In this document: piece after piece, positions 1 to 64,000 of the stretch
Layout: each line of letters begins with the position of its first letter
How positions within the stretch are numbered: position 1 is the first letter of the stretch
Assembly (NCBI GenBank): GCA_963924555.1
Contig: OZ004585.1
Coordinates: 310,001-374,000, forward strand
DNA length: 64,000 nucleotides
Reading direction: 5' to 3'
From: Crambe crambe
Taxonomy: Eukaryota; Porifera; Demospongiae; Poecilosclerida; Crambeidae
Program-made: the position numbers and the translations under genes
Notes under the pieces: model-generated
The model's database searches: none
Told to the model about the DNA's origin: nothing
Seen by the model: only the letters and a program-made list of their open reading frames with translations

Positions 1-900
1 GTCCTCGTAGCTTCTGCCAGTCCACAGAAAAGTGGGAGGCACCCCGTGAGCGAGTCACATAACCTATTATTGCGAATTGTTCCAGGTCAGCAAAAAAAAT
101 TTCATTATCTGCAAGTCCGAGAAAAATTCCATACTCTGGAATTGCTGCAAGCTAAAAGAGAGGGAAAAAAGGGAGGGGCATATCAATTGATAAACATAGG
201 GTCAAGCCCCGAATAAGTATTGCATCTAGCAACGCAACTATTCCCAAACTGAATGTTGATTTTCCCAGTGAAGCAATAATATTTCTAAATATGTAATTTC
301 ATGTTCAATAAGGCATAGGGAGTTGTCATGTGGTAGTAAGGGACTCAGGGAATCACAACTCCACACATGCAATGCATGCTATACTCATACCTTACTTATT
401 GAAATGTTGGCAAATTATTTCTAATCTTAATTTCATTCCCACTAATTTCCTCATATACCTGTGTGATGGGCTTAGATGTGAATTTCTTTAATGTTCTGTT
501 CAACTTAGCTTCATAGTCACGGCGACTTGTCAGCTTCAATTGATAGACCAACAGGTGAGCATCATTCTTGTTGCCAATAGTACTGATCATAAACGAGTCA
601 CCTGGAGCATAAAGAAAAGGGAATACTCGAACCTTGAGCATTTTCACTTTATGGCTTGAAGTGAAGTCTTCTAATAGACTGGAGGGTGGGTTCATGAGAA
701 AGGGAGACTGGCTAATTATAACAGTCATAATTAAAGTCAATTAAGGCCGCAGTGTCTGTAGCAACGGTTTGTTTCCATTTAGTGCCCATCATGACAACTG
801 GCTTCTAAAACTTACCCCATGTCGTTATTGCGCATATTTTCAGTGGCAACTTTTCCACTAACTTATGTAACTCGAAAGCCTCGAACATGATAGCTGGCAT
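1..900 (-). CDS. VPS39: VPS39/Vam6-like HOPS subunit, N-terminal part (runs off the window)
   Basis: Three exons at about 816-900, 459-601 and 1-151 join in phase (GT-AG borders, phases 1 then 0). The joined protein begins MPAIMFEAFELHKLVEKLP, then has an HLLVYQLK stretch and a GYVTRSRGASHF stretch. These line up by eye with the start of animal VPS39, which has LEKLPLQI, a LLLYRI strand and a SKAKGASLF strand at the same spacing. This is the citron-homology (CNH) beta-propeller region. VPS39 is known as a subunit of the HOPS tethering complex, which binds Rab7 and drives late endosome/lysosome fusion in the cytosol. The first ATG (900) is chosen; a second in-frame ATG four codons later is possible. 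The remaining protein (clathrin-repeat region) lies outside the window. TGFBRAP1/VPS3 is the paralogue to exclude, but the strand sequences fit VPS39 better. Confidence 0.75.
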
Positions 901-1089
901 GCAAACCCTCACTGACACTCCTCTCCTGCATAGAGGAGCTGCTTTGACGTATACGGACGTGTTTTACTGAAGCCGAGGAACTCAAATCACCACGTGACTT
1001 TAGTTGTTATGGTGACCGAACAACGATATTAATACAAGGTGCCCATTATGGCAAGATTTATTAAGATCTGGAGAGAGAGAGGTCAGATA
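901..1089. promoter_or_regulatory. Bidirectional promoter region between VPS39 and SPATA17
   Basis: Only about 190 bases separate the divergent start codons of VPS39 (minus) and SPATA17 (plus), so both 5' UTRs and promoters must fit here. It contains a CACGTGAC E-box at 991-998. That core is shared with the TFEB/MITF-type CLEAR element, which in vertebrates drives lysosomal genes, a fit with a HOPS subunit. Function in this organism is inference. Confidence 0.5.
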
Positions 1090-3214
1090 ATGGAGCTGTT
1101 GGTCCAAAAATCTCGGTATATATATTTTGTATATAGCTATTAGCTAGCTTTTTTGGCTAACGAATTTTAATTGCATTTTAATTAATAAGCTTTAGCTGCA
1201 ATTAGTTCCACCTCATTGATTTAGCTTAGCTAGTGAATCCCAAACACATTCTGTTGTATTATATTCACCAGGGAAGCAGATGATGCTATAGAGAAGGAGT
1301 ACAATGCTGCTGTTAAGATCCAGAGCTGGTTCAGGGGCTGTCGGGTCAGGGCTTATCTGGAACATCTGCGTGTAGCTGCTATCGTCATCCAGCGTAATTA
1401 CAGGGGCCATGTCGGGAGGGCAGAATACAGAAGAAAATTAAAGGTAGCTACTATGCCTGGCTATTGTGGCACCCACAGTGGAACTAAAATAATGGACACA
1501 CTTCATCCTTTGTAGTCTTTTGGAGGTTATTTTGTATAGATAGAGTGTATATACAAAGGCAAAGGTACTTTTAGATCATCCTTTGTTGAGAGGTTTGTCC
1601 TCTTTCAGAGTGTCCTTTATCAGTTTGTGAAACCAGTAAACTCTTTCCCTGCCATTTAAAGGAGTCAACATTGAGGGGTTATATCTGAAGTTGCAGCATG
1701 GTCCAGAAATCAGTATCAATATTTGATTTTTGTAGGTAATTCTGAATAAAATGAGGAGTGATCACTACCATAAAATGGCCATAAAGGTAAATAAATATTG
1801 CCATTGCATTATATCAAGAGTGTCCCCAAACTTTTTCAGATCCAGCGTTGTTGGCGTGCTTACTTTGTGCGGAGGTATGTATTTGACTACTATGCATACA
1901 GACGCTTCCTGCTTGGCCTGATGATCAAGAATGAGCAAGTTCGCACCTCCCTGGAGGAAGAATGGAAACTCAAGGAAGACCAGAGAACAAAGAGAGAATG
2001 TATCACGCGTGAGGTATGTTGTATCTGGACATACTTCAATAGTAATGGTTATAACCATACGTGAATTATGTTTTAGCTCAAAGGAATAATGATGATTGTT
2101 AATTTTTGCAGATGCAGGCACAAGACCATGCCAAACGCCATCATTACTTGCTCGGCACAGCTACTGTAAGTGACATCTTAAACTAGACTTGTGTCCACTT
2201 GATCCCAATAAGTTCATAGAGTGGGGTGATCAGCTCTCTGCTGGTGTTTTAAATATGAAATTTGGTCAAATTAGTAGTGAATGATGAAGGGACTTTAGTG
2301 TTAGAATTGTACTCTAAACCTCTACATTCTCAATCCTAAGTATTGACTCTTATCTTTTCCAGAGAGATGGCATTTTTAAGAAGCCTGATGATAAGTAAGT
2401 ACTTAAATTACTGCAGTAGACAAACTACCTGATCATCAATGAAACGATCACTTTCTATTTCAGGTCCCCCCATCCTTTGGAGGATCGTATGCGCTCCATC
2501 AAGTTTGCCCCTCCACTTGGCTACAGGATAAGAAGTCACAGCAAATCCGTCACCTCTGAACCCTCGCACTTGACCAGCAGCAGGGATGAGGAGACCAAGG
2601 AAAAGGCTACAGAAGGGTTCCTACCTCCCCTCGTCAGGTTGCAAGGACCTTTCAAGTCCCCCAAAAAAGTCAGGGAACTGAAGATAAAATCTCTATGTCC
2701 GACTCTCAGAGTGGCAACCAAGTATGATTCTGCTGAGGTTGCAAGGTATAGAAGACTGGAACCCTCCGATAAAAGGCACTCCAAAAGAGGACACTCCTCT
2801 TTTAAAAAAGAATGATACCTTTGTATACACACTCTAACCTCCAAAAGAGGACAACCTCTCTACAAAGGACAAAAGGATGGGTCCCAAGTGTGTCCATTAT
2901 TTGGAGGTTCCAATGTAATTTTTGTTTGTAAAATAAGGTAATTCTATCTTCTTTGTTGTTTTTTTTCCTTCACCAGATCTAAGGTAAAGGCAGAGGATTG
3001 GGCCAAACGTATCAATGACATCGACTTCAAGCGATTTCCCCGACAAAGACGTACATACGACCCCTTGCTCCATACCTCCTCCCCTTATGGGAAAACCCCT
3101 CATGGCTCCAAACACTTCAGGGACTACACCCCCAGCAAACACATCTCAAATAACTCCTTCAAAACTGTTATTCCCTCTGCCCCAACATTCGAGTCAATCA
3201 GTTCCTCCTTCTAA
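1090..3214 (+). CDS. SPATA17: SPATA17-like IQ-motif protein
   Basis: Eight exons on the plus strand at about 1090-1115, 1272-1443, 1736-1786, 1840-2013, 2112-2165, 2363-2394, 2464-2745 and 2977-3214 join in phase to a protein of about 342 residues; human SPATA17 has about 361. Exon 2 holds two IQ motifs (VKIQSWFRGCRVRAY and IVIQRNYRGHVGRAEY). Exon 4 holds a third (IQRCWRAYFVRRYVFDYY), matching the human order. Later blocks such as GPF and PTLRVA also match. IQ motifs bind calmodulin, and the family is linked to cilia and sperm. The first exon is only nine codons and was placed by its ATG and phase, so the start is the least certain part. Two copies of a dispersed inverted-repeat element sit in its introns. 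It is the only plus-strand gene found. Confidence 0.85.
1474..1622 (-). mobile_element. MITE, family A, in SPATA17 intron 2
   Basis: Begins CAGTGGAACT and carries the family-A blocks in reverse orientation: GGAGGTTATTTTGTATA, then GAGAGGTTTGTCCTCTTT, then GTGTCCTTTATCAG. The same ~155-185 bp sequence occurs at least seven more times in this window with inverted CAGTGGAACCTC ends. No coding capacity. Confidence 0.6.
2757..2922 (+). mobile_element. MITE, family A, in the last SPATA17 intron
   Basis: Starts TGGAACCCTCCGATAAAAG and ends GGAGGTTCCAATGTAA. Internal blocks CTCCAAAAGAGGACAACCTC and GGGTCCCAAGTGTGTCC are those of the other copies. The left end overlaps a reading frame that runs past the donor site at 2746, so reading through would add element-derived residues and a stop. 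Confidence 0.65.
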
Positions 3215-3648
3215 AGTACTATTACTGTTATCTTCTAAATAGTTGGTGCAAAATTGTTGTTCCCGTTTCTCTCACACCATATTCTTCTTTGTTTCCTCCC
3301 ATGCTGTACTTCTTCGGTGAGAGACTATATATATCTAGTGAGAGACTATAGTGAGAGGAAGGGCTGGGAACAAGGCTACTCTTGCCAGTCATTCAAGTAT
3401 TTAAGAGGAGGTGGGAAACTTGCTAATTACGAAGTATTTTTGCTACTTAGATGCTTACTGAACCCAGCGAAGTAGTCTCTAGCATGCCACTGCCAATGTT
3501 GCATTTCAAAAAAATTAAAACAAAAAAGGACATTGATAATATCAATATTGCAACCTTATAGTAATGGCTCTAATTAAAAATTAATAATCCTACAGCTAGC
3601 ATTAATGAATGACTTTTCTTTGATTATCATGTTATCATGTAGTGATTA
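3215..3648. other. Tail-to-tail intergenic stretch between SPATA17 and the NOTUM-ABCG fusion
   Basis: AT-rich sequence between two convergent stop codons. It must hold both 3' UTRs and poly(A) signals. AATTAAAA-type A-rich stretches occur near 3515-3530, but I could not pick a definite signal. No gene is visible. Confidence 0.4.
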
Positions 3649-6600
3649 TTAGACCATAGATCGTAGGGGTTGAGGGTGAGGTTCCTCTTCATCTCCCTTG
3701 TTGGGCACCACATTCACCCTCCCTTTCTTCACTTTCTTCAACTTTGAGAGTGCAGAGGGACTAGAGCTCCCCGTCGGAATTCGAGAACGCCCATTCCCAT
3801 ATGCCGTCACACCCCCATTTCCTTCAGCGGGATTGGACACGAACATTTCCAGAATGGAATTGTCTTTAGTGATCTCTCTCAAACTCCTGTCCGGACGTGA
3901 CAAGTTCTCCATGCTCCCACTTCTACCAGAACTCAAGTCATCTGTCAGAGTCACATCAACATCCTTGTTGCCCTCTCCGGCTTCTTTCGATCCTCTATTT
4001 AACATTCCAGAGGAGGTACTTGTCAAATTTGAGTTCATTGATGGTGACGAAGAAGTCTTCTTCAAGATGGATTTCTTTGGTTCTGATAATCCGATCGTTT
4101 CTGCAGCTGAGGATCCAGCAGTACCAGGGACGTCAAACACATACTGTCTCTGAAGATGACGATCAGCCATTGATTTCTTCAGCTTTGTCATTTTGTTTAG
4201 CTTGGGGGCGGAGATGGGCTCTTGAGGGGACAGAGAAGGGGAGTGCTCTGTGGAGAAGTTGGAGGAGTCTGATATTCCACCCGTGGAATGTCGGTTTAGG
4301 TTCTTCGCTAAAGATGGCTCACTGGTAGAGCTGTGGGGATAAAGGGAAAGTTTGGAACAATGATAAGAATGCTATACAATAAACCTCCCAATAAAGGACA
4401 ACCTCTATATAAAATACAACCTCTAAATATAGCACAACCTCTAAATAAAGGGCATCTAAAGGATAATTAATAAAGGAAAATTGTTGAGAACAAGGACACA
4501 CACCCCACCACACCACTTACTCTGAAGACTGCAGCTTCCCTTCTCTGACGATTTCCCTGAGGGTAATTAGAGGGATAGCCCCTCTCGTTTCTTTCCTCTT
4601 CAACTGCTTAGCATGCTGCCCCGTCCGAAGAGCATCCCACCCTTTACCAGCCGTAGGCGTTTCAGGACGAACTCTTCCTTCATCTTTACTCTTTTGAAGA
4701 TACTGAGACACGATATCAGAGAAATTCATAGTTCCCTCCTCTTTCGATTTCTGCTTCTTCAAGTTAGCAGTGACTTTCTTGGAAGCTTCTAATAAGGTCA
4801 TGTGACGCTTCTTGGGAACTTCCTCTTCCTCTTTGAGTAACTCATCGGTCGTTTCCTTCAAAACTGCTTGAGTGGCTATGACACGATTGAACAGAGTCTT
4901 CTGTCTAGACTGCAAGCTTGCTGATTTAGGTGCCGTTGGGGAAAGCCCAGTATTATTAAGATGTTTTGTGGATCCATTTAAACTTGGTACTTGAGCGATC
5001 TCCTCCAGATTCCGGTTGACATTGGTAGGTGCTGGAGTCGTAGCTCGTTCTGGTTCTTGGTTCTTCAGCATCTCAACGAGATTTGCGAGCTGTGGTCTCT
5101 GTTTTGGTCTCCAAACTTTATGCATCTCTCCTTCTCGGAGGAAAGGAGTCTTAGCGTTCTTGCGTCTGCCGGATCCCAGTGCGAATTCAAGAGTGGAGGG
5201 TCTTGCATCGTGATCACGCAGTCGAATCCGTCGAGCCTTAGCCCATCCACCTCCTTCACCCCCTGAGGATGCTGTTGATTCTTTCACACCTGCTTCACCC
5301 ACTTCATGTTCCAGCGATTTTCCCACCATGGATTGCCATTTTCCTTTTATTCTCATACGAGTACGTGGAGTAGTGGGAGTGGAAGGTGTAGTGTTGCCAA
5401 CTGATTCCATTTCCTCTTCTCCTTCAGGGATGACAGCGAGAGGCGTGGTTGCACGTGGCTGAAACCCCTCTCCTTGCCCGCCCTCCTCGTCATCATCATC
5501 TTCGTCTGCTTCTTCTGTTTCGTATCCTTCCTCTTCATCAAGGTCATTACTGAAGCTCTTCTTGAAGCGTGCCGAGTCAGACTTGATCTCCTTGGTCAGC
5601 TGATCCGAAGGTCTCCTGCACAGGGTGATATGGCAATGGAATAGGAATTATGAAAGGGAATGGAAATTCAGAGGGAGTGGAATGGGTATGGGAATTTGTA
5701 GGGAGTAGGATGGGAATGGGGAGTAGAATGGGAATTCAGATGGGAATTAGTGTAATGGGAAGTGGAACAGGAATGGAGAATGGAATGGGAATGGGAAGAA
5801 AATGGAAGAGAATAGAAGAATTGGAATCAGGAATGGAATAGTGGGGAGGGAGAGAATGGGAATGGGGATGAAGATACAGAAGAGGAAGAGCATACCTGAA
5901 GATGACAGATATGATTCTTTTGATTTTGAGACCAACTGATGTGTGACGGAGCCAATTAAGGATTATAGCAAGCAACAGGTAGAAAGTAGTGAAGGACAGC
6001 AGAATCTACAGTCATGTGATAATCATGTGACTCATAATTATCATGTGTACATAAATTTTATGCCCTACTCACCACAATATGGAGGTAAGGATTGATATTA
6101 TTGAAGAAGAATTGCCTTAGGGTGAATGCCCCAGAGCTGGGGTAGCACACGATCTGAGAGCCAGTGCAGGTGTTGAAGTTTTCCAGCAGAAAGAAAGCCA
6201 CAGATGAAAAGCCGTAGTAGTTGGGGTTAATATAAGCTATCCAGCGATATCTGAACACACAGACAGACAGATAGACAGACACCATCGTGGTTATGTTTTA
6301 GTAGAGTGATAAAATATGCTAATGTACCGTGTGAAAATTTTGGTGGGGGAAATTTGTGTGTGGGTTTGAACTAGTCTCATGAACCAGACCCTACGCGCAA
6401 AAAAGCGGAAGGGTCTGGTGAGTGTGCTATACCAGTTTTGTTGCATTCCCCAGGAATTTAAACGATGATACTTTGCATGTATTGCTTATGGAGAATCGCA
6501 TGCTCATGTAAAGATTAATAAAATGCAACTGGCTTTGCAAATTATTTTATCACAGTCACAGGATCTAGCAGTTGAACCACATTGACGGAGAAGTCTCATG

Positions 6601-9600
6601 ATATTAGGTTAGCGATAGCAAAGGTAGCAGCTTCACTCGACTTACCGCCGGAAGAGAAAGCAAGAAGAGAGCGCCTTGCGCGCACATGTTATTACTAATG
6701 AGGTTTGTGGGCGTGTAATCAAATTCCTCTGCAACAAAACTGGTATAGCACACTCACCAGACCCTTCCGCTTTTCGTGCATAGGGTCTGGTTCACGAGAC
6801 TAGGTTTGAACCATGAATCACGTGCTTTTCTTTTCTTTCTCTTTTCAAAATCATGAAGTTTTCCCACTATACTACTGACAGTCATAAAGCAAATAGATTC
6901 TTGGGGAAACATTCTGTTGAAAGCAATTTGACAGAGATTTGACAAAATTGCACCCACACCTTAAGGGTTACACGTGTTTTACTTACACCCAGTGGATTCT
7001 GTCAATGGGAATGAAGAAGCCACTAGTGAAGCCAAAGACGCTGGCAAGAGCTGAGGAGAGCCTGAAGGCAATCTTGGGGAGAGCCAACATGAGAGCTATG
7101 AGCATGGCGGTCCAAGTGAGGTTGAGACCCACGTTCACCACGGCCACTTGCAGGAACACAAGGATGTCATACTGGTCACTTCTGATGATCTGAGGGGGAC
7201 AGGAGGAAGGGTCAGAGGGGGAGGAGGGAGGGGAGGGGAGGGGAGGAAGGAGGGGTCAGAGGAGGAGGAAGGAGGGGGAGGAGGGAGGGGAGGGGAGGGG
7301 CGAGGAGGAAGGAGGGATGAGAGGGGGAGGAGGAAGGAGGAGGAGGGAGGGGAGGGGTGAGGAGGAAGGAGGGATGAGAGGGGAGGAGGAAGGAGGGGTG
7401 AGAGGGGGAGGAAGAGGGAGGTAAGGGGAGGAGAGGGAGGGTGAGAGGAGGAAGAGGGAGGGGTGGGAGGGGGAAGAGGCAAGGGAGGGGTGGGAGGAGA
7501 CTTACCAAGAGATAAATGAGTCCAGTGGACAAGATAACAGGGATGAATGCAATGGTGATGTAGCGTATGAACCCTTGTATGACCAGGTCCTGTGACCGTC
7601 CCACCCCATCGGCCCGTTCGTAGGTATACACTCGTAATGCAGGGGTGTAGTAGATCTCAATGGCAGGGAAGACAAAGAGACCACTAGCCACAGAGAACAC
7701 ACACATACCAGCCACTATTAGGAAGGGATTCTTTCGTTGAAAATAGACAGTACCTGAAAAAGGAGAAATATAAGATTGAATAATACAGTGGGAGGACCTC
7801 GGAAAGTCTTTAATCGTTCTTACCAAGGACAAGAGCAAAGATGAAGAAGACGATGGGGAGGAAGGCCAACTGATTGAGGAGGATTCGTTTAGCTATTCGT
7901 GCCTCCAGTGCAGCCATGCGAACAAAATTGCCAGCATGACGGTTCCCAGCCTGCACAGAACATGAAAACAGCAATGACATACAATGTCATGGTAACCAAG
8001 CTGGAAAGAAATTAAATGCCGACATCATTGAACATTACAGGGGCTCACAATAACAACTCAGGTCACAGGACATTAATTTTTCCAGTCAATTTCTTCATTA
8101 ATTTTGTCAGGCCATTTCTGCCTTTGTCCAGACCATTATAACTGTATATTAGATAATCATGTCCACTGTTACTATGAGCCCTCCTTATGATGATGTATGA
8201 TGACACCTTTTGCTATTGTGAATTGCCATACAGTGGAACCTCCAATTAAGGGCACTGTGAAAGAGGACATTAAACCTCTCAACAAAGGAAGTACGATACA
8301 AAATAACAGGACAACCTCTCTGCTAAGGAGAAAAGGCTGGCCGGGTCTCAAGTGTGTCCATTATTCGGAGGTTCCAATGTACTTAGCCCTACCTGGCATT
8401 CATTAAGGCGCCTTAGCCCTACCTGGCACAGCATTCATTAAGGCGCAATGTAATAGCTGTCCCATGATAATTGTGATTCTAGACAGTTTTGTTCAACATT
8501 GACTTACCCTCTTAGCACCAAAGAGAGCAAAATCCAAGGCAGATTTGACAGAGTTGACGGAGGAGGAAGACTGACTGTACCCCTTCCAGCGTGCCATCTT
8601 GACCGCTCTTTCCACTAGTTTGGGCTCCCTGGACTCTTGGTAGTACTCTGTTAGCACACGTCGGAAGCTTGGGTTGCCCAGCATGTCCATAACCACGTCT
8701 ACAGGGGGAAAATAAAAACTTATAAATCAAAGGGGCTCAATATGAGCTGCAAGATCTGGTAAAGGGTAGACCCATTAATTATTAATTATAGGGGCTCCAC
8801 TATAATGAGGGGATTATTAACAGGGGCTATGAAAATACATGATCATAAATCTGGTAAAGGGTATGCCATTATGGATTCTAAAGCGAATTCGGCCTGGGTA
8901 GGGTTGTCATTCGGACCTGCTGGGTTGTGGTCCTCCAGGGAGGGGATGATGAGTCCCTTCTGCAGATAGCGAGTTCGCAGTGCACTCACAAAAACCTCGT
9001 AGGACTTCTCAGGAGCACCATGATAGGCAACCTACACACAGTAACAACAGTGTCACGACATCATTAACAAAGATTAAAAGTCTATTATTTTCAATAGAAT
9101 TAGTTCTCATAAAATTAGCTTATGAAACAAACCACCAACGTTTCGACCAGAATACTCTAGCCTTCATCAGGGTGATACAAAAAATGCACACAGAAACGTC
9201 CTTATATAGCTACGCTTGTTATCTAGACAACGCACATGCAAACGCCTATGGATATTATATTATAGCATGCCAATACCTGAAGTCATAAACACTATTTCCC
9301 TAAGGCTTTAAGCGTAAAAACCCAGCAACCTTGAAGTTCTAGACCTGAAGGCTAGAGTATTCTGGTCGAAACGTTGGTGGTTTGTTTCATAAGCTAATTT
9401 TATGAGAACTAATTCTATTGAATTTTTATCATGTTAGCTGAGAATAATAAGCAGAGTTTGAATTTTCAAGTTCTATTATTTTGTTCACTATTCGTCAGAA
9501 TGTTCACTAACTTGCCAAATACCACAACAATTCACCCACTCACGCTCTCTCTATTAATGTCCTTAGTTGTTATACACTCTGTAGCGTCTTCAAGCGGAAA

Positions 9601-10981
9601 ATTGGGCCAAGAATTGAGGAATTGTAGACAGCATTTAATTAAGATGACAAGACACACCTTATAAATGAGATCACTAGCCATGGATACTTAACTATTTTAC
9701 CTTGCCATCTGAAAGAAGGACAAGTTTGTGGAACATGTGGAAGATCTCGAGACGTGGTTGATGGATGGTGAGGATAACCGTGCGATTGGAGTCTGCCAGT
9801 TTGTTGAGGTGAGAGAGAAGCTCCATGGAAGATGTGGCGTCCAGTCCTACACCATGCACAACGTATGCATAACACATAATATTATGATCAATCACATACT
9901 ATAGGGTACTGGATGTTTGCGGGTTCCAGTCCACAACACATGCAGAATACATGCACAACACATGCAGAATACATGCAGAATACATGCACAACACATGCAG
10001 AATATATGCACAACACATGCAGAATACATGCACAACACACTACATCCTAATCATTTCGGTAATATGGATATACATGTTTGGCTACTAAATCAGAGTGTGT
10101 GGTAAACTCTGATAAAAGGACACTCTGAAAGAGGACAAGGTTCAAAGGACAATCTAAAAGGACGTATATGCTCTTACAAAATAACCTATAAAAGAGGACA
10201 TTTCTCTACAAAGGACAGAATGCTGGTTCCCAAATGTGTCCATTAGGGTTCCACTGTTGTTGAGATACCTTTGTACGTACCTGAAGTGGGTTCATCCAGG
10301 AAGATGATGCTGGGAAGTTTGAGAAGTTGGAGGGCCACCACCAATCGCTTCTTCTGTCCTCCGCTCAATCCCGGTCCTGTCTCTCCGCCCACCACTGTGT
10401 CTGCCAAGTTCGAAAGTCCAGTCTGAGGGAGAAGCAAAATTGGATACGGCATTTAAAACTCAGTAAATTAATGTACAGTGGAATCATTGATAGAGGACAC
10501 TCCGAAAGAGGACAAACTTCTCAACAAAGGACAATCTAAAAGTACCTTTGTATGATCATACACTCTATACAAAATAACCTCCAAAAGAGGACAACCTCTC
10601 TACAAAGAACAAAAGGATGGGTCCCAAATCTGTCCTTATTCAGAGGTTCCACTGTATTGTATCAGATTCTATTTAGAAACTCCCTAAAATATGATTGCAC
10701 ATCTGGTGATGTCATATGATGTCATGTGACAGCAATGCACTCACCACTTCCATGACTTGTTCCACTCTCTTGAACTTCTCACGGATGGTGAACTTGGAAT
10801 GGAGCTTGATCTGTGCTGCTAACGTCAGATTGTCACGCACGGTCAGTTCCTCATAATAGGGCGTGGCCAACTGGAGGACGTAGCCAGTGTTGGGAACATA
10901 CCAGTCACGAATTTCTTCCATTGGAATACCATTGATGTAGATATCACCCTGAAGGAATAAAGAAAGGACCATTGAGAGAGA

Positions 10982-11014
<33 letters not shown>

Positions 11015-14000
11015 CCTTACTCCACTAGTTCCTGTGCGACGTCTTCCAGTGAGTACATCGAGGAATGTGGTTTTTCCGCAGCCAGAAGGCCCCATGATGC
11101 CAATCATTTCCCCCGGGTTGAAGTAGATGGAGATCCCCTTTAGGATCTCCTTAGTGATTGTCTTTTGGCAGCCACAGGCATTGTAAGATGGTTCGTCGTC
11201 CTCTATTGGAATAGGAGGCTAAAGGGGAGGGGAGGGGGAGGGGTTAAAGAGGAAGTGGTCAAGTGGGAAGGGGATAGAGGGGAGAGGGGATCAATGTACA
11301 TGCGTACCAATGGAGGAGGAGGAGGGGCTGGAGGGATCACACCTGGTGGAACAGAATAATTCCCCGGCTGGCCTTTATCCGCATCCTGGTCCAGATGGAC
11401 ACTCCGCTACAAGGAGAGCAGAAAAAATGTTAGTCTGAAAATACCTAGCTTATTTTCTAGTCGACTTACTCTGTTGTGGATGACACTGTCTCGTATCTGG
11501 AAGAGTCTGCTCTGCCTCTTCAGCAGACGAGACTGTCGACGACTGTTCAGTGATTTCTCAGCTAGAAAGAAAGGTAAATCACATAGCCACAACCTTTTAA
11601 TTAATCAGCCACATCCCTTTAATTAATTAGGCATACCTTTTCTGCTTGGCACTTATTGGATAGCCTTTTTGAAAGGAAGTGAATCATAATTAATTTGGTC
11701 ACAGAAGTCATTAAAACCACACCCCTTTAATTAATTTGGTCACAGCCTTTTACTTATTGGATAGCCTTTTGATGCTTATAATAAGCTCATTCAAAACACC
11801 ACTTAAAGCCAGGTTACACTCACCCTCATTGGCAGCCTTTTGCTGCTCGGTGAGCTCATTGAGGACAACAGCCTCAGTCTGGTCCTTTCGCTCATCCTTG
11901 ACTTGCTTGGTCTTGAAGGTGACGGTGTAGGTGAGGTCCAGGCAAGACACTGAGATGGCCGAGTTCTCGTCACACTCTGGGAACTACGAGAGAGAGATGG
12001 AGGGAGGGAGGGAGGGAGAAGGGGGAGAAGAAGGTTGGGACAAGGTGACGTTAAGTAAACCACGAACAATTATTCCACTTTCCTAGGCTCATCTAAACAA
12101 GCATCTTAATTGTCAAAACCAAGTATACTTTTAAGACCAAAATTCTTGGAAAAGACATGGCAAAGTGGGGGTGTGTTGATCTAAGGCCCTGGATATTATC
12201 CCTAAGTAAACATTGAACTCTCAAGCATCTTCAAAACAAGATGATGGATAACGCACTCAAAGAAATGGGGCAAGTCAGATCACAACAGGTGTTTTTCAAT
12301 ACACGTACGCCACACGTTGCGTTTATGTTTATAGTTATTCTGCTTATTGCTTAAAACAACAACTCTCCCTCTGATGACCAGTTGGCACGAGAGTTGATGC
12401 TTCATTACCATGCCATCAAAATCTCATCTCCCAGGGGGGACCATCAGTGTCGTTATTCAACCACATGCCATATGTCATGTTGTTGTTAAATATGACCCAC
12501 TGCTATGTAAATACACTTACTGAATATGTAGCTATGGGTTACCTGAGTTTTGCAGGTCAACTATTATTATGGTCAAAATGAAAAATCCCAAAGACAGTTA
12601 ACCTCAATGAAGGGCCACATCTCTGTATAGCAGGAGAATCAAACAACACCAAAATCATCTTTTAATTAATCCCCTTTGAAACCTCTAATTGGTTCCTTCA
12701 AAGGGCTGCTGATAGAAATATCGCTTCTTTTCAAGCCTTTACTTTTTGTATCGGTTTGCCTTTCTCCTTTGTGTTACTTTGAGTCAACTCCAGGACGTTT
12801 ACTTTCAAGTCAGACCCAAAAACAAAAGAATAAGTCGGGATGCTTCCACCTTAATTTCTATAGCACCTTTCCCAAGGCACCTCTCAAAACTCTCTTGAGG
12901 AACCTTAGTTTTCATGAACAAAGTGGTTGGGCTAGGCCTAGGGTGGGGGGGGGGGGGGGGGGGGGGGGTGTAGGGCTACAGAGGTGGGCCCTGTAACCTC
13001 TAATATGTACCTGCAGTACAGACTCTTGTCCAATCAGCTCCTCGTCGAGTGAGTCCAGGTAATTATCCTGCTTCTTCTCCAGTCGATACAACCACAATAC
13101 AAAAGCAGTCTTCATGCAGAGACAGATGAGAGCCAATCCAATCACAAGTCCCGCGATCACTGCTTTGGCTGCCACTGGCCAGTTGTTAGAAGTGAGGTCA
13201 CCAAGGGTGAAGCGGTCTGGACACATGGTATTGCATTGTGGCCCCTGGCAAGTGTCAAAGAACCGGACATTGTTACTGGAGTTGTACCACATGCGCAGGG
13301 CGGAGATGGTACTCAAATGAGTGTTATTGAGGGACGAAAGGTTTTCGTTCCAACGTCCTGAGGCTATAGAGTGGCTGCAAAGTGGGAGAAAGGGAGGGGA
13401 CGTAAGAGAGGAAGGGAGTGGCATAATGGTGGGTATGACAAAAGGGAGGTAAAGAGGAGGGATGGTGGGTGTGGCAAAGGGGGAGGGGATGTGACACACA
13501 GGGAGCAGAAGTGGCATATGGAGTGGAGGGTATGGGTAAAAGGGGAGGGCAAAGGGTGTGACCAATGAAGGGGTGTGGTCAGGGGCAGAAAGAGGGTGTG
13601 GCAAAGGGGAGGGGTGAGAGGATGTTGATATGGCAACTCAGAAATTCAATACTTCTGGAACAGGATGGGGGGGAGTAGTTTTCAGGGAAATGGTACTTAT
13701 TAAGGCTTATGTAGGGATGCATGTTTGCAATTCATGAAAAGGAAAGAATCACATTAAAGATGTAGAAGGGAAAGTCTCTCTCGTCTCACTCTCTCTCTTT
13801 CATCTTTCCCTCACACACACACTCCCTCTCCTCAGCTAGACTACTGTGTGTATGTATGTATGTATGTATGTCTGTATGTATGTATGTATGTATGTAAAGA
13901 GGGTAATAGTGAAATTTGATCTTAAGTAAGGACATCAATTGTCTCAACCACCACCAGGAAGTATTAAGGAAACAAACCTTAAACTTCACACTACTTTAAT

Positions 14001-16580
14001 ACCTCTCCAATACAAGAGCCATGAAGGTTATGCTAAGGACTTTATCTCATTATCAGTTGATGGACAGACCCAACTCCTCCATTCTTTTCTTCACTGTTCA
14101 CACTTAGTTAAGTGCGTACCACCTCTCTAAACTACCATCTCTCTAAACTACCATATCTCTCTCTCTCTCTAAACTACTACCTCTTTAAACTACCATCTCT
14201 CTCTAAACTACCACCTCTCTAAACTACCATCTCTCTTATTTATTCCAATTGAAGAGCCAAGAAAAAATTTATACGTATGGATGGTCAGAACGTCTGATTA
14301 GCTCTCAAATTAGAGTGATGCATCACTTAGAAAGAATGCGTGAGAGTGAAGTCTTCATCACAAAAAATTAATACAGTAGTTCAGATAATACAGTGGAAGT
14401 CTGCACTGGGGACACCTCTATACTGCAGGACAATTTCCAAGGTCTCAAAGTGTCCACAATAGGGAATTATTTTCAGCCATGGCCGAATGGTCAGGAATAA
14501 CAAACAGGAAAGATAAGATATTTACTGAGCATACAGCAAATGTAATTGCCATGAATAGGACCAATTGGTCCATATAATTAAATTTGGTACGGTCCATTAA
14601 GCAATGCATTGCAATGCAATATCAGAGGTCCCAACTCTTCATTCCTAGAAAGAGACGCTTTGTTCCTAGAAAGAGATGTAATCTCTTCCTAGAAAGAGAG
14701 GCTCTTGAATGACTACAATCAACTCTAACGATATTAAATTCTCAGCTATGAGTTGACTGCATACCTGAAGCTGCCAAGTCCTCTAGTGAACTCGATGGAA
14801 GAATTTCCAAAAACTGATCCATCTCCCCCCCAGAGGGTTGAAGTGGCAAAGTACACGTGTTGGAAGCACTGCGTCAGGTAGTAACTCAGAAACGACACCT
14901 GCAAGTATCATGGCACATGAATATCATGTGATCTCAAACTATGGTCCATGATCCACAAAACTAAAACACAATCTTCAATTTAGAAATTTTGTTATGCTGA
15001 ATTAATGTACTATTCCTTCAAATTTCCCTAACAGTTTGACATATTGCTTAAAGTACTCACTGAAGTGTATGTCTCTGAGAGAGTGGTGTTCATCACTCCG
15101 CCATACTCTCCCACAATGCGCAGGAGACGGATGAGAAAGTCTGTGGTTGCGGTCTGGTTGCTGGCATCGATGGATTCCAAATCTGTAATACCCGCCAAGG
15201 AAGGAGCAAGAAGGAACGCATCGTACACGCTAGTCAGTAGGAACGTTCGCTGTCCACCCTCAGGAAAGAACGCTAGTTGTCCTGATTGGTTTCTCATCGT
15301 CATGACACAGCTAGCAGAGATGCAGCAAGGGTATCCGAGGTCGGTGTTGGCACATGAGGGGTGGCTTGCAAGGAGACCCACCAGACGGTTGCGAGTGGCA
15401 TTGCGAGTTGATTGGTTGTCTTGGGAGGTGACGCCGTTGAAGATTCGGAGGATGTTATCCTGGAAGTTGATGAACCACGAGGAATCGGCGATAAGGAGGA
15501 GGTTGGCCCCCGACGGCATTTCCTCTCGCACCCACTGGGCCAAGTTAATGGCTCCCAAGCCTCCTGCACTGGATCCCCCTGCATCAACCACACATACATA
15601 CATTCGTAACATATCATTAGTCCCAACCCCTCCCACAAATATCTAATACTTTTGTTGTTGTTAAAGCCATGGATGATTGTAGTTGTGCCCTCCCTTCTCC
15701 AATATCTATTGTTGTTATTGTTATTGTTATCATTGTTATTGAAAGCCATGGATAATTACGTAGCCATGCCCTTATAATTCCACCTTGAAGTTATCCAATA
15801 TTTGTTGTTGTTGTTGTTGTTGTTGTTGTTGATATACAACAATTAATAAATCGATAGGGCCACATCCCATATTATTAACTGACAGAGGAATGGGCTCGGG
15901 ACATCTATCCAACATGATTAATTCAGTTAGACAATGTTCAGCAGATACATTGCAATCTACATAGTCATAGTCTAGAATCCTCAAATTCTCTACATCACAA
16001 GAGAGTGTTTGTTATTACCTCTCTTATGGTAAGTTCAAATTTGGTCAAGACTCCGTTAGTAACCTCACACTTGAGGTCAAAAACAAAAGTAATATTATTT
16101 TGTAAATATTATGTAAACTGACCCAGTATGATCTCGGAGGCTACATTCATGCCGAGGCCCAGCAGCTGGTTGAAAATGCTCTGGAATATGATCTTCCCTC
16201 GGAAGGCAAACTGTAATTGGGGAGAGTCTGGCTGGTAACCGAAACAGTCCAAGTCTGAGCAATCGCAACTGGAATTCGGATGCGTTGGTAAAACTTCACT
16301 GGCCAGCCACAAATCGCTGCTGCAGTATGGAATGAGAACGTGATTATGAGCGTAGAAATCAGGATTTTGGTCCTGATTCGTGCTGAGTAGGTCTCTGCCT
16401 TTAATGGAGAAGTTTGTGCCGAAGCTAGTGCTGTTTCTAAAGCACATCATTGACGTCATGAGGGGATTGACGTAGCTCTCGTATGGATTGCTTCTGTGAT
16501 TATTGAAAACCACTTGGGGGTTAAAGTTTCCAAAGGGATCATCAGCACTTATTGAGTTACCATTACCAGTATCACGAACC

Positions 16581-16664
<84 letters not shown>

Positions 16665-19649
16665 ACAATAATTTATATATGCCAAGCTGATCTGTCTTTT
16701 GTGATCTCTGTCAGAAGACTCAACACTCACATGAGATGCATTAGTTTTGTCATTCAGATCATTGCTGCATACTTTTTTAATGAATAGAAATTTTAAAAAT
16801 TCAAAACAGAATGAAAAGTATGCTTTCATTGGAAGGAAATTACTACGTGATTGAAGCAATTTCTCAAATTTTATTGGATGTCAATAAGTCTCCTACGACA
16901 TTAACATGGTACACATGCAAGCCTTCTCCACACCACACGTGCACTGGCCATCAGCTCCACTACACCTCAACCATCAGCTCCACTAAGCCTTCTCCACACC
17001 CTACACCCTGGCCATCAGCTCCACTACATTCTGTTCTCCAATGAAGGCATAAGTAGCCAGCCTTACCCATACCCTCAATGCCCCCTCGCATCCATGCAGG
17101 CCGGCCCACTTTACGAGGCTACCATACCCATGCAAGGCACTTTACTAAAGTGTGTCACACAGAGATGTCACAACTTTGGGAAAACATGATGATCTTGGGA
17201 TGTTTTTTTTCTTCTTCAAGATGGCATATGATAAGATGCTAGCTCTTGGGAAGGATGTCACCATAGCAATGAGGAGATGGGTATGATAAGATAATGTCAC
17301 GTCTGACGTTTGGGCCTGGTGCTCAGGCCTTCCTCAGGGGATACAATCACAAAACTGAAACACACACACACACAACACACACGGTGAGATGACTTATAAA
17401 GGCTTAGCCAGCTGACGTAATATGTGATGCATGCCTGGTTATGATAAGGTAGTATAGTGGGGGTGAAATTTCACAAGGAAGCCTAAAACCATGGATACTT
17501 CATATCATGACATATTAATTATCGCACCTGAAGAGGAGGGCTTAAAAGAAAGGGTGGTTTGCTTGAGGCCAACCATTGTCCCCCATGTCAGATTTATGTG
17601 GGGTAGAATTTCCTGTTTTTTTTGTAGTATAACTCAACTTAATTTCCAGTGGTACATACTGTGAAACTTGTATTCAGAGATCATTAAGACCACCTTGGTT
17701 ATATGACTGTCCCTATGGTGCTCGTACCATTGATTTTGACCCTCTGTAAAGAGACCATCTCGTACCCTATTCAGAGACCACCTCTCTTTAAAGACCACCT
17801 TGGTTATGTCCTTGTATACCACCTCCATTAAGAGACCACCTTTTGGTGGCCCAGAGGTGGTCGCTACGGAGACGAGAGAATAAAGGGTGTGGCCAGCTAG
17901 CCATGGAATTAGAAGACATGAGGTGCACTTAGAGACAATAGGAGGTGCGAAATTACCACCAAAGAGCATTGTCGCTTAATGAAGATGAAAAAGATGTAGT
18001 CAATGAGATGAAAGAAGGTGTAAATCTGAGGGTGTCATTGTCAGCGATGAGTTAATTATTTATTAATGAGGTCAAGACGCACTTGAAATAGTTCATCCTC
18101 TTTATTGAAATCATAGGAAGCAGTTATCATGTTGGGGACACAACCTCTGACACTTTATACCAGATCATACTATATACTAGGACATCTCATACCACACTAG
18201 GACATCTCACGTACAGGACACAAGGACGTACACCTGTACGTACGTATCACATGTATATATAATAGGATACTAATTCATGTGATACAGAAGCCATGCATTG
18301 GCGTCACACTTAAAAATTAGTCGTCTAGTCCTTTCATCAGATACCAGCATCTCCTACCTACTGATCCAGCAGTAATTTTAGTTTCTGAGCCTAGCTGCCG
18401 AAAATACTTGGATTTGGATGAAAAGTATATCTGGTAAGAAAATTCACAGAGACTCTAGCTGAGATGCTTTCTAGGGATAGAGGATGCATGTCACATTCAA
18501 TACTTATTCGATTCTTGTTAATCTTGAAATACAAGCTGAGGAATCAACAAGCTATGTATGTGTGTACAGAGAGAAACCCTATCAATAAATAATATTTATC
18601 GAGCTAGTCACTGACTTTATATTCATAACTTTAAGGGTAAAGTTCAAGGCTCACAGCTGCACCTCAAGCTCACATGCACACGATATACACAGTACACACG
18701 ATATACACAGTACACACGCAAAAATGTGCAGAGTTGCACATGCGCAACATGATACAGCTGCTTTGTGGTTAAATTCCCAGCGACCATCTTACACCTAGCC
18801 ATCTTGTAGCTTTTGACTGTGGCCAGTACTACATCCTACCTCTAAGCTGTAGTATAATGATTGATTATTAATGTGAGTTATGGAGTTATCAATAATTTAT
18901 CTTACATATAAGGTAGCTTTTATCAGATGGGCTGAGATTGTAACAAAAACATTCACAGAGCACCAGCTGCCAGCTGGCTGGCCACCCCAACTAATATGCT
19001 CCATTGATTATTTTCTCAGGTGCAAAATTGCTTCAGAAAAAGTAATGGGGCTGGACTTAAAGTAAGTACAATATTGCTTCAGAAAAAGTAATGGGGCTGG
19101 AATCAAAGTAAGTACAATATTGCTTCAGAAAAAGTAATGGGGCTGGACTCAAAGTAAGTACAATATTGCTTCAGAAAAAGTAATGGGGCTGGAGTCAAAG
19201 TAAATACGATGTGTAGTTTATAGTAATAACATTAATAAGCAATAAGCAGCTAAAAGAATAACAAAACATGTGCCTTCAAATTCCAGGTGTGAAAACTAAC
19301 CATATACTTCCAACTATTGTTACACGAATCTGCATCAGCACCTTGGAAGTAACTAGGACAACTCATTAACACCTCGACTTACTTGACGGTTGAAGAAGCG
19401 TCGGTTGCAAGTCTCGTTAGAGTAACATAAGCTCCCACTCTCCAGGAAGATGATCCACTTATTCGAATTAGAATTCCTCCTCAGGAAAAAACCAGCCCTT
19501 GTGAAGTCATTGCACACAGCACTCTCATTTGAAGCTAGGTTCCATCGCATAACTTCTTCACCAGCACTCTGCGCGCAGAAATGCCCTCCCAAAAGTAGAA
19601 AGAAGCATAGCCCTAGCAGAAGGTTGCAGGGAAACTGCGATCCCTCCAT
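3649..19649 (-). CDS. Fusion protein: Notum/pectinacetylesterase-like ectodomain + ABCG half-transporter + long tail
   Basis: Twenty-one exons join in phase to about 1,898 residues: 19383-19649, 16123-16579, 15061-15578, 14765-14898, 13011-13374, 11824-11983, 11470-11561, 11341-11406, 11021-11218, 10745-10948, 10281-10422, 9701-9846, 8917-9031, 8508-8698, 7824-7950, 7506-7753, 6987-7189, 6073-6250, 5896-6005, 4521-5615 and 3649-4330. Residues 1-30 are a signal peptide. About 35-540 are a Notum/PAE-type alpha/beta hydrolase with GGSSAGG (nucleophile near 244), SVYDAF (likely Asp) and CFQHVY (candidate His). A membrane helix follows near 525-550. The ABCG ATPase has GPSGCGKTT, LSGGQKKR, IIFLDEP and TIHQPR, all intact. 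Six membrane segments and a Cys-bearing last loop (CTGSQIVC) follow. The last ~600 residues are Ser/Lys/Glu-rich and look disordered. Topology is consistent: hydrolase outside, ATPase and tail inside. Substrate unknown. The donor after exon 8 (GGT|gtgatc) is weak. Confidence 0.8.
4374..4462. repeat. Short degenerate repeat of the unit ACCTCTAAATAAAGG
   Basis: Four to five imperfect copies of a ~20 bp unit (AACCTCCCAATAAAGGAC, AACCTCTATATAAAATAC, AACCTCTAAATATAGCAC, AACCTCTAAATAAAGGGC). The unit resembles the inside of family-A MITEs, so this is probably a decayed or expanded piece of one. It lies in the last intron of the fusion gene. Confidence 0.5.
6364..6813. mobile_element. Foldback element with ~80 bp inverted arms
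   Basis: The left arm starts TTTGAACTAGTCTCATGAAC and the right arm ends CACGAGACTAGGTTTGAACC. Both arms hold GGGTCTGGTGAGTGTGCTAT or its complement and then CCAGTTTTGTTGCA. The ~280 bp between the arms has no reading frame of note. It sits in an intron of the fusion gene. A similar end (TAGTCTCGCGAGCCAGAC) occurs near 19894, upstream of the same gene. Confidence 0.7.
7200..7500 (-). repeat. ~300 bp polypyrimidine tract (CCTCCC/CCCTCC on the gene strand) ending at a 3' splice site
   Basis: Nearly pure purine on the plus strand (GGGAGG, GAGGAGG, GGAGGAAGG units), so nearly pure pyrimidine on the transcribed gene's sense strand. It occupies almost all of the intron between two transporter exons and abuts the acceptor at 7190. 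Long overlapping reading frames here are composition artefacts. Confidence 0.8.
8229..8381 (+). mobile_element. MITE, family A, in a fusion-gene intron
   Basis: A clean copy with both ends: TACAGTGGAACCTCC at the left and GGAGGTTCCAATGTA at the right, both flanked by TA. TA flanks and this inverted end suggest a Tc1/mariner or pogo-like source. Confidence 0.75.
9125..9180 (-). ncRNA. Hammerhead ribozyme-like motif, copy 1
   Basis: On the minus strand the order is CACC, CTGATGA, a stem, GAAAC, GTT, GGTG. The catalytic boxes CUGAUGA and GAAA are exact. Between them AGGCTAGAGTATTCTGGTC folds into a 7 bp stem II (two G-U pairs) with a short loop. ACGU after GAA can act as the minimal palindromic stem III seen in Penelope-like and retrozyme hammerheads. 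GGTG and CACC can pair to start stem I, with the cleavable U between. Folding was done by hand. Confidence 0.55.
9340..9395 (+). ncRNA. Hammerhead-like motif, copy 2 (degenerate core)
   Basis: The inverted partner of copy 1 on the plus strand. It keeps stem II (GGCTAGAGTATTCTGGTC) and the GAAACGTTGGTGG side but has CTGAAGG where copy 1 has CTGATGAAGG, so the core is incomplete and it is probably inactive. Confidence 0.5.
9920..10045. repeat. Minisatellite of ACATGCAGAAT / ACATGCACAAC units
   Basis: About nine tandem units of 11 bp alternating between ACATGCAGAAT and ACATGCACAAC, inside an intron of the fusion gene. Simple slippage-type repeat. Confidence 0.75.
10103..10258 (+). mobile_element. 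MITE, family A (partly decayed)
   Basis: Runs from AAACTCTGATAAAAGGACAC to GGGTTCCACTGTTG with the usual internal blocks (GAAAGAGGACAA, TACAAAATAACCT, CCCAAATGTGTCCATTAG). The left end is lost. Abuts the exon carrying Walker B. Confidence 0.65.
10474..10656 (+). mobile_element. MITE, family A (both ends present)
   Basis: Left end TACAGTGGAATCATTGATAG, right end CAGAGGTTCCACTGTA. The full internal order is present, including TATACAAAATAACCTCCAAA and GGATGGGTCCCAAAT. Only about 220 bases from the preceding copy, in the next intron. Confidence 0.75.
12945..12968. repeat. Poly-G run (24 bases)
   Basis: Uninterrupted G run in the intron between the hydrolase-TM exon and the first ATPase exon. 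Such runs are assembly-sensitive and can form G-quadruplexes; the exact length is unreliable. Confidence 0.7.
13848..13895. repeat. (TGTA)n microsatellite
   Basis: About ten TGTA/TGTC units in the intron before the hydrolase-TM exon. Nothing else is recognisable around it. Confidence 0.75.
14389..14465 (+). mobile_element. MITE, family B (short copy)
   Basis: Begins ACAGTGGAAGTCTGCACTGG and continues GGACACCTCTATACTG and AAAGTGTCCACAATAGGG. The same GACACCTCTATACTGAGGAC/GTGTCCACAATAGAGAGG text recurs at 58303-58450 and 61709-61800. The ends resemble family A but the body differs. Confidence 0.55.
16584..16661. repeat. (GA)n microsatellite at an acceptor
   Basis: About 39 GA units on the plus strand, so (CT)n on the gene strand, ending at the CTGTAG acceptor of fusion-gene exon 2 (16579). 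It forms the whole polypyrimidine tract of that 2.8 kb first intron. Confidence 0.85.
17298..17345 (-). ncRNA. Hammerhead-like motif, third locus (degenerate core)
   Basis: On the minus strand the order is CTGAGGA, then AGGCCTGAGCACCAGGCC, then CAAACGTC. Stem II (GGCCTG/CAGGCC, 6 bp) is perfect. Both catalytic boxes differ from consensus by one base (CUGAUGA, GAAA). Position and spacing are as in the copy at 9125-9180, so it looks like a decayed relative. It lies in intron 1 of the fusion gene. Confidence 0.4.
17640..17870. mobile_element. Short repetitive element rich in AGACCACCT units
   Basis: Contains GAGATCATTAAGACCACC, AAAGAGACCATCTCGTACCC, TCAGAGACCACCTCTC and TTAAGAGACCACCTTTTGG, and starts near CCAGTGGTACATACTGTG. 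It looks like another small dispersed element of the MITE kind, but no second copy was seen here, so the family is not assigned. Confidence 0.35.
19027..19204. repeat. Tandem repeat, four copies of a 46 bp unit
   Basis: TTGCTTCAGAAAAAGTAATG starts at 19028, 19074, 19120 and 19166, a strict 46 bp period with one or two differences per copy. Each unit ends AAAGTAAGTACAATA. It lies in intron 1 of the fusion gene. The GTAAGT in each unit resembles a donor site on the opposite strand only. Confidence 0.85.
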
Positions 19650-20894
19650 GATTGCTTTACTAATAGTAGATCTAGCTAGCTAGGCAGAGCTAAAACTAGC
19701 CAGTTTGCTGAAAAAGATCACTCGGCCGTAGTAGCTTATGAAGTATCACTCAGAGATCAAATAGAAATGCTGGACTGAGCTGGTTTAACTGAACTGGGAC
19801 GCCCGAGTACAGAGCGTGGCTACTAAATAATTGCTTGTGTGGGTGTGATCATCGACCGGCCAGATGAATACCTTTCACCCGCCACCTAATAGTCTCGCGA
19901 GCCAGACGTATTCCGCAAATACGTCTGGTTGTACAGCGTTTGCATGGTATTGCGAGAACACTACCTGCCACTCCCACCAGCTTGTTAGCAAACATAACAA
20001 AGTTACTACTTCCAAGCTAACAGAGTGTCTTGCTCCCTTGGTTGCCTGGTCATGTCAAGGGACATCTTAAACATTACAATTTCAATTAACTACAGTACAC
20101 CTAGTCCAGCCATGCAAAAAGAAAAGCAATTTATACATCAGCATCCTTGCTTCCATTCTTCAGAGGTTCAATTTGTATTAGATGTATCTAATAGGGAGAG
20201 AGGTTCCAATGTATTTGGTAGCAGGAGAAAGATTTTCTGGCTGGTTTTGTAAGAACCTATAATAATTATATGGGGCAAATGCTGTCACAAGAATCACACT
20301 GGGTTATACATCTACTAGGTATGGGGAAAAACATGACCACTCCCTTGCCTCTAGCTATAATTATAATTAGCTATGACCTCTGGATCTGCACCCTTCATGT
20401 GATTCCAACTGCCTGGCCAGATCTTGTGTACAAGGATACAAGATATCAAATTCCAAGTAGTTTCATATTCCATGGGGTTTCTGTGTGTACTGCCAAAGTC
20501 TATGTGTAGTGAAAATGAGTCGTGTGTGCCTAATTCAGCAATGTAATATCTACCTAGGGTCACTCCCTTGTCTGAAAAGAGCAATACTTAAAAAAAATTT
20601 TTTCATGCAATACTAGTTGATGTATAGTATAAATAACTGATACAGTTTGCACTCTCTTTTCTATGATTAGGAATATTAAATTAAAATTTTCTAGAAATAA
20701 ATCATATTAATGTCGGGAGGACCATCCTTGCTCTGGCATGGTTTGTATGCAGCTACCTGTTGCCATATCCAGTGGAACTCTACAGAACAGGAAAATAGAA
20801 CAAAAACAGTATGTATGGAATGTTATCACAACCAGATTATATTCAGTCAGAGCTATATAGAGATAACAAATATCCAGAACCCTTACATAGCTAC
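19650..20894. promoter_or_regulatory. Intergenic: promoter side of the NOTUM-ABCG fusion and 3' side of XRN2
   Basis: 1.25 kb between the fusion gene's ATG and the XRN2 stop, both minus strand. A perfect 10 bp inverted repeat (CCAGACGTAT/ATACGTCTGG) lies near 19910-19935, preceded by TAGTCTCGCGAGCCAGAC, which matches the end of the foldback element at 6364-6813. No believable gene was found. Confidence 0.45.
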
Positions 20895-21556
20895 TTAAAG
20901 AAATTTCCCCAGGGTTGAATGGAGTTCGTTTTGCCCTTTATTCTTCTCCCCTATAATACATACATTGCCATGCTGCTGATTCCTAGGGGGGAGGAAACGC
21001 TGCTGCCGGGGGTCTCGAGTGGCCGTGCCCCTGGGGGTGTGGCTGGGATAGGACTGCCGACTGTTGTATTGAGGGGAGGAGTATTGGTCATAGGGAGACT
21101 GGTGGTGCTGCTGCTGGTGGTACTGTGGTTGTTTTGGTTGTTGTTGGTAGGAGGGTCTTGGTGACCTCCAATTAGCAGTAGAGGGACCTGGAGGGGCTAT
21201 CATAAAACAATGCAAAATTTTCAATACTTTGCGCTAAATCACAAATTTTCTTCACAAAATATATACACACTGATTAGTTTTTTCTATTTTTCTGATTATC
21301 TTACTTCCATAGTAATTTCCATCAGAGTGACTCCTGGACACATTCCCATATTTGGAATTGGCTTCAGGTCCCTCGTTGCCAAACCCCCTGAAGCCGTGAC
21401 TAGCCCCCTGGGAACTGTACATCTCTCCACGACTGCTAGAATATGATCCACCCTGGTCATAACCTTGGTAATCACCACCACGCCTCCCAGTGTTTGGGAA
21501 TTGGTGGTCGTTATATCTTTGATGTCGGGGATCAGAGAGAGAGTGACTATGAGAAA

Positions 21557-21637
<81 letters not shown>

Positions 21638-24600
21638 GTGATGAAATCTCACATTTCTGTTAAAGTTTGAGCTTGAAATCTATGCAAATAGAACTATAAT
21701 AAGTTGCTTTATGTGGCATAGTCATAATGGAGTTCTCCCCAAGAGATGCAACACCACTCTGATGGCCATTTTTCTTTCATGTGGTTAAAACAATGTATTT
21801 TAATAGCCACAAGAATATCAAAAGTGGTATTCAAGCACCACTCTGATCAGTTTCACTGGGGAGAACCCCAGTATTTTATGATATGGAGAAAGGAACAAAC
21901 ACAATTAGTGTCTCCATAACATAATCAGATGCTTCTGTAAACATTGGTTCCTCAAAACACAACATCCATGGTGATATTTTTGAAAACAGAAAAATGGAGA
22001 GGATTGGGGAGTTGAACAACTGATAAGGCAAGGGCTGGAAACCATATCAATCACACTCTTAAGGTTACTGAATTAGAAAATTCACAACTCAGCAATTTTA
22101 GATTAGATTGAAGAATACCTGAATGCTACTCATGGGTCTTCGTGGAGGACTCTCACATGTATAATTGTATTTGTTCATTTCATTGTCTACTAATCGGAGA
22201 GTGCGGTAGCACTCTTTATGTAGGCTTGGCACACAAAACACTTCTTCTTCTTGACAGCCATAACTCCCGACTGCTTCATCCTATATCTACGATCTTGGTA
22301 CCATCTTGAAGCTCTACACCTCAGGTAAGGAATGGTATTGTTCAAATTGAAGTACAGCTCAAGTCCTAACTGTCAATTGCCGTTCAAGTGCCTTCATGGA
22401 CAACTCAAATTCTCGAACGCTTCGTAGACAGCACAGTTAGTTTATACACTTCGTAGACACTACGTAGACAACACTAGAACACTTCATAGGACAGTTAGTT
22501 TATACACCGATAAAAATCTTGCTGAGTTGCAGTGGGCGTTGGGAAAGGGTCATTCTTGACATCCTTTAGCCACGCCCCTTGAAAAAGTGTGCAAACAAGT
22601 GAGAGTAAAAAAATTTCTTGTAAATGAAAAAGTGATGTAGGCTGGAGTACATGACTATAAAAAGTACGGAAACAAGGTGCAGGCCTCTGCTAACTGTCAC
22701 AAACTCTATTTATCACTGCTCTGCTGTCATAAAAATTGACATAAACCCTACATCGCTGCAAGGTGTGGATAATAATATTATGGCAGCAGTGATGTAGGGT
22801 TTGTGACAGTTAGCAGAGCACATAGTTTCCATACTTTTTATAGTCATGTACTCCAGCCTACATCACTCTTTCATTTAGAAGAAATGTTTTTACTCTCATA
22901 TTATAGTGGCTTAGTAGACTTCATTTAAATTATACATACCCATGGTGAAACCTTTATATAGTAGGGTTTGAACCTCTGAATAATGGACACACTTGGGATC
23001 CATCCTTTCCTCTTTTGGAGGTTATTTTGTATAGAGTGTGTATATATAAAGGTACTTTTAGATTGTCCTTTGTTGAGAGGTTTGTCCTCTTTCGGAGTGT
23101 CCTTTATCAGAGGTTCCACTGTATCACAAATGGGAGGTTTTCACATTATAAGAGAATCTAAATCTGTTGTTGATCATTCTCTAAGAGGTACTTTCAAGCT
23201 CTGCATAGAGGGGGTCCCACACAGAGTGGACAAAGAGTCTCGAACTCACCGAATCATTCTCTTGGCAGGTTGAGGTGTGCTATAGCTTCTCTGTTGGGGA
23301 GAAGGTGTGGAGAATCCGATCTGGGGTCGCCAGGGATTACCCTGGTATCCCAAGGGCTTGAGGACACGGGTGGGCATCTCTGCACCCTTGAGAAGCTTGG
23401 CCTCAAATACATGGGACTCTGGGTATGTAGGATCCTTGTAGGTGGAGCTACAGGGTGAATGATCACATGACTATCATATGAATATCACATAATAGTGATC
23501 CTAGTATATTAGGTAAAGGGTCTACACAAGTATAAACTGAGGGCACTAGATGGGTAAAGGGTCATCAAGACTACCATCACACAACATTGACTAGTATAGT
23601 AGTGCATGCCATGCAATGCTTACCATATGACATGGGTTTTCCTGATTGCAGGGAATTCAAGGAGAGGAGACTGAACTGCACACCCTGACTTCAGGACCTC
23701 CTTCATCTCGCTGTCACATGAGACCACACCTCTCATGCCCTGGGAATAAGTGGGGTTGATCTCCATACCCTATGAGAGAAAAAGATCAGACCATTGTGGG
23801 TTGCCCCTGTTCATCTATGACTTTAATTACCACGGAGTCCTCAGTGCCTGTTTCTTCATACATGGCCTGAAGGGTGGAGTAGAGGCCGTGGCAGCTGTGA
23901 ACAAACAGACGATCAACCCCCAAACTGTTCCTAAATTCTGCAAATTTGGTGAAGAATTGAGGTAGTTAGAGCAGATATAGTGAATGATCAAATACTAATA
24001 GACTTTAGGTTCATTCCCCACACTTACTCTCGCTATCATTGAGGTCAGGGTACACGGAGGAGAGAGCCTTGTGGAGACGATCCTCATTCACAAAGGGGAG
24101 GAGAGCCACTCCTTGCCAAGCATACTTCTTCCCATTCAAATCGATCTTGAAGTTGGTGGGGTAGAAATCAATAATGGGAGAGTCCTGTCAGTGTGTGGAA
24201 TGGGAAGTAGGAGATGGTATTGGTATGTACGTCAGAGGAGGAGGGAGCTCATACAGTATGCACCCTGTTTGGATAAAGAAACTTCAAAGAAAGTGGGCTG
24301 GGTCTATGGCGTTATATTCTCATAAATATATGTTTAAAAATACAGCAAGGAGAGACTCTGAAGTTTTGTGAGCCTGGAACAGGTATGTACGTAGATTCCT
24401 CATTCCTTATGGACAACCACTGTGCTACGATGAATCAAAACTACTTACTGCATCACTCATGAGGTCGTGCCACGAATTAGGCAAGAAGTTCCCACTGGTC
24501 TCGGGGAACACGCCCATCAGCTGCTCCAGGGGGCGGAACGGTTTGCTCCCCTTATTGAAATCGTTGCGGACGTCTTTGATGTTCTTGAAGTCGGAGGCAA

Positions 24601-27600
24601 AGGGGGCATAGTGGAAAGGGTAGAACCAGTTCCACGAGGGACAACCCTGCAGGCATAGTGAGGAGAGTGGGTGTGGTCAAGTGTGGAAGATAATTATTCA
24701 GTTTGAAGAGTAAGGAGAGAGGTGGTCTTATGAGAGGTCAAAGGTGAAGTGACAAGGTACTAGTGGAACTTCTGATAAAGGACACCCTGAAAGAGGACAA
24801 ACCTCTTAATAAAGAACTATCTAAACCTTTGTATATGTACACTCTATATAAAATAACCTCCAAGAGGACAACCTCTTTACAAAGGACAAAAGGCTGGGTC
24901 CCAAGTGTTCAGAGGTTCTGCTATAGCTAGATATAACATGCCTGGTAGTAGTATCCCAGGACCCAACAGAGTCCTCTGGTGTACTGCTCCGTCAGACTCT
25001 GCCTGAACTCTGCATCATCACTAGGCACACCAAACTTGTCCATGTAGTAACGCTCTTTCCAACCATCTTCCCACAGGCGCACGTTGTCCTCAGGCTCACT
25101 GTTGCTGTCTGGATCAGAGGAAGGGGGGAGGGGTGAAATGAGAGGGAGGGGAGAGAAGTAGGAGGGGTGAGGAAAGGGGAGGGGAGGGAGGAGGGGGAAG
25201 GAGCAATGGACAAGGCAGGAGAAGGGAGAGGTCACAGAGAGAAGGAAGGAAAAATTACCTTCATTATCTTGTCTCTTTCTCTTCTGGCCTAATACGATTG
25301 CAGGCTCTGAACTTTGACCTTCAGCCCCTGATAAGGCATTCTTGGGTAAGGACGCGGGGAGACTCCTCCTATTTGCTTTCAGTGATTCCTTGAGACTAGC
25401 GGCTGCATTCTGATTGGATGACATGGTGCGCATTTGGTAGGCCTCCTGACGAGGGTTGATGAGAGGGGCAGGGGTGGAACCCAGGGCCTGCACACAAAGA
25501 TTAAGATGGAGTGAAAGAAAGAGGGAGACGATGGGATAGGGGGAGAGGGAGGAAAGGGGGTGGGGAGGGAGGAAAAGGGGAGGGGGTGGGAAGGGAGGAA
25601 AAGGGGAGGGGGTGGGAAGGGAGGAAAAGGGGAGAGGGTGGGGAGGGAAAGGACGGGATGAGAGAGGATAAGATACATTAGATATATACATACCTGTGGA
25701 GCAAACTGTCCATGAGGTGTGAAGGTAGGATGCTGATAACTCTGCATAAAGGGGGGAAAACCTTCATAATTAACACACTGACAATTCCACATTGCACACA
25801 TTGGTCCGTCTTCTTTTTTCTTTGTTCCTCCTTCTGAACTCCATGTCCTTTTGTCGTCGGTTCTTGAAAATCTCGTCCTCCACTTTGCCCAGTTCTGGGA
25901 GGAAGTCACATGACGAATCATATCATTACAATGCCACACCCACCATTCCAATTCTATACCTGTGAGGATCATCTGGACACGAGAGAGGTTGACACGTCCA
26001 TTAAACGTCAAATAACCCTATAGCAAATGAATTTAAAAGGGAAACTGGAATATTGCCTTGTGTCTACCAAAAACCACCCTCCATATATGCTCCACCATGT
26101 ATGCTAAAGTGAACTCACTTGAGTTTGAGGTACGACTTGTTTATAGAGGCGTATGAGTCTATCAATGGCTCCTTCTCGAATCTCCAGGGAGGGAAGGTGG
26201 GGCAGAAAGTCGTTGCCAACAAAGAAACACATAAACACCCAATCATCAATAGCTCTCTGCAATAAAAGTACATGTACAGTGAAGTCCCTCTAATCTAGAC
26301 CCTTAGAATTAGGTCACCCCTCTAATCAGAATACTTAATTGGCCCCAACAGTCCAATGCAGCTTCTACATACAATAAGAAGTACACACACACACACACAT
26401 CGATATTCTAAGCAATGCTTACTTCAAGTTCAAACGGGAAAAGGTAGTCCATTGATTCTCAGTTCTCTCTCCAGATACTACATATGAGAGAATACACATG
26501 ATATGGACTAGTCCAATGACATCATTATGACATCATCACTTGCTTCTCTGAGGACACACAATCGGATGAAGATGAACTCCTTCTCCATGGCGATACCACT
26601 GCCTGCAAACTGGTCAAATTCCCCTGCCTTCTCCCTTGCTTCTCCTGTACAGTCCTTCAGCATGTGACCTGGCAAGCACACAAAGTGCAGTCAATATTAG
26701 CATAGATTATTTCATGCCAGAGACATAATATGCTTTAAAACTGTATTACAAATTACAGTCAAAAAGTAATGAATGTTCCACTACTGCNNNNNNNNNNNNN
26801 NNNNNNNNNNNNNNNNNNNNNNNNNNNNNNNNNNNNNNNNNNNNNNNNNNNNNNNNNNNNNNNNNNNNNNNNNNNNNNNNNNNNNNNNNNNNNNNNNNNN
26901 NNNNNNNNNNNNNNNNNNNNNNNNNNNNNNNNNNNNNNNNNNNNNNNNNNNNNNNNNNNNNNNNNNNNNNNNNNNNNNNNNNNNNNNTGGACTAGTCCAA
27001 TGACATCACTGTGACATCATCACTTGCTTCTCTGAGGACACACAATCGGATGAAGATGAACTCCTTCTCCATGGCGATACCACTGCCTGCAAACTGGTCA
27101 AATTCCCCTGCCTTCTCCCTTGCTTCTCCTGTACAGTCCTTCAGCATGTGACCTGGCAAATACACATGCATTCAATATTAGCTTGGATTATTTATGCCAC
27201 AGTCATAAGTATGCATCTAAGCATTCAAAAATATAACTGTATTACAAATTGATAAAAGTTTTAAAAAAGTAAAAAAACTGTATTAAAATTTTTAGTCTCT
27301 GACTTCAACTTTGACCACTTTAAACTGGAGGCAGTTATTCTTCAGATACTGAGTTTCTTTCTCTGCATTCCAATCCAGTTTCTTGTGGGAGATGAACTTG
27401 TCGTATATCCAAATCGTGGTACCAGTAGTATCCTTCTTGTTGTATTTCCATGATATCTCTCTAGTGACGTGGTCCTTGTCGGCATGTTGGTTGAGGAGTT
27501 GAATACTGACTGTGACAGTGACAGGCCATTTGAGTTGTGCGTCATAGTTCCCTACTATAGGTTTATAGCATACGGATACATGAGTACCACGATCATCAAC

Positions 27601-30570
27601 ATTAGGATGACCATTTGGAAAAAAAGCAATACGAAAGCTATATCCACCCAAATTTGTATACAAGACCTGACTGTACCACCGTCCATTTTCTGCCTTCAGT
27701 TGTTCATAGAGTGGCATTGTAATGGTGACAGGAAAAATGTAGACATGGCCGGTGTTGTACTGAAGCTCAGCTACTTCATTCTTGATATCCTTCAACTTTG
27801 CAGCTTCATCACGACCATGCTCCTCCAGTGCTCTCTGAAACTTCATTTCAGTTTGCCTTACCTTTTTCTCCATCTCTTTTCTAATTCGTTCAAGCTCATC
27901 TTCTTTGCCTTGCAAATCTTCCTGAAACTTCACTTCCTGTTTTTGCAATTTTTTTTCTTGTTCCTGTAACTTTTCATGTAACAGTTCCTGAAGCTTTACT
28001 TCCTGTTCTCGATGTTTTACTTCCTCTTCTTGCAGCCTTTTTTGAAACTCCACTTTCTGTTGTTCAAGTTTGTCTTGAATTTTGAGCATGGTAGTTGCCA
28101 TTAGAGACAGGTGTTTCTTGGTGTTCTCCTCCATGTGCCTCTCCTCGTCCTCTCGTAGGAACCTCCCCTGACAACCAGCATGACTGAAGCAACACTCCAA
28201 CTCCTCCTTGTCGCATATCTTCATGTGGTCCTCCAAATCCCCCCTCTCACACGTCATACCACACCTGTTGGGACACTGCACAGGAAGGTATGGACACACC
28301 CACCAGTGATCTTCAGAGACAACTTTGTAAGACGCCTTGAAGTTGCAGTGTGTACATGTGTACTCCCTCAGTGGACACTCCCGGGAGAGGTGGTTCTGGA
28401 CGTTCCTCTTTTGACCCTCTGGTCACAGTGGGAGGGGCACTCTATGTCCACGTACAGACAGTCACCTGACTGGACATCCATGTGACCCTCCAGCTGTTCC
28501 AATCGTCCCACCCACTCACATGACTCTTCATCGAACAGTACAACTCGAGTGAAAGGATTTTCTTCTGAATCTTTTTATTCAGTAAGATAATAAAGTCTTT
28601 TTCGCCACAACTGGGGCAGGGCTGGTCATCGTGGAGATAAGGAGAGATGCAGTCCTTGCAGAAAGATTCTGTGCAGCAAGAGGTGAGGTTTGGTTCCCTG
28701 GCCACATGCTTGCATCTCTGACAGAAAAGGTCTTCAGGAATCTTGTCTATGAACTCGTACTTGTAACCACTGGGGTCACTTTCAGAACTAAGACAGGACT
28801 CCTTGCTTAGCAGAATTGCTTTGGCACACCCACAAACCCACAATGTCAACACCAGATACACCCCCCAATATATGGAATGTAATAACAAAATCACATGATA
28901 CTAATCACTATGACTCATTTTGTTTCTGACCTTGGCAATGATGTATAATAAGGTAAGGGGTCTGTCTCTATATTAAAAACTCACCTAGCTGTCCACAGAG
29001 GTCACACGGTTTGTTCTGTGCTTGGTTAGGTTTGAACTCCTCCCTGAGGATGGTGAACTGAGGTTCGTGTGTGGCCAGCCCCAGCATGATCAGGTCAGCA
29101 TCAGCACCGTAGAGACAGTGGTGTGTGTTGGGGTCGTGGTCAGGCTGACTCCTCTGACGACGAATGTAGTCCATGATCTTGTGTTCTCCTTCTCCCGGGA
29201 CATTGGCGTCTGATAGGATCACCTGCACACACCCAGAGGGGAAAAGAGGCTAAGATAATGTTTAAAATAGGGAGGCAATAACAGCAATCTTCTATCCAGC
29301 TCTAGCTCTCCTTATTTGGTGATTTGACCATATATAGGATTATTGGAAAAGAAGAAAGCCTGATAAGTTAATTTTTAAGTTGATATGATTAATGTACCTT
29401 GATGCCTTGCCATGCTGGGTTATTGTTCATTCTCTGGTGGACATAGTACTGGAGACACACTGCAAGCCTGGCCATGAACTCTGTCCCTGGGGTGATGCAG
29501 TTGCTGTCAAAATGTGAGCTCTTGGGCTTGGGGGGAGGCACCTCCTTCCCCATTGCTTCAAGCTCAGCCCTCTTACTGGATATGCTCTCATGCTTTTCAC
29601 TGAAATTCAAAAGATGTATTCTAGCTTATTATTGCACCTTGATAAAACCATAGATAAAACCTTGATAATATCTTATTGCAAACTTAAACACACCAACTAA
29701 CAAACAAGCATCCCTCACATGCTTTCCTTGGCAGCACGGAACCTTCTGGAGCGTTGCTGGTTCATCTTGGCACGAGGGGCGACCCCATCGATGGCCATGT
29801 AGAGCAGACGTCTTGGACGCACAATGTTGAAGATGCGGTCGATGTACTCAAATATGGCTGCCATCATTTCATCCTCATCCTTGGGGGCTGGCCTGGGGAA
29901 GATGAATGAATTATGCAAGCTTCTCAACTAGCTTCATTAGTCTATGAAAACAAAGCTGAAGGATTTACCTGTCCAGACTATCTACATTCCTCCTTTTTAG
30001 GGAAGTGTGTGATTAACCCTAAATAATATGCATTTACTGTGTGAGTCAACTATAGTAACAAGATGTGTAAAACAATGAATTTTATATTGAGCTCAGCTCA
30101 AACCTTGTTTCCTTATGGTTAATGAATACAATTTAAGACTTACTTGTCCTCAGGGTGGCAGCAGGGATGGATGATCCCATTCATGTCCAGGTACAGGTTG
30201 TCAAACTCCACCTCATTGGGGTTGGGTCTTGTGGCGTCCACAGGGGCAGAATGGCCATCTATACTCTTAGCCTGTAGTGTAGAGAATGTAATCTCTAAAT
30301 AATGCCCACCTTACACTATGGAGAATGTAGTCTCTAAGTAGGACGCATATTCAAGCAGATATGTAAAGCCTACCATATGTAGCAAGACTAGCTAACCATC
30401 CCCAATAGAGAGTTCATTATACAGGAAAGACAATGTGCCTACTGAATTTAGTCAGCTTTGGGGTCCCTGCAGCTACCTATTAAGCTTAGATTTACCTTCT
30501 CCTCCACACACTGGACTATAATGGAGGGGTACTTCCTGGAGAGCCACCTGAAGAAAGCAGGTACCCCCAT
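20895..30570 (-). CDS. XRN2: XRN2, nuclear 5'-3' exoribonuclease
   Basis: Twenty exons give about 1,025 residues (human XRN2 is 950). Exons: 30496-30570, 30144-30271, 29719-29892, 29398-29599, 28985-29222, 27028-27152 or its twin 26544-26668, 26423-26477, 26119-26256, 25960-26017, 25800-25894, 25694-25741, 25259-25487, 24942-25108, 24449-24646, 24028-24184, 23831-23937, 23624-23769, 23250-23447, 21305-21546, 20895-21196. It starts [18 protein letters not shown]. The family motifs [62 protein letters not shown] and [13 protein letters not shown] are intact, with the metal-binding Asp/Glu in place. A zinc knuckle starts CDLCGQLGH. The C-terminus is Gln/Gly/Arg-rich. XRN2 degrades uncapped RNA and promotes Pol II termination. 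Two introns use GC donors (GAA|gcaagt, CAG|gcatgt). The 26423-26477 exon is 55 bases where 54 keep frame. An intron hosts a dead TRAF-like gene. Confidence 0.92.
21549..21631. repeat. (GA)n microsatellite upstream of an XRN2 acceptor
   Basis: About 38 GA units, (CT)n on the gene strand, ending 10-15 bases before the acceptor at 21547 of the penultimate XRN2 exon. Confidence 0.85.
22608..22893. mobile_element. Foldback element with ~95 bp arms in an XRN2 intron
   Basis: GTGATGTAGGCTGGAGTACA and its complement TGTACTCCAGCCTACATCAC bound the element. CTGCTAACTGTCACAAAC pairs with GTTTGTGACAGTTAGCAG further in. AAACCCTACATCGCTGC pairs with GCAGTGATGTAGGGTTT near the centre, so nearly the whole 286 bp can fold on itself. 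No coding capacity. Confidence 0.75.
22962..23123 (-). mobile_element. MITE, family A, in an XRN2 intron
   Basis: Reverse orientation: TTTGAACCTCTGAATAATGG at the left and ATCAGAGGTTCCACTGTA at the right. All internal blocks are present and it is one of the best-preserved copies. Confidence 0.75.
24757..24925 (+). mobile_element. MITE, family A, filling most of a GC-AG intron of XRN2
   Basis: Starts CTAGTGGAACTTCTGATAAA and ends CAGAGGTTCTGCTATAG. The right end stops about 17 bases from the GC donor (CAG|gcatgt at 24941) of the intron that holds it. Confidence 0.7.
25112..25650 (-). repeat. Two CT-rich tracts upstream of XRN2 acceptors (25112-25240 and 25492-25650)
   Basis: Both are purine-rich on the plus strand. 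The second is built of GGGGAGGGGGTGGGAAGG/GAGGAAAA units repeated about three times. Each lies directly upstream, on the gene strand, of an XRN2 exon (acceptors at 25109 and 25488). The exon 25259-25487 lies between them. Confidence 0.75.
26508..27260. repeat. Direct duplication of an XRN2 exon and flanks around an assembly gap
   Basis: 26508-26787 and 26988-27260 are diverged copies: GGACTAGTCCAATGACATCA starts both, the 125-base exon is almost identical, and the outer flank (ACTGTATTACAAATT) differs at many positions. Between them lies a run of exactly 200 N (26788-26987), a conventional gap of unknown true size. Both exon copies keep AG acceptors and the gcaagt donor. Splicing in both would break frame, so at most one is used per transcript. 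Confidence 0.8.
26788..26987. other. Assembly gap (200 N)
   Basis: A run of 200 N, likely a placeholder. It sits between the two copies of the XRN2 exon and may hide further sequence, including another TRAF-like copy. Confidence 0.95.
27292..28810 (-). pseudogene. T1: TRAF-like pseudogene inside an XRN2 intron
   Basis: A RING ([14 protein letters not shown], then CPSC), TRAF zinc fingers, coiled coil and MATH domain (ending [19 protein letters not shown]) can be followed, but the copy looks dead. The start codon and ~60 bases of 5' leader are missing compared with T4: sequence jumps from the KESC codons straight to the distal leader text TAGCAGAATTGCTTTGG. A 4-base loss near 28525 and a 1-base loss near 28420 split the frame. 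The last 335 residues (27292-28299) are open. It lies on the same strand as XRN2 and within one of its introns, with the duplicated XRN2 exon 140 bases beyond its stop. Base errors next to an assembly gap could mimic the frameshifts but not the missing start. Confidence 0.8.
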
Positions 30571-31244
30571 ACTATAGCAACCGTTTAACAGTTGATGAGC
30601 ATTATTTAGAATGTCAACGTGCCACGTTTAATGATATCCGGCCGGAAGGATATCCGGATATTGAGGATTTCCTGCTGTGATGCTGGTCCCAATTTTTGTA
30701 GAGGTGCACATTCTGCCATTATTTATGCTCTGTTCTAATTCCAAGCTTGCTACCTAATTATGCTAACAACTGTTATCTATTCTGCTCACTTGAGGTACCT
30801 ATTAGCTATGCTTCAATTATGCTTGTATTCTCATCATTCTATTGTAATAAAACAATATAATCTTCCAGAGAATTCTCTTGCTGACAATAGTGAAGTGACC
30901 ATGTGCTTGCACATAATGCAAGTATGATGTAGTTGTGCCTGTTATGCCAGGCATAATGAGCATTAAAAAGACGCCTATTATGCCAAAAGAAATGCCAGCA
31001 GAATGTGCACCTCCCTAGTAGAGGCTCATCCCAAACTATGCATTAGCCCAGTGACATCATCACTTGATCTACACAATTGGACGAAGATGAACTCCTCCAT
31101 TCGAAATTCCTTGCCTTCAGTTCTCCCTTGCTTCTCCTGTACAGTGACTCCTCGGTGCACATGATATAGCCAACACAAACGCCACAGTTAACACAAATTC
31201 CAATTAAAATCCAATAGTAGCTAGCTATAGGAAATACGCTCTAA
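30571..31244. promoter_or_regulatory. Intergenic: XRN2 promoter side and T2 3' side
   Basis: 675 bases between the XRN2 ATG and the T2 stop. About 65-90 bases upstream of the ATG is a dyad-rich stretch with GATATCCGG and an ETS-like CCGGAAGG (30641-30649). A degenerate copy of an XRN2 exon lies at 31038-31150 (own entry). Nothing else is recognised. Confidence 0.4.
31038..31150 (-). pseudogene. Relic of the duplicated XRN2 exon, downstream of T2
   Basis: Shares GACATCATCACTTG, GAAGATGAACTCCT, TTCTCCCTTGCTTCTCCTGT and ACAGT with the XRN2 exon at 27028-27152 in the same order, with several internal losses. Not spliceable. It sits ~95 bases past the T2 stop, the same arrangement as XRN2 exon/T1. 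Confidence 0.75.
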
Positions 31245-32978
31245 TTAGTTCTCTACTTTAACTTCAACCACTTTAAACTGGAGAGAGTTATTCTTCAGAT
31301 ACTGAGTTTCTTTCTCTGCATTCCAACCCAGTTCCTTGTGGGAGATGAACTTTTCAATAATACCAATATTGGTACTAATAGAGTTTTTCTTCTCATAGGT
31401 ATGTACTATCTCTTCAGTAACATGGTCATTGTCAGCATGCTGGTTGAGAAGTTGAACAGTGACTGTGATAGTGACAGGCCATTTGAGTCGAGCATCATAG
31501 TTTCCTACTTCAGGTGTGTGGCAAACAGATACATGAGTACCATGACCATCTACATTAGGGAAACCATTCGGATATACACTAATACGAAAACTATAACCAC
31601 CTGAGTCTGTGTACAAAACCTGACTGTGCCACCTGTTATTATCCACCTTCAGTTGTTCGTAGAGTGGCATTGTTATGGTAACAGGAAAACGGCAGACATA
31701 GCCAGTGTTGTACTGAAGCTCAGCTACTTTATTTTCAATATCCTTCAACTTCATTTCAGTCTCTCTCTCTTTTTTCTCCAACTCTTCTCTGATTTTTTCA
31801 AGCTTACTTTCTTTGCCTCGCAAGTCATCTTGAAACTTCACTCCCTGCTCTTGCAATTTTGTTTCCTGTTCTTGCAATTTTGTTTCCTGTTCTTGCAATT
31901 TTGTTTCCTGTTCTTGCAGCTTATCTAGGAATTTTTCATCCTGTTCCTGAAGCATTTCCTGAAGCTTTACTTCCTCTTTCTGCAATCTTTCATGAAACTC
32001 GACTTTCTGTTGTTCAGCTTTATCTTGAAGCTTCATTTCTTGTTCTTGCAATTTTCTTTCCTGTTCTTGCAGCTTATCTTCGTATTCCTGTAACTTTTTC
32101 TGTAAAAGTTCCTGAAGCTTTACTTCCTGTTCTCGATGCTTTACTTCCTCTTCTTGCAGCCTCTCTTGAAACTCGACTTTCTGTTGTTCAAATCTTTCTT
32201 GAAACATTACTTCCTGCTTTTCCATCTCCTTGGAGATCTTGAGCATGGTGGTTGCCATTAGAGACAGGTGTTTCTTGGTGTTCTCCTCCATGTGCCTCTC
32301 CTTGTCCTCTCGTAGGAACCTCCCCTGACAACCAGTGTGACTGAAGCAACACTCCAACTCCTCCTTGTTGCATATCTTCATGTGGTCCTTCAAATCCTGC
32401 CTCTCACATGTCACACCACACCTGTTGGGACACTGCACTGGAAGGTATGAACACACCTCCAAGTGATCTTCAGACACAACCTTGTAAGATGCCTTGAAGT
32501 TGCAGTGTGGACACGTGTACTCCCTCAGTGGACACTCCTGGGAGAGGTGGTTCTGGACGTTCCTCTTTTGAACCTTCTGGTCGCAGTGGGAGGGGCATTC
32601 TATGTCCACATATAGACAGTCACCTGACTGGACATCCATGTGACCCTCCAGCTGTTCCAATTGTCCCGTCCACTCACACCCACGACTCTTCATTGGGCAG
32701 TACAATTCTAAAGTGAGGATTTTCTTCTGGTCCCTTTTGTCAAGCATCATTTTAAAGCTGGCTTCATTGCAAATGGGGCAGGGCTGGTTGTCTCGGTGAT
32801 ATGGAGTAATACATTTCTCGCAAAAATGTGCTCCACAGCAAGAGGTGAGGTTTGGTTCCCTGGCAACATGCTTGCATTTCTGGCAGAGAAGGTGTTCAGG
32901 AATCTTGTCTATGAACTCATACTTGTAACCACTGGGGTTATTTTCAGTGCTATGAACCCGAGGGCTAGCCATAGTCAC
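31245..32978 (-). CDS. T2: RING-TRAF zinc finger-coiled coil-MATH protein
   Basis: Single-exon frame of 577 residues, the longest of the array. RING at about 33-73 (LLCQKC ... CCGAHFCEKC ... CPIC), TRAF-type zinc fingers to ~245, a coiled coil of ~190 residues, then a MATH/TRAF-C domain from ~430 ([13 protein letters not shown]) to the end. TRAF proteins trimerise through coiled coil and MATH, bind receptor or adaptor tails, and their RING can recruit ubiquitin-conjugating enzymes. The coiled coil contains consecutive KLQEQET heptads encoded by 21-base tandem repeats near 31855-31920. Two in-frame ATGs (MTM) start the protein; the first is taken. It is the only copy with CGAHFC in the RING; the others have Glu there. 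Ligand unknown. Confidence 0.85.
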   Translation of the reverse strand: MTMASPRVHSTENNPSGYKYEFIDKIPEHLLCQKCKHVAREPNLTSCCGAHFCEKCITPYHRDNQPCPICNEASFKMMLDKRDQKKILTLELYCPMKSRGCEWTGQLEQLEGHMDVQSGDCLYVDIECPSHCDQKVQKRNVQNHLSQECPLREYTCPHCNFKASYKVVSEDHLEVCSYLPVQCPNRCGVTCERQDLKDHMKICNKEELECCFSHTGCQGRFLREDKERHMEENTKKHLSLMATTMLKISKEMEKQEVMFQERFEQQKVEFQERLQEEEVKHREQEVKLQELLQKKLQEYEDKLQEQERKLQEQEMKLQDKAEQQKVEFHERLQKEEVKLQEMLQEQDEKFLDKLQEQETKLQEQETKLQEQETKLQEQGVKFQDDLRGKESKLEKIREELEKKERETEMKLKDIENKVAELQYNTGYVCRFPVTITMPLYEQLKVDNNRWHSQVLYTDSGGYSFRISVYPNGFPNVDGHGTHVSVCHTPEVGNYDARLKWPVTITVTVQLLNQHADNDHVTEEIVHTYEKKNSISTNIGIIEKFISHKELGWNAEKETQYLKNNSLQFKVVEVKVEN

Positions 32979-33544
32979 TAGATAAAACTGAATACGTAGC
33001 TAGTTGTTGTTTAAGCCGACCCCTCCACAATACCATATTAGGGAATATTTCATTCTACAGCCTACAGTTGATTCAACACATATTATGATAACAAATTTCA
33101 CTTAAGCGCTGCTACAATTGGTTCACCACATACTTGAAGCCTTATGATAAACATGCCTATATCGTTATCATCACAATTAGCTAATGCCATTCTATGAACT
33201 AGCTAGCTAATGAAGGCAAAACATGAATGGTAGCTAATGCAGTTAAGTTTTCTACACATTCATATGTGGCAATAGCTTTCATATCTGTGCATATGTTATC
33301 TTTACGTAGTTACCAGTGTTTGGATTAGCTATTACAAGTTCATCTCTCATGAGGAACTACTGGATTGAAATGCAGAGAAAGAAACTCAGTATCTGAAGAA
33401 TTATAGCTACGTAGCTAGGTGAAGTCAAGAAATGTAGAGTCAATATTCAAGTTTCAACAGAGGACTATGCATTAATTTAGCCATATCGTGGCCTTTGAAT
33501 GATCTTTTTATAAGGGGACATAGCTATAGCAAGGAAGCTATAGC
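32979..33544. other. Spacer with an inverted MATH fragment
   Basis: AT-rich spacer between T2 and the T3 relic. At 33336-33400, on the plus strand (opposite to the array), lies a piece matching the conserved MATH end (TCTCTCATGAGGAAC, then GAAATGCAGAGAAAG and AAACTCAGTATCTGAAGAAT), so a fragment was inserted upside down. Nothing else recognised. Confidence 0.6.
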
Positions 33545-34068
33545 AGGAAGGTATGGACACACACCCCAGTGATCTTCAGACACAACCTTGTAAGACGCCT
33601 TGAAGTTGCAGTGTGTACACGTGTACTCCCTCAGTGGACACTCCCGGGAGAGGTGGTTCTGGATGTTCCTCTTTTGCACCCTCTGGTCACAGTGGGAGGG
33701 GCACTCTATGTCCCCATGTACAGACAGTCACCTGACTGGACATCCATGTGACCCTCCAGCTGTTCCAATTGTCCTATCCACTCACACCCACGATTCTTCA
33801 TTGGATAGTACAGTTCTAGTGAAAGAATTTTCGCTTAGGAGTCATATCAAAGTAAGTTTCCTTGCAGATTGGGCAAGGTTCATCATCACAATGATAGGGG
33901 AGATGCAAGCCCTTTTCTCCACAGCAAAAGGTGTGGTTGAGATCCCTGGAACATATTTGCATCTCTAACAGAGAAGGTCTTCAGGAATCTTGTCTATGAA
34001 CTCATACTTGTAGCCACTGGGGTCACTTTCAGTGCTAAGAACTTGAAGACTGGAGTCATTGCTAGCCA
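33545..34068 (-). pseudogene. T3: truncated TRAF-like pseudogene (RING and first zinc fingers only)
   Basis: Starts like a live copy (MASNDSSLQVLSTESDPSG) but has a stop codon straight after LLC in the RING and at least two further frame disruptions. It ends abruptly in the third zinc finger, with no coiled coil or MATH. The closest relative by its leader (LQVLSTESD versus TQVLSTESD) is T7. Confidence 0.8.
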
Positions 34069-34245
34069 TAGTCACTAAGCTAGGTATACTGCTTAGCTAC
34101 TAGCTAATGCTATAACCTACAGTGATTCGCCACATGGTAGTTACAAAGTCCCCAATGGCCACATGAACAGATTCATAGCTGCTATCAAAAGATTGTTAAT
34201 TTTCGTATGACTATAATAATGCTCCATTATTGCCTATACAGTACT

Positions 34246-35778
34246 TTAATTCTCTACTTTTACTTTAACAACTTTAAACTGGAGGGAGTTATTCTTCAGA
34301 TACTGAGTTTCTTTCTCTGCATTCCTACACAGTTCCTCATGGGAGATGAACTTGTGAAAAGTCCAAATAATGGTACCAGTAGTGTCCTTCTTGTTATATT
34401 TCCATACTATCTCTTTAGTGATATGGTTCTTGTCAGCATGCTGGTTGAGAAGTTGAAGACTGACTGTGACAGTAACAGGCCATTTGAGTAGTGCATCATA
34501 ATTCCCTACTTCAGGTTTATAGCCCACAGACACATGAGTACTATGACCATCTTCAACAGAATGACCATTTGGAATTACACATATACGAAAGTTATATCCA
34601 TCATTGTGGGTGTACATAGCTGGAGAGTACCAAAATTTATCTTCTGCCTTCAGTTCTTCATAGAATGGCATTGTGATGGTGACAGGAAAACAGTAGACAT
34701 AGCCAGTGTTGTACTGAAGCTCAGCTACTTTATCATTGATATCTGCAGTTGCCTTTAGTGACTTGCCAGTGATGCTTTGAAGTTCATTGCTAATATCTTG
34801 AAACTTCACTTCCTGCTCTAGAAATTTTCTTGCTTGTTCTTGCAGCTTAACTTGGTCCTGTTCGTGCAATTTTACCTGAAATAATTCCTGAAGCTTTACT
34901 TCCTGTTCTCGATACTTTCTTTCCTGTTCTTGCAGCCTTTCTTGAAACTCAACTTTCTGTTGCTCAAGTTTATCTTGAAACATTACTTCCTGTTCTTTAG
35001 CAAACTCTTTACTTTTCTCCATCTCCTTGGAGACCTCGAGCACGGTGGTTGCCATTAGAGACAGGTGTTTCTTGACGTTTTCCTCCATGTGTCTCTCCTC
35101 GTCCTCTCGTAGGAACCTCCCCTGACAACCAGCGTGACTGAAGCAACACTCCAACTCCTCCTTGTCGCATATCTTCATGTGGTCCTCCAAATCCTGCCTC
35201 TCACACGTCACACCACACCTGTTGGGACACTGCACAGGAAGGTATGGACACACCCCCCAGTGATCTTCAGACACAACCTTGTAAGATGCCTTGAAGTTGC
35301 AGTGTGTACATGTGTACTCCCTCAGTGGACACTCCTGGGAGAGGTGGTTCTGGATGTTCCTCTTTTGTACCCTCTGGTCGCAGTGGGAGGGGCACTCTAC
35401 ATCCACATACAGACAGTCACCTGACTGGACATCCATGTGACCCTCTAGCTGTTCCAATCGTCCCGTCCACTCACACCCACGACTCTTCATCGAACAGTAC
35501 AGGTCCAGCAAAAGGATTTTCTTCTGAATCTTTTTATTCGGTAAGATGATAAAGTCTTTGTCACCACAACTGGGGCAGGGCTGGTCATCATGGAGATAAG
35601 GAGAGATGCAGTCCTTGCAGAAAGATTCAGTACAGCAAGAGGTGAGGTTTGGATCCCTGGCAACATGCTTGCATCTCTGACAGAGAAGGTCTTCAGGAAT
35701 CTTGTCTATGAACTCATACTTGTAACCACTGGGGTCACTTTCAGAAATAAGACAGGACTCCTTGCTAGCCATAGTCAA
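34246..35778 (-). CDS. T4: RING-TRAF zinc finger-coiled coil-MATH protein
   Basis: Intact 510-residue single-exon frame. RING at about 33-73 with [10 protein letters not shown] and CPSC; zinc fingers to ~245, including [16 protein letters not shown] and [11 protein letters not shown]; a short coiled coil; MATH from ~360 ([18 protein letters not shown]) to KVVKVKVEN. The MATH face differs from its neighbours (TPAMYTHNDG region, HSTHVSVGYK), as expected if ligand choice varies. Its leader (35779-35880) is the intact version of the text found truncated in T1, which makes T4 the closest live relative of the intronic pseudogene. Adaptor or ubiquitin-ligase function is inferred from the domains. 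Confidence 0.85.
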   Translation of the reverse strand: MTMASKESCLISESDPSGYKYEFIDKIPEDLLCQRCKHVARDPNLTSCCTESFCKDCISPYLHDDQPCPSCGDKDFIILPNKKIQKKILLLDLYCSMKSRGCEWTGRLEQLEGHMDVQSGDCLYVDVECPSHCDQRVQKRNIQNHLSQECPLREYTCTHCNFKASYKVVSEDHWGVCPYLPVQCPNRCGVTCERQDLEDHMKICDKEELECCFSHAGCQGRFLREDEERHMEENVKKHLSLMATTVLEVSKEMEKSKEFAKEQEVMFQDKLEQQKVEFQERLQEQERKYREQEVKLQELFQVKLHEQDQVKLQEQARKFLEQEVKFQDISNELQSITGKSLKATADINDKVAELQYNTGYVYCFPVTITMPFYEELKAEDKFWYSPAMYTHNDGYNFRICVIPNGHSVEDGHSTHVSVGYKPEVGNYDALLKWPVTVTVSLQLLNQHADKNHITKEIVWKYNKKDTTGTIIWTFHKFISHEELCRNAEKETQYLKNNSLQFKVVKVKVEN

Positions 35779-36185
35779 TAGATAGAACTGGAGGTAACTC
35801 TTTCTAAATATTTAGCTAATTCTTAGCAGAATTGCTTTGGCTCGCCCACAATGCCAACACCAAATACACCCCCAATATGGAATGCAATGAATATTAACAT
35901 ACACATTCTACAAAATCACATGACACTAATAAAAATATCTATGTTATGGTTTTTAACTAGCTACTAGCAATACCCTCTGACCTTAGCAATTATGGCATAG
36001 CACAATATTTTTGTGGGGTAATTTTTCATGATTTTGAAGAAAAAAATTACAGTGAACCAATAGTTTATGTATGAACGCATCATTTTTACCCGCTAGCTAG
36101 CTATGTCATAGATGTATTCAAATGGTGTTACAAATGATTGTATGCAGTCTAAAACAAATGTTTAGCTACTGCCAGTAAACACATT
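35779..36185. other. Spacer between T4 and T5
   Basis: T4 leader including TTAGCAGAATTGCTTTGGCT, then AT-rich sequence. No gene. The leader block recurs upstream of T1 and near 38177-38215. Confidence 0.4.
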
Positions 36186-37519
36186 CTAATTCGTTCTCAA
36201 CTTTAACTTAAACTGAAGGGAGTTATTCTTCAGATACTGAGTTTCTTTCTCTGCATTCCAATCCAGTTCCTTGCGGGAGATGAACTTGTAAATCGCCCAA
36301 ATACTGGCACTAGTACACATAATCTTGTCATACGTACACACTAGCTCTTCAGTGATGTGGTTCTTGTCGGCATGCTGGTTGAGAAGTTGAATACTGACTG
36401 TGACAGTGACAGGCCATTTGAGTTGTGCGTCATAGTTCCCTACTACAGGTCTATAGAAAACAGACACATGAGTACCATGACCATCTCCATTAAGATGACC
36501 ATTTGGAATCACACAGATACGAAAGCTAAAACCACGCACACTTGTGTAGAAAACCTGACTATACCACCAGTTATTTTTTGCCTTCAGCTGTTCATAGAGT
36601 GGCATTGTGATGGTGACAGGAAACTGGAATACACAGCCAGTGTTGTACTGAAGCTCAGCTACTTTAACTTTGTAGCTTCATCATGACCACGCTCCTCCAG
36701 TGCTCTCTGGAATTTCATTTCATCTTTCTGTCCTTTTTCTCCAACTCTTCTCTAATTTGTTCAAGCTCATCTTCTTTGCCTTGCAACTTTATTTCTTGTT
36801 TTTGCAGCTTATCTTGTTGTTCTTGCAATTTTTCATCTTGTTCTTGCAACTTTTCCTGAAATAGTTCCTGGAGCTTTACTTCCTGTTCTCGATGCTTTAT
36901 ATTCAGACTTTCTTGAAATATTACTTCCTTTTTTTCCATTTCAATAGAGATCTTGAGCATGGTGGTTGCCATTAGAGACAGGTGTTTCTTGGTGTTCTCC
37001 TCCATGCGCCTCTCCTCATCCTCTCGTAGGAACCTCCCCTTACAACCAGTGTGACTGAAGCAACACTCCAACTCTTCCTTGTCGAATATCTTCATGTGGT
37101 CCTCAAAATTCTCTCTCTCATACATCACACCACACCTGTTAGAATACTGTACAGGAAGGTGTGAACACACCCGCCTGTGATTTTCCAGCTGTTCCAATGG
37201 TCCCATCCACTCACACCCACGACTCTTCATTGGACAGTACATTTTTAAAGCAAGGATTTTCTTCCGGTCCCGTTTCTTAAAGACCTACGCTGAAGCCGGT
37301 TTCTTCACAAATGGGACAAGGCTGGTTGTTGTGATGATATAAAGAGATGCACTCTTTGCAAAAGAGCTCTCCACAGCAAGTTGTGAAGTTTGGTTCCCTG
37401 GCAACATGCTTGCATCTCTGACAGAGAAGGTCTTCAGGAATCTTGTCTATGAACTCATACTTGTAACCACTGGGGTCACTTTCAGAACTAAGACAAGACT
37501 CCTTGCTAGCCATAGTCAC
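36186..37519 (-). pseudogene. T5: frameshifted TRAF-like copy lacking two zinc fingers
   Basis: Three open pieces (37277-37519, 36715-37242, 36186-36605) in different frames. Breaks lie just after the RING (GFSVGL) and between coiled coil and MATH, where ~100 bases including the usual LKDIxxKVAELQY text are scrambled. The zinc-finger block jumps from LEQLENHRRVCS to the PVQ finger, skipping two fingers present in most copies. T8 has the same jump and a nearly identical upstream spacer, so T5 and T8 are recent duplicates. With two or more breaks it is unlikely to make a full protein. Confidence 0.8.
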
Positions 37520-38570
37520 TAGAAATAACTTTCTAGGTTCCAGAATAGCTTAGGTTCGCCCACAATGCAACAACACATAGCTACACGCCCTCTATGGCAA
37601 CACCAGACATCCCCCAATATGGCAACACCTGTTACACCCCCAAATGGTAACACCCGATACATCCCCAATGGTAACACCAGTGACAACACTAGACACACCC
37701 CCAATGGTAACACCAGATATACACCCTCAATAGGCTAAGCAATTCCAGACACCCCCAATGGTTAACACTAAACACACCCCCTATTCTAATATGCTATTCC
37801 AACACTAGACACACCCCCCAATGCCATTGCATGCATGCAAACATACATTAGCTACATGCATTCCATAAAATCACAACACAAAGGAGCTCTAGAGTCATAG
37901 AATACTACTCATGAATATGCAAATATAAGCTAATACTGCTGAGGGCACCAGAGTCCAGTGATCCCAATGCATTCACATTCTATGGGGGGATGGACAGGAC
38001 CCAACTACAAATCACACCCTAAGCACTGCATGACCTCTTGAGGGACATGAATGTCACTACATGCTTGAAACTGAAAGAGCATTAGTTTTGGTGTAGCTAT
38101 TGCTGATCATATCCACTGGATACGTAATCACTGGAGTCACCAGGACTCCTTGTGAGCCCATAGATCGATCTTATTTTTAGCAGAATCACTTTGGCTCACC
38201 CACGATACCATATTTAGAATACCTCTAATGCTACAGTTCACCACATACGTACCTTGATAAACACAGTCCACAAAGTCATATGGTCTCCATGGCCACAAGA
38301 GTAGATTCATACTTGTTATCAAAAGGTCATAGCTATGAAGATCACAGGCTCAAGTCAATAAACTAACATTCGATCTCACTGAAGGAAATCCTCAGATACT
38401 GACTGTACTCACCCACGATAGGTACCAAATTAAGCTATAGTGTTGGTTCATCTATGAAAATAAGACACACACACACACCACTACATCATATGAATTTTTG
38501 AAGGTCAATGGGGCTATGGTAACCCTAACTCTACGCTAAGTTTACTGTTAAAACTAGCTACACTGACTCT
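37520..38570. repeat. Spacer with degenerate ACACCCCCAATGGTAACACC repeats
   Basis: 37600-37820 holds about eight imperfect ~25 bp units of the type CCCCCAATGGTAACACCAGA. The same stretch occurs upstream of T8 (42540-42750). The remainder (37830-38570) contains only leader-like scraps (TTAGCAGAATCACTTTGGCT near 38177) and an (AC)n run. Confidence 0.65.
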
Positions 38571-38911
38571 ATTTCTTGACTTCAACTTCAACCACTTTAA
38601 AACTGGAGGGAGTTATTCTTCAGATACTGAGTTTCTTTCTTTACATTCCCTTGTGGGAGATGAATTTGTAAATAAACCAAGCGGTGGTATCTTCTTGTCA
38701 TAGGTACATGCTATCTCTCTAGTGATGTGGTCCTTATCAGCATGCTGGTTGAGCAGTTGAACACTGACTGTAATAGAGACAGGCCATTTCAGGGGCAGAA
38801 ACACCACAACAAAAGTTTGGGGGGGGGGGGGGGGGGGGGCTGGTGGCACATACCACAATGTACTAATAATACATGTATATTATTCAATTATCAACTGTCA
38901 AAAGGTGGCCC

Positions 38912-38956
<45 letters not shown>

Positions 38957-39065
38957 AGTATCTCTGCCACTGCATTTGAGACAGAGTTGTGTGTCATAGT
39001 TTCCTACTTCAGCTTTATAGCCAACAGACACATGAGTACCATGACCACCTCTACCATGACGACCA
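38571..39065 (-). pseudogene. MATH-domain remnant split by a poly-G/poly-C insertion (3' part of T7)
   Basis: 38580-38790 encodes the MATH end ([20 protein letters not shown] onward, with internal losses) and 38975-39060 its middle (HGTHVSVGYKAEVGNYDTQL). Between them an insertion of ~190 bases carries a ~20-base G run at 38819-38839 and a ~45-base C run at 38912-38956, with GGTGGC/GCCACC arms just inside. The N-terminal half of the MATH domain is gone. Homopolymer lengths are unreliable. Confidence 0.7.
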
Positions 39066-39112
39066 TTAGCAAATAAGTGATAATTTTTATAAACAAATCG
39101 GCTATCTAATGG

Positions 39113-40171
39113 TTAATATTCATCACTAAATCCATCTGATTCGGAACTTTCATACATGTACTGCGGTTCTTGCAATTTATCTTCCTGTTTTTGCAATTTA
39201 TCTTCCTGTTTTTGCAGCTTATCTTCCTGTTCTTGCAATTTATCTTCCTGTTTTTGCAATTTATCTTCCTGTTTTTGCAGCTTTTCCTGTAACACCTGAA
39301 GCTTTACTTCCTGTTCTTGATGCTTTACTTCCTCTTCTCGCAGCCTCTCTTGAAACTCGACTTTCTGTTGTTCAATCTTCTCTTGAAACATTACTTCCTG
39401 CTTTTCCATCTCCATGGAGATCTTGAGTATGGTGGTTGCCATTAGAGACAGGTGTTTCTTGGTGTTCTCCTCCATGTGCCTCTCCTCGTCCTCTCGTAGG
39501 AACCTCCCCTGACAACCAGCGTGACTGAAGCAACACTCCAACTCCTCCTTGTTGCATATCTTCATGTGGTCCTCCAAATCCGCCCTCTCACACGTCACAC
39601 CACACCTGTTGGGACACTGCACAGGAAGGTATGAACACACCTCCAAGTGATCTTCAGACACAACCTTGTAAGACGCTTTGAAGTTGCAGTGTAGACATGT
39701 GTACTCCCTCAGTGGACACTCTCGGGAGAGGTGATTTTGGATGTTCCTCTTTTGCACCCTCTGGTCGCAGTGGGAGGGGCACTCTATGTCCACATACAGA
39801 CAGTTACCTGACTGGACATCCATGTGACCCTCCAGCTGTTCCAATCGTCCTGTCCACTCACAACCACAACTCTTCATTGGACAATTCAGCTCCAGCAAAA
39901 GGATTTTCTTCTTGTCCCGTTTGTTAGGAGTCATATTAAAGTTAGTTTCATTGCAGATTGGGCAAGGTTCACTGTCTTGGTGATATGGGGAGATGCAGTC
40001 CTTACAGAAGGACTCTCCACAGCAAGAGGTGTGATTCAGTTCCCTAGCAACATAGTTGCATTTCTGGCAGAGAAGGTCTTCAGGGATCTTGTCTATGAAC
40101 TCATACTTGTAACCACTGGGGTCACTTTCAGTGCTAAGAACTTGAGTACTGGACTCATCATTGCTATCCAT
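39113..40171 (-). CDS. T7: RING-zinc finger-coiled coil protein that has lost its MATH domain
   Basis: Open frame of 352 residues: leader MDSNDESSTQVLSTESD, RING (LLCQKC ... CCGESFCKDC ... CPIC), a complete set of TRAF zinc fingers, then a coiled coil ending in about six KLQKQED/KLQEQED heptads coded by 21-base repeats (39165-39290). The frame then runs into an unrelated 16-residue tail (QYMYESSESDGFSDEY) and stops. The MATH remnants downstream are out of reach. TRAF forms without the MATH domain would lack receptor binding and could act as decoys; whether this is expressed or a pseudogene in the making cannot be told. A perfect NRF1-type site lies 64 bases upstream. Confidence 0.65.
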   Translation of the reverse strand: MDSNDESSTQVLSTESDPSGYKYEFIDKIPEDLLCQKCNYVARELNHTSCCGESFCKDCISPYHQDSEPCPICNETNFNMTPNKRDKKKILLLELNCPMKSCGCEWTGRLEQLEGHMDVQSGNCLYVDIECPSHCDQRVQKRNIQNHLSRECPLREYTCLHCNFKASYKVVSEDHLEVCSYLPVQCPNRCGVTCERADLEDHMKICNKEELECCFSHAGCQGRFLREDEERHMEENTKKHLSLMATTILKISMEMEKQEVMFQEKIEQQKVEFQERLREEEVKHQEQEVKLQVLQEKLQKQEDKLQKQEDKLQEQEDKLQKQEDKLQKQEDKLQEPQYMYESSESDGFSDEY

Positions 40172-41227
40172 AGTCTATATTAGGCACACCCTCAATGCCA
40201 TATGTACATGCTATGAATATCATTATTGCCCCGATGCGCATGCGCAGCAAGGTTCTTGCTGCTGGACGCGCGTTAAAATTAATGATCCTTACCAGGTTGT
40301 TGTAGCACGAGTCATTTCATGAAGGGACCAGACCATCCCTGATTATATCCATGAAAAGGGAGTCATTTCATCCTATACATGTAGGCATGAATGACTCCTT
40401 GAATCCATGGTGACTGAATTATGGGGAGTCATTTTATCCTAGGCATGAATTAAGTAAATGTCATTGAATATGCATTAAAGTTCAGCAATTATCAGTGCTC
40501 GCACAAAGGACACAACTGTTGTCATATTATGCACAGTCTTGGTGAAACCAGTTCAAACAATGATACAAGTTATATACGTAACAGTAAGTTCTAAAATAAG
40601 TTGTTAGCAATCCAGCTGCTGCAACAGTTTGAATGACTAACTTAGCCTCATGTGTGAGTAATTTTCATGTTTGCACGAATTGTCAATAGAGTTGAAAATG
40701 TTTCACTTTGCACATGCAGTCATGTATAATAGTCTCCTACAATGTTGAATGAAATCGAGGGGGGCAAACATAAGTCTAAAAATCTGGGGGGGGGGGGGGG
40801 CATGGCCCCCTGGCCCCTCTGGTTTCTCCGCCTATTATAACTACACATAAATTTTATGTATAGCTATTCCACTGGTTCACATAATCTTCAGCAGCATCAA
40901 CTTCTTCCAGGGACCGGGAGTCATTTTTACCAAGGGGGAGTCATTATGACTTAGGCAGGAATGACTGGGGGAGCCAGGGGAGTCAACCATGACTTTGACA
41001 CTGGTCGGTAGTGAATTCTACAGGTCCCTCGGATTGTTAGTTTTCAAGTGATCAAGTAAAACTTCCCATTGTGCATACAGCGGGGAATTGAACTCTATGA
41101 ACTCTAGTTATGATAAAGGGTCTCAAGATGATACACAGGTGTTATCAATAATAATAATACATGATCATGCTATAAGATCAATTAATGTGAAAGCAGGATT
41201 AGCTACACAAAGTCTAAATATTCCACA
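40172..41227. other. 1 kb spacer upstream of T7
   Basis: Starts with the T7 promoter side. 40320-40450 and 40910-40985 carry related pieces of the type GGGAGTCATT...AGGCATGAATGACTCC, perhaps a decayed small element. A ~16-base G run sits near 40786. No gene is recognised. Confidence 0.4.
40235..40246. promoter_or_regulatory. NRF1-type palindromic site upstream of T7
   Basis: TGCGCATGCGCA, a perfect match to the NRF1 consensus known from animals, 64 bases before the T7 start codon. A near match (TGCGCATGCGTA) lies at 50520-50531, 150 bases upstream of T12. Regulation is inferred from the motif alone. Confidence 0.45.
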
Positions 41228-42485
41228 CTATTGCACTCTATTATTAATATTGAGTTTAACCACTTCAAACTGGAGGGAGTTATTCTTCAGATACTGAGTT
41301 TCTTTCTTTGCATTCCAATCCAGTTCCTTATGGGAGACGAACTTGTAAATAACCCAAATACTAGTATCAGTAGTGTCCTTCTTGTTATATTTCCATACTA
41401 TCTCTTTAGTGATGTGGTTCTTGTCAGCATGCTGGTTGAGAAGTCGAATACTGACTGTGACAGTGACAGGCCATTTGAGTTTTTCGTCATAGTTCCCTAC
41501 TTCAGGTCTATAGCTCACAGACACATGAGTACCATGACCATCTTCACCACGATAACCATTTGGATATACACAAGCTATAGCCACGTATGTATGTGTAGAG
41601 AACCTGACTGTACCACCATTCGTTTTTTGCCTTCATTAGTTCATAGAGTGGCATTGTGATGGTAACATGAAACCAGGGGACATAGCCAGTGTTGTACTGA
41701 AGCTCAGCTACTTTATCCTTCAAATCTGTAGCATCATTGTGACCATGCTCCTCCTCCTCCAGTGCTCTCTGGAATTCCATTTCATCTATCTTTCTCTCAG
41801 TTTTCTTCAATTCTTCTCTTATTTTCTGCAGCTCTTCTTCCTTTCCTTGCAAATCTTCTTGAAATTTGATTTTCTGTTGTTCAAGTTTGTTTTGAAAAAC
41901 CTCTTTGAATTTCTCCATCTCCTTGGAGATCTTGAGCATGGCAGTTGCTATTAGCGACAGGTGTTTCTTGGTGTTCTCCTCCATGTGCCTCTCCTTGTCC
42001 TCTCGTAGGAACCTCCCCTGACAACCAGCATGACTGAAGCAACACTCCAACTCCTCCTTGATGCATATCTTCATGTGATCCTCAAAATTCTCTCTCTCAT
42101 ACATCACACCACACCTGTTGGGACACTGCACAGGAAGGTATGAACACACCCGCCTGTGATTTTCCAGCTGTTCCAATTGTCCCATCCACTCGCACCCACG
42201 ACTCTTCATTGGACAGCACATTTTTAAAGCGAGGATTTTCTTCTGGTCCTGTTTCTTAAGACCTACGTTGAAGCCAGTTTCTTCACAAGTGGGACAAAGC
42301 TGGTTGTTGTGATGATATAGAGAGATACACTCTTTGCAAAATAAACAACAAGTTGTGAAGTTTGGTTCCCTGGCAACATGCTTGCATCTCTGACAGAGAA
42401 GGTCTTCAGGAATCTTGTCTATGAACTCATACTTGTAACCAATGGGGTCACTTTCAGAACTAAGACAGGACTCCTTGCTAGCCAT
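41228..42485 (-). pseudogene. T8: TRAF-like copy with one frameshift in the MATH domain
   Basis: The frame is open from [13 protein letters not shown] through the RING (CC-LFCKEC, one residue pair shorter than others), the shortened zinc-finger block ([19 protein letters not shown], two fingers missing as in T5) and the coiled coil into the MATH domain. Compared with sister copies about ten bases are then missing near 41570 (GYS-L-CISKW instead of GYSFRIxVYPNG), shifting frame. The MATH remainder is open in the next frame (41228-41560) to the end. A 313-residue truncated product is possible. It is nearly identical to T5 in the upstream spacer. Confidence 0.75.
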
Positions 42486-43061
42486 AGTCGCTAGAAATAG
42501 CTAGCTAGCTGCTAACTTAACTTTCTAGGTTCCAGAATAGCTTAGGTTCGCCCATAATGCAACAACACATAGCTACACACCCTCTATGGCAACACCAGAC
42601 ACCCCCCAATATGGCAACACCTGTTACACCCCCAAATGGCAACACCTGATACACCCCCAATGGACATTGGTAACACCAGTAACAACACTATAGACACACC
42701 CCCAATGGTAACACCAGATATACACCCTCAATAATCCAATGGTTAACACTAAACACACCCCCCATTCATGACATCATATGCACTAGTCCAATGACTGAGA
42801 GCTTCTCTGATGACACACAATCAGATGAAGGTGAACTCCTTCTCCATTGCCCGCAAACTGGTCAAATTCCCTTGCCTTCTCCCTCGCTTCTCCCTCACAG
42901 TCTTTCAAGCTCATCTTAATCTGTACTTGGATATCTTGGCATGACATGTTGACATTCAGATCTACTGTACCCACCCACATGACAAAGTTTCCATGGCCAT
43001 AAAACCAGACGTTATGGTATAACTAATACTATCCCAGTATTGGCTATACAGAAACAATACT
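42486..43061. other. Spacer upstream of T8 and downstream of T9, with an XRN2 exon relic
   Basis: 42540-42750 repeats the ACACCCCCAATGG-type degenerate units found upstream of T5. 42778-42905 holds the XRN2 exon relic (own entry). 42926-42985 (GGATATCTTGGCATGACATG ... GATCTACTGTACCCACCCAC) recurs in inverted orientation at ~47095-47148 and in part at 44974-45020. Confidence 0.6.
42778..42905 (-). pseudogene. Relic of the duplicated XRN2 exon, downstream of T9
   Basis: Follows the XRN2 exon closely: ACTAGTCCAATGAC, CTTCTCTGATGACACACAAT, GAACTCCTTCTCCAT, GCAAACTGGTCAAATTCCC and CCTTCTCCCTCGCTTCTCC in the same order and orientation, with short losses and a changed acceptor. It lies ~157 bases past the T9 stop. 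Confidence 0.8.
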
Positions 43062-44576
43062 CTAATCTTTGACTTCAACTTTAACCACTTTAAACTGGAG
43101 GGAGTTATTCTTCAGATACTGAGTTTCTTTCTCTGCATTCCAATCTAGTTCCTTGTGGGAGATGAACTTGTGAACAATCCAAATCGTGGTACCAGTAGTA
43201 TCCTTCTTGTTGTATTTCCATGATATCTCTCTAGTGACGTGGTCCTTGTCGGCATGCTGGTTGAGAAGCTGAATACTGACTGTGACAGTGACAGGCCATT
43301 TGAGTTGTGCGTCATAGCTTCCTACTTCACGTAGGAGACCCACAGACACATGAGTACCATGACCGGTACCATTGTGAGGACCATTTGGATATGCACATAT
43401 ACGAAAGCTATAACCACGAAACTCTGTGTACATAACTGGACTGCACCAATCTCTATTTGTTGTCTTAATTTGCTCAAAGAATGGCATTGTGAAGGTGACA
43501 GGAAAATAGAAGACGTAGCCAATGTTGTACTGAAGCTCAGCTAGTTTATCTTCCTGTTCTTGGAGTTTATCTTGGAATTTTCTATCCTGTTCCTGCAGCT
43601 TTTCACGTAACAGCTTTACTTCCTGCTCTTGATGCTTTGGTTCCTCTTCTTGCAGCTTTTCTTTGTTGTACCGGAGCTCAGCTAGTTTATCTTCCTGTTC
43701 TTGCAGCTTTTCACGTAACAGCTTTACTGCATGCTCTTGATGCTCTTCTCGCAGCCTTTCTTGAAACTCAATTTTCTGTTGTTCAAATCTTTCTTGAAAC
43801 GCTAATTCTTGCTTCTCCATCTCCTTGGAGATTTTGAGCATGGTAGTTGCCATTAGAGACAGGTGTTTCTTGGTGTTCTCCTCCATGTGCCTCTCCTCGT
43901 CCTCTCGTAGGAACCTCCCCTGACAACCAGCATGACTGAAACAACACTCCAACTCCTCCTTGTCGCATATCTTCATGTGGTCCTCCAAATCCTCCCTCTC
44001 ACATGTCACACCACACCTGTTGGGACACTGTACAGGAAGGTATGAACACACCTCCAAGTGATCTTCAGACACAACCTTGTAAGACGCCTTGAAGTTGCAG
44101 TGTGGACACGTGTACTCCCTCAGTGGACACTCCCGTGAGAGGTGGTTCTGGATGTTCCTCTTTCGAATCTTCTGGTCGCAGTGGGAGGGGCACTCTACGT
44201 CCACATACAGACAGTCACCTGACTGGACATCCATGTGACCCTCCAGCTGTTCCAATTGTCCCGTCCACTCACACCCATGACTCTTCATCGGACAGAATAG
44301 CAACATCGACTGGATTTTCTTCTGAATCTTTTTATTAAGAAACATAACAAAGTCTTTATCACTACAACTGGGACAGGGTTGGTTATCATGGAGATAAGGA
44401 GAAATGCAGTCCTTGCAGAAAGATTCAGTACAGCAAGAGGTGAGGTTTGGATCCCTGGCAACATGCTTGCATCTCTGACAGAGAAGGTCTTCAGGAATCT
44501 TGTCTATGAACTCATACTTGTAACCACTGGGGTCACTTTCAGAACTAAGACAGGACTCCTTGCTAGCCATAGTCAC
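43062..44576 (-). CDS. T9: RING-TRAF zinc finger-coiled coil-MATH protein
   Basis: Intact 504-residue single-exon frame. RING with [10 protein letters not shown]; zinc fingers complete; coiled coil contains a duplicated module in which DKLAELRYN and DKLAELQYN both occur, about 50 residues apart. DKLAELQYN is the text that normally leads into the MATH domain, so part of the coiled-coil/MATH junction was copied. MATH from ~355 (FPVTFTMPFFEQIKT) to KVVKVEVKD. In the last ~90 residues it is closest to T1. Role as for T2, inferred. Confidence 0.85.
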   Translation of the reverse strand: MTMASKESCLSSESDPSGYKYEFIDKIPEDLLCQRCKHVARDPNLTSCCTESFCKDCISPYLHDNQPCPSCSDKDFVMFLNKKIQKKIQSMLLFCPMKSHGCEWTGQLEQLEGHMDVQSGDCLYVDVECPSHCDQKIRKRNIQNHLSRECPLREYTCPHCNFKASYKVVSEDHLEVCSYLPVQCPNRCGVTCEREDLEDHMKICDKEELECCFSHAGCQGRFLREDEERHMEENTKKHLSLMATTMLKISKEMEKQELAFQERFEQQKIEFQERLREEHQEHAVKLLREKLQEQEDKLAELRYNKEKLQEEEPKHQEQEVKLLREKLQEQDRKFQDKLQEQEDKLAELQYNIGYVFYFPVTFTMPFFEQIKTTNRDWCSPVMYTEFRGYSFRICAYPNGPHNGTGHGTHVSVGLLREVGSYDAQLKWPVTVTVSIQLLNQHADKDHVTREISWKYNKKDTTGTTIWIVHKFISHKELDWNAEKETQYLKNNSLQFKVVKVEVKD

Positions 44577-45220
44577 TAGCTACTGTAGATATCGACTTTT
44601 TAAAAGTTCTTTAGCTATTCTTAATTTGGCTCGCCCACAATATCAGCACCAGATACACCCCCAATGACTTGCGTGTAATGAATATTAACATTCACATTCC
44701 ACAAAACAAAGGAGCTCTAGATACTGACTCATGACCTGCTGCCAGGGTACCAGAGTCCAATGATTGCACCCATCCCAAGGGGTAATGGACCCAATTACAG
44801 ATCACACCACTTTTGAGGGGCATGTCACAACATGTTGGCAAAGCCGAGCAACACAGGCATTGATTAGTTTTGGTGAATTGCTAATCATATCCACTATGAT
44901 AGTGACCTCATTTCGTCCCTCAGGAATTCCCTCCCTGAAGATTCGAGGCACAGTCCTCTTGGTTGTAGCTAAGAGTAGATCTGAATGTCAATATGTTGTG
45001 TCATGTCAAGATATCCAGGTATGAATTCCATATGACTATAAAAAAAACAAAAACAAATAAATAACAACAAACAAATAACAACAAAACAATAAACAACAAA
45101 TAAATAACAACAACAATAAACAACAACAAATTTAATAATAGCTACTCCTAATGGATTACAGAAAATTGAAAGTACTAGGAAGATAGAAAATAAAAATTTT
45201 GCCACATAAAAAAAAAGTCA
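44577..45220. other. Spacer between T9 and T10
   Basis: 44580-44700 is a leader-like block (GGCTCGCCCACAAT, CAGATACACCCCCAATG). 45035-45135 is an A-rich AACAA/AATAA simple repeat. No gene. Confidence 0.5.
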
Positions 45221-46732
45221 CTACTGCTCCAAAACTCGAACTTCATTCACTTTAAACTGGAGGCAGTTATTCTTCAGATACCGAGTTTCTTTCTCTGCAT
45301 TCCAACCCAGTTCCTTGTGGGAGATGAACTTGTGAATTATTCGAATAATGTCAGCAGTAGAGTCATTCTTATCATTTGTCCGTGTTAACACTTTAGTGAT
45401 GTGGTCCTTGTCAGCATGCTGGTTGAGAAGTTGAATACTGACTGAGAGAGTAACAGGCCATTCAAGTTGTGTGTCATAGTTCCCCACATCAAGTTTATAG
45501 GACACAGACACATGAGTACCATGACCATCTCCATTGGAGTGACCATTTGGATATACACCAATACGAAAGCTATATCCACCTTGCTTCGTGTACAAAACCT
45601 GACTGTGCCACCGTCCACTTTCAGCCTTCAGTTGTTCATAGAATGGCATTGTCACGGTAACCGGAAACCAATAGACAAAGCCAGTGTTGTACTGAAGCTC
45701 AGCTACTTTATCATTGATATCCTTCAACTTTGTAGCTTCATCACGACCATGCTCCTCCAGTACTCTATGAAACTTCATTTCAGTTTCTTTAGTTTTTTTC
45801 TGCAACTCTTCCTTGATTTTCTTAAGCTCATCTTCTTTGCCTTGCAAATCTTCCTGAAACTTTGCTTCCTGCTCTTGTAATTTTCGTTCCTGTTCTTGCA
45901 GCTTATCTTGAAATTTTTCATGCTGTTCTTGCAGCTTAGCTTCCTGTTTTTTAGAAGCTTCTTTACACTTCACTATCTCCTTGGAAATCTTGAGCATGGT
46001 GGTTGCCATTAGAGACAGGTGTTTCTTGGTGTTCTCCTCCATGTGCCTCTCCTCGTCCTCTCGTAGGAACCTCCCCTGACAACCAGCGTGACTGAAGCAA
46101 CACTCCAACTCCTCCTTGTCGCATATCTTCATGTGGTCCTCCAAATCCTGCCTCTCACATGTCACACCACACCTGTTGGGACACTGCACAGGAAGGTATG
46201 GACACACCCCCCAGTGATCTTCAGACACAACCTTGTAAGATGCCTTGAAGTTGCAGTGTGGACACGTGTACTCCCTCAGTGGACACTCCCGGGAGAGGTG
46301 GTTCTCGATGTTCCTCTTTTGCACCCTCTGGTCACAGTGGGAGGGGCACTCTATGTCCACATACAGACAGTCACCTGACTGGACATCCATGTGACCCTCC
46401 AGCTGTTCCAATCGTCCCATCCACTCACACCCACAACTCTTCATTGGACAGTACAGTTCTAAAGCGAGAATTTTCTTCTGGTCCCGTTTCTTAAGACTTA
46501 TGTTGAAGCCAGTTTCTTCACAAATGGGACAAGGCTGGTTGTTGTGATGATATAAAGAGATGCACTCTTTGCAAAAGAGCTCTCCACAGCAAGTTGTGAA
46601 GTTTGGTTCCCTGGAAACACGTTTGCATCTCTGACAGAAAAGATCTTCAGGAATCTTGTCTATGAACTCATAGTTGTAACCACTGGGGTCACTTTCAGTG
46701 CTAAGACAGGACTCCTTGCTAGCCATAGTCAC
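45221..46732 (-). CDS. T10: RING-TRAF zinc finger-coiled coil-MATH protein
   Basis: Intact 503-residue frame. RING of the T5/T8 type (REPNFTTCCGELFCKEC, ISLYHHNNQ), but with the full set of zinc fingers those copies lack, so it may represent their undeleted relative. Coiled coil ~245-355; MATH from YWFPVTVTMPFYEQLKAE to the end. The C-terminal tail NEVRVLEQ is shared with T11. Function inferred as a TRAF-type adaptor or ubiquitin ligase. Confidence 0.85.
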   Translation of the reverse strand: MTMASKESCLSTESDPSGYNYEFIDKIPEDLFCQRCKRVSREPNFTTCCGELFCKECISLYHHNNQPCPICEETGFNISLKKRDQKKILALELYCPMKSCGCEWMGRLEQLEGHMDVQSGDCLYVDIECPSHCDQRVQKRNIENHLSRECPLREYTCPHCNFKASYKVVSEDHWGVCPYLPVQCPNRCGVTCERQDLEDHMKICDKEELECCFSHAGCQGRFLREDEERHMEENTKKHLSLMATTMLKISKEIVKCKEASKKQEAKLQEQHEKFQDKLQEQERKLQEQEAKFQEDLQGKEDELKKIKEELQKKTKETEMKFHRVLEEHGRDEATKLKDINDKVAELQYNTGFVYWFPVTVTMPFYEQLKAESGRWHSQVLYTKQGGYSFRIGVYPNGHSNGDGHGTHVSVSYKLDVGNYDTQLEWPVTLSVSIQLLNQHADKDHITKVLTRTNDKNDSTADIIRIIHKFISHKELGWNAEKETRYLKNNCLQFKVNEVRVLEQ

Positions 46733-47275
46733 TAGACATCGAGTTCTTTATTTAGAATAGCCAACAATGCCACACCCCCAGTGACTTGTATGTAATGACA
46801 CACATTCACATGAGCTCTAGATTCATAGAATGTGCAAGTGTGTGTAGCTGTAGCTAGTGTAGTATAGTAGCCAACTACTGTCATAGAGATTAGCAAAGCC
46901 AAGGAATTCAGGCATTAGTTAATTGATCATGAATAGTTAATTAAAAGCTATACGGTCATGGTTATGTATTATCCATGACTTTAACTGTAAAGGAGGCAGT
47001 TTCTTTCTCTGCATTCCAACCCAGTACATGCCTCATAGGAGATAACATATGATTGTAGGCAAGTTAGAAGAAGCACAGTCTTCTTGTATAAGTGGGTGGG
47101 TACTGTAGATCTGAATGCCAACATGTCATGCCAAGATATCCAGGTACAAATTCTATGTGACTATTGAAATAACAAACACTACTCCTAATGGGTTACAGAA
47201 AATAAATGTACTAGGAAAATTGGAAATAAAAATTTTGCCAATTGAACCATCATGGGTAAAAATATATATAAAAAG
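46733..47275. other. Spacer with a MATH-end relic
   Basis: 46985-47060 holds GGAGGCAGTTTCTTTCTC, GCATTCCAACCCAGTA and CTCATAGGAGATAAC, a shrunken copy of the antisense MATH end in array orientation, showing another lost unit between T10 and T11. 47095-47148 repeats the spacer text seen inverted at 42926-42985. Confidence 0.6.
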
Positions 47276-48772
47276 TCACTGCTGCTCCAAAACTCGAACT
47301 TCAACCACTTTAAACTGGAGGGAGTTATTCTTCAGATACTGAGTTTCTTTCTCTGCATTCCAATCCAGTTCCCTGTGGGAGATGAACTTGCAATCGAATA
47401 TGAACAACGCATCATTTTTGTCATAGGTAACCGTGACCACTTTGGAGATGTGATCCCGATCAGCATGTTGGTTCAATAGCTCAAAAATTACTGAAATTGT
47501 GACAGGCCATTTAAGTTGTTCATCACAATCTCCTGGACAAGCTTTATAAAGCACAGCCACGTGAGTGCCAAGGCTTCCACCATCGATGGAACCATTTGGA
47601 CGTATCCAAATACGAAAGTTATAGCCACCATAATATGCATGTAACAATGGGCTGTACCAAGATTTATCTTCCGTCTTCATTTGCTCAAAGAATGGCATTG
47701 TGAAAGTAACAGGGAAAGGAGGGGCATGGCCGATGATGAATTGAAGCTCTTGGATTTTACCATTGATATCAGCAGCCCCTCCATGCGTGTGAAACTGTTC
47801 CTGAAGTCTCTTTTCTTGCTGTCTTAGCTTTTCCTCAAACATTTTTTCCTGTGCCTGCAATTTCATATCTTGTTCTTTGAGTTTTGCATCCTTTTCTTGA
47901 AGAATTTCACGAAATTTCATTTCTTGTGTCTGTATCATCGTGTCCTGTTCTTGTAGTCTTTGATGAAATATTCTTTCCTTCTCCCGAGCCATCTCTTTAC
48001 TTTTCTCCATCTCCGTGGAGATTTTGAGCATGGCAGTTGCCATTAGAGACAGGTGTTTCTTGGTGTTCTTCTCCATGTGCCTCTCCTCGTCCTCTCGTAG
48101 GAACCTCCCCTGACAACCAGCATGACTGAAGCAACACTCCAACTCTTCCTTGTCACATATCTTCATGTGGTCCTCCAAATCCTCTCTCTCACACGTCACA
48201 CCACACCTGTTGGGACACTGCACAGGAAGGTATGAACACACCTCCAAGTGATCTTCAGAAATAATCTTGTAAGATGCCTTGAAGTTGCAGTGTGGACACG
48301 TGTACTCCCTCAGTGGACACTCCCAGGAGAGGTGGTTCTGGAAGTTCCTCTTTTGCACCCTCTGGTGGCAGTGGGAGGGGCACTCTACATCCACGTACAG
48401 ACAGTCACCTGACTGGACATCCATGTGACTCTCCAGCTGTTCCAATCGTCCTGTCCACTCACACCCATGACTCTTCATTGGACAGTATAGCAACATCGAC
48501 TGGATTTTCTTCTGAATCTTTTTATTAAGAAAGATAACAAAGTCTTTGTCACCACAACTGGGGCAATGCTGGTTGTCATGGATATAAGGAGAAATGCAAT
48601 CCTTGCAGAAAGATTCAGTACAGCAAGAGGTGAGGTTTGGTTCCCTGGCAACATGCTTGCATCTCTGACAGAGAAAGTCTTCAGGAATCTTATCTTTGAA
48701 CTCATACTTGTAACCACTGGGGTCACTTCCATTACTGACTTGAAGATTGAACTCGCTGCTAGCCATAGTCAA
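47276..48772 (-). CDS. T11: RING-TRAF zinc finger-coiled coil-MATH protein
   Basis: Intact 498-residue frame starting [31 protein letters not shown]; zinc fingers complete; coiled coil less heptad-repetitive than in T2/T7. The MATH domain is clearly diverged in its exposed segment (LLHAYYGGYNF, ACPGDCDEQL) while keeping WPVTISVIFELLNQHADRDH. It ends VEVRVLEQQ, pairing it with T10. Such divergence confined to the middle of MATH suggests different partners. Confidence 0.85.
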   Translation of the reverse strand: MTMASSEFNLQVSNGSDPSGYKYEFKDKIPEDFLCQRCKHVAREPNLTSCCTESFCKDCISPYIHDNQHCPSCGDKDFVIFLNKKIQKKIQSMLLYCPMKSHGCEWTGRLEQLESHMDVQSGDCLYVDVECPSHCHQRVQKRNFQNHLSWECPLREYTCPHCNFKASYKIISEDHLEVCSYLPVQCPNRCGVTCEREDLEDHMKICDKEELECCFSHAGCQGRFLREDEERHMEKNTKKHLSLMATAMLKISTEMEKSKEMAREKERIFHQRLQEQDTMIQTQEMKFREILQEKDAKLKEQDMKLQAQEKMFEEKLRQQEKRLQEQFHTHGGAADINGKIQELQFIIGHAPPFPVTFTMPFFEQMKTEDKSWYSPLLHAYYGGYNFRIWIRPNGSIDGGSLGTHVAVLYKACPGDCDEQLKWPVTISVIFELLNQHADRDHISKVVTVTYDKNDALFIFDCKFISHRELDWNAEKETQYLKNNSLQFKVVEVRVLEQQ

Positions 48773-48953
48773 AAGTAACTAATACTGTCACTCAGTATGT
48801 CTAGAGTAACTGTTTACGTAGATAATAGACTTGTCCCTGGCCCCGCCCATAATTAAATATTACGTCACATGTATAATAGATTCTTACAGACCACGCCCAC
48901 TAGTACATTTCCCCCATTATCATTATTATTATTATTATTTTGAAAGGTGGTAG

Positions 48954-50369
48954 TTATTCTTTGACTTTAACTGCAACAATCTTAAACTGGAGACAGTTAT
49001 TCTTCAGATACTGAGTCTCTTTCTCTGCATTCCAATCCAGTTCCTCATGGGCGATGACTTTATAAGCCAGCACACATATTGTGTTAGAAATACAGTCCTC
49101 TTGGTCGTAAGTCCAAGCCACTTTCTTAGTGATATGATTCTTATCAGCATGCTGGTTAAGAAGTTGAAATATCACTGTGACAGAGACAGGCCATTTGAGT
49201 TGTGCATCGTAGTTTCCCACTTCGGCTTTATAGCACACAGACACGTGAGTACCACGACCTCCTTTGCGATGACCGTTAGGGTAAACACCAAGACGGTAAC
49301 TATAGCCACAAAATTGAGTATGCAGAATGGGACTGTACCAGTTCCCATTGTCTTCCTTCAGTTGTTTGAAGAATGGCATGGTGATGGTGATAGGGAACCG
49401 CCAAACATAACCGGTGTTGTACTCAAGTTCAGCCACTTTGTCCTCTATATCCTTCAACTTGGACACTTGGTTGCTGTGCACGTCATTTTTTGTCTTCAAT
49501 CTTTCCAACTGTTTTATAGTGTTTTTCAACTCTTCATCTCTTACTTGCATTAAGTCCTGAAACATCACTTTCTGTTCTAGCAATTTCACTTCTAGTTGTT
49601 GAACTTTCGCTTGAAGTTTAAGTGTGGTCCCTGCTATGAGGTTGAGATGGGTCTTAATGTTCTCCTCCATGTGCCTCTCCTCGTTTTCTCGTAGAAACCT
49701 CCCCTGACAACCAGCGTAGTTAAAGCAGCACACAACTTCCTCTTTATTACACATCTTCATGTGATTTTCCAGAGTCTCCCTCTTGCACATGACGTTACAT
49801 CTGTTATTGGGACACTGGACAGGAAGGACCTTCCAATTATCATCAGGAACAACCTCTAGTGGCGTCTCAGGAAGAGCATACTCCCTCAGTGGAAACTCCT
49901 GTGAGAGGTTATCCTGTGCGTTCCTCTTTTGCATCCTCAGATCACAGTAGGAGGGGCAGTCGACGTCTGCATACAGACAGTCACCTGACTGGACATCCAT
50001 GTGATTCTCCAACTGTTCAAATCGTCCCTTCCACTCACACCCGCGCCCTCTCATGGGACAGTACAGCTCCAACATCCGGATCCTCCCATGGTCCTTTTCA
50101 TCGAGGATCATAGCAAAGTCTGTTTCCCCACAATTAGGACAAGGTCGGTTGTTAAGGTGATATGGAAAGATGCACTCCTTACAAAATGATTCTCCACAGC
50201 AAGTGGTGTGACTTAGGTCCACGTCGATACATTTGCATATCTGACAGAGAAGATCATCGGGAATCTTGTCTATAAACTCATACTTGTAGCTACAGAGTTC
50301 GTTTCCGCTACTCTCTTGGGCCATGATAGCCACCGCTTGATCTTGAAGAAAAGATTCTACGCCAGCCAT
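48954..50369 (-). CDS. T12: most diverged RING-TRAF-like protein of the array
   Basis: Intact 471-residue frame at the FBXO11-proximal end. Leader MAGVESFLQDQAVAIMAQES is unlike the others. RING LLCQICKCIDVDLSHTTCCG with ESFCKEC. The second and third zinc fingers have lost ligands: the usual [14 protein letters not shown] is replaced by EFPLREYALPETPL. Coiled coil short and without 21-base repeats; MATH from FPITITMPFFKQLKED to IVAVKVKE, well conserved. Its divergence and edge position suggest an old array member. A TGCGCATGCGTA site lies 150 bases upstream. Confidence 0.85.
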   Translation of the reverse strand: MAGVESFLQDQAVAIMAQESSGNELCSYKYEFIDKIPDDLLCQICKCIDVDLSHTTCCGESFCKECIFPYHLNNRPCPNCGETDFAMILDEKDHGRIRMLELYCPMRGRGCEWKGRFEQLENHMDVQSGDCLYADVDCPSYCDLRMQKRNAQDNLSQEFPLREYALPETPLEVVPDDNWKVLPVQCPNNRCNVMCKRETLENHMKMCNKEEVVCCFNYAGCQGRFLRENEERHMEENIKTHLNLIAGTTLKLQAKVQQLEVKLLEQKVMFQDLMQVRDEELKNTIKQLERLKTKNDVHSNQVSKLKDIEDKVAELEYNTGYVWRFPITITMPFFKQLKEDNGNWYSPILHTQFCGYSYRLGVYPNGHRKGGRGTHVSVCYKAEVGNYDAQLKWPVSVTVIFQLLNQHADKNHITKKVAWTYDQEDCISNTICVLAYKVIAHEELDWNAEKETQYLKNNCLQFKIVAVKVKE

Positions 50370-51080
50370 GAAATATTGCTTCCTTTAACAACTCTGGCTG
50401 CTTCTCCCGAAGTAGATATACTGAAATTACTGCAACTAGTAGTTAAGAACGTACCAGAATAGCCTGGATGAGCAGAACACATATCAACTATGCATTAGAG
50501 CCTAGAGCGTTTCTCTCAATGCGCATGCGTAAAGATAGCCACGCTCACGCGCACCTACTGCACGCGAACCTTTTTTTCTTGCATGTCTTTCATTGGTTGA
50601 CTGATTGAATCCTTTAACGCCCTTTGTAAGTACTGTATTGCAGAGTGGGACTCTATAATATTACAGGGTAACGTGTTAAAATAGAATGAGTGAGTGTATG
50701 CAATACATGTGAAGTGTGAGATAGAAATAATAGAGTCAATAAATAACCGACTCGTCATGTGCTGATAATAAGAATAATGATGAATAAAGAGGGGACCTGT
50801 ATAATATATAATAGCAATGCTAGCCAAGAATAAGAATAAAGGACTGTGTAATGTGTGAAGGTAAACGGTGAAAGAATGAAAAATTCAAACTGATTTAATA
50901 AGTGCTTCAAAAAAAGGGAGGGGAAATAAAGACATAAAAGCAGATTTGAATACGTTTCCAAGAAAGAAAAAAAAATCATTTCAGTTGAGCAAAAAAAAAG
51001 TCATTGTAGAGACCTGATTTCTTTTGGGGTGGGGTTAGTTCAGAGGGGAGGGGAGGGGAGTGGAGGGAGAGGGGGAGTGG
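50370..51080. promoter_or_regulatory. Intergenic: T12 promoter side and FBXO11 3' side
   Basis: Contains the NRF1-like TGCGCATGCGTA at 50520-50531 and a GC-richer stretch to ~50575, then AT-rich sequence that must hold the FBXO11 3' UTR. No gene recognised. Confidence 0.45.
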
Positions 51081-63142
<12,062 letters not shown>

Positions 63143-64000
63143 CTCCACTTCTAATTAAACAAGAAGGGAAAGTAAAATCAACAACCTTTTCATCAAGTAC
63201 TGGGAAGAATCATTTCTATCATCAAGTACTGTGAAGTGAAATCACTAACGCACTTAGCCAGTATCTCCCTCAGGAACAACAAGGCACGTTTCTAAAAGAT
63301 CTGTTGTTTTTTTTAATCATGCTACAGAGCATGAGTGAGTGTAGATATTGCTTGCATGCCATTTAAAAACAAGAAGAAATTCTCAATATATGAAATAGTC
63401 CACAAAAAAGTGCTCGAAAACAGCCCTATGGAACTTTTGGAAAACATTTTATAGAAAATGTTACAGACACTATTGTTGTATGTAAAGTGTGTGAAAGTTA
63501 GCAAGCTGGAGCTGCTTTGTATTCAGTCACTTTTTAAATTCAAGGGAATGTATCGATTCTAGTGGCTGACACTGAATAACCATCAAAATCAGGACGTCCT
63601 TGCACTTAACCCTACACTGCCAAACGTTGTACCCACATTTCTAAAGCACAAAATAATAGATTCCATTGTGCAAAATAGCCCACCAAGCATCAAAATTAAC
63701 AGTCTGTCCTGTTTACTGCCATACATGCAGATGCATGAATGCGGTGATACAATTCAGCTGTGCTTGCAATATTATCATCGTGGCTCTGAAATCATTGGAA
63801 GTTGGAGCTCAAAAAAGAAACTTGTCTGCTGAAAAAAAAAAAAAAAGCATGCAGAGATCAAATGCATAATTAAGCTTTAAGAGTCTAATGACCGTACTTG
63901 CTTAGCAACCACTAATTAATGCAAACACAGCTGGAGCAAGAAGAGAATTCTTGACACACGATACACCAGATCCACACCAATTGCTTCACTCTCCAAGAAA
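63143..64000. promoter_or_regulatory. FBXO11 upstream region
   Basis: AT-rich sequence upstream of the FBXO11 start with no gene and no clear promoter motif visible. It may include 5' UTR exons that cannot be seen without transcripts. Confidence 0.35.

Follow-up and report, generated by a model that had tools for sequence, protein, structure and literature searches.

Notum is a palmitoleoyl-protein carboxylesterase and a free secreted protein. ABCG half-transporters work as dimers and, to our knowledge, begin in the cytosol, without an ectodomain. Here, we analysed a window of 64,000 nucleotides from the sponge Crambe crambe (contig OZ004585.1, positions 310,001 to 374,000), in which a hydrolase of the PAE/Notum type and a transporter of the lipid-pumping ABCG type are read as one chain. 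Each part belongs to a known family; among the literature matches listed, the combination is without description, and their titles or abstract starts gave no fusion of an ABC transporter with a PAE or Notum domain. It is quite possible that such a fusion is recorded, but undiscussed, as an entry in eukaryotic protein databases. A survey of sponge Wnt components names porcupine and Wntless, and the name Notum is absent at least from its main text (PMC8235796). Searches of viral contigs with the PAE part (none confirmed among 106 pattern matches) and the ABC part (0 of 33), and of prokaryotic genome contigs with the PAE part (0 of 62), say little, since these collections are not aimed at holding eukaryotes. 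As judged from sequence, the hydrolase-ABCG fusion is almost certainly real. The whole proposal, a one-chain gene together with coupling of export to cleavage, stands in our estimate just short of an even chance.

Architecture of the window gene

A three-frame reading of the minus strand from 19649 to 3649 gave 21 exons and 20 GT-AG introns with consistent phases, encoding 1909 amino acids and a stop codon. The original prediction had described 21 exons in phase, and the rebuilding from the DNA bore this out, with homology to a locus on contig C11 for most of the exons. Since splice signals were read by eye and exon boundaries set so as to give GT-AG introns in phase, the agreement of all 20 introns is there by construction, and the independent support is homology. 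Homology to C11 covers exons 1-6, 9-19 and part of 20; exons 7, 8 and 21 are based on open frame and splice sites only, and the donor of exon 13 is weak. The features are as follows (basis in brackets).

19383..19649 (-): exon 1, start codon, signal-peptide-like residues 1-28, start of the PAE/Notum-like domain (model, hydropathy, solved Notum chains, C11 and C19 counterparts)
16123..16579 (-): exon 2, PAE domain (model, Pfam)
15061..15578 (-): exon 3, PAE domain including the nucleophile motif GGSSAGG and the Asp position (YD) (model, Notum match, paralogues)
14765..14898 (-): exon 4, PAE domain including the His position, CFQHVYFATS (model, paralogues)
13011..13374 (-): exon 5, last part of the PAE domain (CQGPQCNTMCPD), membrane segment at residues 526-557, basic flank (model, paralogues)
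11984..13010 (-): intron 5, separating the hydrolase and transporter halves (motif and start-exon scan)
11824..11983 (-): exon 6, junction exon FPECDEN...ISVSCLDLTYTV (model; 68% identity to C11 over 41 codons)
11470..11561 (-): exon 7, charged linker (open frame and splice sites only)
11308..11406 (-): exon 8, proline-rich linker (open frame and splice sites only)
11021..11218 (-): exon 9, Walker A GPSGCGKTT of the ATPase domain (model, Pfam, paralogues)
10745..10948 (-): exon 10, ATPase domain, Q-loop region (model, paralogues)
10281..10422 (-): exon 11, ABC signature LSGGQKKR and Walker B IIFLDEP (model, paralogues)
9701..9846 (-): exon 12, D-loop and H-loop, TIHQP (model, paralogues)
8917..9031 (-): exon 13, last part of the ATPase domain, weak donor GTCCGA (model, paralogues)
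8508..8698 (-): exon 14, last part of the NPAD motif, then the connector to the membrane domain (model, paralogues)
7824..7950 (-): exon 15, ABC2 domain, membrane segment 1 (model, paralogues)
7506..7753 (-): exon 16, membrane segments 2-3 (model, paralogues)
6987..7189 (-): exon 17, membrane segment 4, plus 5 by homology (model, ABCG2 alignment, paralogues)
6073..6250 (-): exon 18, loop joining segments 5 and 6, two cysteines (model, paralogues)
5896..6005 (-): exon 19, membrane segment 6 (model, paralogues)
4521..5615 (-): exon 20, tail of disorder-prone composition, with a block common to C11 and the C8 503-kb locus (model, homology)
3649..4330 (-): exon 21, tail end and stop codon (open frame and splice sites only)

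From the N to the C terminus the chain comprises a signal-like start (residues 1-28), the PAE/Notum-like hydrolase (about 29-520), a hydrophobic segment (526-557), a linker to about 715, the ABC ATPase, the ABC2 membrane domain (about 1057-1300) and a tail to residue 1909. In Pfam, PAE (126.7 bits, best stretch 147-443), ABC_tran (91.9 bits, 723-878) and, following it, ABC2_membrane (41.3 bits, 1065-1239) all scored above their own cut-offs. The GGSSAGG, Walker A, LSGGQKKR, Walker B and H-loop motifs named by the original prediction were all found in the rebuilt chain, as were its membrane helix after the hydrolase (the hydropathy segment at 526-557) and its tail of about 600 residues after the ABC2 part. 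Of the six membrane segments that it also claimed, five rose above the hydropathy threshold in the ABC2 part; the sixth was taken from the ABCG2 alignment, and the homologous C19 model shows six by hydropathy.

The tail gave no Pfam match, and disorder-promoting residues make up more of it than of the ATPase part (0.77 vs 0.60). A block with VW[RK]P and R.K.L.NR is common to the tails of the window gene, C11 and the C8 503-kb locus; it sits within 4521-5615 of the window, L015:750-1283 (C11) and L023:6881-7240. A search of the window against Rfam gave no matches.

Paralogous loci and the junction of the two halves

The contigs of the genome were searched exon by exon, and only the best candidates were scored. 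Since other loci of the same genome repeat the fusion, it represents a genuine type of gene rather than an error of the gene model. On C19, the PAE domain, helix, linker and Walker A lie within one uninterrupted exon of 2026 bp, and an intron-free open frame of 687 codons there matched both PAE (143 bits) and ABC_tran (36.8 bits). As the junction is carried inside a single exon, the fusion is seen there without any splice guess. PAE and ABC2_membrane profile matches lie 4.3 kb apart on the same strand of this contig, and the C19 gene model (9 exons, 1544 amino acids) holds PAE, ABC_tran and ABC2_membrane, each above its cut-off; an additional AAA_21 match (28.1 bits vs a cut-off of 27) is taken as overlap with the ATPase fold. 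The C11 locus has the same order of parts on one strand; three PAE pieces are 49-66% and eight ABC pieces 34-81% identical to the window gene. On C8, a PAE exon at about 503.7-504.1 kb is followed by 5,000 N (504488-509487) and, beyond the gap on the same strand, by the end of the ATPase part, the ABC connector, the membrane domain and a tail-like stretch. The ATPase core would fall inside the gap, so the C8 fusion is one of order across it rather than of a continuous frame. The fusion originally predicted is thus upheld by all three loci, and at least three fusion genes are shown in this genome at the level of predicted genes. A chimera of assembly or gene model was also considered; the single exon of C19 and the C11 locus rule it out.

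For the window gene and C11, pN/pS over five stretches was 0.41, 0.51, 0.37 (the junction exon), 0.27 and 0.17, which we read only as constraint, because pS (0.59-0.85) is near saturation. The C11 linker (L015:3900-4584) contains repeated segments, LKCLQQPHHK.DPMEP and K.KTTR..SRVR, which suggest that linker sequence was duplicated locally. The first PAE exon also has a brief match (C8:498542-498664) some 5 kb upstream of the C8 503-kb locus, perhaps a duplicated remnant.

The window junction was found as predicted, with exon 5 ending in SVLQ at 13011 and exon 6 starting with FPECDEN at 11983, in phase 0. Could these be two adjacent genes, a hydrolase and an ABCG transporter, wrongly joined across intron 5? 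The intron is 1027 bases long, read-through from exon 5 meets a stop after 32 codons, and there is one ATTAAA (at 12666) and no AATAAA within it. It also holds 22 weak ATG-to-GT frames of 1-32 codons that would end in phase 0. The claim that the ATPase part has no nearby start therefore stands only in part: such frames are present, but a start exon with a good donor is not, as all 22 end at hexamers that belong neither to 11 common donors nor to the donors of the gene's other introns. A separate ABCG gene starting in intron 5 was rejected on this ground, though a weak-donor alternative start of the ABC half could exist there. Moreover, C11 has a phase-0 intron (1804 bases) at the homologous junction, before its own junction exon (FIECDERNKISVTCLDLSY); when the window and C11 introns were compared by short words, no alignment was better than E 0.79; and the single C19 exon contradicts separate genes for the family as a whole. 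A wrong joining is thus, in our judgement, highly improbable. The read-through stop and the ATTAAA make a short hydrolase isoform, stopping 32 codons into intron 5, possible, though nothing demands it.

Searched against the genome, the PAE part of the window gene gave 13 matches, confined to the four fusion loci (C8 with its gap) and the fragment at C8:498542. The ABC part gave 75 matches (73 of 101 candidates scored), and all 13 of those beginning at query residue 305 or later, in the membrane domain, lie at the four fusion loci. In a PF01061 search, which was incomplete since it missed C11 and the C8 503-kb locus, seven of nine matches fell on C18, C12 and C20, contigs without a PAE match, so that unfused ABCG-type genes exist too. 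The PAE family likewise occurs by itself: C14:7179003-7183659 is a one-strand array of PAE genes (one exon with 135.5 bits to PAE), in which a GCSG-type motif replaces the GSSAG/GSSSG of the fused genes. Within C14 7170000-7187500, neither the ABC part of the window gene nor that of C19 was matched at E 1e-3.

Putative catalytic residues and predicted topology

Sequence supports the PAE/Notum family label for the hydrolase half, with PF03283 scores of 126.7 bits for the window chain and 140.4 bits for the C19 model against a cut-off of 26.6, and with Notum chains making up all eight solved structures among the matches listed for the window PAE part. Residues S245 (GSSAGG), D361 and H428, candidates for the Ser-Asp-His catalytic triad of the Notum type, are invariant in the three readable copies (window, C11 and C19). 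The significant alignment with Notum covers the N-terminal and Ser regions only. The Asp position was matched by motif only; the C19 equivalent of the His region aligns with APSC..H of Notum in one chain, below significance, and the alignment of the C-terminal Cys motif is below significance as well. It seems likely that the hydrolase half is active.

The GGW.C of the solved Notum chains reads SGSLC in the window gene and C11, GGGGC in C19 and SGGFC in the C8 503-kb exon, with the tryptophan replaced by S in the first two and by G in the others. This tryptophan presumably has a role in the lipid pocket of Notum, and its replacement at all four loci argues against an unchanged palmitoleate pocket.

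The ABC family label for the transporter half is also supported. Walker A, Q-loop, signature, Walker B and H-loop are intact and invariant in the window gene, C11 (whose row of the alignment was assembled by eye) and C19, and the half is very probably ATP-driven. ABCG2 aligns over residues 1-537 of the window ABC query. The highest total score among solved relatives belongs to the Pdr5/CDR1 type (204.3 bits over two halves), with 178.8 bits for ABCG2.

The signal-like start and the hydropathy scan, with one segment between the PAE domain and the ABC part, predict a hydrolase outside the cell and an ATPase in the cytosol. The window PAE part contains 14 N-glycosylation sequons in 492 residues (shuffle mean 8.4; 14 reached in 2.35% of 2000 shuffles), and the linker plus ATPase only 3 in 471. 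For C19, the excess in the PAE part is less clear (10 sequons, shuffle mean 6.1; 5.6% of shuffles), and the tail, predicted to be cytosolic, shows an excess too (4 sequons, mean 1.4; 4.2%). Sequons are thus soft evidence for the topology.

Possible function and comparison with known systems

Our preferred reading is that the attached hydrolase acts on the molecule that the transporter moves, so that export is followed by ester cleavage at the exit; we put it a little under even. A secreted-type Notum/PAE ester hydrolase would sit outside the cell, anchored by a single membrane helix, and on the cytosolic side would lie the ABCG ATPase, followed by the six-helix ABCG membrane domain and the long, disorder-prone tail, which may regulate or place the protein. 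Because ABCG half-transporters dimerise, two hydrolase domains would stand over the outer mouth of the pump. The pump's cargo may be a lipid, acylated or esterified, that it brings to the outer leaflet, where the attached hydrolases could cut the ester bond on emergence and so make release irreversible. Such coupling fits the predicted topology. More tentatively, and with the balance somewhat against it, we propose an export-and-cleave family, in which an ABCG pump hands an ester lipid to a covalently attached Notum-type site and a processed lipid, or a signal freed of its lipid, is released in one step.

The main rival is an enzyme that is simply tethered: the ABCG part would mainly deliver it, anchor it or serve another task, and the hydrolase would cut an unrelated ester of the surface or matrix, with no handover of substrate. 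The stand-alone PAE genes of C14 agree with this, and a single-helix anchor alone would be enough for tethering; however, complete ATPase motifs in three paralogues exceed what an anchor needs. We consider simple tethering a serious possibility, though doubtful. The fusion proteins could also be this animal's Notum, removing palmitoleate from Wnt at the surface while the ABCG part clears or flips the freed lipid. Wnt genes are present (14 exon matches), and the solved structures matched by the PAE part are Notum chains, but the GGW.C tryptophan is replaced at every fusion locus and one stand-alone C14 PAE exon matches Notum as well. A Notum role is thus unlikely, and the Wnt link hinted at in the original prediction finds no support as regards Wnt as substrate. 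Nine of the 14 Wnt matches form a one-strand cluster at C18:6389139-6395802.

An extracellular enzyme attached covalently to an ABC transporter would offer a handle on ABCG cargo, as the hydrolase should act on or beside that cargo. If the pair cooperates, lipid export would be linked to a family of enzymes controlling acylated signals in animals.

The fusion genes share their PAE family with the C14 array, beside which the window and C19 ABC queries gave no match at E 1e-3. They resemble Notum in the PAE match and the GSSAGG nucleophile region and, weakly, in the Asp and His positions and the Cys-rich C-terminal motif, but their chain is not a stand-alone secreted enzyme, as Notum in the strict sense is: behind the hydrolase the frame continues into a membrane helix and a transporter, and the GGW.C tryptophan is changed. 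With ABCG1, ABCG2 and ABCG5/8 they have in common an ATPase placed before the membrane domain, the ATPase motifs and two cysteines in the last loop. In contrast to these half-transporters, the predicted chain does not begin in the cytosol without an ectodomain, since a signal-like segment, a PAE domain of about 500 residues and an extra helix precede the ATPase, and a long linker and a tail of about 600 residues are added. The Pdr5/CDR1-type fungal pleiotropic drug resistance transporters are double-length chains, whereas the fusion has one ATPase and one membrane domain.
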